Part shown: positions 1-44,590 of the stretch, piece after piece | Layout: every line of letters begins with the position of its first letter | Position numbering within the stretch: the first letter of the stretch is position 1 | IMG/VR virus record: IMGVR_UViG_3300049435_000111 | Location: 1-44,590 of that record | Source: a virus | DNA length: 44,590 nt | Direction: 5' to 3' (one strand) | Made by a program: the position numbers and the translations under genes | The notes under the pieces: model-generated | The model's input: the letters and a program-made list of their open reading frames with translations, nothing else | Told to the model about the DNA's origin: nothing | The model's database searches: none

Positions 1-125
1 AATGCGCTGCTGCAGGATGAGCCGATGCGCGACTTCCTGTGGCGCGTGTTGGGTCACTGTCACATCTTCCAGTCCACGTATCAGAAGAACTTCGGGGATA
101 TGGCGCTGCTCGAGGGCAAGCGCCA
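1..125. repeat. Terminal direct repeat, left copy
   Basis: Bases 1-125 are identical to bases 44466-44590. The repeat lies inside a protein-coding gene and keeps its frame across the join. This is what an assembler leaves when it closes a circular or terminally redundant phage genome. It shows the window is a complete unit of about 44,465 bp. It is not evidence for a 125-bp physical end repeat. Confidence 0.95.
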
Positions 126-261
126 GATCGGCCTGTGGCTGCTCAACGAGATCTGTGAAGCTGATCCGCAGGCTGAGATCGCGATGAAACAGAAGGCGAA
201 TCGTCAGGCGTTTGAGGCGAGTCAAAAGCAAGCCGCCAACCGGCGTCGGCGCCGTTCCTGA
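1..261 (+). CDS. Bbp19-like head protein, 3' part (gene continues from window end)
   Basis: C-terminal part of the gene that starts at 44355. Across the circular join the protein is about 120 residues, acidic and charged at the N-terminus, with a KRQ-to-RRRRR basic tail. The stretch MRDFLWRVLGHCHIF followed by EGKRQIGLWLL is the signature of the Bbp19-like phage domain of BPP-1-type podoviruses, always found beside the portal gene. Its biochemical role is not established; a small head or connector-associated protein is the usual guess. The last 119 bases overlap, antisense, the HTH gene at 143-421. Confidence 0.85.
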   Translation, partial: NALLQDEPMRDFLWRVLGHCHIFQSTYQKNFGDMALLEGKRQIGLWLLNEICEADPQAEIAMKQKANRQAFEASQKQAANRRRRRS

Positions 262-421
262 GCCACTGCGTCAACGCTTCCCGGCTGTACCAGTAGCGCT
301 TGCCTTTCAACGTGCGGGGTGGCCCGACACTGGCGCGATTCCACCGGTTGAGTGTGATGCGACTGATCCCGAGGAACTGCGCGGCTCGGCCGGCTCCCAT
401 CAACTCAGGTGCTTGTGACAT
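143..421 (-). CDS. Small HTH protein, AlpA/excisionase-like, antisense in the head operon
   Basis: A 92-residue protein. Residues 8-55 read as a helix-turn-helix of the MerR/excisionase (HTH_17, AlpA) type: GRAAQFLGISRITLNRW, then a GPPRTLKGKRYWY wing and a REALTQWL helix. Such proteins bind DNA as excisionases or small regulators. The frame is open further upstream (ATG at 463), but homology begins near the ATG at 421. No clear Shine-Dalgarno is visible. It fills the 240-bp gap between the Bbp19-like and scaffold genes on the opposite strand, and its C-terminal third is antisense to the Bbp19-like gene. With no integrase in this genome, a regulatory role is at least as likely as excision. 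Confidence 0.7.
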   Translation of the reverse strand: MSQAPELMGAGRAAQFLGISRITLNRWNRASVGPPRTLKGKRYWYSREALTQWLRNGADAGWRLAFDSPQTPDDSPSVSSRSQPADQLHRSR

Positions 422-500
422 CGTGCGCCCATAAGTATCAAACAGAACCAATTGAGCGGCCATCTTAAGCGAACTGGTTGGATCGCGATAGTCTCGCGCG

Positions 501-1175
501 GTGACGACGACAGACTCCAGCACGAGCCAAACACCAAGTACGCCCGCTGTTCCGGATGCGAGTACACCCGCGACGCCTGTCGCCGCTGCCCCCGCACCTG
601 CCGCCGCCGCACCAACGCAAGTCGATACGCCTGCAGCCCCGGCTGCCACTCCTGCTCCAGCGCCGCAAGCGCCGGCCCCTGCGCAAGCCGCGCAGCCCAC
701 ACCGGCACAACCCGTCGCGCTCCCCGACACCTACACGATCAAAGCCCCCGAAGGGCAGACCGCAGACCCCGCGCTCGTTGCAGCGTTGAGTCCTGCCTTC
801 AAGGCAGCCGGCCTCACGCAAGACAAGGTGGACGGGATCGTGGGCGCATTTCTGGAAAGCCAAGCCAAGTTGCCCGAGCGACTGATGGCCCGCGATCTGG
901 AAGTGACCATGAAGGATCCGGAGTTGGGTGGAATGAACTGGGGAAAGACGCAGGGCATGGTGAACGAAGCACTCGGTGCTTTCACCACGCCGCAGTTTCG
1001 ACAGAAGTTGGAGCGGTGGGGGATCGCGAACGATGTGGAGTTTGTGCGCGTGTTCGCAGCCGTCGGGAAGGCTATGCGCGGGGATACCGCGGAACGTGGC
1101 TCGCCCTCGACGGCCAGTGATGAATCGATGGCCGACCGGATGTACCGGAAAGCCGCGAAACCCAACATCCAGTAG
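501..1175 (+). CDS. Capsid scaffolding protein
   Basis: A 224-residue protein directly before the major capsid gene, the standard scaffold position. Residues 1-75 are an Ala/Pro-rich low-complexity tail. The rest is predicted helical and charged, with ALPDTYTIKAPEGQ followed by ALSPAFKAAGLTQDKVDGIV, a layout seen in phage scaffold proteins that have an unstructured N-terminus and a capsid-binding C-terminal helix. The start is a GTG at 501 without a strong ribosome-binding site. Expected role: it directs procapsid assembly and leaves the shell before or during packaging. No protease motif is evident. Confidence 0.75.
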   Translation: MTTTDSSTSQTPSTPAVPDASTPATPVAAAPAPAAAAPTQVDTPAAPAATPAPAPQAPAPAQAAQPTPAQPVALPDTYTIKAPEGQTADPALVAALSPAFKAAGLTQDKVDGIVGAFLESQAKLPERLMARDLEVTMKDPELGGMNWGKTQGMVNEALGAFTTPQFRQKLERWGIANDVEFVRVFAAVGKAMRGDTAERGSPSTASDESMADRMYRKAAKPNIQ

Positions 1176-1184
1176 GAGTCTTTC

Positions 1185-2195
1185 ATGGCCACCATCGGCG
1201 GCACGGTATTCACGCTTTCTGACTTCGCCCAACGCTTGGACCCGGATGGCTCCATTCCGGACATCGCTGAACTTCTCAACGAGAAGAACGAGATCCTGAA
1301 CGACATGCTCTGGTGTGAGGGCAACCTGCCCACCGGCATGCGCACCACGCAGCGCACGGGCCTGCCGAATGTCAGCTTCCGCCAGTTGAACAGCGGTGTC
1401 ACTCCCTCCAAGAGCACCGTCGGTCAGCTGGATGATGCCTGCTGCATCCTGGAAGGCTGGTCAGTCATTGACGAGAAACTCGCGCAGTTGAACGGCAACA
1501 TCAATGCGTTGCGCCTCTCTGAGGCCAAGCCGTTCCTCGAGGCCATGAATCAGCAGTTCGTGCAGACTTTCTTCTACGGCAACACGGCCGTGAACCCGGA
1601 GCGCTTCCTGGGGCTTTCCCCGCGTTATGGCGCGATCTCCGGTGCTGCCAACGCGCAGAACATCCTGAATGGAGCGGGTGCGTCGAACAACGCCTCCATC
1701 TGGCTCGTGGGGTGGGGTGAAGACACCATCTGCGGGATCTTTCCCCGGGCGACCAAAGCAGGCCTCACGCACGAGGACTACGGTCTCCAGACCGTGCAGA
1801 CCGCGGCGGCCGGTTCTGCGGTCGGCATGACCTCGGGCTTCATGCGCGCGTACCAGGATCGGTTTGTGTGGGAGCCGGGACTGGCGGTGCGCGACTGGCG
1901 CTACATCGTTCGGATCGCGAATCTGAACATCAACGCGCTGGTGACGAACACCTCGCCGCCCAATCTCGTGACGCTGATGAGCCGCTCGCTCGATCGTATC
2001 CCGAGTTTGAAGGGCTGCATGCCGGTGTTCTACATGAACCGGACGCTGTATTCCTTCCTGCGCCTGCAGGGACTGACCAACTCCACCAACGCGGTGACCG
2101 TCCAGCCGGCGTTGAACCAGTTTGAGAACGGCTTCGAAGGCGTACCCATTCGTAGGTGTGACCAGTTGCTCAACACCGAAGCTGCGATCTCATAA
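1185..2195 (+). CDS. Major capsid protein (Bbp17-like)
   Basis: A 336-residue protein with the features of the BPP-1 Bbp17/gp7-type HK97-fold major capsid family: a MATIGGTVFTLSDFAQRL start, LPTGMRTTQRTGLPNVSFR, ATIDE-like EGWSVIDEKLAQLNGN, FYGNTAVNPERFLGL and GVPIRRCDQLL near the end. It forms the icosahedral shell. A strong taggag ribosome-binding site lies 7 bases before the ATG. The leader and first codons are almost identical to those of the gene at 21019. It lies between scaffold and cement genes, as in BPP-1. Confidence 0.92.
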   Translation: MATIGGTVFTLSDFAQRLDPDGSIPDIAELLNEKNEILNDMLWCEGNLPTGMRTTQRTGLPNVSFRQLNSGVTPSKSTVGQLDDACCILEGWSVIDEKLAQLNGNINALRLSEAKPFLEAMNQQFVQTFFYGNTAVNPERFLGLSPRYGAISGAANAQNILNGAGASNNASIWLVGWGEDTICGIFPRATKAGLTHEDYGLQTVQTAAAGSAVGMTSGFMRAYQDRFVWEPGLAVRDWRYIVRIANLNINALVTNTSPPNLVTLMSRSLDRIPSLKGCMPVFYMNRTLYSFLRLQGLTNSTNAVTVQPALNQFENGFEGVPIRRCDQLLNTEAAIS

Positions 2196-2272
2196 GTCCG
2201 CCGCCCAGGACAGTGCGAAAGGAGATGCCTCCCTAGCTCGCAGGGCCCGTTGTAACCACTGGAGAAGACGAA

Positions 2273-2788
2273 ATGTTTCAAGACGCAGAAAATATGTTCA
2301 CCACCGGTGGCACCGCGGGTCAGTCCCTCGCCTCCGGTTTCAACATCGGCACGAGCGCACTCGGCAACGTGATCGATTCCGGTCCTTTGGGTGGACAGAA
2401 CACCCCGACCCAGAACGCCGGACGTGATTGGGGCGTGGGCTATCCGATGTGGCTGTACTTCCTCGTGGTGTCCGTCCCCGTGGGTGCTGGAGCCACGATC
2501 GATGCCCAGCTGGTGAGTTCGGCCGCTGCTGCACTGAGCTCGCCGAACGTCATGCTGGATCTGACTGGCGGCGCGGTCGCCATCACCTCGCCGAAGTGGG
2601 CGACCGGCTTTGCCTTCCGGGTGGCCATGCCGCGCGCCGGTATTGGCGGCACAACCGGTTGGTTGCGCTTCCTCGGCATCAACATGATCGTCGCAACGGC
2701 CAACCTCACCGGCGGAACGCTGAACGTGTTCCTGTCGCGCGACATCCAGGACAACCTGGTGTACGCGGCCGGCTTTACGGTCAGTTAG
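2273..2788 (+). CDS. Capsid cement/decoration protein (Bbp16-like)
   Basis: A 171-residue protein resembling BPP-1 Bbp16, the jelly-roll cement protein that binds over capsid interfaces. Visible family features are the N-terminal MFQDAENMF, ATGSGA-like small-residue stretches, and the KWATGFAFRVAMPRAGIGG and DIQDNLVYAAGF segments. It is rich in beta-prone Gly, Ala, Thr and Val. It directly follows the major capsid gene and has its own ggagaa ribosome-binding site. It probably stabilises the shell after expansion. Confidence 0.8.
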   Translation: MFQDAENMFTTGGTAGQSLASGFNIGTSALGNVIDSGPLGGQNTPTQNAGRDWGVGYPMWLYFLVVSVPVGAGATIDAQLVSSAAAALSSPNVMLDLTGGAVAITSPKWATGFAFRVAMPRAGIGGTTGWLRFLGINMIVATANLTGGTLNVFLSRDIQDNLVYAAGFTVS

Positions 2789-2796
2789 GAGGTCAC

Positions 2797-3285
2797 ATGA
2801 TCTGGCGAGTGCTTGCAACTCAACAGGGCCTGTACAACCAGGTGCTGCGCAATCCCGGCGAGGTGTTTGATCTGCTGCTGCACGAGGACGGCACCTATCC
2901 GGTGTCGTACAAGTACACGCCGAAGAAGGATGCGGCCGGCAAAGACATTCCGGATGAATGGGATGAGCAGGTTGTGCTGGGCAAGGACAAGAAGCCCATC
3001 CACCGCGACTTCGCCGAAGATCAGGGCATGAAGACCATCACTCGCGGCCCGGTCCGCGGCGACACCATTCGCTTCGGCTGGATGAAGCGGGTACCGGATC
3101 GCGTGCCTATCGGGCAGTATCCGGTGGCCTTCAACGGGGACATGCCTGACTTCTGGGCGACTAACATTCAGTTGCCGCAAGCTGTGCAGGTCATTCCGCC
3201 TCCGCGTGAACGCGGCCAGGAAGACTACCGACGCAACCACGCACACATCCTGGAAACGCTGCCAAAAGAGACAGAAGCGGCGTAA
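2797..3285 (+). CDS. Virion-operon protein of unknown function
   Basis: A 162-residue protein. The ATG at 2797 is chosen because taggagg lies 5-6 bases upstream; the frame is open much further back, but only as a shadow of the cement gene. The protein is charged, has no membrane segment, and contains a Pro-rich C-terminal third (PQAVQVIPPPRERGQEDYRRNHAH). It sits between cement and the next structural gene with no gap (stop directly followed by ATG), so it is probably a minor head or assembly protein. No family is recognised. Confidence 0.7.
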   Translation: MIWRVLATQQGLYNQVLRNPGEVFDLLLHEDGTYPVSYKYTPKKDAAGKDIPDEWDEQVVLGKDKKPIHRDFAEDQGMKTITRGPVRGDTIRFGWMKRVPDRVPIGQYPVAFNGDMPDFWATNIQLPQAVQVIPPPRERGQEDYRRNHAHILETLPKETEAA

Positions 3286-4380
3286 ATGTCCACGTGGAAT
3301 AACCCCTTCAATCCTCAAGGTGCCATTACAGATGTCAATGGCAATACGCTCGTTTTTGTTCCCAGCGCCGGTGGTTTTCAATTCCCCATCACGCCATTGC
3401 CTGATGTGCTGCTCACCGACAACTTCAACGGGACCGTCATCGATACGGCCAATCGCTGGCAAGCCCCCGTCCTGGCTGGGTCCGCTACGCTGACCCAGAC
3501 GGGTGGCAGTCTCATCACCACGCTGGGCACGACGGCCTCGAACGGGGCTGCGATCTCCTCGCTCGAATCGTTCGAGTCCTCGATCGGCAGCGTCACCGCC
3601 GGGGTATTGCTGCAGACCGAAGCCTCACCGGCCACCAACACCAACCGCTGCTTTGGTTTCTACACGCGCCCTGGGAGTTTCACGGCCGCAACCCCGGTGC
3701 AGGATGGCTATGTCTGGGAACTCGACATCGCTGGCACGTTCGGGGCGAGCATCTACAGCGGCGGGGTTCGTATCTCCCGCACACTCTTTGCCCTGACCGC
3801 CAGCACCTTCATTCCGGTCAGCATCAGCTTTCAGGGATTGAATGCCCTATTTTACTACAACGATTTCACCGTGCCGGTGCTCAAAGTACCGTTCCTGCAA
3901 CCGAGCACCCTCAACCTGCCGTTTGGTTTCCACTCCATCAACCACACGAGTCCGCCGGCGGGCGCTCCGACCTGGGCGCTCTATGGGGTGGCGGTCCTGG
4001 ATCAATCCGGCGCGTTGCTTACCCAGTTCAATGGCCAATCCATCTCACGCACCCGTGCCCCGGGCAAGTTTGTACCGCTGAACGCAGTGAGCGTGGCAGC
4101 TGAAGCGACGATCTGGACGCCCGCGAGCGGACGCAAGTTTCGCCTGATGGGCTACAACCTGACCGCCCTCGGCGCGCCCGGTAACGTGGTGCTGAAAGAC
4201 AACACCGCCGGCGCCTCACTACCGATCGTGCTGCCGTTTGGGGCGATTGGCGCCAACCTGCTCTCGCCGTATCCGGGCATGGGTAACGGCATCCTGAGTG
4301 CGGCGGCCAACAATGTGTTGACGGCGACGGGGGCGGCTTCCCAAACCCTGAGCGGATATCTGATCGGAGCTGAAGAATAA
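3286..4380 (+). CDS. Structural protein with lectin-like beta domain (possible head fibre)
   Basis: A 364-residue protein. Residues about 40-260 look like a concanavalin-type jelly roll: VLLTDNFNGTVIDTANRW, then alternating beta strands (SIGSVTAGVLLQ, NRCFGFYTRPG, FIPVSISFQGLNALFYYNDF). The C-terminal third (residues about 265-364) is a second Gly/Ala-rich beta region ending SQTLSGYLIGAEE. Proteins like this sit on capsids as decoration or head fibres that bind sugars. The position after the cement gene supports that, but the fold assignment is from pattern only. Confidence 0.6.
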   Translation: MSTWNNPFNPQGAITDVNGNTLVFVPSAGGFQFPITPLPDVLLTDNFNGTVIDTANRWQAPVLAGSATLTQTGGSLITTLGTTASNGAAISSLESFESSIGSVTAGVLLQTEASPATNTNRCFGFYTRPGSFTAATPVQDGYVWELDIAGTFGASIYSGGVRISRTLFALTASTFIPVSISFQGLNALFYYNDFTVPVLKVPFLQPSTLNLPFGFHSINHTSPPAGAPTWALYGVAVLDQSGALLTQFNGQSISRTRAPGKFVPLNAVSVAAEATIWTPASGRKFRLMGYNLTALGAPGNVVLKDNTAGASLPIVLPFGAIGANLLSPYPGMGNGILSAAANNVLTATGAASQTLSGYLIGAEE

Positions 4381-4414
4381 GGGGCATGCCCGACCTCATT
4401 GCAGGAGACAAGGC

Positions 4415-5107
4415 ATGGCATCGCAAACTGACGTCTATAACCTCGCGCTCACATACCTGGACATCTCCCAGACCGTCCAGAGCGTAAACGATCAAACACC
4501 TGCGGCCGGGGCCTGTAACCGTTGGTATGACTGGGCCCGCAAGAAAGTCCTGGAGCGCGCACACTGGGACTTCGCCACCAAGACGCCCGCGCTCGCCCTG
4601 GTGCTCGATCAAAGCACGCTCCTGCAATCGCAGGTCATCTATCCGGGATGGCGCTACGTCTACGTGCGTCCCGTGGACTGCTTCCGGTTCCTCGGGGTCA
4701 CCACCATGTACGGCCTGCGGACCAATCCCTATCGCGTCTTCTGGTGGTCCTCTGACCAGCCCTTCATTGGCTGGGGCCCGTGGCGCCCGCCCTATCGGGA
4801 AGTGATTGATCAGATCAACACCGCACAGCCCAACAACTCCATCAACATCCTCACAGATCTGGATTCAGCCTATGGGGTGTATGTAACCGATGTGCAGAAC
4901 GTGGGCCTGTGGACCAGCAGCTTCATGGATGCGGTGGCTTGGCAACTCGCCGTCGTCATTGCAGGGCCCTTGTCTGCCAATCAAACCGCCAAAGCCAATG
5001 CGGTGAAGATGATTGACCAATCGATCACCACGGCGCTTGCGATCGGACTGAATGAGCGCCAGAACGATCCTTACCCGGAGTCGCCTGCGATCTCGGCGCG
5101 CAACTGA
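4415..5107 (+). CDS. Tail tubular protein A-like adaptor (T7 gp11-like)
   Basis: A 230-residue protein. The N-terminus TDVYNLALTYLDISQTVQSVND and the ACNRWYDWARKKVLERAHWDFATK segment are typical of the T7 gp11-type head-to-tail adaptor, which forms a ring between portal and tail nozzle. It has a caggagac ribosome-binding site. The next gene, tail tubular B-like, starts inside its stop codon (TGATG), as in many T7-like phages. Confidence 0.85.
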   Translation: MASQTDVYNLALTYLDISQTVQSVNDQTPAAGACNRWYDWARKKVLERAHWDFATKTPALALVLDQSTLLQSQVIYPGWRYVYVRPVDCFRFLGVTTMYGLRTNPYRVFWWSSDQPFIGWGPWRPPYREVIDQINTAQPNNSINILTDLDSAYGVYVTDVQNVGLWTSSFMDAVAWQLAVVIAGPLSANQTAKANAVKMIDQSITTALAIGLNERQNDPYPESPAISARN

Positions 5108-8100
5108 TGGCCGACGAGCCGGTTAATCCGATCCAGACCTCGTTCGCTCGCGGAGAAGTCTCTCCTTTCCTGTTTGGACGCACGGATCTGGCCGGCTGGG
5201 CGCAAGGACTTCGCACGCTGCGTAACTTCACGGTGCGTCCGGAAGGCTGCGTATCCAACCGACAGGGATTTGGCTTTGTGAAGTCCGCACTGACCGCCAC
5301 TTCCAAAGCCTCGATCCTGATTCCGTTCATCTTCTCGGCCACCCAGAGCTATGTGATCGAAGTGGGGGCTGCAACTGCGCAGGTGTTCTCCAACGGAGCT
5401 TTGGTGATCGGAGCTACCTTTGCGACCCCGTGGGCGGCCGGGGATCTGGCATTGCTGCGCTGGGCGCAATCGACCGACACCCTGACGCTGACGCATCCGA
5501 AATACCCGCCCTATGAGATCAAACGCACCAGTGCCAGCAGCTTCACCTGTGTGCCTGCGGTCTACATCAATGGCCCCTTTCTGCAGCAGAACAACGACGG
5601 TACGACCTTCGTATCCGCAAGCGCCGTCACCGGAACAGTGACTCTCATTTCGACTGCGCCGATCTTCAATGCCAATCACGTGGGCGCGCTGTTTCAACTC
5701 ACCCAACAGGATCTGTCCAACATCCAGCCGTGGGAGCCGACCAAGCAGTTTGCCGCAAGCGCCATCATCGGGCAGTACCGCCGGGCGAATCTCAAGAATT
5801 ACAAAGCCGTCTCCTTGGTGACCGCGCCAGCAGCCCAGAACTGTACCGGCACCTGGATACCCTCACACAGCCAAGGCACTCAGGCCGATGGGGATGGCAA
5901 CATCGTGGTGGGACTGGGGCCTGCGGGCGTCAATTGGCAGTACCAGGATTCCGGCTTCGGGGTGGTGCTGATCACCGGATTTACCGATTCCCAACATGTG
6001 ACAGGGGTCGTGCAGCCGAACTATACGGGCGGACCTGGATTGCTGCCGACCTCAGTAGTGGGCGGCCCGATCACGGTCTTTGGTCCTTTCACATTCAGCG
6101 GGACCGGAGCAACGACCAGCTTCGGCCCTATGGGCTCGACTACTTCTGCGGACCCGTCCAAGTACTTTGTGACCATCGGTGGCGTCTACGTCTCGCCTTC
6201 AACCTACACTGTCGTGGCCGCAGGAAACATCACCTTCCTCACGCCACCTGTTGCAGGCACCAACAATATTGTCGTGCGACAGATCAGTCAGTTGGGCGAA
6301 ACCACCTTCTGGGCGTTCGGAGCGATCTCACCCGATCAGGGCTATCCCTCGACCGCTTCCTACTTCCCGGATCGTTTGATTTTGGCCGCAACCGTCGCGC
6401 AGCCGGTCGGCGTGTTCGGCTCCAAAACGAGCTTGTATCACGACTTCGGAGTGAGCAATCCGGTCATCGCATCCGATGCCTTCACCGTCTTTTTGAATGC
6501 CCGCCAGTTGAATGCGATCTCGGACCTGATTCCATTGTCTGACTTGCTGGTCGGAACCTCCAATATCAGTTGGCGGTTGTGGCCCGGATCGACCGGGGTG
6601 GCGCTTTCGCCGCTTGCGATCTCGGCCAATCCGCAGAGCTTCTACGGTCAATCTCCGACCTGTGCCAGCGTGCTCTTCGGGGACTCCGCCATCTTTCCCG
6701 AATACGACGGCCGCCGCCTGCGCGATCTGATTTATCAGTTTGCTTACGATAAGTTCTTAGGCCAGGAACTCACCCTGTATTCCCGGCACCTGATTCCTTT
6801 CGGTACGCAGTTTCAGCGCCTGGCTTACAAGCCCGATCCCACCGGCCAGCTGGTGTTTGGATTGAGGACAGATGGCACGCTGTTGGTATGTACCTACTTG
6901 CGAGACCAACAGGTGATCGGATGGGCACGCTGGGACACGCTCGGAACCTTCGAGGATATCTGTGTCGTGCCAGAGAACACGACCTTTGCGCTATATGCCA
7001 TCGTCAACCGAGTCATCAACAAGAACACAGTACGTTACGTGGAGCGGTTGGAGAACCGTGAAGTCACCACGATCTACGATTATCAGTTCCTGGATTGCAA
7101 CATCACCTATGACGGTCGCAACACCTCGACGACCACCATGTCGCTATCTCAGTTGAATACGGGGTTGGCAGGGGACACTGGATTTCTTCTGGCCTCCAGC
7201 ACGAGTGGGTGGGCAGGGTTTGCAGCCTCTGATGTGACTAACAAAAACGAGATATGGATCTATCAACCCTTTACGTTCCTGACATCGTTGAGCGGTCAAT
7301 CCACTGGAGTGCTGACTTTTTCGGTGGCTGCAGGAACATACATATTGACGTTCTCAGATGGTGAGAGTCGCTCTGTAACGGTGGCAGCCGATGGCATTAC
7401 CTGCAGTTGGCAGGGCAATCTGGCTACTGCAGACATTCTCACTGCAACCTGCCGCTGCCGATTACTGATCATCAGCTTCATCAGCAATACCGGGGTGAAT
7501 GTCCGATTAAAAGATCCGTGTCCTGCCGGATTGCAGAATCCTGTTTTGCAGGCCGGCAACTCCACCACGGTTATCTGGACGTTTGCGCGAACTACGTTCT
7601 CAGGTGCGACTCAGATCGCCAACGCACCGGTCGTGGGCTTCGTGGATGCCAACGTGATCGGCATGAATGCCAACGGCATTTATCCCAATGGTGCCCTCAC
7701 GGTGAGTGCCAGTGGCGTGGTGACACTGCCGGTGGCCGGTGGTGTCGTGCAAGTGGGACTGCCTTACCTGTGCGACTTTGAGACGCTGACCTTGAATGAG
7801 CAGGGACAGCAAACCATCCGCATGCGAGCGAAGGTCAATCCCGTCATCTATCTGGATATCACTGAATCGCGAAACTTCCTGGCCGGTACGGATTTCTCCA
7901 GCATCAACCAGTGGCCGAATGTGGAGCGCGCCTTTGAGCCCTATGTAGCCTCGACGGCATTGCAAGCAGGCATTGCCTGGACGCGGGTGAACTCCGAACT
8001 CTCCAGCGAGTGTCACACCTGCGTGCGGCAGAACATGCCGCTGCCGCTCACCATTCGAGCACATATCCCGCAGGTCACCGTGGGGGCATCGGTTTCCTGA
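5107..8100 (+). CDS. Tail tubular protein B-like nozzle (T7 gp12-like)
   Basis: A 997-residue protein. The N-terminal IQTSFARGEVSPFLFGRTDL and GLRTLRNFTVRPEG.SNRQGFGFV segments mark the nozzle/phage-stabilisation family that forms the distal tail tube of short-tailed phages. Beta-rich throughout. Residues about 735-779 carry a small inserted domain (LTFSDGESRSVTVAADGITCSW pattern, split here by a few residues) that also occurs in the tail spike at residues 470-514. The family member in T7 is shorter (about 790 residues), so insertions such as this one explain some of the extra length. Confidence 0.85.
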   Translation: MADEPVNPIQTSFARGEVSPFLFGRTDLAGWAQGLRTLRNFTVRPEGCVSNRQGFGFVKSALTATSKASILIPFIFSATQSYVIEVGAATAQVFSNGALVIGATFATPWAAGDLALLRWAQSTDTLTLTHPKYPPYEIKRTSASSFTCVPAVYINGPFLQQNNDGTTFVSASAVTGTVTLISTAPIFNANHVGALFQLTQQDLSNIQPWEPTKQFAASAIIGQYRRANLKNYKAVSLVTAPAAQNCTGTWIPSHSQGTQADGDGNIVVGLGPAGVNWQYQDSGFGVVLITGFTDSQHVTGVVQPNYTGGPGLLPTSVVGGPITVFGPFTFSGTGATTSFGPMGSTTSADPSKYFVTIGGVYVSPSTYTVVAAGNITFLTPPVAGTNNIVVRQISQLGETTFWAFGAISPDQGYPSTASYFPDRLILAATVAQPVGVFGSKTSLYHDFGVSNPVIASDAFTVFLNARQLNAISDLIPLSDLLVGTSNISWRLWPGSTGVALSPLAISANPQSFYGQSPTCASVLFGDSAIFPEYDGRRLRDLIYQFAYDKFLGQELTLYSRHLIPFGTQFQRLAYKPDPTGQLVFGLRTDGTLLVCTYLRDQQVIGWARWDTLGTFEDICVVPENTTFALYAIVNRVINKNTVRYVERLENREVTTIYDYQFLDCNITYDGRNTSTTTMSLSQLNTGLAGDTGFLLASSTSGWAGFAASDVTNKNEIWIYQPFTFLTSLSGQSTGVLTFSVAAGTYILTFSDGESRSVTVAADGITCSWQGNLATADILTATCRCRLLIISFISNTGVNVRLKDPCPAGLQNPVLQAGNSTTVIWTFARTTFSGATQIANAPVVGFVDANVIGMNANGIYPNGALTVSASGVVTLPVAGGVVQVGLPYLCDFETLTLNEQGQQTIRMRAKVNPVIYLDITESRNFLAGTDFSSINQWPNVERAFEPYVASTALQAGIAWTRVNSELSSECHTCVRQNMPLPLTIRAHIPQVTVGASVS

Positions 8101-8354
8101 TGGCTACCATCCGCGTACAAGCCACCGCCGCTGGATTCGCGCTCAAGATCTGGCGCGATATCGGAGATGTGTTCGACATCGATTCGAGTCTGTATTCGGA
8201 CTCGACCGTGAGTTATGTTCCTGTGGGAAACCCGGACTATCCGCTCTTTGGCTGGATGTTGCAGGTTCCGGGGCCGACTCCGCTCTACAGCTATGCGCTC
8301 AGTAACGGCGGGCAGTCCACGGTACGCACGAGTGTGCGCAGGTGGGTGCTGTAA
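8100..8354 (+). CDS. Small virion-operon protein, unknown
   Basis: An 84-residue protein. Its ATG overlaps the stop of the nozzle gene by one base (TGATGG) and its own stop overlaps the next start, so it is translationally coupled on both sides. It is beta-prone (YSDSTVSYVPVGNPDYPLFGWMLQ, separated by turns) with no membrane segment. Small genes at this spot in BPP-1-like phages encode tail-associated proteins of unknown role. Confidence 0.65.
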   Translation: MATIRVQATAAGFALKIWRDIGDVFDIDSSLYSDSTVSYVPVGNPDYPLFGWMLQVPGPTPLYSYALSNGGQSTVRTSVRRWVL

Positions 8355-8812
8355 TGCCTGCGGATCTGACGCTGGGAGCGAGTCTGCTACAGGGTGTCGG
8401 GGCCTATGAAACCGGCCGCACCCGATCACTGCTGTTCCGGGCCAATGCCTCGATCGCTACCCAACAAGCGCAATCCGAACGTGAAGCGGGTGCCTACGGC
8501 GAACAGATGGTCCGGATGCGTGGGGCTGCACTGCAGGGCCAGCAGATCGCGCAGATCGGTGCATCCAACCTGCAACAGGGCGGAACGCCTGCAACAGTAG
8601 TGGCCAGTTCCGCCCTGGTCAATGAGATGGATGCTTTGCAAACACGCAACAACGCTTTGCGTAAGGCGTGGGGCTTTGAAGTGCAGGGTGCCTCGGATCA
8701 GTTCCAATCCAAGCAGGCCAACACGGGAGGCATTATCTCGGGTGTGGGCTCGATCCTCAGTGGCGGGGCGAAAGCGTACGAACAGTACAACCAGACGGGG
8801 TCGTTCTTCTAA
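8354..8812 (+). CDS. Internal virion protein (T7 gp14-like position)
   Basis: A 152-residue protein, starting at the ATG at 8354 that overlaps the previous TAA. It is Gln/Ala-rich and helical: NASIATQQAQSEREAGAYGEQ and GQQIAQIGASNLQQGGTPATV, then NALRKAWGFEVQGASDQFQSKQAN and a Gly-rich TGGIISGVGSILSGGAKAYEQY end. This pattern, including the glycine-rich amphipathic C-terminus, is that of the first small ejection protein of T7-like phages, which forms the outer-membrane part of the DNA ejection channel. Confidence 0.7.
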   Translation: MPADLTLGASLLQGVGAYETGRTRSLLFRANASIATQQAQSEREAGAYGEQMVRMRGAALQGQQIAQIGASNLQQGGTPATVVASSALVNEMDALQTRNNALRKAWGFEVQGASDQFQSKQANTGGIISGVGSILSGGAKAYEQYNQTGSFF

Positions 8813-11097
8813 TGCCCACCGTCCCCAATCTCGAGACACCGCAGGTTCAGCAGGAGTCCTTGCCCGGTCGGGCCTTTCCGCGTGTCGATGACAACGTCAA
8901 TTCGGCCGCCTTTGGCGCACCGGTTGCGCAGGGGCTGGAGCACGTCTCGGATGCGATCTCCCAGGAAGACTACAAAGAGAAGGTCCAGAACGACAACCTG
9001 CGGGTGATCGATGCCAACACCCAGTTGGAAGCCGGGCGCAATGCCTTGCTCTACGGCCAGCCGGATAAGGATGGCGTCCGGCAGGGCGGAGCGTTTGCAC
9101 TCCACGGGTTGGATGCCATCAACCTACCGGCCAAGATGCTGCCCGGCTATCAGAAGATCGCTGATGGGATCAGCCAGAGCCTCACTCCGGATCAGCAGCA
9201 GCTCTTTCACGGTCACGTGGCCGCGGGTCAGAACGAACTCAACCTGCAGCTGAATCGGTACGAAGCGGCCGAGAGTGATCGGCTCGCCACCCAGGTCTAT
9301 ACGAATGCGGCATCCCAGGCGGTCGAGAGCGCCTCTGTGGGCTGGCGTGATCCGGTGGTGGTGGGCAAGTCCCGTGCGGATATCAAAGCACTCGTGCAGC
9401 TGCAGGGTGATCGGGAAGGATGGCCGCAGGAAGAACGCGCTGCTCAGACGCAAAAGCTTCTGGCTGAGATGCATTTCAGCGTGGTGGACCGGATGTTGGC
9501 GGACGGCAACCCGCAAGTTGCTCTGGCGTACTTCGTGGGCAGCAAAGCCGAACCGGGTATCCGCGACTCACGCGAGTTGACCGGTCAACAGTCCCATCAA
9601 TTAGGCGCGGCGATCGATGCGGCGATTCGTCAGCAGGGCGTGGAGATTCAGTCGCAGGTGGCGCAGAAGGTGCGTGATGTGCGCAGTGCAGCGATCAACG
9701 GACAGTTGATTCCGCCGTCGTCGATGCCTTCGGATGCTGAGTTGAAACTGGCTTATCCGAACGATTGGCAGCGTGAAAAAGACGGTATCCAACGTGATGT
9801 GCAGATGGGCTCGGACCTGAAGTCCTTTGCCTCACTGACACCAGCCCAGATCGCCGATCACGTCCTGAGCTACAAGCCCACGACGGTCAGCGGTGCTGCA
9901 GAAGAATACGACCGCATGAACGCGGCGTCCGCGGCGGCGCAGCGTACCTTGGCCGAGCGAGCCAAGGACCCACGGCAGTACGCCATCGACAACGGGTTGG
10001 GTTCGAATCCGCTGGACTTCCGGGACGCGCAAGCGACTGCGGCAGAACTGCGCACCCGTCTGACGTCCACCACCACACTGTCCAGGCAGATGGGCGGCTA
10101 TGTTCCGGCACTGACGCGGCAGGAAGCCACTCAACTGGCCTCGACACTCGAAGGCCAAACACCGACGGACCGGTTGCGCACGCTGGGTTCTTTGAGCACG
10201 GCGCTGAACGACGACCGCGGATTCCAGGAAATCATGCGGCAGGTCATGCCCGCCTCTCCGGTCACGGCCATCGTGGGCGCGCAGGTCAGTCAGACCCATC
10301 CCACCAACGCACCGGTCTGGTTCGATCAACACTTCGCGCAACCGCCGGCCAATCAAGCCCACATCCTGGCCGGTGAGCAACTGCTGAATCCGCAGGGCTC
10401 CGAGAAGGAGGGCGGCAAGAAAGCGTTTCCCATGCCAGCCGAAGGCGGGGTTTCGGGGTTGCGCGAGCAGTTCGCGAGTAAGACCGGTGATCTGTTTCGT
10501 ACCCGCCCGGAGTTGGGCGAGGCGTACTACACCGCGTTCAAGAGCGCCTATGCCTCGTTGCTCGCAGATTCAGGCGACCTGTCCGGCGGCGGCAGTAACA
10601 AGCTGCGCGATCAGGCACTCGCCATGAGCGTGGGGAACCTGACCACCTTCCATCACGGTTCCGTGAGTGTGCCGCAGGGCATGGATCCCTCCCGATTTGA
10701 AGGGCTGATGGACAACGCGGTCAATGCACGTGCAATCAACCTGGGTGCACCGGCGGACTGGAAGGACAAGATCGGCGGCTACCAGGTGCGTGAGATCGGC
10801 GGGTTGGGTTCGGGCAAGTACGAGCTCACTAACGGTAACGTGCCTCTGGTGCGCCCGGATGGCAAAGGGCCGTTCGTGGTGGACCTGCGCAACGACTACC
10901 TGCCCGGGGTTGCACACGGATCGCCTGAAGATCAGACCCGCGCCGCACCGGATCCGCTGACTCCGACGGGTGTCGACACGCAGGGGAATGTTCCGAAAGC
11001 AGGCACTGAGCCGCACGCGCTCAAGCCGGTATCGATTCCCACTGGCGGCAAGGGCAAAGGCGCCCGCGAGCACCCGAGTCAGGGGCCTGCGCTATGA
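8812..11097 (+). CDS. Internal virion/ejection protein (T7 gp15-like position)
   Basis: A 761-residue mostly helical protein. N-terminal PTVPNLETPQVQQESLPG..FPRV is the common opening of these proteins; long Gln/Ala helices follow (VTQ-like DAISQEDYKEKVQNDNLRVID, GRNALLYGQPDKDGVRQGG). There is a KTGDLFRTRPELGEAYYTAF segment near residue 560 and a Gly/Lys-rich tail. It lies second among the ejection proteins, where T7 gp15 spans the periplasm. Start overlaps the previous stop (TAATG). No enzymatic motif was seen. Confidence 0.7.
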   Translation: MPTVPNLETPQVQQESLPGRAFPRVDDNVNSAAFGAPVAQGLEHVSDAISQEDYKEKVQNDNLRVIDANTQLEAGRNALLYGQPDKDGVRQGGAFALHGLDAINLPAKMLPGYQKIADGISQSLTPDQQQLFHGHVAAGQNELNLQLNRYEAAESDRLATQVYTNAASQAVESASVGWRDPVVVGKSRADIKALVQLQGDREGWPQEERAAQTQKLLAEMHFSVVDRMLADGNPQVALAYFVGSKAEPGIRDSRELTGQQSHQLGAAIDAAIRQQGVEIQSQVAQKVRDVRSAAINGQLIPPSSMPSDAELKLAYPNDWQREKDGIQRDVQMGSDLKSFASLTPAQIADHVLSYKPTTVSGAAEEYDRMNAASAAAQRTLAERAKDPRQYAIDNGLGSNPLDFRDAQATAAELRTRLTSTTTLSRQMGGYVPALTRQEATQLASTLEGQTPTDRLRTLGSLSTALNDDRGFQEIMRQVMPASPVTAIVGAQVSQTHPTNAPVWFDQHFAQPPANQAHILAGEQLLNPQGSEKEGGKKAFPMPAEGGVSGLREQFASKTGDLFRTRPELGEAYYTAFKSAYASLLADSGDLSGGGSNKLRDQALAMSVGNLTTFHHGSVSVPQGMDPSRFEGLMDNAVNARAINLGAPADWKDKIGGYQVREIGGLGSGKYELTNGNVPLVRPDGKGPFVVDLRNDYLPGVAHGSPEDQTRAAPDPLTPTGVDTQGNVPKAGTEPHALKPVSIPTGGKGKGAREHPSQGPAL

Positions 11098-13007
11098 ACG
11101 CCGTCGTCAGTCCTTTCCCACAGGAAGAGCGCGCGCAGACCGACCGTGCGGAAGGAATGTGGGACCCGTGGAAAGGGCCAACGCCCGGCTCTTTCGGCGG
11201 CGATGTCATTCGCTCGCCCTACACGCTTCTGGAGGGGTTGGGCTCCGGTGCTGCCAAGGGGCAGGCGGTCCTCGGCGGATTGCTGCACACGCAAATGTCC
11301 CCGGACACCGCGCAGATGGCATCCGAAGGCTTGAGCCCGGATGCGATTGCCCGTGCCAAGAGCCAGGCCGATGAGATGCAACAACACGGCGCGGATGCCT
11401 TTATGGCAGACGCCCGTGAGCGCGTCAAAGCCCTGACTCCGGATGCAGCGACCACGGGCACGGCCACTCAGGTGCTGCACAGCGTGGCCTCGGGAGCCGA
11501 GCAACTGATCCTGGGCTCACTGTCAGGCGTTCCCGGGGGCGGTGCGCTCGCGGTGGGTTCTGGCGAGGGTGTGAGTCGCTACCAAGATCTCAAAGAGCAG
11601 GGCGTCGATAGCGGTACGGCGAGAGCATCGGCCGCCGTCACGGCCATCACCGCTGGCGCGGGCGCGCTCGTTCCGGCCGCCTATGGATCCAGCCTCGCCA
11701 CACGATTGCTGACCGGCGCAGGCAGTAACACTGCATTCGGCATGGTCAACCGCGGCGCAGATCATCTGATTCTACAGGCCGGGGGCTATCAAGAGATGGC
11801 CGACCAACAGAAGGTGTGGGACGGAACTCAGATGCTGGTGGATGCCGCACTGGGCGCCACCTTCGGTGCTGTTCATCACGCTTCCACCCCGGCGGAAGCC
11901 AAGGTGGTCGAGGCCCTCAAGCAGAACCGCGATGCCGCCCTGACAGCCAATCTGGCGCTCAAGGACCGGGCCGCGGCGCCGGGTATACCTATCAACCCCG
12001 AATCCGCCAGTGTCCATGCAGCCGCCTTGGAGAAGGCCACACAAGATGTGCTGCAGGGTAAGCCCATCGACGTGGCTGACAGTGGCATCGACCAGGCGGC
12101 GTTCCTGGAGCGACCTGCGCCGGATGACCGGCCGCCCATGGAGGTGATGGCGGCGGCGTTGAAGGAGTCGGGCTTCCTGGACGAGGAGGCGAACCTGCGC
12201 GATCTCGAGGCGCAGTTTGAACGGCGCATGGGCGGCGAGACCGAACGCCGATCAGACAGCGGCCGTCGACAGACTGTCAACGATATGTCACCTGAGCAGC
12301 TGCGTCAGGAACTGCTCACCCACGAGCTCACGGGCATTCCCAACCGGCGCGCCTATGCGGAGAGCGACAAGCTGCCCGCGCAGGTCTCCGTGGATGTCGA
12401 TTCGCTCAAATGGGTGAACGACAACTTAGGCCACGAAGCCGGCGATCAGATGCTGAAGACGGTGGCCGCCTCGCTCGCCAAGCACACTCCTGAGGCCTAT
12501 CACGTCTCCGGCGATGAGTTCATTGCCCAGGCGCGCACCCCGGAAGAAGCGCACGCGACGATGGCGCAGGTGACCCAGCACCTGAAAGACCACGTGATGG
12601 AAGTCACGATGCCCGATGGATCGGTGCGAAAGATCCAGGGACTGGGTGTATCCTACGGCGTAGGTAAAGATCTGCATGAAGCCGACACCGCACTCCAAGT
12701 CCACAAAGCCACCCGAGAAGCAGCCGGCCACCGCGCCGCCCGTGGCGAAGTCCCCCCTGGAGCAGTTGAAGGAAGCGGTGAGCCAGGGCGGCAAGCTGAC
12801 GCGAATCGTCCCGCCGGAGGATCAGGACCCGCAGGTGTAGGAGACCCGGTCACTCAGGCCTTAGCCGAGCGACCCAACCTCAAGATTCCCACCGAGGACG
12901 GCCAGACCGTCAAAGCTTCGGACGCGCTCGAAGCCGCCCAATCCAAAGACGATTGGACCACCGCTGTTAAAGCGGCCGTCAATTGTTTCAGCCGGCGGGG
13001 TGGCTAA
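11094..13007 (+). CDS. Ejection protein with a GGDEF-like (diguanylate-cyclase) domain
   Basis: A 637-residue protein. Residues 1-390 are Ala/Gly-rich with several hydrophobic glycine-rich stretches (about 37-60, 120-160, 175-215), as in membrane-inserting ejection proteins, then an ASVHAAALEKATQDVLQGKP segment typical of such proteins. Residues about 405-560 form a GGDEF domain: ELTGIPNRR (411-419), SVDVDSLKWVNDNLGHEAGD (432-451), SGDEF (472-476) and ADTALQVHKATREAAG. The metal-binding aspartates and NDxxGHxxGD motif are intact. The first Gly of the signature is Ser, a change also found in active cyclases. The inhibitory RxxD site is absent (KHTP there). It lies between two ejection-protein genes, coupled by 4-base overlaps, so it is probably packaged and delivered to the host; whether it makes a nucleotide is unknown. 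Confidence 0.8.
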   Translation: MNAVVSPFPQEERAQTDRAEGMWDPWKGPTPGSFGGDVIRSPYTLLEGLGSGAAKGQAVLGGLLHTQMSPDTAQMASEGLSPDAIARAKSQADEMQQHGADAFMADARERVKALTPDAATTGTATQVLHSVASGAEQLILGSLSGVPGGGALAVGSGEGVSRYQDLKEQGVDSGTARASAAVTAITAGAGALVPAAYGSSLATRLLTGAGSNTAFGMVNRGADHLILQAGGYQEMADQQKVWDGTQMLVDAALGATFGAVHHASTPAEAKVVEALKQNRDAALTANLALKDRAAAPGIPINPESASVHAAALEKATQDVLQGKPIDVADSGIDQAAFLERPAPDDRPPMEVMAAALKESGFLDEEANLRDLEAQFERRMGGETERRSDSGRRQTVNDMSPEQLRQELLTHELTGIPNRRAYAESDKLPAQVSVDVDSLKWVNDNLGHEAGDQMLKTVAASLAKHTPEAYHVSGDEFIAQARTPEEAHATMAQVTQHLKDHVMEVTMPDGSVRKIQGLGVSYGVGKDLHEADTALQVHKATREAAGHRAARGEVPPGAVEGSGEPGRQADANRPAGGSGPAGVGDPVTQALAERPNLKIPTEDGQTVKASDALEAAQSKDDWTTAVKAAVNCFSRRGG

Positions 13008-15601
13008 TGCGTGACGAATGCCAAGCCGCGGTTGAAGAAGCACTCGGTCGCTCGCTTCGCGCGGGTGAAACCAAAAAGATCGAAGACAGCGTCAACCTGC
13101 AGATGCGGCTGCTGGCCCGGGATGATCCGGAAGCCTGGCAGAAACTCTCGCCCTATGACCGCCTCCAACAGGCGGCCCAAGCCTCTGCCCAGGCGATGAC
13201 CGCAGAAGTGAAGTTGAAGCAGGAGCGCGTGCGCCTGCAGATCGAAGCGCACGATCGTATCGAGAACGCACTCAACGCCGCATTCGACAAGCTGCCTGAG
13301 AAAGCCAAACCCGGCTCCATGCTGCGCGTGGTCTCGCAGATGTTGGCCTTCGACACGAAAGCCAAGGGCATGACTTCGGTGGAGACGTGGGCCACCGCAG
13401 TCCGACAGGATGCATTCAGTCAACTGATTCCGTTGTGGAACTCGGTGAAGGGTGTTGCGGGCCTGTTCGAGAATGCCAAGGGCACCGCCGATCTGGTGCG
13501 CGAGCTGCACGGCGAAGACAGTGGCAATGCAGCCGCCAAGGCCGGCGCGGATGCGTGGCGCAAAGTCACCGAAGGATTGCGTGAACGTGCGAATGCGGCC
13601 GGGATGGCGATCGGTAAGCTGGATGACTGGCACTATCCCCAGAGTCACAGTCAGGGGCGTATTGCCAGGGCAGGGTTGGAGCAGTGGACTGAAGACACGC
13701 TGCCCAAGCTCGATCGGTCCAAGTACATCAACCCGGATGGCAGCCGGATGTCCGATGAGGGTGTGGGAGACTTCCTGCGCTATGCCTATGATTCGATCAT
13801 CACCGATGGACAGAACAAGGTTGAGTTGGGTAAAGGAAACCCCGGTGCAGGATTAACAGCAAACCGCCAGAGCGCGCATCGGCAGATCTTCTTCAAGGAT
13901 GCGGATTCGTATCTGGCCTATCAGGGTGATTACGGCGAGAAGAGCCTGTGGTCTACGCTGACCGGTCACGTCGGCACGATCTCACGCGATATCGCGTTGA
14001 ACGAAGTGCTGGGACCCAACGCGGAGCAGACGTTCAAGTACTTCAACGACCGTACGCTACTCGATGAGATGCGGCAGGAGCCCACCGCCAAAAGCAAGAT
14101 CCAGACTGCGGCGAAGTTCAACGAAGCGCTCTATGACAGCGTGGCCGGTAAAACCGGTGTTGTAAACCAGAAGATCGCCGACTTCGGTCAGTCGTTCCGC
14201 AATTGGGAAGTGGCCACCAAGTTGGGCAAGGTCGTGCTCACTGCGCTGGGCGATGAGGCGGGCATGTCGGCCACTGCCTTCGCCAACAAGATCCCCTGGT
14301 CGGAAGTGTTTATCCGTGAGTTCAAGTATCTGAACCCTGCGAACGGTGAAGATAGATCGATTGCCGCGCATGCCAGCCTGGGTCTCAACGGCATCATTGG
14401 CGGATTGAATCGCTTCGGCTCCGAGGATTTGAACCTCAGTAACGGAGTGGGAGCCCTGGCCAAGATTCGGGAATTCACCGCCAAACTCGCTACCGGGGTG
14501 CTGCATGCTTCGGGAGCTGAGGCGATGTGGGACGGCCGCCGTCGTGGCTTGGGTTCCGTATTGATGTCCTATCTGGGCAAGACCGTCAGTGAGGTCGAGC
14601 ACTTCGCGGATATCAATCAGGCAGATCATGGAATTCTCGCCAACAAAGGTGTGACTGAAAACGACTGGCAGGTCTGGAAGGCGGCGCAAGCTGAAGACTG
14701 GGGCATGAAACACGGTGTGCTGACGCCCAAGGCCGTGCAATCGATTCCCGATGAAGCCATTGCGCATCTCGGAGACCCGGATGCGTTGCGTCGCCATGCC
14801 TCCACGATGTTGCTGGGACACGTGCTCGAAGAGATCGGGATGGGCGTCATGGATACGGGCGTGCGTGAGCGAACCGCCATGCGCTTTGGTACGCAGGCCG
14901 GGACGAAGGCCGGGGAGTTGATCCGCTCCATGTTGCTATTCAAGGGCTTCTCCGCCTCGATGATGATGAAACACTGGGCGCGTGCGTCTGACATGCCCAC
15001 CGCGTCCGCCAAGGGGATGTATGCCGCGCGCCTGCTCGTGACGGGAACCATCATGGGCGCTGTGGCAACCCAACTGCGCAACCTCGCCGCCGGCAAGAAT
15101 CCACAGAATGTGGCAGAACCTCAGTTCTGGGGAGAGGCCACGCTGCGCGGGGGAGGGCTGGGATTCTACGGCGACTTCCTGTATTCGGAAGCGACCAGTC
15201 ACGATACAACATTGATTCCCGCGCTCATGGGTCCGCTGGCGACCGAGTCGGAATCGGCCTGGAATCTCACCGGCGGGGCTGCTTTCAAAGCCGCTCGAGG
15301 GGAGCGCACGGACGAGGGCGCGAAGCTCCTGCGCTATGCCAAGGGCAATATTCCCTTCTTGAATATGTGGTACACGCAGGCCGCAACCGATCACCTCATC
15401 TGGAATGAGATGCAAGAGGCGGTCTCCCCGGGATATTTGGATCGCATGCAGGTCAAGGCCGAAACCACCCGCGGGACCAGTTGGTATTGGGACCCGCACG
15501 ACAGCGCGCCGCAATCAAAACCTGACTTCGCGAAACTCTGGCAACCGGAGCGGGGTGGTGAGCAATTGAGCAAGATAGCCGATACAATCGGAGTGGAGTG
15601 A
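13007..15601 (+). CDS. Large internal virion/ejection protein (T7 gp16-like position)
   Basis: An 864-residue protein using the ATG at 13007 that overlaps the upstream TAA; an in-frame ATG at 12983 also exists. It begins MRDECQAAVEEALGR and is helical, with C-terminal LLFKGFSASMMMKHWARA and AARLLVTGTIMGAVATQLRNLAAGK, the hydrophobic patch conserved in the largest ejection proteins of BPP-1-type podoviruses. No lytic transglycosylase motif was seen, unlike T7 gp16. Expected role: the inner-membrane end of the ejection conduit. Confidence 0.75.
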   Translation: MRDECQAAVEEALGRSLRAGETKKIEDSVNLQMRLLARDDPEAWQKLSPYDRLQQAAQASAQAMTAEVKLKQERVRLQIEAHDRIENALNAAFDKLPEKAKPGSMLRVVSQMLAFDTKAKGMTSVETWATAVRQDAFSQLIPLWNSVKGVAGLFENAKGTADLVRELHGEDSGNAAAKAGADAWRKVTEGLRERANAAGMAIGKLDDWHYPQSHSQGRIARAGLEQWTEDTLPKLDRSKYINPDGSRMSDEGVGDFLRYAYDSIITDGQNKVELGKGNPGAGLTANRQSAHRQIFFKDADSYLAYQGDYGEKSLWSTLTGHVGTISRDIALNEVLGPNAEQTFKYFNDRTLLDEMRQEPTAKSKIQTAAKFNEALYDSVAGKTGVVNQKIADFGQSFRNWEVATKLGKVVLTALGDEAGMSATAFANKIPWSEVFIREFKYLNPANGEDRSIAAHASLGLNGIIGGLNRFGSEDLNLSNGVGALAKIREFTAKLATGVLHASGAEAMWDGRRRGLGSVLMSYLGKTVSEVEHFADINQADHGILANKGVTENDWQVWKAAQAEDWGMKHGVLTPKAVQSIPDEAIAHLGDPDALRRHASTMLLGHVLEEIGMGVMDTGVRERTAMRFGTQAGTKAGELIRSMLLFKGFSASMMMKHWARASDMPTASAKGMYAARLLVTGTIMGAVATQLRNLAAGKNPQNVAEPQFWGEATLRGGGLGFYGDFLYSEATSHDTTLIPALMGPLATESESAWNLTGGAAFKAARGERTDEGAKLLRYAKGNIPFLNMWYTQAATDHLIWNEMQEAVSPGYLDRMQVKAETTRGTSWYWDPHDSAPQSKPDFAKLWQPERGGEQLSKIADTIGVE

Positions 15602-15605
15602 ACCT

Positions 15606-18140
15606 ATGACGATTGCATCAACACTGAACGCCCAACAGTATCCTTGCAATGGGATTACGATCCAGTTCAGTTATCCCAACAAGATCTTCGCGGCGGCCGA
15701 TCTCGTTGTTACGCTGATTGATACGGTAGGCACGCTGTATCCCTTCGTCAATTTCAACAATGCTGCAACGGGACTCAATTACACCATCCAGAATGTGGAT
15801 GTAGACACCGGCTGTCTGCTCATCATGTCGGCACCGCCTAGCAGTGGGTGGACGCTCGATGTGCGCAGCCTCATTGCGGAAGTTCAAACGACCTCAGTCA
15901 AGAATCAAGGCTCGTTCCTGCCCGAATTGCACGAGGAGGCCTTCGACCGGCTCACCCGTGAGATCCAGGATCTGTTGCGTCTGTCGTATACGTACGGCAT
16001 CCACGGACCGGATATCGAATCGACGCCCTGGCCGGCATTACCCAATGCGCTTGCCCGGCGGGGTCAGGCGCTCATGTTCGATGGGACCACGGGTTTGCCC
16101 ACCTTGGGAACCCCCGTCTCTTCGACGCTCACACAAGGACTGTTCAACACTTTTTTCGCAGGGGTTCCGTCGTATGTGCAGACCGCCGCTGAGATTGCGG
16201 CCAGTGTCGTGCCGTCGAATTTCTTCTACTTCGAGGGTGACCTGCGCCGCTATGGCGGCGTGGGTAATGGATCAACCGATGACTCAATCCCGTGGCAGAA
16301 AGCCATCAGCGTGGGCATCGCACGCATTCCCAAAGGATTCAGCTTCAAGATCGTCACGCCTGCCACGAAGACAGGGCAGGTCACGATCCTGGGAGAGGGC
16401 AAGAGCAGTAAGCTTCTGTGCGATGGGCTGGTGGCAACCATCACGAACGGTACCGGGTCGTTCGTGGACAACGTCTGGCTGGAGAACATCACCGCTCCCT
16501 GGATCATCACCCGCAATCCGGCGAACTGGACTGCGAGTGTTGCGGGCACCTTGCAACAGTCCAATACGGTGCTCGGCTATCAGCCGACGAGTAATGACAC
16601 GGATATCTGGGGCTCGCTGACCGCGCCCCAGCAGAATCAGCAGATCGGGCCTGTTCTGAACTTTACGGGAATCGCGAGCAACATCACCATCTCGCGAATC
16701 TACGGCCGCTTCGTCCAGTGCATCATCAAGGATGCGAGCAACTCGATCATCCAGGATTGCGACATCCGCGGCGGCAAGGGTGTGTGGGGGGCGCTTCAGT
16801 TCGATAACGCGACTAACCAGGTGCAGCGCGGCACGGGCAACAAAGCGTTCAACAACCGGGTTCAATACGGCAGTTTTTCCGGTGTTTACTTCTCCTCGAA
16901 CGATGCGTTCACGTGCGCGAATAATGAATGCTTTCGATGTGGGGAGTCCGGCACCAAGACGCTACAGACGGTGGGAGTCGTCTTCACCGGGAGCGTGGGA
17001 GGGGCCACATCCGGCACGGTCTCGGTCGGCAGTGTGACGAATGGCAGTTGGACGTTTCTGTTCTCCGATGGAGAGACCCGCACGGCCACCGTGACCGGGA
17101 CGGCCGTCACCTGGTCCGGCGCGCTGGTCGCTACGCGGATTCTGACCGCCGCAGCCTATCAAGGCGCGATCAATCCGCAGTGTACTTTGGGCAAGATCAC
17201 CGACAATCACTGCTACCAGAACTACTACGATGGCATCGATGCAGCCTCGACTTTCAGTACCACCGTGGATGCCGCGCGAACCCACCACCAGGTTATCGGC
17301 AACTTTGCCTACAACAACGGCGGCGACGGCATCAACGCCGACGGTAGCTTCAATCACTACACCGGCAATACCCTCTACAATAACCAGCGGTTCGGATTCT
17401 GGGGCGTGTGCTCCAACTCGCTGATTTCCGGCAATACCTGCGTGTCGAACAACGTCGTCAACGATGCCTCCACGGCGGATCTGTTGGGCGGACTTCAGGG
17501 CAATCTGATCACAGATAACTACATTGTGATGAGCGCGACGCTGGGATTCCCCATCTATGCTGCCCAGGTGGCCGGGGATACGCCGCATGTGATTTCGGGC
17601 AATACCACCTTCAACGGTACGAACTTCTACGGTGTTCCCGGATCCATCATCCCGGTCACGCAAGACAACATCGATTCGGGCACAGGGGCGCTCACGACTC
17701 AGAGCTTTGTGCTCATCATCCAAAACAATGGAGGCACGATTCAGCATAAAATCATTGATGACGCCACCGGTTTAGGCTTGGGGAATTACACCTCGCGCAT
17801 CATCAATGCCTCGATCGGCTTCACCAATTCGCCGAGCGTGGATAGCACCCACAACTTCGCGGCTGGGGGTGGGATCGTGGCGGCCGCTACGAGTCAGTTC
17901 CTGTTCGACACCGCGCCACAAGCGCCCGTCAACGATCAGATGGTGGCCGTGCTGGAGAACAACTCCAGCGGCACGGCGCTCAACGTATCGTGCTTGCTAT
18001 CCAACTTGAATGTGAACGGAGTCACCCGCACGCGCTTGGTGTACCAGTTTGGAAATACCTCAACCGATGCCGCATTCGCGCTGACCGGTTTGGCTTTGAA
18101 TGCGTATATCAAGGTCCGTTTTTACGGGAAGATCGCATAG
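15606..18140 (+). CDS. Tail spike/fibre with right-handed beta-helix
   Basis: An 844-residue protein. Residues 1-130 match the podovirus tail-fibre attachment domain (NGITIQFSYPNKIFAAADLVV through VKNQGSFLPELHEEAFDRLTREIQDL). Residues about 205-690 are a right-handed parallel beta-helix: a FEGDLRRYGGVGNGSTDDS entry, then repeated N-rich turns (FAYNNGGDGINADGSFNHYTGNTLYNN), as in capsule-degrading spikes. Residues 470-514 hold a small FSDGETRTATVTG domain also found in the nozzle protein. The last 150 residues are a beta-rich receptor or trimerisation region. Likely role: host receptor binding and perhaps polysaccharide cleavage. Ggagtggag precedes the ATG. Confidence 0.87.
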   Translation: MTIASTLNAQQYPCNGITIQFSYPNKIFAAADLVVTLIDTVGTLYPFVNFNNAATGLNYTIQNVDVDTGCLLIMSAPPSSGWTLDVRSLIAEVQTTSVKNQGSFLPELHEEAFDRLTREIQDLLRLSYTYGIHGPDIESTPWPALPNALARRGQALMFDGTTGLPTLGTPVSSTLTQGLFNTFFAGVPSYVQTAAEIAASVVPSNFFYFEGDLRRYGGVGNGSTDDSIPWQKAISVGIARIPKGFSFKIVTPATKTGQVTILGEGKSSKLLCDGLVATITNGTGSFVDNVWLENITAPWIITRNPANWTASVAGTLQQSNTVLGYQPTSNDTDIWGSLTAPQQNQQIGPVLNFTGIASNITISRIYGRFVQCIIKDASNSIIQDCDIRGGKGVWGALQFDNATNQVQRGTGNKAFNNRVQYGSFSGVYFSSNDAFTCANNECFRCGESGTKTLQTVGVVFTGSVGGATSGTVSVGSVTNGSWTFLFSDGETRTATVTGTAVTWSGALVATRILTAAAYQGAINPQCTLGKITDNHCYQNYYDGIDAASTFSTTVDAARTHHQVIGNFAYNNGGDGINADGSFNHYTGNTLYNNQRFGFWGVCSNSLISGNTCVSNNVVNDASTADLLGGLQGNLITDNYIVMSATLGFPIYAAQVAGDTPHVISGNTTFNGTNFYGVPGSIIPVTQDNIDSGTGALTTQSFVLIIQNNGGTIQHKIIDDATGLGLGNYTSRIINASIGFTNSPSVDSTHNFAAGGGIVAAATSQFLFDTAPQAPVNDQMVAVLENNSSGTALNVSCLLSNLNVNGVTRTRLVYQFGNTSTDAAFALTGLALNAYIKVRFYGKIA

Positions 18141-18153
18141 TGACCTCCATAAC

Positions 18154-18621
18154 ATGACAGACGCGGTTGAAGAAGTGGATTTCCCGCATACGGGGGATCC
18201 GCTGGATGAGAAGATCCTGACCTTGGGCAAGTGGACTTTCAATCTAGGGGGTGTGGTACACGACTTTCGGGATGTGCTGAAGCGGTTTCAGGAAGCCATG
18301 AAACACTGGAATGATGAGCGGGGACCTGAGGACTACGATCGCGCGGACGTCGATCTACGCAATCTGATCAGCAGAGCCGTGCGGGAGGGTGCGCGCGCAG
18401 GCGTTGAGATCTCAGGCGGCTATCATGAAAGCAACAACGGGGGAAACCAGTGGGCGAAGTGGATGATTCCGGGACTGGTGACACTGGCTGTGATGGGGAT
18501 CGGCGGCGGGATAGTGATGTTCGGGAAACTCTCATCCCTGGAGACAAAGGTGGAGGGCGTGCAGAACCAGGTGAACGACATCAAGAAGATAGTGGAGCCG
18601 CGGTATCGGGGCACGCCGTGA
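18154..18621 (+). CDS. Membrane protein with coiled coil, lysis-region
   Basis: A 155-residue protein from the ATG at 18154; the frame is open further back only inside the spike gene. Residues about 20-95 are soluble and charged; one membrane segment (WMIPGLVTLAVMGIGGGIVMFG) lies near residue 115 and a short coiled coil (KLSSLETKVEGVQNQVNDIKK) follows. It is the first of a run of single-pass membrane proteins between spike and lysozyme. Holin-helper, spanin-like or exclusion roles are all possible; none can be assigned. Confidence 0.65.
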   Translation: MTDAVEEVDFPHTGDPLDEKILTLGKWTFNLGGVVHDFRDVLKRFQEAMKHWNDERGPEDYDRADVDLRNLISRAVREGARAGVEISGGYHESNNGGNQWAKWMIPGLVTLAVMGIGGGIVMFGKLSSLETKVEGVQNQVNDIKKIVEPRYRGTP

Positions 18622-18965
18622 AGACGCAGTTGCATCCGGAGCACTGTTCGGATGACTCGATGCATGTCGAGGCGAATGCGAATGTCAATGTCAACCGGTT
18701 CACGCTGCCGAAAGATCCGCGTGAGATCGTGGTGGCCGTGGTGCTGGCGCTATCGATCATGGTCAATGTGGTGATGGGCGGGATGTACCTCATCTCGCAG
18801 CGAGAAGTGGCGGATGCTTACAAGGACATCAAGACACAGGTTTGGGTGAGGCAGGATAAGGAGGAGGAGCGATTTCAGAAGTTTGTCGCAGGTCCGTACG
18901 CGGATCTTGCGGGTAACGTCAAGGCGAGCCTGATTTTATTCTCTAAATGCAAGGAGTCGAAATGA
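18618..18965 (+). CDS. Single-pass membrane protein, lysis-region
   Basis: A 115-residue protein. GTG start at 18618 overlapping the previous stop (GTGA). N-terminal 40 residues are polar with VEANANVNVNRF, then one strong membrane segment (EIVVAVVLALSIMVNVVMGG and on to MYLI), then a charged helical tail (YKDIKTQVWVRQDKEEERF). The topology is that of an inner-membrane spanin subunit or a holin accessory, but no family is recognised. Confidence 0.65.
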   Translation: MKTQLHPEHCSDDSMHVEANANVNVNRFTLPKDPREIVVAVVLALSIMVNVVMGGMYLISQREVADAYKDIKTQVWVRQDKEEERFQKFVAGPYADLAGNVKASLILFSKCKESK

Positions 18966-19156
18966 GCGGTGGAGGCATCATAATTCAGCGGCGGTCCGTG
19001 TTAGTCACGGCAGCCAAGGACCCGTGTTTGTACGACCTGATGGGCTCGTCAGACAAAGCCAAGATCGATGCGATTGCAGCGAAGGATCCGGTGAGCGTGA
19101 CTGAGAAAGATCTCATCCACCTCGTGGACCTGCTTCGAGTCGCGATTCACTGTTGA
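18962..19156 (+). CDS. Small soluble protein, unknown
   Basis: A 64-residue protein with an aaggag ribosome-binding site and ATGA overlap with the previous gene. It reads MSGGGIIIQRRSVLVTAAK then a polar helical region ending DLIHLVDLLRVAIHC. No membrane segment or known motif. Confidence 0.6.
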   Translation: MSGGGIIIQRRSVLVTAAKDPCLYDLMGSSDKAKIDAIAAKDPVSVTEKDLIHLVDLLRVAIHC

Positions 19157-19159
19157 TCC

Positions 19160-19600
19160 ATGGCGAACGGTCAGCAGTGGACATTCGATACGCTCCTCAT
19201 CCACATCAAGGCGATGATCGATGAGGCTGAGAAGCGCACCGCTGACCGTTTCGCCGCACAGGACAAAGCCGTCGAGAAGGCACTCGCCGGCCAGGAAAAA
19301 GCCGTGACCGCAGCGCTGGCCTCTCAGGAGAAGGCAGTGGCGATTGCGGAGGAGAATTCCAAACTCTGGCGGCAAAGCGCGAACGAGTGGCGGGGCGCGA
19401 TGAATGACCGCGAAAGCAACTTCGTCAAGGTGGGCGAGTACAGCCTGTTACTCGCGCAGGTGAAAGAGATCCGGGATTCAATCTCGCTGAGTGCAGGTCG
19501 TGGGCAGGGCTGGGCCAGTGGCTGGCAGTTACTGATCGGAGTTGCCACGCTGGTCGGTATCGGGATCGCGATGATGGTGGCTTTCCGGGGACATTCGTGA
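19160..19600 (+). CDS. Coiled-coil protein with C-terminal membrane anchor
   Basis: A 146-residue protein. A long Ala/Lys/Glu heptad region has repeats of the form Q(D/E)KAVxxAL (KAVEKALAGQEKAVTAAL, SQEKAVAIAEE), followed by WRQSANEWRGAMNDRE and a C-terminal membrane helix (LLIGVATLVGIGIAMMVAF). This architecture is widespread beside phage lysis genes and is often annotated only as a phage coiled-coil protein. It overlaps the lysozyme start by 4 bases, so a lysis-related role is likely. Confidence 0.7.
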   Translation: MANGQQWTFDTLLIHIKAMIDEAEKRTADRFAAQDKAVEKALAGQEKAVTAALASQEKAVAIAEENSKLWRQSANEWRGAMNDRESNFVKVGEYSLLLAQVKEIRDSISLSAGRGQGWASGWQLLIGVATLVGIGIAMMVAFRGHS

Positions 19601-20004
19601 ACGCCGTTGATCTCGCACTACCACGACTTAAAACAGAAGAGGGCTTCCGTGCCACCAAGTACACCGACACCCAAGGCCATCTTACAATCGGTTTTGGATT
19701 CAATGTTGACGCCGGAATCAGCTCGTTTGCTGCAGGAGCATTACTCGGGGCTCAAGCCACGGAGCGCCATCAAGCTCTCATGGGACTCGGCTGGTATGCG
19801 GCTCTCGATCCAGTCCGTCAATCCGTATGTCTCGATATTGCCTTCAACTCCGGCACTCATGGATTGCTTAACTTCCCCCACATGATCGCAGCGCTGGCCA
19901 AAGGTGACTGGGCGGGCGCTGCTGCGGAGTGCAAGGTCACCAATCCCGAGCTCGCGGGCCGCTACGCCGCACTCGCCCAACTGCTGCTCACGGGTGGTCA
20001 ATGA
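19597..20004 (+). CDS. Endolysin: T4-type lysozyme (GH24)
   Basis: A 135-residue muramidase. The catalytic triad spacing of T4 lysozyme is present: Glu15 (EEGFRATKYTD), Asp24 and Thr30 in the following GHLTIGFGFN. C-terminal SVCLDIAFNSGTHGLLNF corresponds to the conserved LVSFAFNxG helix of the family. There is no signal peptide or SAR segment, so release needs a holin. GTG start overlapping the previous stop (GTGA). Slightly shorter than T4 lysozyme (164). Confidence 0.88.
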   Translation: MNAVDLALPRLKTEEGFRATKYTDTQGHLTIGFGFNVDAGISSFAAGALLGAQATERHQALMGLGWYAALDPVRQSVCLDIAFNSGTHGLLNFPHMIAALAKGDWAGAAAECKVTNPELAGRYAALAQLLLTGGQ

Positions 20005-20318
20005 CCGATCAAACAGCGCTTCCGTGGTATCGCTCGCGCATCCTGCAAGGTCTGCTCACCATCGTGGTCAGCCAGATCGTTGCCCGAGTGCAAGCTCAAT
20101 TCCACATCGACTTCATGGGCATGAGCGTGACGGACATCGTCAACTGGCTCATGGATGCCATCACCGCCGGCGCGGTCTATTGGGCCACTCACGCCCGGGT
20201 CGCCCCGCAAGTCCCCATTCCGCCCGTCGTGACCCTCACTCAAAACCAAGCCGACCAGATCAATGGAGCACCCAATGAAACCCCAGTTCCTCCTGCCACT
20301 CCTGCTCATCCTCTGTAG
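20001..20318 (+). CDS. Putative holin
   Basis: A 105-residue protein, ATG overlapping the lysozyme stop. It opens LPWYRSRILQGLLTIVVSQI, a form common among small phage holins (Trp-Tyr-x-Ser-Arg before the first membrane helix), and a second weaker hydrophobic stretch (IVNWLMDAITAGAVYWATHA) follows. The C-terminus is soluble and Pro-rich. Position just after the endolysin supports a holin. Membrane helix strength is modest, so one of the neighbouring membrane proteins could be the true holin. Confidence 0.6.
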   Translation: MTDQTALPWYRSRILQGLLTIVVSQIVARVQAQFHIDFMGMSVTDIVNWLMDAITAGAVYWATHARVAPQVPIPPVVTLTQNQADQINGAPNETPVPPATPAHPL

Positions 20319-20613
20319 CTGCACGCAGCTCGGACTCACGACACCGAAAGGCTTCGACCAGCAGTTGGCTAACGCCTACGGCATTCACACGGCCGTCATT
20401 TCGGCCACCACCACGGCACTGAATGCAGGCAGCCTGTCGAGCGCAGATGCCATACAGGTGCAGACCATTGCCACCACCTCGAGGACGCTGCTGGACACCG
20501 CCAAAGCGGCCGAGACCGCCGGGGATACCGCGGGCGCCCAAAAGAACCTGGTGCTCGCCATGAGCGCCCTGCAAGCGCTCCAGACGTACTTGAACACCCA
20601 CGGGAGTAAATGA
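20275..20613 (+). CDS. Lipoprotein, possible outer spanin or lysis accessory
   Basis: A 112-residue protein. MKPQFLLPLLLILCSC is a lipoprotein signal peptide with a lipobox ending in Cys, then a helical Ala/Thr-rich domain (GIHTAVISATTTALNAGSL, TAKAAETAGDTAGAQKNLVLAM). It starts 44 bases inside the putative holin gene in another frame, with ggag before its ATG. An outer spanin is possible, but it is longer and less Pro-rich than typical Rz1. It may instead be a periplasmic accessory. Confidence 0.65.
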   Translation: MKPQFLLPLLLILCSCTQLGLTTPKGFDQQLANAYGIHTAVISATTTALNAGSLSSADAIQVQTIATTSRTLLDTAKAAETAGDTAGAQKNLVLAMSALQALQTYLNTHGSK

Positions 20614-20614
20614 C

Positions 20615-20821
20615 ATGGGAACCGCTGTTGCTGTTGCCGTCGATCTGCTGGTGGAACTGCTGAAGAACGCCGGCCAGATCAGTCAGCTGATCCAGACCGC
20701 CCAGGCGAACGGGCAGACCACGCTCACGCCCGAACAGTGGGCCACTATCGTGGGTGCGGATGATTCGGCGGAAGCCGCGTTGGCTGCCGCGATCGCCACG
20801 GCGAAAAGCCAAGGGAGGTAG
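20615..20821 (+). CDS. Small Ala-rich helical protein, unknown
   Basis: A 68-residue acidic protein (VDLLVELLKNAGQISQLIQTA, then TPEQWATIVGADDSAEAALAAAIA). No membrane helix. It follows the lipoprotein stop by one base and precedes the next ATG by two, so it belongs to the same transcript. Similar short helical proteins occur in this place in other podoviruses; function unknown. Confidence 0.6.
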   Translation: MGTAVAVAVDLLVELLKNAGQISQLIQTAQANGQTTLTPEQWATIVGADDSAEAALAAAIATAKSQGR

Positions 20822-20823
20822 CC

Positions 20824-21009
20824 ATGATCACCACGCTGCTCGTCTTCTTCATCGTCCTGTGCATCATCGGGTTGATCCTGTGGGGCATCAATCAGATTCC
20901 CGGCATCCCCCAGATCGTCAAAGTCGTCATTTACGTCGTCATCGGTGTCGTGCTGCTGCTGTGGTTGTTGCAGTACGTGCAGGGCGGCGCTCACCTGTCA
21001 CTTCACTAG
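20824..21009 (+). CDS. Small two-helix membrane protein (Thivi_2564-like)
   Basis: A 61-residue protein with two hydrophobic helices (LLVFFIVLCIIGLILWGIN and VVIYVVIGVVLLLWLLQYV) joined by QIPGIPQIVK. The pattern resembles the Thivi_2564 family of small membrane proteins found in phages and proteobacteria. A gggaggtagcc sequence lies before the ATG. It could act as a second holin or antiholin. Confidence 0.7.
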   Translation: MITTLLVFFIVLCIIGLILWGINQIPGIPQIVKVVIYVVIGVVLLLWLLQYVQGGAHLSLH

Positions 21010-21018
21010 GAGCCTTTC

Positions 21019-21621
21019 ATGGCCACCATTTCTGGAAACGTCACCTTCACTGCTGCCGAACTCGCAGCTCTCGCCAAACAGGTCGCTCCACTGATTCCTG
21101 TGGGCACCACGCCGCCCGTCGTCACACCCCCTCCCGTGACCACGCCGCCCAAAGGCGCTCTGATGCTCTACAGCAATGGAGTCAATGGCTTCGGAGGAGA
21201 CTGGTCCTTCGGCAATGGAGGTCGCGTGGACTACGCCTCCAAAGATATTGCGGGTCTCACCGTCATCGCGGTGTTCGGCGACATGGGCTTGCAGCCGTAC
21301 TACGTCAATCAGGATCTGGATACCACCGGCTACAAGTACTTCGAGTTCGACCTGTGGCCGACGCAGGCGAACAACGCCTGGGTCTTCGGCTCTGAGATGA
21401 AAGGGGATGTCACCCTTCCGGGTGCGCCGCCCCCGCCCTCGATCATGGCCTACGGACCCAATCCAGCCATCGTGGGCCAGTGGAATCACTACAAGGTGCC
21501 GAAGTCCATTGCCGCCATCACCGATGCCACGCACCTTGCGAAGTCGATGCTGCTCGAGCAGAAATCGACAAACAAGACCGGCAACAGGTGGTATGTGAAC
21601 AACATCTGCTGGACGCCCTGA
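21019..21621 (+). CDS. Last late gene: probable secreted/virion carbohydrate-binding-like protein
   Basis: A 200-residue protein. A short helical N-terminus (MATISGNVTFTAAELAALAKQ) is joined by a Pro/Thr linker (about residues 28-45) to a beta-rich C-terminal domain (NGFGGDWSFGNGGRVDYASKD, TTGYKYFEFDLWPTQANNAW, NRWYVNNICWTP) that resembles carbohydrate-binding jelly rolls. Its leader and first codons match those of the major capsid gene at 22 of 23 bases, suggesting strong translation. It may be an extra receptor-binding or decoration protein. It is the last gene of the plus-strand block. Confidence 0.6.
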   Translation: MATISGNVTFTAAELAALAKQVAPLIPVGTTPPVVTPPPVTTPPKGALMLYSNGVNGFGGDWSFGNGGRVDYASKDIAGLTVIAVFGDMGLQPYYVNQDLDTTGYKYFEFDLWPTQANNAWVFGSEMKGDVTLPGAPPPPSIMAYGPNPAIVGQWNHYKVPKSIAAITDATHLAKSMLLEQKSTNKTGNRWYVNNICWTP

Positions 21622-21705
21622 TATTTATTTTCTAAAGCTCTACCCGATTTCGTCCCTAGAAGCGTCTCTTCAGGGGTAGGGAACACGGAGGACAGGGAGG
21701 TCCGC

Positions 21706-21915
21706 TCATCCGCTAGACTGTGCGCTTCGTTCCTGCATTAGGTCGTCAGGTGCACGTAGCACTTCCGCAAATGAGATTGGGCTGATTCGCTCCAAGTACA
21801 GCTTGGTTACCTGAAGCTCGTAATACTGCAGCCTCCGTGGGCCGGGAGGGTATCCAGCCCGCGCTTGATCCAACGCCTTTTCACGGGCCAGTTTGAGCAA
21901 CCCATCATGGTTCAT
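21706..21915 (-). CDS. Small protein, unknown (last gene of the left operon)
   Basis: A 69-residue protein starting at the ATG at 21915, with gaggag upstream and an ATGA overlap with the gene before it. Mostly helical and charged (LKLAREKALDQARAG, then YYELQVTKLYLERISPIS). It converges on the late operon, which ends 84 bases away. Confidence 0.6.
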   Translation of the reverse strand: MNHDGLLKLAREKALDQARAGYPPGPRRLQYYELQVTKLYLERISPISFAEVLRAPDDLMQERSAQSSG

Positions 21916-22130
21916 GGTCCATCTCCTCGACGCTGAGTATTCGGTGCAACCTGCTTCAGACAGGTCAGGCACCGCTTGATTGATTCAGACGGCTGCAGCA
22001 GCGCATCCGTGCATGAGAACTGGCCACACAGACTCATTCGGTGCGTCGGATGCGACAGGTTCGGCGCCCAGTAGTGCGCTCGCCGAAACCGTCCCGGCTG
22101 TAGCCAATTGCGCTCAATGTCAGGTAGCAC
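21912..22130 (-). CDS. Small Cys-rich protein, unknown
   Basis: A 72-residue protein, assuming the GTG at 22130 as start (11 bases after the upstream stop; the frame is open further back). It contains a possible metal site: HYWAPNLSHPTHRMSLCG.FSC followed by RCLTCLKQ near the C-terminus. The His/Cys spacing is like that of small zinc proteins common in phage early regions. The start is uncertain. Confidence 0.55.
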   Translation of the reverse strand: MLPDIERNWLQPGRFRRAHYWAPNLSHPTHRMSLCGQFSCTDALLQPSESIKRCLTCLKQVAPNTQRRGDGP

Positions 22131-22140
22131 GTTCAGGTTC

Positions 22141-22782
22141 TCAGAGTAGGTCTGCGACGTATCTCGGGCAGTTGACGTTGTGATATGCGCTGGGTTCTTT
22201 ATCGCGTACCAAACACTCGCATGGCTTCGAGCCTGCGCCCCGGGGCGCACCCTCCTGAATCCGCCGCGGGGACCGCGCCAGTGCCTTGTTGAATGATGCT
22301 GCCTCACTGACTGACAGTTGCTCGCACGGTTCGGACGAACCAGCAATCTGGAGTGCTTCCTTCGCCAACCGCGCTATCTCAGGCAACGAACGCTCAGAGA
22401 GTCCGCCCTCGGCGATGTTGCGAATGGTCCCCAGCCTCGCAATGAGTAATGTCCAGCTTTCTGGACCACCCGGAATGAAGCCATATAAGGAACAGCCGAT
22501 ACGATGCCACGAACCCGCAGTCGCTCCGCACTCACAGCACTTATTCTCACCTAGCGCATCGGGCGTTGATTCCGTTCGTGCCTTGCATTTGAACGTACTG
22601 CGGTTGTGGAAAGGTTCAGCTCGCGTGGCGCACCGAGCCTGCTGGTCAACGGTGCAATCGCATGCAGGGTCAATCATGGCCTTGGACTCCTCAAACATTA
22701 CACAGTCGCAATTCTCAAAGGAACATGCCGTCTCGGAGTAGTGCGCCGCCCTGGCATGGCTGCAGACACACTCATTTGTCAT
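22141..22782 (-). CDS. Cys-rich protein, probably zinc-binding
   Basis: A 213-residue protein. The N-terminus has CVCSHARAAHYSE..C.F..CDCVMF, a Cys/His knuckle found in small phage and actinobacterial proteins, then ACDCTVDQQARC, then a second pair (NKCCECGATAGSWHRIGC). The C-terminal half is helical with a final CECLVRDKEPSAYH..NCPRY motif. At least three metal sites are suggested. Start at 22782 overlaps the previous stop (ATGA). Function unknown; nucleic-acid or protein binding is likely. Confidence 0.65.
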   Translation of the reverse strand: MTNECVCSHARAAHYSETACSFENCDCVMFEESKAMIDPACDCTVDQQARCATRAEPFHNRSTFKCKARTESTPDALGENKCCECGATAGSWHRIGCSLYGFIPGGPESWTLLIARLGTIRNIAEGGLSERSLPEIARLAKEALQIAGSSEPCEQLSVSEAASFNKALARSPRRIQEGAPRGAGSKPCECLVRDKEPSAYHNVNCPRYVADLL

Positions 22783-22937
22783 GAGCGTAGTTTCCTTCGG
22801 CAACGTTTGCATGTCACCAGATCAGCAAGGGGATCACGCAGCCCTTTGCTCCCGATGATCGACGTGATGTTGGCGTGCTTGGTCCCGCACAGCACTTCGA
22901 GCACGTAGTTCATTGCATGGCACTTCTTTCGTTTCAT
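22779..22937 (-). CDS. Basic microprotein with Cys pairs (52 aa)
   Basis: A 52-residue protein, too short for usual length cut-offs. It reads MKRKKCHAMNYVLEVLC, then GTKHANITSIIG, and ends VTCKRCRRKLRS. The CxxC and two further Cys suggest a zinc knuckle; both ends are strongly basic. Both its start and its stop make 4-base ATGA overlaps with the neighbours, strong support that it is translated. Confidence 0.65.
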   Translation of the reverse strand: MKRKKCHAMNYVLEVLCGTKHANITSIIGSKGLRDPLADLVTCKRCRRKLRS

Positions 22938-23137
22938 CGTGGATCGCCTGAGTTAACCGATGTCGTTTCGAGCGTGCCGGGCTTCACCAGGATCTTCGTG
23001 CAGGCACATTTGGGACATGTCAGACGCCCCATAGCCTTGGCTGCATCCTTCATCAGCATCGGCAAGTACAGCCCGATCCAGCGATGATTGCAATTGCTGC
23101 AGGTCACCCACATTGGATTTGTGCCTTCTTCACTCAC
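22934..23137 (-). CDS. Zinc-ribbon protein
   Basis: A 67-residue protein with a clear zinc ribbon: VTCSNCNHRW near residue 11 and LTCPKCACTK near residue 40. Between them is WIGLYLPMLMKDAAKAMGR, a sequence recurrent in phage zinc-ribbon proteins. GTG start at 23137 with gggag just upstream. Function unknown. Confidence 0.75.
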   Translation of the reverse strand: MSEEGTNPMWVTCSNCNHRWIGLYLPMLMKDAAKAMGRLTCPKCACTKILVKPGTLETTSVNSGDPR

Positions 23138-23161
23138 CGCACGCTCCCACGGTTTGAGCGT

Positions 23162-23605
23162 TCAGACCGTGTGCGTCCCTTCGACACCGCGAGCCATGCG
23201 CGCCTTCGTACGACGCTGCAGGGCCGTCTGTGCCGTGCGCATGGCGTCGAGTGCCTCCTGATTGTCAGGTGAAGCGTATGGACCACCCTGGAAGCCCTCC
23301 ATGCGATCGATGAGGATCGCCAGCAACGCTTCGTGTGTCAGGCCATTCACGCCAGCCTCGGCAATCGGGCCGTTCTGGAAGTTGATGTAACTGGCTGGCA
23401 CATTGGGGATCTGCAGCCGATATGCATGGCACGCTCCGCCCGAGCCGGGCTCATCGAGAACCGTGACCTCGATGACGTCGTTGGCGGGATTCACTTTGTG
23501 GCCTGTAAGTTCTCTTGTCATGTCTGGTCTCCATCGGTTACAAAAAGATTCGTGATCCGGTGCGTTGTCGTCGCCTTCAACGCAATTGCAATGTGAGGCA
23601 CTCAT
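23162..23605 (-). CDS. Conserved phage protein (FQxGPIxExGVNG family), with two possible starts
   Basis: A 147-residue protein from the ATG at 23605, which overlaps the previous stop (ATGA). A second start at 23521 has its own ggaga site and gives 119 residues; the extra N-terminus (HCNCVEGDDNAPDHESFC) holds three Cys. The core FQNGPIAEAGVNGLTHEALL, DRMEGFQGGPYAS and RTKARMARGVEGTH is a widespread phage family known to me as of unknown function. Both forms may be made. Confidence 0.75.
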   Translation of the reverse strand: MSASHCNCVEGDDNAPDHESFCNRWRPDMTRELTGHKVNPANDVIEVTVLDEPGSGGACHAYRLQIPNVPASYINFQNGPIAEAGVNGLTHEALLAILIDRMEGFQGGPYASPDNQEALDAMRTAQTALQRRTKARMARGVEGTHTV

Positions 23606-23850
23606 GCGCTGTCCGAAGGCATTTCGATTGGACCGCCGCACTTAGGACAGTGTTTCCACCATTCCTCTTTGCGATCGATCTGGGCGCCACACGAAGTGAA
23701 GTACATAAAGCGCTCATTGCCTTTATCGTCGAACCACTTGCAGACGCCGGGACCGGTCCACGTGGTGTATGTCGGTGCCTGATAGATCGGATACACCGGC
23801 TGAGGCCAGTACGGCCAATTGCAGCCCCATGGAGACGGATCACCTGCCAT
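23602..23850 (-). CDS. Zinc-ribbon-like protein, Trp/Tyr-rich
   Basis: An 82-residue protein starting at the ATG at 23850, placed 9 bases after ggagg (the ribosome site lies inside the previous gene). N-terminal half is Trp, Tyr and Pro-rich (WGCNWPYWPQPVYPIYQ). C-terminal half carries VCKWFDDKG, TSCGAQI and HCPKCGGPIEMPS, a zinc-ribbon pattern. Unknown function. Confidence 0.65.
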   Translation of the reverse strand: MAGDPSPWGCNWPYWPQPVYPIYQAPTYTTWTGPGVCKWFDDKGNERFMYFTSCGAQIDRKEEWWKHCPKCGGPIEMPSDSA

Positions 23851-23968
23851 GTTGTTCGCCTCCATTGGTGTCCGCACTCCAAAACTGGGGCGGGTCATAC
23901 GGAATCCAGAACAGCTGCCATTTGCCGCTCGATCGCTGTATCCATACGGGCTGGTATCGGTCGATCAT
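23840..23968 (-). CDS. Microprotein, Trp-rich (42 aa)
   Basis: A 42-residue protein, MIDRYQPVWIQRSSGKWQ then LFWIPYDPPQFW. Gaggt lies before the ATG and the start overlaps the preceding stop (ATGA). Its end overlaps the next gene by 11 bases in another frame. Short WQ/FW-rich proteins of this kind are common in phage early operons. Function unknown. Confidence 0.6.
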   Translation of the reverse strand: MIDRYQPVWIQRSSGKWQLFWIPYDPPQFWSADTNGGEQHGR

Positions 23969-24180
23969 TTCGATACCTCGTTTTCATTGGTGTCGGCGCT
24001 GTGAGGTGACGGTAGTTGTGGACGCGCCTTTTCGCCGAGCCGCGCATCCGACGGACACCATAACCCCGTTGGGTTCTCTGCCGGCGTTCCATAAGGTGGA
24101 GCGACGTGCTGCCCAATTCTGTAGCCACACAGATTGCAGATACGCTTGAGCGGATTTTCGTCCACGTTATTCTCGTCCAT
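23965..24180 (-). CDS. Small zinc-binding-like protein
   Basis: A 71-residue protein: MDENNVDENPLKRICNLCG then a loop with His (IGQHVAPPYGTPAENPTG) and LWCPSD, an incomplete CxxC...C site. C-terminus is polar. It starts 14 bases inside the previous gene. Unknown function. Confidence 0.6.
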   Translation of the reverse strand: MDENNVDENPLKRICNLCGYRIGQHVAPPYGTPAENPTGLWCPSDARLGEKARPQLPSPHSADTNENEVSK

Positions 24181-24418
24181 TGTCCGAATCACCATGGACC
24201 GGCGTACGAAAGCGTTCGAGGATGTTGATGACGTTCTCGGCGCCGCGAAGAAGGCTCTCGCAGCGCATGAATCGGTTGATGGCCTCCTGGCTGAGTTGCG
24301 GGGTCATCGCATCCCGAAAGCCTTCCAGATACGAAGCGCACTCCAAGTAGTTGCTGCGATTCACCGCGCCTGAATCGAACTGCTCGGCGTAGTGCTGCAA
24401 GAATGTTTCTTTCTTCAT
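24167..24418 (-). CDS. Small soluble protein, unknown
   Basis: An 83-residue protein, MKKETFLQHYAEQFDSGAV then helical (YLECASYLEGFRDAM, SQEAINRFMRCESLLRGAEN). Gagaag is placed before the ATG. No motif recognised. Confidence 0.6.
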   Translation of the reverse strand: MKKETFLQHYAEQFDSGAVNRSNYLECASYLEGFRDAMTPQLSQEAINRFMRCESLLRGAENVINILERFRTPVHGDSDNGRE

Positions 24419-24419
24419 G

Positions 24420-24824
24420 TCACTTCTCAAATGTGAGTAGAGGCGGCTGCTTGCCGGATTTGTAGGCTTCTTTGATCTGAGGTAGCGCGAACTCGGCCAT
24501 CGTCTTGCCGTCTGGCAGGATGAGTTGCGCCATGAACGCCTCATCGAATTCCTCGATACCGGACTCCACAGTTTCGAGTTTCGCCTTGATGCTCAGCAGG
24601 AGGGCGCGCCAACGCTGCCGGAACGCCTGCGGCGCTTTGTCCTGGTCGGGCATCGCCACGGTGAAGCGAATGTGACGCCCCCTCATGCGGAAGGCGATCG
24701 TTGCGAGCCCCGGCTTCTGGGCGTATCCAAAGTGGTCTGCGCCGTATCGCGTGAGTGTCTGCTCGATCTCACTGCGAGACTGAGAGGCGGGAACCTTGGT
24801 GCCTTTGGCGTACTTACCCATCAT
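24420..24824 (-). CDS. Conserved phage protein of unknown function
   Basis: A 134-residue protein (ATG at 24824, or the adjacent ATG at 24821). It has the layout of a recurrent phage family: SRSEIEQTLTRYGADHFGY, beta strands (GLATIAFRMRGRHIRFTV), then RQRWRALLLSIKAKLETVES, EFDEAFMAQLILPDGKTMAE and YKSGKQPPLL. I recall this family from other phages but not a proven function. Starts 11 bases inside the previous gene. Confidence 0.7.
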   Translation of the reverse strand: MMGKYAKGTKVPASQSRSEIEQTLTRYGADHFGYAQKPGLATIAFRMRGRHIRFTVAMPDQDKAPQAFRQRWRALLLSIKAKLETVESGIEEFDEAFMAQLILPDGKTMAEFALPQIKEAYKSGKQPPLLTFEK

Positions 24825-25182
24825 GTTGCTCGCTGGATGTATTCGAATGACTGTTGAACCAATGGTAGAGACGGCATGGACCGGCCTCGCAGTGCCAGTG
24901 GCCGGAGTCCCGCAGGTATCGCAGTAGCCTTCGCGCCTCCCGCGGTTGCATCCAAAAGGCATTCCAGCACCAATTGCCCCACCACTCTTTCTCGCGTTCG
25001 TACTCAAAAACTCGCCGCGAAATCCGTACTTTCCCATCGCCCAAATATCGAACACGGACGCCCCGTCCCCAGTGATCGTGCTGTAGCTCCAAATCCTGAT
25101 CGTTGCCGTAGTGGAGCATGTCGAAACGACCAACGAAGTTACCGTTGTCGGGATCGTTGCAGGCGATAGAGATAGCGATCAT
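24814..25182 (-). CDS. Small protein, unknown
   Basis: A 122-residue protein, ATG at 25182 overlapping the previous stop (ATGA). It reads IAISIACNDPDNGNFVGRF, then beta strands (GRGVRVRYLGDGKVRISRRVF) and a Trp-rich segment (EKEWWGNWCWNAFWM) before REARRLLRYLRDSG. No known domain. Confidence 0.6.
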   Translation of the reverse strand: MIAISIACNDPDNGNFVGRFDMLHYGNDQDLELQHDHWGRGVRVRYLGDGKVRISRRVFEYEREKEWWGNWCWNAFWMQPREARRLLRYLRDSGHWHCEAGPCRLYHWFNSHSNTSSEQHDG

Positions 25183-25439
25183 CGTTGCTCGCTGTGCTGT
25201 GGATGTGTCGGTAGCGGATCGGGATCACACCTCTGCCATGCGGCATCGGACAGGACAGACATGCGTCTCACGATCTCGCTTTGCGCCTCTTCGGCTCCGC
25301 ATCGATAGGCGTCGGCCAACGAGAAGCCCGCGCCGTCTAGCATCGCCTCCAACTGGCGGTCAGGCTTGATGCGCAGTTTCTTGCCGGCCTCACGGACGGC
25401 TTTGCAAAGCGCCTTCGACACTGCTGACTGTTTACTCAC
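25179..25439 (-). CDS. Small protein, unknown
   Basis: An 86-residue protein using the GTG at 25439 (gaggaa about 10 bases upstream). The open frame runs further back through the tRNA-like element, so the GTG is preferred. Basic N-terminus (VSKQSAVSKALCKAVREAGKK, abbreviated), helical middle (QLEAMLDGAGFSLADAYR) and a His-rich end. Unknown function. Confidence 0.55.
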   Translation of the reverse strand: MSKQSAVSKALCKAVREAGKKLRIKPDRQLEAMLDGAGFSLADAYRCGAEEAQSEIVRRMSVLSDAAWQRCDPDPLPTHPQHSEQR

Positions 25440-25469
25440 GACCGCACGCTTCCTCGCTCTGCGATTGAT

Positions 25470-25538
25470 GCCGGCTAGGCGGACTCGAACCGCCACTCCT
25501 GACTGCGATGTTTGGAGCGCACCAACTTGCTCGCCGGC
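25470..25538 (-). tRNA. tRNA-like element, possibly degenerate tRNA-Trp(CCA)
   Basis: About 69 nt. It has a perfect T-arm (GGCGG-TTCGAGT-CCGCC), complementary ends (GCCGGC at each end) and a D-loop-like AAGTTGGT. CTCCAAA matches a Trp anticodon loop (CCA). However, the D and anticodon stems do not form properly in any register I tried, and the element is a few bases short. It lies between two minus-strand genes in the same direction. It is either a decayed tRNA or an unusual tRNA-like structure. Confidence 0.4.
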
Positions 25539-25547
25539 CCATTAATT

Positions 25548-25919
25548 TCATTCGCCAGTAGCCTCGTCGTCTTTGCCTAAATGCACGATGCCAATTCCAG
25601 CCTCGTAGATCCCGGCCACTGGATAATCCGGATACGTCCGGTATTCGCTGGCTTTCTGGGCGTGCGGTTCGTCCGATGGGTATCGCAGCCAGTACTCCGA
25701 GACACCATCGTCATAATTCCGCAGTGACAATTCGCAGTAGGCCAACTGGTCCTTCAGGCGCTGTTGTTCGGACGTCTCGTTACCGTGCGCTTTCAGCTGC
25801 GCAACCAGCAACGTCACAAGCTCGTGCGTTGATTCGAGAGTTTCGCCTTCTGGAGCCGCCAGCCAGCCCGCAGCACGGAATAGCACGTGGTTCGTCTTTG
25901 AGGTTACTTGGGCGGTCAC
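25548..25919 (-). CDS. Small acidic protein, unknown
   Basis: A 123-residue protein. GTG start at 25919 overlapping the previous stop (GTGA) with ggagg upstream. It reads VTAQVTSKTNHVLFRAAGW, helical STHELVTLLVAQLKAHG, then EQQRLKDQLAYCELSLRNYDD and an acidic tail. No domain recognised. Confidence 0.6.
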   Translation of the reverse strand: MTAQVTSKTNHVLFRAAGWLAAPEGETLESTHELVTLLVAQLKAHGNETSEQQRLKDQLAYCELSLRNYDDGVSEYWLRYPSDEPHAQKASEYRTYPDYPVAGIYEAGIGIVHLGKDDEATGE

Positions 25920-26044
25920 AGTAATTCCCTCCAACGCTTGGTGAAGCGCCTTCCGTTCAGACGGCACCAGACACGACAGTAGCGCCGAATGTAGCGACGA
26001 CGGGCAACCGCCTTCGCATCCGATGTGAGCGTTGGGTTAGTCAT
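25916..26044 (-). CDS. Highly basic microprotein (42 aa)
   Basis: A 42-residue protein: MTNPTLTSDAKAVARRRYIR followed by RYCRVWCRLNGRRFTKRW. More than a quarter of the residues are Arg or Lys, with two Cys, suggesting nucleic-acid binding. It overlaps its neighbours by 8 bases upstream and 4 bases (GTGA) downstream. Confidence 0.6.
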   Translation of the reverse strand: MTNPTLTSDAKAVARRRYIRRYCRVWCRLNGRRFTKRWRELL

Positions 26045-26255
26045 CTGACTCTTCCTCGGGTTCGAACTCGGCCTTGGTGCCCAACTCGCAGTTGAATGGA
26101 CATTCGTCACAGTCCTCTGAACCGACCGCGCCGCAAACGAATACCCCGCCGTCAACGAACGCATGGCAGTTGCTCAACTCGTCGTCGCCCTCCAAACCCT
26201 CGCCGTCCCACTCCTCGGGGTCGTGCTCATCTTCGGTGCGATCAATGGTGCTCAT
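26037..26255 (-). CDS. Very acidic Cys-rich protein
   Basis: A 72-residue protein rich in Asp and Glu (DRTEDEHDPEEWDGEGLEGD at the start, EFEPEEESDD at the end) with NCHAFVDGGVFVCGAV and DCDECPFNCELG in the middle. Four or five Cys suggest metal binding. The strong negative charge suggests DNA mimicry, as in some anti-restriction proteins, but no homology supports that. Start overlaps the previous stop (ATGA). Confidence 0.6.
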   Translation of the reverse strand: MSTIDRTEDEHDPEEWDGEGLEGDDELSNCHAFVDGGVFVCGAVGSEDCDECPFNCELGTKAEFEPEEESDD

Positions 26256-26524
26256 ATATGCCACCCATCGTTGCATTGGCGGTTGTGGCGCTTCCCGCAG
26301 CTAGGGCAGGTGTCGGGCTCGTCTGCTTCGGGCAATTGCCATTCGCCGTTCGCATCTTTGACAGCTCCGATGGCCTGCATTGCAACGTCACACTGCGCCA
26401 GCAACGCCTCTGGAGACGTTTTCCCGGCCAGCAGCTTGTCTATGCCGTTGACCAGTTGGAGCAATGAGCGATCCGGGAAGTGCAGCACGTTGTTCTCGTC
26501 TGCAGTGTGCGTTCGCTCATTCAT
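26252..26524 (-). CDS. Small protein with C-terminal zinc motif
   Basis: A 90-residue protein. Helical N-terminal part (RSLLQLVNGIDKLLAGKTSP, LLAQCDVAMQAIGAV) and a C-terminal DTCPSCGKRHNRQCND, a CxxC...H..C zinc knuckle. It starts 8 bases inside the previous gene. Unknown function. Confidence 0.6.
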   Translation of the reverse strand: MNERTHTADENNVLHFPDRSLLQLVNGIDKLLAGKTSPEALLAQCDVAMQAIGAVKDANGEWQLPEADEPDTCPSCGKRHNRQCNDGWHI

Positions 26525-26870
26525 TGCAGATCGCCTCAATTTCGATGAAAGCACCTTGGATCGAAGAATCGCCCTCGCTGGCCTTGCGGACCCAATCTGT
26601 AATTTGCTCATTCTTCCGCTTCTCTCTGGCAAGCAAGGTCAGAGTGACTTGAGCGTCCTTGCGATTGCGCTCGATGCATTCCGCAGGAGTCTCGCCCTCC
26701 TTGAGATACGGCTCGCAGGCAGCAAGCTTGCTCAATGCACTCGCCAGTGCGTTGGCTGCTTCTTCCTCCAGCCGACCCGTCACGGCAGGGTCATCGCCGC
26801 GGTTGTCTCGCAACCGCTTCACGAGATTCTCTTCAGTGGGGCGAATGGTGTTCTCTGAGCGTTCGTTCAT
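26517..26870 (-). CDS. Helical protein, unknown
   Basis: A 117-residue largely helical protein (EENLVKRLRDNRGDD, GRLEEEAANALASALSKLAA, RNRKDAQVTLTLLAREKRKN). Its ATG at 26870 overlaps the preceding stop (ATGA), with ggag upstream. The N-terminal MNERSENT resembles MNERTHT of the next gene and MSERT at 27335. Confidence 0.6.
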   Translation of the reverse strand: MNERSENTIRPTEENLVKRLRDNRGDDPAVTGRLEEEAANALASALSKLAACEPYLKEGETPAECIERNRKDAQVTLTLLAREKRKNEQITDWVRKASEGDSSIQGAFIEIEAICNE

Positions 26871-27064
26871 GGCGCGTCTCCTCGCTCGATGCGGTCGAGA
26901 ATCTCGTAGTAACGTCGGCTCGCAGGAGCGAATTCGAGCCATTTAGAATCTGCCCGCTTCAGCCAATGCGTCGGCGAGTACCCGGCTCGCTTGCAAGCCA
27001 ACTCCATCGCCATCACCGCAAGGCCGCCCATCGGCGGGAGCGTTGGCTCTGTTCCTGTGGTCAT
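26867..27064 (-). CDS. Small protein, unknown
   Basis: A 65-residue protein starting MTTGTEPTLPPMGG, then MAMELACKRAGYSPTHWLKR and ASRRYYEILDRIERG. Helical and basic. Start at 27064 overlaps the previous stop (ATGA). Unknown function. Confidence 0.55.
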   Translation of the reverse strand: MTTGTEPTLPPMGGLAVMAMELACKRAGYSPTHWLKRADSKWLEFAPASRRYYEILDRIERGDAP

Positions 27065-27183
27065 CGGTAATTCTCCAGCCAGTCGAGCCATGCGCTGGCC
27101 GGCGTGAATGGAAGTCCTTCAGATCGCCGCGAGCCGTAGGTCAGCCGGTACCAGCATGCGAATGCGAAACCTTCGCCGCTCAT
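27061..27183 (-). CDS. Microprotein of the EGFA pair (40 aa)
   Basis: A 40-residue protein, MSGEGFAFACWYRLTYG then SRRSEGLPFTPASAWLDWLE. The N-terminus aligns with the immediately upstream 51-residue protein (GEGFAYFAWHRMRY), so the two are probably tandem paralogues. ATGA overlaps on both sides. Aromatic-rich; function unknown. Confidence 0.6.
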   Translation of the reverse strand: MSGEGFAFACWYRLTYGSRRSEGLPFTPASAWLDWLENYR

Positions 27184-27335
27184 CGGCAGCACCTCGAGTC
27201 CCACATCTCCTTGCAGCCAGCGCCATCAAAGCTGTAGCCGGGACAGCCCCGGAGACCCGGATATCGCATTCGATGCCATGCGAAGTAGGCAAAGCCTTCG
27301 CCCATCGAATCGGCCAGGAGTGTTCGCTCAGACAT
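27180..27335 (-). CDS. Microprotein of the EGFA pair (51 aa)
   Basis: A 51-residue protein, MSERTLLADSMGEGFAYFAW then HRMRYPGLRGCPGYS and a Cys-containing tail (CKEMWDSRCC). Gggag lies 7 bases before the ATG. It is the longer member of a tandem pair with 27061-27183. Found only by reading below the usual length cut-off. Confidence 0.6.
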   Translation of the reverse strand: MSERTLLADSMGEGFAYFAWHRMRYPGLRGCPGYSFDGAGCKEMWDSRCCR

Positions 27336-27966
27336 TCGCAACTCCCATCGCCTTCAAGGCGCTCTCCAACGATTGGCTGTTCGTTATGACTCTGGAATAC
27401 AACCGCCTGCAATTGATGCCATAGCGGTCCCCGATCTCCCCGAGCGTGAGCCGCTCGTTGCCAAGCATCACGTAAACTGTATTGCGCTTATTCCGCGCCT
27501 GCTGAATCTGAGTTGCCCATCGGCAGTTCCCCGGCTCGTAATTGCCGTTCGGATCGATGCGGTCAATGGTGTGCTTGGGCGTCGGCTTGTGGCCCATGTC
27601 CTCAAGAAACTTGGTGAAGTCTTTCCATCGGTCGCACATCCCAATTCCACGACCTCCATAGAGGTAGTACTGCGGATTGTTCGGCGAATAGCATCGGTCG
27701 TGGATGCTGCGCCAGGAGGTGTACTCGGTGGTGTAGCGGGCGCCGTGGGTACGCAGGTGCTTGCCGTTTTCCAGCTTCGCGCACCCGCAGCCAAATGTGC
27801 TGCCCTTTGGCGAACCAGCCCGTAAGCCGCTGGTTCTAACAACGATCTGCTTTCCACAGTCGCACTGGCATAACCATGTAGTCGCTTTGCCGATCTTGGC
27901 GGAGCGACCGAGCACGACGAGTCGTCCGTATCTAAGCCCAGTCTTACAGGACATTCGCTTATCCAT
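27328..27966 (-). CDS. HNH-like homing-endonuclease-type protein
   Basis: A 212-residue protein. N-terminal zinc region (TTWLCQCDCGKQIVV, STFGCGCAK), then YTSWRSIHDRCYSPNNPQY and RWKDFTKFLEDMGHKP, then HTIDRIDPNGNYEPGNCRWA, the catalytic-site pattern of phage HNH-like endonucleases, and a C-terminal HTH-like piece (LTLGEIGDRYGINCRRLYSR). It is much larger than its neighbours, which fits insertion by a free-standing homing endonuclease. The start is either 27966 or 27954. Confidence 0.75.
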   Translation of the reverse strand: MDKRMSCKTGLRYGRLVVLGRSAKIGKATTWLCQCDCGKQIVVRTSGLRAGSPKGSTFGCGCAKLENGKHLRTHGARYTTEYTSWRSIHDRCYSPNNPQYYLYGGRGIGMCDRWKDFTKFLEDMGHKPTPKHTIDRIDPNGNYEPGNCRWATQIQQARNKRNTVYVMLGNERLTLGEIGDRYGINCRRLYSRVITNSQSLESALKAMGVANV

Positions 27967-27969
27967 ATG

Positions 27970-28071
27970 CTACGGACTCGCCCAAGTCTGAAGCATCGCC
28001 AACAATGGTATGACCCACAGCAGCAGAATCACTCCCAACACTCGCAGACCAAACTTGACGCGATGGTTCAC
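27970..28071 (-). CDS. Single-pass membrane microprotein (33 aa)
   Basis: A 33-residue protein from a GTG at 28071 that overlaps the previous stop (GTGA), with aaggag 6 bases upstream. It reads NHRVKFGLRVLGVILLLWVI then PLLAMLQTWASP: a basic start and one membrane helix. Small membrane proteins in early operons may act in superinfection exclusion or modulate host membrane proteins; no direct evidence here. Confidence 0.6.
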   Translation of the reverse strand: MNHRVKFGLRVLGVILLLWVIPLLAMLQTWASP

Positions 28072-28286
28072 GTGCGCTCCTTGGGTGTCGTGTTGATGTT
28101 CCGCTCCAACTCTGAGCAGACAGGACAGCCTTTGATGATGTTGAGCAGGCGGGTGTTCTCGGCTTCCTGCTTCGTCACCTGTGCCTTGAGGGTCATGAAG
28201 CGGTCCATTAGCGAGCCTTGGCTCAGGATCCGCCGGCAGGCGGCGCAGTCCTCATCGAGCGGGACGCCGTGATCGCAGGTGTTCAT
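28068..28286 (-). CDS. Small zinc-hook-like protein
   Basis: A 72-residue protein. The N-terminus has CDHGVPLDEDCAACRR (Cys/His motif), the middle is helical (LMDRFMTLKAQVTKQEAEN), and GCPVCSELE follows. The CxxC at both ends of a short coil suggests a zinc-bound dimer. Ribosome-binding site weak. Confidence 0.6.
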   Translation of the reverse strand: MNTCDHGVPLDEDCAACRRILSQGSLMDRFMTLKAQVTKQEAENTRLLNIIKGCPVCSELERNINTTPKERT

Positions 28287-28344
28287 GGGCGCACCCGGGC
28301 GCCGCGAAAAATATTCGCAGCCCTAAACGCAGGCAGGTGGCGTA

Positions 28345-28728
28345 TTACTTGAGGGCGATCGGCCAGGCTTCGGGGGAGGGCTGATCCTCGAACTTGTCTC
28401 GCTCGGCTTCGAGGTGCGACACAGCGGACTTCAGAGCGGCGTTCTCGCGCCGGTAGGTCCCCAAGGTGGCCCCCATCATCTGCAAGGAGCGGACGTGCCC
28501 GGGAGTGGCTTTCCAGCCTTCGGGGCTGATCAGCTGTCCCCGGGAGATGGTCCAGCCGCGCCAGGCTGGATCCAGCATGCCGAGGTCTCCCAGCAGCAGC
28601 ATTTCGGCGGATTTGGGCGGACGACTTGCCCCGCGTTTCCAGCGGCGCGCGGTCGCCAGATCCACCCCACAGATGCGCGCTATCTCGCTGGCGAGAATAC
28701 CATAATGGGCGTCGTTCGGATGCGACAT
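28345..28728 (-). CDS. DUF3653-like phage regulator (HTH)
   Basis: A 127-residue protein from the ATG at 28728. Residues about 10-40 form a helix-turn-helix (LASEIARICGVDLATARRWK, RGASRPPKSAEMLLL); then the family's AWRGWTISRGQLISPEGWKA and PGHVRSLQMMGATLG segments, and a C-terminal coil (YRRENAALKSAVSHLEAERD). This matches the DUF3653-type phage regulatory family. It is preceded by 85 bases of non-coding DNA with CATAAA/TTTATG half-sites, which also occur after terL, so it may control late genes and itself. Confidence 0.72.
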   Translation of the reverse strand: MSHPNDAHYGILASEIARICGVDLATARRWKRGASRPPKSAEMLLLGDLGMLDPAWRGWTISRGQLISPEGWKATPGHVRSLQMMGATLGTYRRENAALKSAVSHLEAERDKFEDQPSPEAWPIALK

Positions 28729-28764
28729 GGACCCCACGATAACAAGGTCCAGTTGCGCATAATA

Positions 28765-28785
28765 CATAAAAAGTCGACATTTATG
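28765..28785. promoter_or_regulatory. Candidate operator: CATAAA-N9-TTTATG
   Basis: An inverted repeat with 6-base arms (CATAAA at 28765-28770 and TTTATG at 28780-28785) around a spacer holding GTCGAC. Another half-site, CGCATAA, lies at 28756-28762. It lies about 40 bases before the DUF3653-like gene. The half-site equals the core of the repeats at 40355-40450. Confidence 0.5.
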
Positions 28786-28813
28786 ATAGCTCTCAGATAT
28801 CTACGTGAGCTTG

Positions 28814-29068
28814 TTATTCTTGTTTCTGGATTATGCCACGTGCCGCGTCGCTGCGGGCAGATTGCCTGCGCGGCAACTTCTCCAAACCAAACTTTGCGCG
28901 TTGTTTTCTCAACACACGATAGACCGTGGTGACCGACACGCCGGCCTGAATCGCGCAATATTTGATGCTGGCGCCTGCCTCGCGGTTTTGGCGGATTTCG
29001 AACTCCGCACGCGCAGTGAGTTTGGGAGGGCGGCCGAGGGTCTCATAGACGTCGCGGAACTCGCTCAC
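28814..29068 (-). CDS. Small HTH protein (resolvase/transposase-type HTH)
   Basis: An 84-residue protein with a GTG start that overlaps the previous stop. GRPPKLTARAEFEIRQNREA followed by GASIKYCAIQAGVSVTTVYR and VLRKQR is the DNA-binding helix-turn-helix seen in resolvases and small phage regulators, with the AT-hook-like GRPPK in front. No catalytic domain is attached. Probably a DNA-binding regulator. Confidence 0.7.
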   Translation of the reverse strand: MSEFRDVYETLGRPPKLTARAEFEIRQNREAGASIKYCAIQAGVSVTTVYRVLRKQRAKFGLEKLPRRQSARSDAARGIIQKQE

Positions 29069-29436
29069 GTTGAAGTCTCCTGTTCAATGCGCTTAACGGT
29101 TTCAATGGCCAGCGCGCGATCACATTCAAACCATTCGCCCGTGACGTGGTACTGCTTCAGCTCGGCATGGCACGCGCGTTCGACATTGACGACATTGCCC
29201 AAGAGCGGGCCGGTCACATAAAGCGGCTGCTCCAACCACGGATTGGCCGATTTGATCCCATGCCAGCGCCGATACACGCTGTGCTGGGTCATGCCGATCT
29301 TCACCAGCTCCCGGGCGCCGAACACGTAGACGAAGCCGTAGGGCACACACAGCTTGTCGCGCACCAGAATCAGCGACTTCGGCGACATATCGCGCCATTT
29401 CTGGCGTTGCCGTTCCTCGGTTTTGCGCGTCCTCAC
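29065..29436 (-). CDS. T5orf172/GIY-YIG-like nuclease domain protein
   Basis: A 123-residue protein. GFVYVFGARELVKIGMTQ then YRRWHGIKSANPW and NVERACHAELKQYHVTGEWF form the T5orf172 (MUG113) variant of the GIY-YIG fold: Y-V...KIGMT, R, and H-x4-Y plus E. Such proteins are nuclease-like and common in phages. GTG start overlapping the previous stop (GTGA). Activity is not certain, because this subfamily is poorly tested. Confidence 0.75.
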   Translation of the reverse strand: MRTRKTEERQRQKWRDMSPKSLILVRDKLCVPYGFVYVFGARELVKIGMTQHSVYRRWHGIKSANPWLEQPLYVTGPLLGNVVNVERACHAELKQYHVTGEWFECDRALAIETVKRIEQETST

Positions 29437-29624
29437 GTCATTACCTCAGCCCGCCGGCACATGGCAAAAGAGCCGCCACCCACACCCCCGACCTTCCACT
29501 GCCAGGCGATCGCAGCCGCACTCCAGTCGTTCAAGCGCACGACGCACTGTGCCTCGGTGGCGAAGTATTCGACCTGCGCAGGCATCGGATCGCGGATCAG
29601 GAAGTTGATGATGAGTGCCCACAT
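29433..29624 (-). CDS. Small protein, unknown
   Basis: A 63-residue protein with a strong ggagg site 6-7 bases before the ATG at 29624. MWALIINFLIRDPMPAQVEY then FATEAQCVVRLNDWSAAAIA and a Gly/Val turn region. It resembles small phage proteins that begin with a beta-hairpin; unknown function. Confidence 0.6.
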   Translation of the reverse strand: MWALIINFLIRDPMPAQVEYFATEAQCVVRLNDWSAAAIAWQWKVGGVGGGSFAMCRRAEVMT

Positions 29625-29634
29625 GTCAGTCCTC

Positions 29635-30090
29635 CTAGGCTGCCGCTCCATAGTGAGCATCAGCGTACTTCGACACCTCGGCCGCCAGATCCGGCTCGCT
29701 CATCTCCAGGATGCGCGCGCAGACCGTCATCATCGCGGCTGCGACCTTGCCAAACTCAACATCGTCCGGAATGGCGTCGTAGCTGACGCTGCCAGGCATT
29801 GTTTTGATCTCGCCTTCGAGGCTGATGTAGGACTCGACGTGCCCAGAGGCTTCCGCAACTGCGTAGCGAAATTGGTTGAAACTGGCATATGAGCGAGCAT
29901 ATTTCTCTGGCAGATGCTCATAGGTGAGATTCAGCAGCGCCATGATCAAACACAAATGTTTGTAATTGCGGGGCCGCACCAGATCAGCCCGATACACCCC
30001 GCCGACCTTGTACTTGCGCAAGAGCGTTAGGCTCGGTTCGTCGGCCGGTACAAAGCCGGTGAGGACCCTTTTGAGATGGAGGCGTGCCAT
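29635..30090 (-). CDS. DUF1367 family protein
   Basis: A 151-residue protein. The DUF1367 signature is visible: FVPADEPSL at the start, KYKVGGVYRADLVRPRNYKH, LIMALLNLTYEHLPEKY, then FRYAVAEASGHVESYISLEG and SVSYDAIPDDVEFGKV. The family is widespread in lambdoid and related phage recombination regions; function not proven. It shares a TAATG junction with the ATPase gene upstream. Confidence 0.85.
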   Translation of the reverse strand: MARLHLKRVLTGFVPADEPSLTLLRKYKVGGVYRADLVRPRNYKHLCLIMALLNLTYEHLPEKYARSYASFNQFRYAVAEASGHVESYISLEGEIKTMPGSVSYDAIPDDVEFGKVAAAMMTVCARILEMSEPDLAAEVSKYADAHYGAAA

Positions 30091-31025
30091 TACGCGGTCT
30101 CGGCAGCGTTCCGATGTCCCGCCGGCGGATTGGCGCGCTTGAGGATGGCGCCGATGCGTTTCTGCTCATCGTGCGTTAGTAGCTTCCATGCGGCCTCGGC
30201 TACCTGTTTATCCTTGAGTCCTTCTTCGAATACCTCTACGGTCGCCTCATCAATACCAACTTCCAGCGCATCAACCATCCGTTTGCCGAGTATCTGCGCG
30301 GGCGTGAGAGGCTGCTCTTGGCGCGGCTCAGGTGCTCCGGTAGGGGCCACGACCGTTCCCGATTCCAGCCACTCAACCAGACTGCGGCCAGTTCCCGGGG
30401 TGATCACGAATGGCTCTTTGAACAGCGGAGTGCGGTCTTTGCTGGCGATGGCGAAGTGCTTTTCGTGCTCCAGATCAAGCACGACCGTGAATTCGTACTC
30501 AGCACCTTCCCGCTGAATGGCCTTCATGCCGAGCTTTTTGACTTTCTTGTCATCGCCCTGCACCGTCTCAGTCTTGCTGCGCATGGTCGCAATGACGTGC
30601 ATGGGGGATTGCAGGATGGCATCCAGAAAGGCCCGGTGCCTCGGCGTCGTCTCGTTCCAGGCGGCCCATGTGTTGCCGCGAAACTTCGCGTGGGCAATCT
30701 GCTCGTTGATCTCGAGACAACCCCCCGCGCCGTCCCACTCGTGCGTGATGCTATCGAACACGCACACATCGTATCCAGCTTGTGCAGCGGCAGACAGCGC
30801 CTCTATGCAGCGCTCAGGCGTGAATGGAGGCGCCACCTCCAAGGTGTCAAACTCAACGACATCGCTGTAGAGCGAAGCAGATCCCCGCTCTGTATCGATG
30901 ACAGCAATCTTGCCGCCGACACCTTTGGCGATCAGGAGCGCGCCATAGGTCTTTCCCGAACCACTCGGGCCACTCAGCGCCAGCCGTAGCTTTGCGCGCT
31001 TGCGAACAGCCTTAGTAAATTGCAT
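30090..31025 (-). CDS. Sak4-like RecA-fold ATPase (recombination)
   Basis: A 311-residue protein from the ATG at 31025 with ggaggaa upstream. Walker A is GPSGSGKT near residue 19, preceded by KLRLALS. IAVIDTERGSASLYS follows, then Walker B-like GYDVCVFDSITHEW, and HVIATMRSKTE (sensor). This is the Sak4/AAA_24-type single-strand annealing ATPase of phages, used in recombination and repair of phage DNA. The C-terminal 80 residues are a helical extension (TPAQILGKRMVDALEVG, KQVAEAAWKLLTHDEQKR). Confidence 0.8.
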   Translation of the reverse strand: MQFTKAVRKRAKLRLALSGPSGSGKTYGALLIAKGVGGKIAVIDTERGSASLYSDVVEFDTLEVAPPFTPERCIEALSAAAQAGYDVCVFDSITHEWDGAGGCLEINEQIAHAKFRGNTWAAWNETTPRHRAFLDAILQSPMHVIATMRSKTETVQGDDKKVKKLGMKAIQREGAEYEFTVVLDLEHEKHFAIASKDRTPLFKEPFVITPGTGRSLVEWLESGTVVAPTGAPEPRQEQPLTPAQILGKRMVDALEVGIDEATVEVFEEGLKDKQVAEAAWKLLTHDEQKRIGAILKRANPPAGHRNAAETA

Positions 31026-31222
31026 CACAGTTCCTCCAGTCTCTTCGCCTGCAGGTAAATCCCGTACTCGATGCCCGCGTTCCAACACTCGATGCACCAG
31101 CACCCCGCCTCGTGCGCCGGCCTGCGCGGCTCGACCGGTGGCACAGGCTCGCCCGCAATGCCCGCCGGCAGGGGAGCGCTCAAGTCAACAGCGCTTTGGT
31201 GTCGGTAGTGACCTTTGCTCAT
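31025..31222 (-). CDS. Small Cys-containing protein
   Basis: A 65-residue protein. Pro-rich middle (SAPLPAGIAGEPVPPVEPRR) and a C-terminal HEAGCWCIECWNAGIEYG that could bind a metal. The ATG at 31222 overlaps the previous stop (ATGA); the stop shares its A with the ATPase start (TGATG). Confidence 0.6.
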   Translation of the reverse strand: MSKGHYRHQSAVDLSAPLPAGIAGEPVPPVEPRRPAHEAGCWCIECWNAGIEYGIYLQAKRLEEL

Positions 31223-31326
31223 GGCAGCACCTTCCGACAGCGCCTGCAGGAGCAGTAGTGTTTGCGCAGGTCCAACTTGAGATGTTTGATCAGCTCCAGG
31301 CGCACGAGTGCGTTGTGCAGGCTCAT
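31219..31326 (-). CDS. Microprotein with CxCxxC (35 aa)
   Basis: A 35-residue protein: MSLHNALVRLELIKHLKLDL then RKHYCSCRRCRKVLP. A leucine-rich helix followed by a basic Cys cluster. Both junctions are ATGA overlaps, which is strong support for translation. Confidence 0.6.
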   Translation of the reverse strand: MSLHNALVRLELIKHLKLDLRKHYCSCRRCRKVLP

Positions 31327-31520
31327 GGCTTCTTCCCAAACAACTTGTCGAGTGCGAAGTTGAGCGCCTTCATCTGGGCTTCCTCGGCCCGCCAGTACGC
31401 CCGCCGCTCGTCATACCAGGCCGGCCACCATTCCCAGCCCGGAAGTTGAGGTTTGGCGCGGGGCGGTTCGTCACCGCGCTCACCCTCGGCCCCGAAGTCG
31501 ATTTCCTGCTCGTCACTCAT
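31323..31520 (-). CDS. Small acidic protein, unknown
   Basis: A 65-residue protein: acidic N-terminus (SDEQEIDFGAEGERGDEPPR), Trp-rich centre (LPGWEWWPAWYDERRAYW) and helical basic C-terminus. ATG at 31520 in an ATGA overlap with the previous gene. No domain known. Confidence 0.6.
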   Translation of the reverse strand: MSDEQEIDFGAEGERGDEPPRAKPQLPGWEWWPAWYDERRAYWRAEEAQMKALNFALDKLFGKKP

Positions 31521-31717
31521 GATTGGATGTCCTCCATGGCCATGCGATACCGACAAAACCGCTGATGCGCTTCCAAATCCACTTCCGCCGTCTTCACCAC
31601 GCACGAGCAACCCAACTTCGCCAGTGCTTTCACGACCAGCCGGTAGCGGCGGGTGTCGTCCGTGAGGATGGCGTCGATCAGCGTGATGGCGCCTTTGCGG
31701 TCGATCTGGGCGCTCAA
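31517..31717 (-). CDS. Small protein, unknown (TTG start)
   Basis: A 66-residue protein whose start is a TTG at 31717, overlapping the previous stop (TTGA). It reads SAQIDRKGAITLIDAILTDD, RYRLVVKALAKLGCSCVVKT and a helical end. The 4-base TTGA overlap repeats the coupling seen throughout this operon. Confidence 0.6.
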   Translation of the reverse strand: MSAQIDRKGAITLIDAILTDDTRRYRLVVKALAKLGCSCVVKTAEVDLEAHQRFCRYRMAMEDIQS

Positions 31718-32211
31718 AACGGCACATCCTCTAGAACAGCTACGTCAGTGCTGTCAGCTTCGATCTCGGGCAAGTCGCCGCATTGAGTCTCGTAGATGGG
31801 AACTTCCTTCATCTCGGTCCCAATCTGCACGCGACGGCACAGCGTGCTGGTGAAGTACATGAATATTTGCGCGTGGTCCGTGCGATCCCAGAAGGCGTAA
31901 ACCTGCGTGTCACCTTTCTTGGGACGATGAGAAGTGTTGTAGCCGCTACGACGCAGCAGGCCCCACACCTGTTTGAGCTTTTCGCCATCGCCCGCGAACT
32001 GGAGCGTGATGTATTCGTTGTCGAGATCGAAGCTGCACTCGATGTCGATCTGTTCGAAACCGCGAAACAACTCTGGCAACGCGGTGACAGTCTTCTTGAA
32101 CGCCTTAAAATGCTTGCCCGCTTTCTGCGCCCGGGTCGAGAGCCGCAGCAGTGTCTGAGCCGGCAAGTACTCCAGAATCTCGGGCTCGATGATGTTGACT
32201 TCACTGTTCAC
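31714..32211 (-). CDS. Conserved-looking early protein, unknown
   Basis: A 165-residue protein from the GTG at 32211 (GTGA overlap, ggggag upstream). It has a helical N-terminus (LPAQTLLRLSTRAQKAGKHF), then a beta region (IDIECSFDLDNEYITLQF, YAFWDRTDHAQIFMYFTS). Mixed alpha/beta, soluble. It lies in the first third of the PL operon upstream of the recombination genes. No family is recognised. Confidence 0.65.
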   Translation of the reverse strand: MNSEVNIIEPEILEYLPAQTLLRLSTRAQKAGKHFKAFKKTVTALPELFRGFEQIDIECSFDLDNEYITLQFAGDGEKLKQVWGLLRRSGYNTSHRPKKGDTQVYAFWDRTDHAQIFMYFTSTLCRRVQIGTEMKEVPIYETQCGDLPEIEADSTDVAVLEDVPF

Positions 32212-32408
32212 GCTTGTTCTCCCCATACTCGCTTGGCATAGTGGCGCAGCGAGTCATAGACATGTGGCTCGATGGCGATCAGTGCAGGGGTGTCGTGGGC
32301 GCCCAGATGCAGCCAGATGTGATATCCATCAAAGGATGCATACACCCCGTCACCCAAGTAGGTTGGTTCAACAGGGGGCTTCGTACTGACATCAACGGGC
32401 TCGTTCAT
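32208..32408 (-). CDS. Small protein, unknown
   Basis: A 66-residue protein, ATG at 32408 overlapping the previous stop (ATGA). Beta-rich middle (YLGDGVYASFDGYHIWLHLG) and a C-terminal helix (VYDSLRHYAKRVWGEQA). Similar short proteins occur at the start of phage PL operons; no function known. Confidence 0.6.
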   Translation of the reverse strand: MNEPVDVSTKPPVEPTYLGDGVYASFDGYHIWLHLGAHDTPALIAIEPHVYDSLRHYAKRVWGEQA

Positions 32409-32554
32409 GTTGACTTCACCTGACTCGCCAACCAGCGATGCGCGGCATCTGCATCCCTACGCACTTGTTCGAGCAGCCACGGATGGATGGGCTCGGTCGT
32501 GGAGGCGGCATAGGCCTTGGCGCGGGCGGCGAGATCGTTCTGCGGGGACTTCAC
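32405..32554 (-). CDS. First gene of the PL operon (49 aa), unknown
   Basis: A 49-residue protein. GTG at 32554 is chosen for its gaggag site; an upstream ATG at 32641 would fall right at the predicted PL transcription start. KSPQNDLAARAKAYAASTTE, HPWLLEQVRRDADAAHRWLA: helical. First in line after the promoter. Confidence 0.55.
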   Translation of the reverse strand: MKSPQNDLAARAKAYAASTTEPIHPWLLEQVRRDADAAHRWLASQVKST

Positions 32555-32649
32555 GTGCTCTCCTCGAGTGGAGAGCTGCCGCCGCGCATCGCCCCGCCGT
32601 CCTGACGTGGATGGGTGTGGGTGGTTCACGGGGCAGCTCATGGGGAGAG

Positions 32650-32678
32650 AAAGTACAGCAAGCTATACAGACAGTCAA
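32650..32678 (-). promoter_or_regulatory. Predicted PL promoter
   Basis: On the minus strand, TTGACT (32678-32673) and TACTTT (32655-32650) are separated by 17 bases, a good sigma-70 match. It points to the left operon beginning at 32554, leaving about a 90-base leader. The two operator sites lie on the -35 and -10 boxes. The 260 bases between the operon start and the repressor gene hold nothing else I can identify. Confidence 0.75.
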
Positions 32679-32690
32679 GCATGCTGTACT
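32652..32690. promoter_or_regulatory. oL: two repressor operators
   Basis: Site 1 at 32652-32669 and site 2 at 32673-32690 match the palindrome AGTACAGCATGCTGTACT at 15 and 16 of 18 positions. Their centres are 21 bp apart, two helical turns, as for cooperative dimers. They cover the PL promoter boxes. Confidence 0.75.
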
Positions 32691-32814
32691 CGAAAAGCGC
32701 GACGATGCGCCGCAGGACGTAAGTCCTAGGTCAATGAGCGCAAGGGATTAGAAGAACAGGGGCCTAAAATGAGGCAGAGACTGGAGACGTTTAGCGTGGA
32801 AAACGTGACCTGGG

Positions 32815-33078
32815 TCAGGTTCCCGTATCGCCACGAGCTCGAAGGGTCTTCTTGGAACCGGCGCCGGGGCCTCGGCTTTCGCCCCAGACCAGGTAGTGGA
32901 GGTCTGTATTCAAGACCTCGAGCACGCGGGCGACCGTAGGAAGCTTCAAGTTCTTCGAGCTTCCGTCTTCCCATTGCGATACGGCGCTTTTCGTCACGCC
33001 GACGAGCTTTGCGAATTCGGGTTGCGTCAAGCCGCGGGCTATTCGTAGTCGTCGGATTCTATCGCCCATGGTTTCCAT
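32815..33078 (-). CDS. cI: CI-like repressor (XRE-type HTH)
   Basis: An 87-residue protein starting at METMGDRIRRL (33078). The helix-turn-helix LTQPEFAKLVGVTKSAVSQW is textbook XRE/Cro-CI. GSSKNLKLPTVARVLEVLNT and YLVWGES follow, ending in a short basic tail. There is no peptidase domain, so RecA-driven self-cleavage is not expected; induction would need an antirepressor or another signal. It diverges from the Cro-like gene at 33150. Predicted TATGCT lies 7 bases before the ATG, suggesting a leaderless transcript. Confidence 0.85.
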   Translation of the reverse strand: METMGDRIRRLRIARGLTQPEFAKLVGVTKSAVSQWEDGSSKNLKLPTVARVLEVLNTDLHYLVWGESRGPGAGSKKTLRARGDTGT

Positions 33079-33100
33079 GCATCCAGCATAAGAAACCTCG

Positions 33101-33142
33101 GGAACAGCATCCTTGACCTCAAGGTTTAACATGCTGTACTTT
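33101..33142 (+). promoter_or_regulatory. oR and predicted PR promoter
   Basis: TTGACC at 33113-33118 and TACTTT at 33137-33142 (18-base spacer) form PR, pointing to cro. Two operator-like sites lie on it: 33101-33118 (12 of 18) and 33123-33140 (14 of 18) against AGTACAGCATGCTGTACT. The predicted start is at about 33149-33150, on the cro ATG. A weak minus-strand TATGCT near 33085 could serve the repressor. Confidence 0.7.
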
Positions 33143-33149
33143 GCTGGAC

Positions 33150-33374
33150 ATGTACAAGGCCGTCGTTCTCGCGCATTTCAATGACTCACAGACAGCCGTC
33201 GCGAACGCGATTGGCCTGACCAAGAGCGCCGTCAATCAATGGCCTGACGTCGTGCCGCTCAAAAGCGCAATCAAGCTTCAAGCAGCTACCCATGGGGCTC
33301 TAGCGCTGGACATGGCGGTCTACGAGCTTCCTGCATTACCGAGTCGACCCGCGTCTCGTCGGGCGGCTGTGTAG
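33150..33374 (+). CDS. cro: Cro-like protein (P22 Cro type)
   Basis: A 74-residue protein, starting at the ATG at 33150. MYKAVVLAHFNDSQTAVANA then IGLTKSAVNQWPDVVPLKSA is the P22-Cro pattern (helix, HTH with KSAVNQW, then VVPxxxA). It binds the same operators and represses the repressor promoter. Its ATG lies almost on the predicted PR start, so it may be translated from a leaderless mRNA. A TTG at 33141 is an alternative. Confidence 0.85.
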   Translation: MYKAVVLAHFNDSQTAVANAIGLTKSAVNQWPDVVPLKSAIKLQAATHGALALDMAVYELPALPSRPASRRAAV

Positions 33375-33391
33375 TTCTTCTGGTGGTGACT

Positions 33392-33478
33392 ATGTCATGG
33401 CGCAGCGGTCTGTGCGGCGCGATGCAACTTATGTTGGCTCATGGGCCAATTGACCGCTCACTCAGGAGCGGCTCTTGA
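33392..33478 (+). CDS. Microprotein between cro and the initiator (28 aa)
   Basis: A 28-codon frame, MSWRSGLCGAMQLMLAHGPI then DRSLRSGS. Its stop overlaps the TTG start of the replication gene (TTGA), the same coupling used elsewhere in this genome. Upstream ggtggtga is a weak ribosome site. It sits where lambdoid phages keep a cII-like gene, but it is far too short to be one. Could be a leader that couples translation. Confidence 0.4.
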   Translation: MSWRSGLCGAMQLMLAHGPIDRSLRSGS

Positions 33479-34170
33479 GCGGCTGGATCAAAGTCGAGAA
33501 GGATCTGGTAAACGACCCACGGGTGCTCCGTATGGCGTCACGCTTGCGTCACGCTGACGTCACGCTCGGGTCACGCAGCCGTCTCGTAGTAGTCGGTGCA
33601 CTCGTCACGCTGTGGTGGTACGCAGACACGCACATCCGCGATGACGACACGCTTCCCGTGGGTGCTGATCAGATAAATGAGCTCGTCGGGATCGACGGTT
33701 TCTGCGATCTCATGCCATCGGAGTGGTTTGAGGTCCTCGACGCGAATAGCGTGAAACTGGTTGATTACACGGCTCATAACGGTACCACGGCGAAGAAAAG
33801 GGCCCTCGGCCAGCGACGCAAGGAACGGTCCCGCAGTCGTCACGCTGACGTCACGCTCGGGTCACGCTCGCGTCGCTCCAACAGCGTGACCAGACCTAGA
33901 CCTAGATTAGACCAAGAGAAGAAAGAAGAGGGGGAGTGCGCGATTGCGGGACTCGATCTCGAAGCTTGGAGCCGATTCGAGACCTACCGTCGAGAGATCC
34001 GCAAACCCATCAAGCCCGCATCCGTCCTCGCGTCTCAGAAAAAACTGGCGGCCTTTGGGGCTGCTCAGCCGGCCGTTGTTGAGCAATCCATCGCGAACGG
34101 ATGGCAGGGGCTATTCGAGCTCAAACCTCCAAACGGCACCGCGCCGAAAGAGAAATCCGAATGGATGTAG
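33475..34170 (+). CDS. Replication initiator (lambda O-like) containing origin iterons
   Basis: A 231-residue protein. TTG start at 33475 with aggag upstream. N-terminus MSGWIKVEKDLVNDPRVLRM and WWYADTHIRDDDTLPVGADQ look like phage DNA-replication initiators of the O/DnaT group (winged-helix N-terminus). The C-terminal part (LDLEAWSRFETYRREIRKPI) is helical, likely for helicase loading. Two copies of a RHADVTLGSRSR peptide (residues about 25-36 and 122-133) are encoded by the GTCACGC iteron arrays, so the protein sequence is shaped by the origin. The following genes are primase-like and helicase. Confidence 0.75.
   Translation: MSGWIKVEKDLVNDPRVLRMASRLRHADVTLGSRSRLVVVGALVTLWWYADTHIRDDDTLPVGADQINELVGIDGFCDLMPSEWFEVLDANSVKLVDYTAHNGTTAKKRALGQRRKERSRSRHADVTLGSRSRRSNSVTRPRPRLDQEKKEEGECAIAGLDLEAWSRFETYRREIRKPIKPASVLASQKKLAAFGAAQPAVVEQSIANGWQGLFELKPPNGTAPKEKSEWM
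33537..33610 (+). repeat. Origin iterons, cluster 1
   Basis: GTCACGC at 33537, 33548, 33559 and 33570, exactly 11 bp apart, and again at 33604. They lie inside the initiator gene, as lambda iterons lie inside O. A 30-bp stretch here (33547-33576) is repeated exactly in cluster 2 at 33838-33867. Confidence 0.8.
33839..33890 (+). repeat. Origin iterons, cluster 2, with adjacent A-rich tract
   Basis: GTCACGC at 33839, 33850 and 33861, 11 bp apart, a degenerate copy at 33872 and an inverted copy (GCGTGAC) at 33884. Immediately after comes agacctagacctagattag and an A/G-rich tract to about 33935, a candidate unwinding element. Together with cluster 1 this is the likely replication origin. Confidence 0.75.
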
Positions 34171-34565
34171 AAACCTTCCTGTCACGCCTGGATGGAGTGC
34201 GCGGCCGGAACGGTTCTTGGGTCGCGCGTTGCCCCGCGCATGCGGACAAATCCCCGTCGCTGTCGGTCAAGGGCCTGCCTGACGGTCGTATCCTGATGCA
34301 CTGCTTTGGCGGGTGTGGGACGGATGCCGTCTTGGAGGCGTTGGGTCTGGCAATGACCGATCTATTCCCCGAGCGGTTGGGGGATTTTGCCCCCGTGAGG
34401 GGTTTGTTTTCGGCGTCCGATGCACTGCGATGCTTATCGTTCGAGTCCAGCATTGCGGCCCTTGCCGCCTGTGACATCGCAGAAGGCAGGCCGGTGAATG
34501 TCAGCCGGGTCTGCATCGCGGTAGGCCGGATCGCCGAAGCGCTGGAGTTTGTCCATGGCCGGTAA
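34161..34565 (+). CDS. Primase-type zinc-binding protein (CHC2-like), no TOPRIM
   Basis: A 134-residue protein. VRGRNGSWVARCPAHADKSP then DGRILMHCFGGCGTDAVLEA is the CHC2 zinc finger of DnaG-type primases (Cys, His, Cys, Cys) and LGLAMTDLFP follows. The catalytic TOPRIM part is absent, so this is the stand-alone zinc-finger form common in phages. It starts inside the stop region of the initiator gene. It may guide host primase or act with the helicase next door. Confidence 0.8.
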   Translation: MDVETFLSRLDGVRGRNGSWVARCPAHADKSPSLSVKGLPDGRILMHCFGGCGTDAVLEALGLAMTDLFPERLGDFAPVRGLFSASDALRCLSFESSIAALAACDIAEGRPVNVSRVCIAVGRIAEALEFVHGR

Positions 34566-35508
34566 TCCCACAGACGACTCGATTGCACGAATCGACATCG
34601 CTCGTGCGCGGCGGATCGGGCAGATGTTGGCGCCCGCGGAAGCACCGGAGTTTGACGAGGATCCGGACGAGCTCTTGGACATGGGGCGCTTGGATGGCAA
34701 ATCACTTCTCGAGCAGTACGAGGAGGAAATGGCCTGCTTCGCCACGACGCCGTTTGACCGATATGGGGAGCGACTGCGGCTATATCCGTGCGGAGTTACG
34801 ATCTGGTCAGGTTTCCCAGGCGCTGGCAAGACAACGCTGTTGAGGCAGTTGGCCTGTCATCTGCTGCAGCGGGAACAGGGCGTATTCTTCGCCAGTCTCG
34901 AGGAGCATCCGAAGCATCTGCTCGTGCGACTCGCGGCGACCGCTGCCGGTACTGAAACCCCAAATGCGCATCAGGTGCAATGGTTCATCGATGCGTATGG
35001 GGAACGATTGCGGATCTGGGCCAAGGTTGGTATGGCCAAGCATCGGAGCATTTTGGCGGTGGTGCGCAAACTCGCGGTCTCAGGCACCTCTCACGCAATC
35101 ATCGATTCGCTGATGAAGTTGGATATCTCGAGTCAGGACTTCGAGGGGCAGCGCATTTTCGCGAATCTATTGGCCGCCACCGCTGCGCAAACCAGAATCC
35201 ACGTTCACCTCGTGGCCCATCCGAAAAAGCCACCACTGGCAGATCAGGATCCAGACATCAACGATGTTGGAGGCGCGAAGGAGATTGGTGGAATAGCTGA
35301 CAATGTTGTATTTGTCAGACGTAGTCGCAAGGAGGGCGAGAATCCGTTAGCTACTCAGACGGGCATGTGCATCACGATCCGCAAGCAGCGTCATGGGAAT
35401 GGATCGATGGGCGATATCAAAGGTTGGTTCCATCGGGACAAGCGTCAATTCAACTTGGATCAATTCGCGCAGCCCATTCGCTATCTTCCGGATGATGCCT
35501 ACACGTGA
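34555..35508 (+). CDS. RecA-fold replicative helicase (DnaB/Twinkle-like)
   Basis: A 317-residue protein from the ATG at 34555 (ggag 6-8 bases upstream). RLYPCGVTIWSGFPGAGKTT holds Walker A; GVFFASLEEHPKHLLVRL is the Walker-following segment; SHAIIDSLMKLDIS is Walker B; HVHLVAHPKKPP and GGAKEIGGIADNVVFVRRSR fit the DnaB-like motifs H3/H4 and arginine finger. It is shorter than DnaB (no N-terminal domain). Likely function: opens DNA at the origin. Confidence 0.82.
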   Translation: MAGNPTDDSIARIDIARARRIGQMLAPAEAPEFDEDPDELLDMGRLDGKSLLEQYEEEMACFATTPFDRYGERLRLYPCGVTIWSGFPGAGKTTLLRQLACHLLQREQGVFFASLEEHPKHLLVRLAATAAGTETPNAHQVQWFIDAYGERLRIWAKVGMAKHRSILAVVRKLAVSGTSHAIIDSLMKLDISSQDFEGQRIFANLLAATAAQTRIHVHLVAHPKKPPLADQDPDINDVGGAKEIGGIADNVVFVRRSRKEGENPLATQTGMCITIRKQRHGNGSMGDIKGWFHRDKRQFNLDQFAQPIRYLPDDAYT

Positions 35509-35792
35509 AAGCGAAACGTCGTGATATCGTTGAACCGGAGTTGGTGAAGTTAGCACGCACTCTCGGTGCGTGGCTGATCAAACTCGACGAGCCGTGTGAT
35601 TGGTTGCTCTGGTATCGCGGTCAATGGGACCCGATCGAGGTGAAGGATCCAAGCTGCGAAGGACACACGGACGAATTCACGCCCGCCCAGCGTGCGTTTC
35701 GTGCCGAAGCATTTCGCCGCGGAGCCAAGCTCATCATCTGGCGGACGCGCGAAGACGTGCTCAAAACACTCAACGCTCGAGTTGCCGCATGA
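35505..35792 (+). CDS. VRR-NUC-like nuclease
   Basis: A 95-residue protein. GTG start overlapping the helicase stop (GTGA). KRRDIVEPELVKLARTLGAW then WYRGQWDPIEVKDPSCEGH and TPAQRAFRAEAFRRGAKLII form the small PD-(D/E)XK fold of VRR-NUC-type phage nucleases (E near the start, D-x-EVK). It could cut branched DNA intermediates. Confidence 0.75.
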   Translation: MKAKRRDIVEPELVKLARTLGAWLIKLDEPCDWLLWYRGQWDPIEVKDPSCEGHTDEFTPAQRAFRAEAFRRGAKLIIWRTREDVLKTLNARVAA

Positions 35793-36187
35793 TGCCGCGC
35801 AAGCTCACCGAGGAAATGCTGGCGCGCCAATTGCGGCTGGATTTCGCGGCCGTGGAACATCGGCCGATGCTGGCTCGAAAAGCGGCCAATAACCCTGTCT
35901 TTTCAGAAGTTTTGCGTCGCGTCCGCCAGGTCCGTGGAACACTCGATCTCGAGTATCTCACAGACCACGTTCAGGACCTCGATCGCCAGCGATTGCTGGA
36001 GCCGACGTCGCTCCCGAAGGAACTGCGCGGGTATAAGCGCCGACCCCGACCGAAGACCGCCATCATTGCGCTGGCTGCCAAAGCTGCGTACGAGCGTCGC
36101 ATCCATACGGCCGAAGTGGTGCGCAACTTTCTGGGCCAGCATGCCGCGAAACTGCGCCGGCTCGCCGATCGGTTGCGCGCCACGTGA
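35789..36187 (+). CDS. Basic helical protein, unknown
   Basis: A 132-residue protein, beginning MMPRKLTEEMLARQLRLDF. Rich in Arg and Lys (RVRQVRGTLDLEYL, GYKRRPRPKTAIIALAAKA). ATGA overlap with the nuclease gene. The MMPRK start is shared with the next gene. A transcription-antitermination or nucleic-acid-binding role is plausible but not shown. Confidence 0.6.
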   Translation: MMPRKLTEEMLARQLRLDFAAVEHRPMLARKAANNPVFSEVLRRVRQVRGTLDLEYLTDHVQDLDRQRLLEPTSLPKELRGYKRRPRPKTAIIALAAKAAYERRIHTAEVVRNFLGQHAAKLRRLADRLRAT

Positions 36188-36366
36188 TGCCGCGCAAATC
36201 CACCGAAGCGGTTCTCACGCGCATCCGTGAGGTGGAGATGGCTCGCCGTGCCATTCCAACACGCGCTCAACTGGCCAAAGAGCTCGGACTCAGCGAGAGC
36301 ATGGTGAACAAGATTGCCTCCAAAATGACAGTTGGTGTCAATGATTTAATTATGGCCAAGCCGTAA
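36184..36366 (+). CDS. Small HTH protein
   Basis: A 60-residue protein, MMPRKSTEAVLTRIREVEMA then RAIPTRAQLAKELGLSESMV and NKIASKM. Residues 26-45 are a helix-turn-helix. ATGA overlap with the gene before it. It may regulate or mark the end of the replication operon. Confidence 0.65.
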   Translation: MMPRKSTEAVLTRIREVEMARRAIPTRAQLAKELGLSESMVNKIASKMTVGVNDLIMAKP

Positions 36367-36379
36367 TCTGGTAAACCAC

Positions 36380-36808
36380 ATGCGCACCTTCCTCGCCATT
36401 TTTTTATTCCTGCTGCCCGTCGCAGCGCATGCCGCCGTCAACCTGCAGACCTGCATTGGAACTCCTGCGACGACAGGGGGCTTGGTCGGATGTCCCCTGC
36501 CTAGCGTTGTGTTCGCCCCGGTCTCCCCGACCACCCTGGTGCGCAGCCAAGTGGCCGGCGTGCAGGGTTGGAGACCGTTCAGCGCATTGAAGCCTGCCGA
36601 CTCGGTGGTCAGTTCCGATGGCGCCTGGCACGTTCTGAGCACCGTCACGCCGTCTTTGGCCTCACCCCTTACCCAACCCAGCCCCCCGGGGGTCACGCCG
36701 CCCACAACGCCTCCCTGCGCTCCTACGCCGGATGTGTACGTGCCGATGAACTGGACCTGCTCTGTCACCGCCGGGGTCGCGACCTGCACGGCCCCCGTGA
36801 AGCCATGA
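36380..36808 (+). CDS. Exported small protein
   Basis: A 142-residue protein with a signal peptide MRTFLAIFLFLLPVAAHAAV (likely cleavage after AHA). The mature part is Pro/Thr-rich with four to five Cys (LQTCIGTPATT, CAPTPDVYVPMNWTCSV). It is secreted to the periplasm. No family known. Confidence 0.65.
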   Translation: MRTFLAIFLFLLPVAAHAAVNLQTCIGTPATTGGLVGCPLPSVVFAPVSPTTLVRSQVAGVQGWRPFSALKPADSVVSSDGAWHVLSTVTPSLASPLTQPSPPGVTPPTTPPCAPTPDVYVPMNWTCSVTAGVATCTAPVKP

Positions 36809-36957
36809 CGCGCAAGAGCTGGCGCTGCGTGAAGGTCAAGGCCGGCCCGCTGTTCCAGTTCGGCACCAATCGCGCCTATGGCCTGACCCCTGAGCAGCTG
36901 GCCGAGTGGGACCAGTGGTTAATCGACCGCCGTCCCCGCGTGCGGATTTACCTGTAG
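36805..36957 (+). CDS. Small protein (50 aa), unknown
   Basis: A 50-residue protein: MTRKSWRCVKVKAGPLFQFG then TNRAYGLTPEQLAEWDQWLI. ATGA overlap with the exported protein gene. Similar short basic proteins are common in phages; no function. Confidence 0.6.
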   Translation: MTRKSWRCVKVKAGPLFQFGTNRAYGLTPEQLAEWDQWLIDRRPRVRIYL

Positions 36958-37352
36958 TGCACATCTCCGCCGATATCACCATTCACGTCCATGGCGATCA
37001 AACGCCCCAGATTCTTGCCGCCATTCAACACCTGAAGGACACTCTCATGGCCTCGAATTCAGACTTACTCGCCGCTCTCAACACCGTCAACGACAACGTC
37101 ACCGCCATCGGTACGGAAGTGGATGGGATCGGCACCGAAGTGGACAAGATCGGGACTGAAACCCAGACGCTCATTCAGCAGGTGGCCACCCTCACCGCCG
37201 CCTTGCAGAACGGCACCACCACCCCTGAAGTGGACGCTGCCCTGGCCGCTGTCCAGGCAACGGTGACCTCGGTCGCGGGGCGCGTGCAGACCGTCACGAC
37301 TCGCGTGCAGAACGTTGACAACCTCGTTCCTGATGCGCCGGTCACCCCATGA
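36957..37352 (+). CDS. Coiled-coil protein
   Basis: A 131-residue protein from a GTG at 36957 that shares a base with the previous TAG. N-terminal SADITIHVHGDQTPQILAAI, then a long coiled coil with repeats of IGTEVD (AIGTEVDGIGTEVDKIGTET) and VQTVTTRVQNVDNLV. Function unknown; helical-bundle proteins here may be virion or regulatory. Confidence 0.65.
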   Translation: MHISADITIHVHGDQTPQILAAIQHLKDTLMASNSDLLAALNTVNDNVTAIGTEVDGIGTEVDKIGTETQTLIQQVATLTAALQNGTTTPEVDAALAAVQATVTSVAGRVQTVTTRVQNVDNLVPDAPVTP

Positions 37353-37573
37353 AGGCACAAACCGCGAGTGAATTCCTGGCCGGCGTTCACTCGGTCGCTC
37401 CCACCGTCACCCAAGGGGTTTCAATAGCCCCCGCAGGTCCGCAACTCACGGATGCGTTGAAGACCGGCGAAGGGCGTCTGCTCACCGCGATCGCTACGGT
37501 GAACGGTCACGGTCATCCGTTGCAGTACGCGAGTGATGTGCTGGCCGCGCTGAAGAAGCTCACGCCGGCCTAA
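37349..37573 (+). CDS. Small protein, unknown
   Basis: A 74-residue protein (MKAQTASEFLAGVHSVAPTV, LQYASDVLAALKKLTP). ATGA overlap with the coiled-coil gene. Its stop overlaps the convergent minus-strand gene by 4 bases. Confidence 0.55.
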   Translation: MKAQTASEFLAGVHSVAPTVTQGVSIAPAGPQLTDALKTGEGRLLTAIATVNGHGHPLQYASDVLAALKKLTPA

Positions 37574-37701
37574 TGACGCTCGATCGTCACGATGATGTGA
37601 TTGGCATCCGAGCGCATCTCGGACAGAACCAGCCACGTGCAGATACCCATGCCGATCAGGAGCAGGGCCGTGCACAAGAGCAGGGTTCGAGCCCACGTCA
37701 T
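37570..37701 (-). CDS. Small membrane protein of the antisense pair (43 aa)
   Basis: A 43-residue protein, MTWARTLLLCTALLLIGMGI then CTWLVLSEMRSDANHIIVTI. One membrane helix and a short soluble tail. It starts 1 base before the lipoprotein stop in the same transcript. Together the two form a small minus-strand island between plus-strand operons. Confidence 0.6.
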   Translation of the reverse strand: MTWARTLLLCTALLLIGMGICTWLVLSEMRSDANHIIVTIERH

Positions 37702-37992
37702 TCAGTGGCTGACGCTGTAGCCCTTGGCGTTCATGCAGGCATCGAATGCGGTGCGCTGCGTGGCTCGATCCGAAGCGACCGCTGCCGGGTAGCCCACCAG
37801 GGTGGCACCCAGCGCAAATTCCTTGGCCTGCTGTCCCGTCGCATTCGCGGCCGTCACCGCCTGATCCTTGCACGTGAGGATGTCCAGGGCTTGCTGGTCG
37901 GCGGTTCGAGCGCTTTGCGCATGCACGGTCCCCAGCTGGAACGTCGTACACCCCGAGAGCAGCACTGAGACGCAAATGATGGATTTGATCAT
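37702..37992 (-). CDS. Lipoprotein of the antisense pair (moron candidate)
   Basis: A 96-residue protein. MIKSIICVSVLLSGCTTFQ is a lipoprotein signal peptide with LSGC lipobox. The mature part is helical with two Cys (DILTCKDQAVTAAN, FDACMNAKGYSV). A TATAAG lies 6 bases before the ATG with no ribosome site, suggesting a leaderless, independently transcribed gene. Candidate role: lysogenic conversion or superinfection exclusion at the outer membrane. Confidence 0.65.
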   Translation of the reverse strand: MIKSIICVSVLLSGCTTFQLGTVHAQSARTADQQALDILTCKDQAVTAANATGQQAKEFALGATLVGYPAAVASDRATQRTAFDACMNAKGYSVSH

Positions 37993-38021
37993 GCCCGCTT
38001 ATACCCAAAACAAGCTTGACC

Positions 38022-38297
38022 ATGAGTGACGCCCGTCGCAAAGCCCGCCAACTGAAGATCGTCGCCGCCGGGATGCGCATCGCCGAACGCTTAGGACATC
38101 AGGATCCCGGTGAGGCGGTGAGTGAAATCCGCATTGCAGCCCTGGCCGCAGTGGCCGAATCCCGCGCCGTGTGGGCGTTTCTCAAAGACACAGGCTTCGC
38201 CACCGAAACGCAGTACCAGGACTACCTGGACAAAGGCTACGACTCCGTGACTGCGCAAGTTGAGGGGAAAGCCGCGGAGATCCTGGTCCATGGCTGA
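38022..38297 (+). CDS. Small soluble protein, unknown
   Basis: A 91-residue helical protein: MSDARRKARQLKIVAAGMRI then QDPGEAVSEIRIAALAAVAE. It is just before a small gene and the terminase pair, and overlaps the next start. Possibly packaging related by position only. Confidence 0.6.
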   Translation: MSDARRKARQLKIVAAGMRIAERLGHQDPGEAVSEIRIAALAAVAESRAVWAFLKDTGFATETQYQDYLDKGYDSVTAQVEGKAAEILVHG

Positions 38298-38646
38298 CAA
38301 ACTCACGAGCGCTCAGGAGAACCTGATGCGCCTGATCAACGACAAGGGCATCGCCCAGATGGTGGGCTCCACGTTGGCTGAGATTGCCGTCGAGCTCATG
38401 GACGCCAAACAGGAAGCCGCTCACTGGAAGCAATCCTTCGAGACCGTCAAGGATGAGATCAAGGTGCTCGCCGGCGTCGCACTGCGACAGCAGCACACGC
38501 ACCGCCTCGTGATCACGAAAGCCGAGCTGCAGAACATGCCTGCGAACACGGAACTGCATGTGGCTACGCCTGAGCCTGGGGTGCGCGTATACGAACTACG
38601 CCAGCGGATCCCGAGCGCGGTGAGCCCTCTCCACGGGCCTAATTGA
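38290..38646 (+). CDS. Small protein, unknown
   Basis: A 118-residue protein from the ATG at 38290. Helical N-terminal half (SAQENLMRLINDKGIAQMVG, LAEIAVELMDAKQEAAHWKQ) and beta C-terminal half (HRLVITKAELQNMPANTELH). Located directly before the small terminase. Function unknown. Confidence 0.6.
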   Translation: MADKLTSAQENLMRLINDKGIAQMVGSTLAEIAVELMDAKQEAAHWKQSFETVKDEIKVLAGVALRQQHTHRLVITKAELQNMPANTELHVATPEPGVRVYELRQRIPSAVSPLHGPN

Positions 38647-38672
38647 ACGATCGCTCAATGCGATGAACTGCC

Positions 38673-38915
38673 ATGGCAAAAGGTAAGAAAACAGGTGGCG
38701 GATCGCGTAAAGGTTCACCGAACAAGGTCACCACCGAGGTACGTGAAGCCATCCAGCAGGCCTTCACGGATCTGGGCGGCGCGAAGTATCTGGTGCAGGT
38801 GGGTACGGACAACCCGTCCGCCTTCTGCAAGCTGCTGGGCATGACGCTGCCCAAAGACGTCAAGCTCGATGTGGGTGAGACCCTCGAACAACTGCTGCTG
38901 CGAGCGATGAAGTGA
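38673..38915 (+). CDS. Terminase small subunit-like protein
   Basis: An 80-residue protein. The start MAKGKKTGGGSRKGSPNKVT is the basic GGxRKGSPNK motif typical of phage small-terminase proteins of the DUF5681-like group, followed by a helical part (TEVREAIQQAFTDLGGAKYL). It directly precedes terL. Role: recognises the packaging site and loads the large subunit. Confidence 0.75.
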   Translation: MAKGKKTGGGSRKGSPNKVTTEVREAIQQAFTDLGGAKYLVQVGTDNPSAFCKLLGMTLPKDVKLDVGETLEQLLLRAMK

Positions 38916-40354
38916 GCCAACTCGCCGTCGATAAGCTCCGCACCTACCGCGAACACCCGGTCGTGATGGTGCGTGAGCTGTTCGCCATCGAGCCGGATGA
39001 GTGGCAGATCCAGGTCCTCGAGGAGTTCCCGCACAATCCCCGACAAGCCATGGCCTGCTGTAAGGGGCCCGGTAAGACCGCGGTGCTTGCCTGGCTGGGC
39101 TGGAACTTCCTGCTCACCCGCCTGCATCCCAAGATTGGTGCGGTCTCCATCACCGGTTCCAACCTCGACGACAACCTGTGGCCTGAGATGGCGAAGTGGA
39201 TGAAGAAATCCCCGCTCCTCAGCCAGCAGTTTGAGTGGACGAGCGAATCGATCTTCCTCAAGGCGCATCCGGAAACCTGGTTCATGACCCGCAAGGCCTG
39301 GAAGCCCAGCGCCAACGAGGATGAGCTCGGCCAGACGCTCGCAGGCCTGTGGGCCGACTACGTGCTCTTCCTGATCGATGAGGCTGGCGGTATCCCGATC
39401 GCCATCCTGCGCACCGCAGAAGCCGCCCTGCAGCGCGAAGGCACCGAAGGCCACATCGTGATGGCCGGCAACACCACGAGCACCACCGGCTGTCTGTACG
39501 AGGCGATCGTCACGAGACGCCACCTGTGGCAGTCCTATGAGGTCACGGCCGACCCGGACGACCCGAAGCGCACACCGCGCATCTCCATTGAGTACGCCCG
39601 CCAGCAGATCACGGAATACGGCCGGGATAATCCCTGGGTGATGATCAACATCCTGGCGAAGTTCCCCAGCCAGGGCGTCAACCACCTGATCAGCGCGGAT
39701 GAAGTGCGCGGCTGCATCGGACGCCATCTGCACCCGAACGCCTATGAGTGGGCGCCGAAGATATTGGGCGGCGATGTGGCTGATTTCGGCGACGATCGCA
39801 CCGTATTATTCCCCCGCCAAGGACCTGTGTACTTCGCCCCGCTGATCCTCAGGAAGATGGATCCGGTGCAAATAGCGGGGCACTGGATGGAGAAAGCATC
39901 CGGGTGGAATGCAGACTCAATTCAGGTGGATGCCACGGGCGGCTATGGCACCGGTCCCATCGCGATCATGCGCGACCAGGGCTACAGCGTGCTGCCGATC
40001 CAGTTCAGTGAGACGGCGCTCAATCCGAAGTTCTTCAACAAGAGAGCTGAGATCTGGTGGAACGCCTGCGAGCACATCAAGCAGGGCGCCTCCCTGCCTC
40101 AAGGCTGTGACGAGCTCGTCGCTGAACTCGCCAGCGCCACGTACAGCTACAAGGGCGACCGGATCATCATCGAGGATAAGAAGCTCATGAAAGCCCGTCT
40201 GGGCCGCAGTCCGGATCTCGCAGATGCGCTGTGCTGCACCCATGCGTATCCGGTGAATACCACTCGCGGCACGCGCGAGGCGCTGTTCCCGTTCGACCTG
40301 GAGCGTGTGGTGAGCCGCAGCAAATGTGACTACGACCCATTGACCCGAGATTGA
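38912..40354 (+). CDS. terL: Terminase large subunit
   Basis: A 480-residue protein. Walker A-like CCKGPGKT (residues 49-56), Walker B VLFLIDEAG (151-159) and the coupling motif VMAGNTTSTTG show the packaging ATPase. The C-terminal nuclease domain begins with GGDVADFGDDRTVLF, with further acidic residues in SIQVDATGGYG and SPDLADALCC. It translocates and cuts DNA at the portal. GTG start in a 4-base overlap with the small subunit. Confidence 0.92.
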   Translation: MSQLAVDKLRTYREHPVVMVRELFAIEPDEWQIQVLEEFPHNPRQAMACCKGPGKTAVLAWLGWNFLLTRLHPKIGAVSITGSNLDDNLWPEMAKWMKKSPLLSQQFEWTSESIFLKAHPETWFMTRKAWKPSANEDELGQTLAGLWADYVLFLIDEAGGIPIAILRTAEAALQREGTEGHIVMAGNTTSTTGCLYEAIVTRRHLWQSYEVTADPDDPKRTPRISIEYARQQITEYGRDNPWVMINILAKFPSQGVNHLISADEVRGCIGRHLHPNAYEWAPKILGGDVADFGDDRTVLFPRQGPVYFAPLILRKMDPVQIAGHWMEKASGWNADSIQVDATGGYGTGPIAIMRDQGYSVLPIQFSETALNPKFFNKRAEIWWNACEHIKQGASLPQGCDELVAELASATYSYKGDRIIIEDKKLMKARLGRSPDLADALCCTHAYPVNTTRGTREALFPFDLERVVSRSKCDYDPLTRD

Positions 40355-40450
40355 TTTATGCGCCATTTATGCGAGGTTAATGCACCGTTTATGCAAAAAG
40401 TGTCCGAAAACGCCGAGCTGATACTTTCGATTCACGCATAGGACGCATAG
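40355..40450 (+). repeat. Phased TTTATGC repeats upstream of a predicted late promoter
   Basis: TTTATGCG at 40355 and 40366, TTAATGCA at 40377 and TTTATGCA at 40388 lie exactly 11 bp apart. Inverted CGCATA copies lie at 40435 and 40445. Between them is a TACTTT box at 40422-40427 with no good -35. The direct repeats would sit at about -79 to -39 from the transcription start, where an activator would bind. This is probably a regulated promoter for the head genes; a pac site is an alternative. Confidence 0.65.
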
Positions 40451-40455
40451 AAGCA

Positions 40456-40605
40456 ATGGCTCTCTTCGGCATCACCACCACGAAACCCAAAGAAGGCCCG
40501 CTGGTCGCCTTCGCCAAGAAGCTGCGCACGCTCGCACCCAAGCTCATCAAACCCGACTCCTCACGCGCTGACCGGCTCTACGGCAGCAAAGGCAAGCAGT
40601 CATGA
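40456..40605 (+). CDS. Small basic protein (49 aa)
   Basis: A 49-residue protein: MALFGITTTKPKEGPLVAFA then KKLRTLAPKLIKPDSSRADR. Basic and Pro-rich. First gene after the repeat cluster; its stop overlaps the next start (ATGA). Confidence 0.6.
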   Translation: MALFGITTTKPKEGPLVAFAKKLRTLAPKLIKPDSSRADRLYGSKGKQS

Positions 40606-41147
40606 CATCCATTCGCGGCACTCCCTACATCAAGCTCGGGGGCCAGTCCGGCCAGTCCGCCGCCAAGCCCGCAGGCTACACCGGCACGCAAGGCCCGCAG
40701 TACGGCCGGGACATCATCGACACCCGCGGACAGGGTGGCACGCCGTATCAAAGTACGAATGGCAATCCGGCTGATGCGCGCCGGGTGGTCTCGGCTGATC
40801 TGTACGGCAAGGTGATGAGTGGTTCTCAGGGCAATGCCAACGATCCGAGCAATACCGGCAGTGGGGTGCTGCTGGACTCAGTCTCCAGTGACTACGAAGA
40901 CCCCACGATCCAGCCCTCCATGGACTCACCGGTGCCGGGCAATGCCCCGATGTATCAGACGAGCGATATCACGAGTGTGAACCAGGCGCGTCTGGGCTCG
41001 AACATGTCCCCTGCGCATGCGAAGGATGATCTGCTGGCCCTCGGGGGTGTGATGAGCCGTGGCATGGAAGGCATCGACAAATCCACGGACACAGAGGACA
41101 AGCTCACGCGTGATGACACCTTGCCAGGCGTGGCACCGCGGCGGTGA
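40602..41147 (+). CDS. Virion-operon protein, unknown
   Basis: A 181-residue Gly/Ser-rich, low-order protein (GGQSGQSAAKPAGYTGTQGP, NDPSNTGSGVLLDSVSS) ending in a helical stretch. It lies between terL and portal, where BPP-1-like phages keep small head proteins. No motif. Confidence 0.6.
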   Translation: MTSIRGTPYIKLGGQSGQSAAKPAGYTGTQGPQYGRDIIDTRGQGGTPYQSTNGNPADARRVVSADLYGKVMSGSQGNANDPSNTGSGVLLDSVSSDYEDPTIQPSMDSPVPGNAPMYQTSDITSVNQARLGSNMSPAHAKDDLLALGGVMSRGMEGIDKSTDTEDKLTRDDTLPGVAPRR

Positions 41148-41599
41148 CGCAGTTCGCACGCGAGAGCGTGGAACAGGTGGTGGAGGAGATACAGCCGCTG
41201 CTCACAGAGCATTGGGCTGAGATTGCGCAGTATCCGGACATCGCGCTGAACCCGGACTTCGCCTACTACCGTGCGGCCGAAGCCGCCGGCCAGCTGCGCA
41301 TCTACACCGCGCGCCATTCCAGTCATGCGCTGATCGGCTACGCGATCTACCTCTTGGCACCGGCGCTGCATTACCAGCAGAGTCTGCAAGCCAAGCAGGA
41401 TGTGTTGTACATCAGTGAGCCGCATCGGTTGGGACGGGTGGGTTGGCGGCTGATTCAGTTTGCTGACGAACAGCTGAAAGCCACAGGCGTGCAGCTGGTG
41501 TATCAGCACCAGAAGGTGGCTCATCCCGCATTGGGCCGTGTGCTCGAGCGGCTGGGCTATGTGCAGTCGGATGTCCTGTGGGCTAGGAGATTGGACTGA
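41144..41599 (+). CDS. GNAT-type acetyltransferase
   Basis: A 151-residue protein, GTG start overlapping the previous stop. It has the GNAT outline: TEHWAEIAQYPDIALNPDF, beta strands (LRIYTARHSSHALIGYAIYL), then a coenzyme-A-loop-like region SEPHRLGRVGWRLIQFADEQ and LVYQHQKVAHPALGRVLERL followed by GY. Phages often carry one in the packaging block; it may modify a virion or host protein. Confidence 0.78.
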   Translation: MTQFARESVEQVVEEIQPLLTEHWAEIAQYPDIALNPDFAYYRAAEAAGQLRIYTARHSSHALIGYAIYLLAPALHYQQSLQAKQDVLYISEPHRLGRVGWRLIQFADEQLKATGVQLVYQHQKVAHPALGRVLERLGYVQSDVLWARRLD

Positions 41600-42207
41600 T
41601 GGGCGTCTCACTGGCAGCTGCGGCTACTTACGTGGGGAGCTTTTTCACGGCTGCAGGCACGACGGCCGCTGCTTCTACAGCCGCGACGACGGCGGCCACG
41701 GCTGCAACCACGGCGACGGCCGCGACCGCCGCGGGAACGGCAGCAGCTGCCGGTGGGGCTGCTGTAGCCGGGGAAGCCGCCCTGGATACCGTCGTGATCG
41801 GGGCGGCCGCAGGCGGCGCGGGTGCAGGGGCTGCGGGCACGGCTGCGGCACTGGGGGGGGCTGCCGCGGCGGGAGCCGGAACGGCGGCAGCCACCGCAAG
41901 TGGTGGCACGGGCACACAAGCCGGAGCCGCCAAGCACAGCATTGCCACTACGATCTCGGAGGCCTCGGCTGTGGCGTCCGGCGCTTCCGCGTTGTATTCG
42001 CTCGCCGCCGGTCCGGGTCGCTTGAATGTGCCGCCAGCACCGGGAGGATCCCAGGTTGATCAAACCGCCCTTGCAGCCGACCAGGCCCAGAAGCAGCGCG
42101 AGATGGCCGCGGGCGGATTGCAGGGCACGACGGGTACGGCCGGGGGCAATCAGGGTGCGGTGTTGAATCCCGGCACATTGGCGAAAGCGAGTTTGCTCGG
42201 TGGGTGA
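41599..42207 (+). CDS. Alanine-rich low-complexity virion-operon protein
   Basis: A 202-residue protein in which residues about 20-115 are almost only Ala, Gly and Thr (STAATTAATAATTATAATAA is representative). The ends are more ordinary (SIATTISEASAVASGASALY, then QKQREMAAGGLQGT). It resembles Ala-rich internal head proteins in podoviruses; a membrane-interacting or DNA-side role is possible. Codon use is high in GCN; the frame is real, because start and stop overlap the neighbours in the operon pattern. Confidence 0.6.
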   Translation: MGVSLAAAATYVGSFFTAAGTTAAASTAATTAATAATTATAATAAGTAAAAGGAAVAGEAALDTVVIGAAAGGAGAGAAGTAAALGGAAAAGAGTAAATASGGTGTQAGAAKHSIATTISEASAVASGASALYSLAAGPGRLNVPPAPGGSQVDQTALAADQAQKQREMAAGGLQGTTGTAGGNQGAVLNPGTLAKASLLGG

Positions 42208-42379
42208 AATCACTGAGTTGAATCAGTTCCGTCCGAAGCGTCCCGAGATGATCTGGGAGTGCCAGTGTGGCGGCCAGCACTTCTACCTGAACAACGATGG
42301 CACGATCGAGTGCCGAAGCTGCAAGCTGATCAACGAGCACATTGAGTGGGTGTTTCGTGATGGGCAGGGTCCGAAGTGA
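42200..42379 (+). CDS. Small zinc-ribbon protein (59 aa)
   Basis: A 59-residue protein. IWECQCGGQHFYLNNDGTIE then CRSCKLINEHIEWVF is a zinc ribbon (CxC, CxxC). It starts 8 bases inside the previous gene (GTG at 42200) and overlaps the portal start (GTGA). Present beside portal in related phages; function unknown. Confidence 0.65.
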   Translation: MGEITELNQFRPKRPEMIWECQCGGQHFYLNNDGTIECRSCKLINEHIEWVFRDGQGPK

Positions 42380-44358
42380 GCGACATTGATTTAAACAGCC
42401 CTTCCAGTGGCGAGCTGATCGACTCCGCTCCCGCGGTCCGTGACGGTAGCAAGGGCGCTCGCAATGCCCGTCGAGTGCAGGGGGATAACTACGGGGGCAA
42501 GAAGAACGGCAAACAGGTTGGCGCCGGACTCACCACCCCGATCGAACAGCCACCCAAGACGCGCTACGAGGTCAGACGCAACTATCTGAACCTGGACAGG
42601 GAGACCTGGCGCAGTCACTGGCTGGATGTGAAAAACCTGTTCCTACCCTATCGCACGCGCTGGCTGGATGATGGCGGAGTGCCGAACCGCGGCCAGAAGA
42701 AGATGCAGTACATCGTGGACAACTGTCCGATGTTGGCACTGCGCACCATGTCCGCAGGCTTGATGGCCGGCATGACATCACCCTCACGGCCGTGGTTTCG
42801 CCTGAAGCCCGATGATGATGACATCTATGCGAAGCCGGGAGTCGCGGAGTGGTGTGAGAAGGCCACGGATGCCGTGCACAAGATCCTGGCGAAATCCAAC
42901 TTCTATCGCGCGATGCCCACGTTCTACAGTGAGATCGGCGCTTTTGGGACAGCAGCACTCGGTATCTACGAGGTGCCACACGATCCGTCCAAGCGACACC
43001 AGTCGGTCATCAACTGCATTGCCTACACGGCCGGTGAGTACTGGTGCGCGCAGAACGATGAAGGCGTGGTGGATACGTTCTATCGCAAGTACAAATGGAC
43101 CGTGCGACAGATCGTGGACAAGTTCGTGGACGATCCAGCGAACCCGGATGATCCGGGCTGGGACAACATCCAACCCTCCACGAAGTCTCTGTGGCGTGCC
43201 CGCAAGTGGGATACGTGGATCGATATCGTGCACGTGATGGAGCCGAACGATGCCTGGGAAGCAGGCGCTCTGGGTACGAAGGGAATGCCCACGCGTAGCG
43301 TGTACTACGAGATGGGCGGCTCACCCAACCTGCTGCTGGGCGTAAAGGGCTTCCCGAACAAACCCGTCAAGGTCGCGCGTTGGGATACCAACTCGGATTC
43401 CGTCTACGGGCACAGTCCGGCGATGTATTGCTTAGGCGATGCCAAGCAGTTGATGGTCCAGCAGAAGCGAAAGATGCAGGGTATCGACAAGCAGATGGAC
43501 CCGCCGCTCATTGGCGACTCGGCCATCAAGCGCAGCACGGTCAGTCAGCTTCCGGGTGACATCACGTGGCTCGAGACCACCAGTGCCACGACGTTCGGCC
43601 TGAAGCCGTTGTACGAGGTGAAGCCGGACCTGCAGTACATGATCGCGGATCTGGAGGAGACCCGTAAACGCATCCGGGCCGGTATGTACGAGGATGTCTT
43701 CCAGATGATGCGCAGTCTGGACGACACGCTCAAAGCCGGCATTACCGCGACCGAGATCAACGCCCGCAAGCAGGAACAGCTGCTGGAGCTCGGCCCGCTC
43801 TTGGATCGGCTCACGGGAGAGGTGTTTGAGCCTGCGATCGAGGACACGTTTGACCTTGCGGTGAAGCGCAGCAAGCTTTCCTGGCAGTACGAGATGAACA
43901 ACATCTCACCGCCGCCGGGACTGGAGAAGTTCCTCCCGCCGCCGCCGAAAGCGCTGCAGGGGGTGAAGCTCAAGATCGACTACATCTCGATTCTCGCTCA
44001 AGCCGTGCGTGTCGCCGAAGTTCAGGGCATCAACCAGGTCACGCAGTACGTGCTGCAGCTGGTAGAGGCGAAGCCGGATGTACTGGATAAGATCAACTTC
44101 GACAAGGCGGTGGAGATCCTGTCTGAGCGTACCGGTGTGCCGCCGGAGATGATTGTCAGTGACGAGGTCGTGAAACAGATTCGCCAGCAGCGTCAGCAGG
44201 CTCAACAGCAGGCACAGCAGCAGCAGGCATCGAATGAGAAGATGATGGCTGCGAGTCAGGCGGCGAAGAATCTGGGTCAAGCCCCCGTGGGCGGAAGTAA
44301 TGCGCTCGATCAGTTGCTGAACGGGCAGGGCGGTGGCAACGCGCAGGAAGCTGCGTGA
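42376..44358 (+). CDS. Portal / head-tail connector (T7-like)
   Basis: A 660-residue protein. Core features of the T7-type head-tail connector family are present: YEVRRNYLNLDRETWRSHWL, NCPMLALRTMSAGLMAGMTS, PSRPWFRL, SEIGAFGTAALGIYEVP, TATEINARKQEQLLELGPLL and a C-terminal Gln-rich region (RQQRQQAQQQAQQQQA). Forms the dodecameric portal through which DNA is packaged and ejected. GTG start overlapping the previous stop (GTGA). Confidence 0.9.
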   Translation: MSDIDLNSPSSGELIDSAPAVRDGSKGARNARRVQGDNYGGKKNGKQVGAGLTTPIEQPPKTRYEVRRNYLNLDRETWRSHWLDVKNLFLPYRTRWLDDGGVPNRGQKKMQYIVDNCPMLALRTMSAGLMAGMTSPSRPWFRLKPDDDDIYAKPGVAEWCEKATDAVHKILAKSNFYRAMPTFYSEIGAFGTAALGIYEVPHDPSKRHQSVINCIAYTAGEYWCAQNDEGVVDTFYRKYKWTVRQIVDKFVDDPANPDDPGWDNIQPSTKSLWRARKWDTWIDIVHVMEPNDAWEAGALGTKGMPTRSVYYEMGGSPNLLLGVKGFPNKPVKVARWDTNSDSVYGHSPAMYCLGDAKQLMVQQKRKMQGIDKQMDPPLIGDSAIKRSTVSQLPGDITWLETTSATTFGLKPLYEVKPDLQYMIADLEETRKRIRAGMYEDVFQMMRSLDDTLKAGITATEINARKQEQLLELGPLLDRLTGEVFEPAIEDTFDLAVKRSKLSWQYEMNNISPPPGLEKFLPPPPKALQGVKLKIDYISILAQAVRVAEVQGINQVTQYVLQLVEAKPDVLDKINFDKAVEILSERTGVPPEMIVSDEVVKQIRQQRQQAQQQAQQQQASNEKMMAASQAAKNLGQAPVGGSNALDQLLNGQGGGNAQEAA

Positions 44359-44590
44359 TCGAAGAAGAGAATCCCGACGCGCTCGATCTGGAGGCTGCAC
44401 AAAGTCAGGTCCAGAAGACGCGCCTCCTCGAGGAGATGGACCGGGACGGCGAGATCGCACAGCTGAATGCGCTGCTGCAGGATGAGCCGATGCGCGACTT
44501 CCTGTGGCGCGTGTTGGGTCACTGTCACATCTTCCAGTCCACGTATCAGAAGAACTTCGGGGATATGGCGCTGCTCGAGGGCAAGCGCCA
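44355..44590 (+). CDS. Bbp19-like head protein, 5' part (continues at window start)
   Basis: Starts with a GTG at 44355 that overlaps the portal stop (GTGA). The first residues are acidic (EEENPDALDLEAAQSQVQKT) and lead directly into the domain whose C-terminal part lies at 1-261. The frame is continuous across the circular join, which supports the closure. Confidence 0.85.
   Translation, partial: MIEEENPDALDLEAAQSQVQKTRLLEEMDRDGEIAQLNALLQDEPMRDFLWRVLGHCHIFQSTYQKNFGDMALLEGKR
44466..44590. repeat. Terminal direct repeat, right copy
   Basis: Exact copy of bases 1-125. Joining the two copies restores the open reading frame that begins at 44355 and ends at 261. Confidence 0.95.

Follow-up and report, generated by a model that had tools for sequence, protein, structure and literature searches.

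A GGDEF domain as putative cargo of an epsilon15-type podovirus ejection protein

Results and discussion

A GGDEF domain with an intact active site and no inhibitory I-site was identified by computation inside a gp16-like ejection protein of an epsilon15-like podovirus, in a carrier whose homology to epsilon15 gp16 and whose swapped central segment could be traced across related phages. We favour, with moderate confidence, a scenario in which gp16 is packaged and ejected as a carrier and its GGDEF cargo makes an early c-di-GMP pulse favouring the phage.

Genome and gene neighbourhood

The window, i.e. the whole stretch of 44,590 nucleotides analysed, begins and ends with a direct terminal repeat of 125 bp (positions 1-125 and 44466-44590), and therefore probably represents the entire genome, about 44.5 kb with a circular map, of an epsilon15-like podovirus. 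Its major capsid protein is of the GP7 type (PF20911), its connector matches Head-tail_con, and the order gp12-like, gp13-like, gp15-like, gp16-like, gp17-like is that of epsilon15. The first-pass annotation had referred to BPP-1-like phages; the closest well-known phages turned out to be epsilon15 and phiV10 (Uetakevirus), BPP-1 being absent among the matches listed. The genes surrounding the GGDEF domain are:

8342..8812, + strand: gp13/14-like internal virion protein (phrog_418)
8812..11097, + strand: gp15-like ejection protein (phrog_992, phrog_10475; epsilon15 gp15 annotation)
11094..13007, + strand: gp16-like ejection protein with the putative GGDEF cargo, 637 aa, ATG start
13007..15601, + strand: gp17-like virion structural protein (phrog_684, E 1e-233; ATG 13007 preferred)

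As initially proposed, the GGDEF gene is flanked by ejection-type genes, its neighbours corresponding to gp15 (phrog_992) and gp17 (phrog_684) of epsilon15. Overlaps of 4 bases had been claimed on both sides. The upstream one indeed comprises 4 bases (ATGA), but the downstream one is reduced to 1 base (TAATG), the most likely start of gp17 being ATG 13007 and not TTG 12983. Elsewhere in the window, the gp12-like tail protein (5107-8100) is 997 aa long versus 825 aa for epsilon15 gp12 according to the annotated coordinates, and the non-structural half encodes an AAA_24 ATPase (30090-31103, - strand) and a DnaB-like helicase (34549-35508, + strand). No RNA families or tRNAs were found within the window.

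The gp16 carrier

Two parts of the protein are common to the gp16 family:

11094..12113, + strand: N-terminal gp16 body, residues 1-340, mostly helical (low-confidence model); PHROG 1145 matches residues 45-374
12849..13004, + strand: C-terminal tail, residues about 586-637, with the pattern ..AA.C..R, common to gp16 homologues of 430-1924 aa

Judged by homology and by gp15/gp17 synteny, the product of ORF 11094-13007 is an epsilon15 gp16 homologue. Residues 1-340 share 30-40% identity with gp16 of ZX5, epsilon15, YeP5, HB2107 and IMG/VR relatives, and the last 50 residues or so match the tails of these homologues, one Cys being kept in 15 out of 15 aligned. In T7, the last five residues of gp16 are required for infectivity (PMC8954989). 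The joint structure prediction of the full gp16 reached a pLDDT of 48.5, and this low confidence led us to build no topology claim on the model. Hydrophobic N-terminal stretches had been described as common to gp16 and its neighbours; they are moderate in gp16 (maximal 19-residue Kyte-Doolittle mean of 1.49, at residue 178), and no stretch exceeds 1.3 in gp15 or gp17.

Identification of the GGDEF domain

The ORF proved to be real, and profile, PDB sequence and fold matches agree on the GGDEF domain that the first-pass annotation had placed in it:

12231..12794, + strand: GGDEF module, residues about 380-567, common to giant polyvalent proteins; catalytic domain at residues 394-559

The Pfam GGDEF profile PF00990 matches residues 429-540 with an E-value of 2.2e-10 and 41 bits, above the curated cut-off of 23.8, which places the domain in the PF00990 superfamily. 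With phmmer, 27 distinct solved GGDEF/diguanylate cyclase sequences were matched at E<1e-3, and PHROG 5594 was matched at E 1e-23. The motifs given in the first-pass annotation were found at the residues stated there: E411-LTGIPNRR, D434-V-D436-SLKWVN442-DNLGHEAGD451, S472-GDEF476 and A530-D-TALQVHK538. Neither a sensory domain nor, besides the single GGDEF effector, any LPD or other polyvalent domain was found in the 637-aa protein.

The predicted structure has the cyclase-like GGDEF fold, with a pLDDT of 97.4 and a pTM of 0.90 for the AlphaFold model of the domain. All 50 PDB structure matches listed are GGDEF proteins, with query-normalised TM-scores of 0.54-0.68 and rmsd of 3.6-8.3 Å; against the solved cyclases listed, the TM-scores are thus low and the rmsd high, so that canonical activity should not be taken for granted. 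A phage homologue was matched with a TM-score of 0.94 and an rmsd of 1.3 Å. As modelled, the window domain represents a compact, divergent subfamily variant.

Active site and missing I-site

An alignment search of IMG/VR brought up 151 relatives; 79 loci were retained, and 74 phage domains were aligned. The full-length protein used as IMG/VR query gave no match because single-sequence patterns are strict; domain and alignment queries gave matches. Two elements of the active site serve as landmarks:

12393..12395, + strand: D434, first metal ligand (equivalent of PleD D327), present in 74/74 of the family
12507..12521, + strand: SGDEF signature, residues 472-476 (G473 and E475 in 74/74, D474 in 73/74)

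The residues expected of an active cyclase are present in the window domain: D434 and D474 for the metal (PleD D327 and E370), N442 and D451 for the guanine (N335 and D344), and those contacting phosphate. The early reading of the metal-binding aspartates and of NDxxGHxxGD as intact is thus borne out, both by the window residues and by the alignment, where the metal ligand D434 is retained throughout. N442 and G450 are likewise invariant, K538 is found in 71 and D451 in 65 of the 74 domains, and the first G of the GG[DE]EF signature is replaced by S, as in the window domain, in 58. Since the IMG/VR search patterns used LKW.ND and GDEF, counts inside these motifs are partly set by construction; D434, K538, G545 and R547 lie outside the patterns. 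The RxxD inhibitory site, already reported as missing, is indeed absent from the I-site position in the window domain, and 0/74 aligned phage domains carry it there. In GGDEF domains that make cGAMP, the guanine-contacting residue equivalent to D451 differs.

An exchangeable segment between body and tail

Because the gp16 homologues share their ends while their middle changes, we use the term "cargo slot", and on comparison of the sequences gp16 looks like an ejection protein in which this slot is exchangeable. Nothing recognisable lies between body and tail in gp16 of YeP5 and of locus L151. In L152 (5290-7005), which comes from the same metagenome as L151, an ART-PolyVal domain matching Pfam above the curated cut-off is found between the ends, and the two gp16s differ mainly by the loss or gain of this ART-like segment. 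A Zeta-toxin-like kinase and a ddrB-ParB domain are found in gp16 of L154 (6908-10606, running off the contig end so that the tail is outside the sequence) and L155 (6965-10711), and Zeta lies between the ends in L239. The gp16 of L149 (2358-7001), a phage whose gp17 is 65% identical to that of the window, combines ART, Zeta and ddrB-ParB; L241 (1660-7431, - strand) exhibits LPD23, a metallopeptidase-like DUF6782, PBECR3 (a PBECR RNase), ART and ddrB-ParB, the ART matches in L149 and L241 being below the Pfam curated cut-off. Finally, L242 (2613-7463, - strand) carries LPD3 and ddrB-ParB. At least two unrelated effectors in one large protein, as in polyvalent proteins, are thus present in L149 and L241 and not in the 637-aa protein, whose GGDEF is a single domain of the polyvalent effector type.

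The exact gp16-GGDEF fusion was found in no relative: the sampled genomes of two groups contained carrier homologues and no close kin with a GGDEF in gp16. Separately, a tblastn match to ZX5 gp16 extended into the GGDEF region; a GGDEF in that protein was rejected, the motif being absent.

We tentatively extend this picture to epsilon15-type podoviruses in general. Their gp16 would be a dedicated effector carrier, whose body and Cys tail bracket swapped enzyme domains (cyclase, ADP-ribosyltransferase, kinase, ParB-like nuclease, RNase, peptidase); the first event of infection, ahead of phage gene expression, would be a burst of second messenger or some other modification, and the pyrophosphatase fused in some phages may drive the cyclase forward.

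The domains swapped into the slot and the polyvalent companions (ddrB-ParB, ART, PBECR, methylase-helicase, InPase) belong to the early-conflict type, a standalone GGDEF relative adjoins an antirestriction gene in phage PAC6, and interference with host nucleotide responses has already been proposed (PMC5512222). The delivered domain could serve counter-defence: through its product, or by binding GTP or signalling nucleotides, it would disturb CBASS, CRISPR type III or alarmone systems and not ordinary c-di-GMP signalling. We regard this as rather unlikely: the guanine-contacting D451 is intact, which points to GTP and c-di-GMP, PADLOC gave no match and no defence target was identified.

Origin and relatives of the module

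Most GGDEF relatives sit in ORFs of 1000-6000 aa, and the giant ORFs scanned contained the polyvalent domains LPD5, LPD22, LPD23, InPase and strawberry-notch helicase. The window module pairs with that of L012, a phage polyvalent protein of 2774 aa, with 63% identity and a support of 98/93 in a tree whose root is arbitrary and whose deep branches are not resolved. The two modules have common boundaries, at residues of about 380-577, and unrelated flanks. Phages of Yuavirus and Vojvodinavirus encode standalone GGDEF copies.

In 14 other podovirus contigs (13 distinct ones, as the cassette coordinates of L061 and L062 are identical), the GGDEF ORF begins 2.1-5.9 kb after the gp12-like tail-tube gene. 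This position just after the tail-tube gene is where ejection proteins are encoded. Together with the slot in the ejection protein, this recurrence at the podovirus ejection position is better explained by delivery than by action of the domain in the producing cell, through late gp16 synthesis or in a lysogen, with delivery incidental. Such a role, which we consider highly improbable, would fit the location of gp16 in the late structural cluster, from which more copies would be made than packaged, and the standalone GGDEF of Bordetella phage LK3, in whose lysogens biofilm formation is increased, a correlation only (PMC8471281).

Comparison with known systems

The window protein shares with the epsilon15 gp16 family (Uetakevirus; PHROG 1145) the gp15-gp16-gp17 order, the N-terminal body and the C-terminal Cys tail. 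Unlike it, gp16 of epsilon15, ZX5 and HB2107 lacks both a GGDEF motif and any Pfam domain, and that of YeP5 lacks a GGDEF motif. The polyvalent GGDEF proteins of Iyer et al. (2017, PMC5512222), to which L012, the 63% kin, is related in kind, likewise carry the GGDEF among several domains of one protein, for which injection has been predicted, but are 1000-6000 aa long, whereas here one cargo domain is found in a 637-aa ejection protein. The standalone GGDEFs (YuA gp44, PAC6, CN1 and FP1; Yuavirus/Vojvodinavirus) belong to the same DSLKW.ND subfamily and are 33-39% identical to the window domain; they differ in being about 156 aa long, in the non-structural region and without fusion to a virion protein. 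Cellular cyclases such as PleD, DgcZ and WspR have the same fold and active-site residues, but the window domain is shorter, has neither sensory domain nor I-site, and reaches TM-scores of only 0.54-0.68 among the matches listed.

In 2017, Iyer et al. listed GGDEF among polyvalent-protein domains as "not very widespread" and predicted that injected polyvalent proteins carry it (PMC5512222). In the open-access literature searched, no report was found of a GGDEF in an epsilon15-type or other podovirus ejection protein, nor any that treats gp16 as a site of domain swapping. Four observations are, as far as searched, new: that an epsilon15-type ejection protein contains a GGDEF, that its slot looks swappable, that the active site is conserved over 74 phage domains, and that GGDEF can adjoin a pyrophosphatase domain, as described below. 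If gp16 delivers an active cyclase, the virus particle would set the c-di-GMP level of the recipient before gene expression. The 2017 prediction could then be put directly to the test in epsilon15, whose virion type is small and well studied, and nature would provide a set of injected effectors that are interchangeable and have defined boundaries. The part played by podovirus ejection proteins would extend beyond the making of a DNA channel to the delivery of enzymes.

Proposed mechanism and dose

The first-pass idea that the particle may deliver this domain to a new host finds partial support in the fold, the active site, the missing I-site, the location in an ejection protein, and the cargo of relatives at this position, which is typical of injected polyvalent effectors. 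How it might work is inferred here, from packaging and topology through dimerisation and activity to product and benefit. gp16 would be packaged, then ejected either before the DNA or together with it. Its helical N-terminal body would embed in the inner membrane, leaving the cargo in the cytoplasm, where the oligomeric ejection complex could gather the GGDEF domains and allow their dimerisation. The dimers would convert GTP to c-di-GMP, presumably free of product inhibition since the I-site is absent, and the early pulse may shift host motility, envelope and biofilm to the advantage of the phage.

Assuming a kcat of 0.1-1 per s, and with 1 nM corresponding to about 0.6 molecule in a volume of 1 fL, ten minutes of activity by a dozen cyclases could raise c-di-GMP by an amount of the order of micromolar; at this order of magnitude the dose is not absurd. 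Phage P22 injects about 12 gp16 molecules (PMC8402733), and epsilon15 is counted by synteny among the phages with gp14/15/16-type ejection proteins (PMC8954989). About a dozen molecules would still make a small dose, which counts against the c-di-GMP pulse that we favour.

Adjacency of pyrophosphatase and GGDEF domains

Some cellular GGDEF domains merely bind nucleotides, and the fold found here is compact and divergent, as might be expected of a module that is catalytically silent and serves nucleotide binding or structure. This is nevertheless very unlikely, considering that the metal and guanine residues are kept in essentially all 74 divergent phage domains and that the domain is repeatedly paired with a pyrophosphatase (InPase). 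A cyclase frees two PPi per c-di-GMP; a pyrophosphatase would remove this PPi, and the pairing therefore suits catalysis.

The window protein itself has no InPase. InPase and GGDEF were found in one protein at 14 loci, and in 7/14 they are at most 40 aa apart. These 7 close pairs compare with 0.58 expected under random placement, an excess that is inflated because the test ignores shared ancestry between loci; both orders occur, with InPase upstream in three pairs and downstream in four. The loci with InPase within 40 aa of GGDEF are L012, L014, L026, L029, L030, L036 and L041.

Follow-up and report, generated by a model that had tools for sequence, protein, structure and literature searches.

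Here, we found that the large terminase gene of a virus is followed directly by four in-phase heptamers, to which most probably a protein binds that activates an internal late promoter. The window, i.e. the whole stretch of 44,590 nucleotides that we analysed (IMG/VR record IMGVR_UViG_3300049435_000111), carries this array on the plus strand at 40355-40398, where the units TTTATGC-GCCA, TTTATGC-GAGG, TTAATGC-ACCG and TTTATGC-AAAA start at 40355, 40366, 40377 and 40388, the third heptamer being a variant. These coordinates, the pitch of exactly 11 bp and the position after terL had been claimed in an earlier sequence-only reading and proved accurate on re-reading; indeed, the array begins at the base following the terL stop codon. 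Since the four spacers are all unlike and the heptamer alone is kept across the units, a recent tandem duplication is not the origin of the array, and the pattern points rather to selection for binding. The motif TTWATGC-N4-TTWATGC occurs three times in the window, always within the array, with zero occurrences expected from shuffles. We then looked in simulated sequences for four heptamers in phase, allowing a single mismatch. Neither 20,000 composition-matched simulations of the 101-bp gap, checked at all periods of 7-24, nor 60 simulations of the whole window produced such an array. The TTTATGC array occurs once in the genome, with no second copy of the site, and TTATGC is not enriched outside the array (window count 8 vs 11 expected).

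The window ends in an exact copy of its start (125 bp, 1-125 and 44466-44590), and this terminal direct repeat marks the record, though it is classed as linear, as a complete circular genome of 44,465 bp; the overlap falls in a coding region and reflects assembly. The head and tail genes are podovirus-like, the named phages with the most similar TerL (47% identity) are those of the Xanthomonas CP2/SAC group, and the early module encodes an XRE repressor, a P22-Cro-like protein, a replication initiator, a CHC2 zinc-finger protein and a DnaB-like helicase. Words of the GTACAGCA/TGCTGTAC type, probable operators recognised by eye, are repeated at 32652-32692 and 33103-33160, flanking the XRE repressor gene. 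No integrase match was found in the complete genome, and the longest ORFs in the interval from the tail genes to the repressor are unlike one, so that integrase arm-type sites were rejected. The array itself lies in an intergenic gap of 101 bp (40355-40455) with ~43% GC vs ~60% around it. Upstream are a probable terS of 80 aa (38673-38915, plus strand; phrog_11043) and, directly after it, terL (38912-40354, plus strand; phrog_2, E=1.5e-25), whose stop codon abuts the array. The end of the last 11-bp unit is separated by 57 bp from the next start codon, that of a 49-aa ORF (40456-40605, plus strand), after which the head genes follow, including portal and capsid. A small HTH_17/excisionase-like regulator gene (143-421, minus strand) runs against the head operon, with portal-side genes on one side of it and scaffold-side genes on the other.

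How could such an array act on transcription? The sequence-only reading had placed a TACTTT box with a poor -35 at 40422. The box is there, with no -35 present, but the overlapping hexamer GATACT (40420-40425, plus strand) is the better -10. Indeed, if a hexamer has to match TATAAT at four or more positions, among them the A at position 2 and the T at position 6, GATACT (4/6) is the only such hexamer in 40301-40456 when both strands are checked, the minus strand of this interval yielding no -10. It has no -35 at 16-18 bp (the best one matches 1/6), a combination that could be chance, and a promoter scan of 38000-42400 detected no promoter. With the predicted transcription start taken near 40432, the array would span about -77 to -34. 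An activator-dependent internal promoter is the best reading of this arrangement, as a candidate to which we give an even chance; against it stand the weak -10, the lack of conservation of the array in relatives, the single site in the genome, the negative search for an activator, an orientation opposite to that in clostridial-type phages, and the many TTWATGC arrays elsewhere that are plain tandem repeats. The activator-dependent late promoter proposed earlier is thus supported in part, by a layout like that of phage TP901-1 and of five clostridial-type contigs, but it would be a promoter internal to the head operon, given that both terminase genes precede the array.

We propose that the four heptamers, which their phasing puts on one face of the helix, would be bound cooperatively by an HTH-type protein of the phage or the host, and that the bound protein would recruit RNA polymerase to GATACT, a -10 without a -35. 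The outcome would be an activator-dependent internal promoter transcribing towards and driving the downstream head genes, beginning with the 49-aa gene and including portal and capsid. An inverted pair of TATGCGT copies at a distance of 9 bp (40434-40450, minus strand) lies over the presumed transcription start and the ribosome-binding region and might allow feedback repression or looping; both members of this CGCATA pair are present, the first at 40435 as reported, the second at 40444 and not at 40445. Of the 13 TATGCG sites in the genome, 4 fall in the gap after terL, and the inverted copies are able to pair with repeats 1 and 2 of the array. An RNA structure at the gap was rejected, as its fold is no better than that of shuffles (z 0.40 and 0.42), and an Rfam search gave no match at the array site. 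A coding repeat was likewise rejected, the 11-bp period being out of frame, and a 27-aa ORF (40358-40441), which covers most of the gap and was read by eye, is unsupported.

Which protein might bind the heptamers? The two HTH proteins put forward earlier, at 28345-28767 (then given as 28345-28728) and 28814-29068, both on the minus strand, turned out not to be special candidates: the first has a homologue in a relative, G001, which is without the array, and neither found a match in 29 records with TTWATGC arrays, in searches that had no positive control. Among the ORFs tested we recognised no protein of the Ltr/RinA/Alt type and no match to phrog_36, phrog_248 or phrog_2198. One possible binder, named here speculatively, is a small HTH protein of 60 aa (36184-36366, plus strand), which is encoded ahead of the late region and was not found in G001. 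Other HTH proteins of the genome are encoded at 143-421 and 32815-33132 (minus strand) and at 33141-33374 (plus strand).

At the late promoter of TP901-1, four imperfect direct repeats between -76 and -32 are reported to be bound by the Alt protein; four such repeats are the general target of late regulators in Alt's group, and deleting the repeats abolished a late promoter of phage Phi13 (PMC13123087). In the TP901-1 DNA, four 11-bp units start at 12993, 13004, 13015 and 13026 and are followed by TATACT, a register that we read from the TP901-1 sequence and not from the original Alt papers. TATACT lies 35 bp from the start of the last unit and 68 bp from that of the first, and GATACT lies 32 and 65 bp away, so that both sites join four imperfect 11-bp direct repeats to a -10 at nearly equal distance. 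However, the repeat sequence differs, the TP901-1 host is Gram-positive, and alt lies there directly upstream of a promoter located before terS, whereas our site follows terL with no activator identified. The promoters of Ltr/RinA/ArpU late regulators, including P23 of Phi13, likewise carry direct repeats upstream of a -10 in the packaging/head region, although the Phi13 repeats are 18 bp and no Ltr-type protein was recognised here. Measured against the Ltr/RinA/Alt type, the site has the array of about four direct repeats upstream of a -10-like hexamer, but the gene directly upstream is terL and not an Ltr-family gene, and the site lies after terL and not before terS. As neither the adjacent regulator gene nor the pre-terS position was found, we do not count the site in this family, although by analogy it may work like an Alt/Ltr-type late promoter; it belongs to the broader kind of direct-repeat activator or operator arrays at phage promoters. 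If confirmed, a Gram-positive phage promoter design, in which a four-repeat activator array replaces the -35, would extend to a relative of Xanthomonas phages, and the site would be an example of such an element gained inside a packaging operon. The design, an activator array at a late promoter, is already known, the protein and the promoter are putative here, and the array taken alone is an ordinary type of element in a new place.

Does the heptamer recur beside promoters elsewhere? A scan of viral contigs gave 24 TTWATGC arrays vs 7 for the reversed control (3.4 times commoner), and a scan of genomes gave 105. These arrays are heterogeneous, many of them plain perfect tandem repeats, with no common context, and the -10 hexamers around all of them show no single preferred distance. 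In a variable-gap scan of TTTATGC triplets, 11 and 22 bp were the commonest spacings other than multiples of three among the matches listed, in which tandem repeats dominate, so that these spacings carry little weight. Two contigs of 3-5 kb from the MAG Gammaproteobacteria Glo_16 (L229 and L259) hold 11 and 14 TTAATGC-type 11-bp arrays, a satellite-like expansion.

In the five clostridial-type contigs (L009, L013, L015/L296, L024 and L029), 3-5 copies of GCATWAA at 11 bp precede a strong -10, TATAAT or TACAAT, and the distance from the start of the last heptamer to the -10 is constant at 25-26 bp. The gene before the array encodes a transcription regulator in L009, L015 and L024 (families phrog_36 and phrog_248), and L024 and L029 have an identical promoter downstream, yet the repeats read GCATTAA in one and GCATAAA in the other. 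Our site shares with these contigs the heptamer as its reverse complement, the 11-bp period and a nearby -10; it differs in orientation, since GCATWAA reads towards the -10 there and TTTATGC does so here, and in that their -10 is closer and their regulator gene adjacent.

In three Pseudomonas prophages (L306, L290 and L028), TTTATGC is found three times at 11 bp just upstream of an XRE repressor gene, with unchanged heptamers and diverged spacers. Heptamer, orientation, period and the divergence of the spacers are as in the window, and a further likeness lies in additional TATGC copies near the start, again at a distance of 9 bp, but the prophage arrays adjoin the repressor gene and have a candidate -35 (TTGTCT) 10 bp past the array. 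Arrays with this heptamer and pitch do occur, then, beside sequences that look like promoters in phages. The prophage sites lend weight to one of the two main alternatives, namely that heptamers and inverted copies are operators for a negative regulator that, during lysogeny or early in infection, would silence an accessory gene or a promoter inside the operon. The genome encodes an XRE repressor and a Cro-like gene, and the inverted copies overlap the expected start site. However, the repeats around the window's own repressor and cro genes are, by eye, of the GTACAGCA/TGCTGTAC type and not TTTATGC, and the array lies mostly upstream of -35, where activators usually sit; altogether we consider the operator explanation rather improbable. 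A long shot is the wider view that TTTATGC/GCATWAA at 11-bp pitch might be a recurrent regulatory word in unrelated Gram-positive and Gram-negative phages, recognised by an activator fold that they share or have converged on, and transplanted here into the middle of the head operon as a new internal late promoter.

The relatives of the window, gathered by TerL in two scans (65-78% identity to the window TerL), allow the junction after terL to be compared. L142, L143, L144 and L148 (65-77%) are gapless, the start of the following gene lying -4 to +3 bp from the terL stop, whereas in L146 and L147 (68%) the gap measures 71 bp and its sequence is unrelated and free of repeats. The small gene after terL has 71-92 aa in L142-L144 and is shortened to 49 aa in the window and to 43 aa in L146 and L147; the late genes are otherwise collinear. 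As an unrelated gap occupies the same junction in L146, this junction has gained sequence at least twice. The L146 gap, after a terL stop at 4440, contains TTGACA. The array was absent from all relatives fetched, including the 44.8-kb genome behind L146, as were the GTCACGC arrays described below, and a similarity search with the gap sequence in phages and plasmids gave chance matches only. Since the relatives are either gapless or have the repeat-free 71-bp gap, the array is, on this comparison, a lineage-specific addition and not a conserved packaging element.

These comparisons bear on two further explanations. The other main alternative is that the array has no current function and is a remnant, or chance AT-rich filler, from a recombination event that would have shortened the small gene: the gap is confined to this lineage, gapless relatives have a longer version of the gene after it, and TTWATGC-type arrays are scattered over unrelated genomes. 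We regard this as improbable, given that the heptamers were kept while the spacers diverged and that 20,000 simulations did not yield the array. A packaging initiation (pac) site recognised by TerS, the second possibility raised in the sequence-only reading, is disfavoured and in our view very unlikely. The array does adjoin terL, and the records of near-identical Xanthomonas phages with a related TerL begin at different points, possibly because their genomes are permuted and packaged by the headful. To our knowledge, however, pac sites lie in or beside terS and not after terL, whereas this array begins 1.7 kb downstream of the terS start; nor is it conserved with TerS, being absent from all TerL relatives examined, and L148, which has a 49% identical TerS but no array, speaks against a pac function.

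Direct repeats of 11 bp are typical of iterons, and the array might accordingly be a replication or maintenance element, a second site for the initiator or for a partition-like protein. The initiator gene of this genome (ORF 33475-34170, phrog_2509) contains 11-bp arrays of GTCACGC on the plus strand, four copies at 33537-33576 and three at 33839-33867, which share the 7+4 architecture. Yet the array heptamer differs from GTCACGC at 3/7 positions, the initiator gene is 7 kb away and no partition protein was found among the ORFs tested, so that we hold this explanation to be quite unlikely and retain the activator-dependent internal promoter as the preferred reading. In a viral scan, GTCACGC was found three times at 11 bp in 55 contigs, in many of them within the linker of initiator-like genes, and GTAACGC clusters lie at similar gene positions in the homologues from Rac (ydaU), PAN70, Olaya, SAC, ST11-OXA245phi3.2 and ctnlZ23. 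These repeats look like intragenic origin iterons common to unrelated phages.
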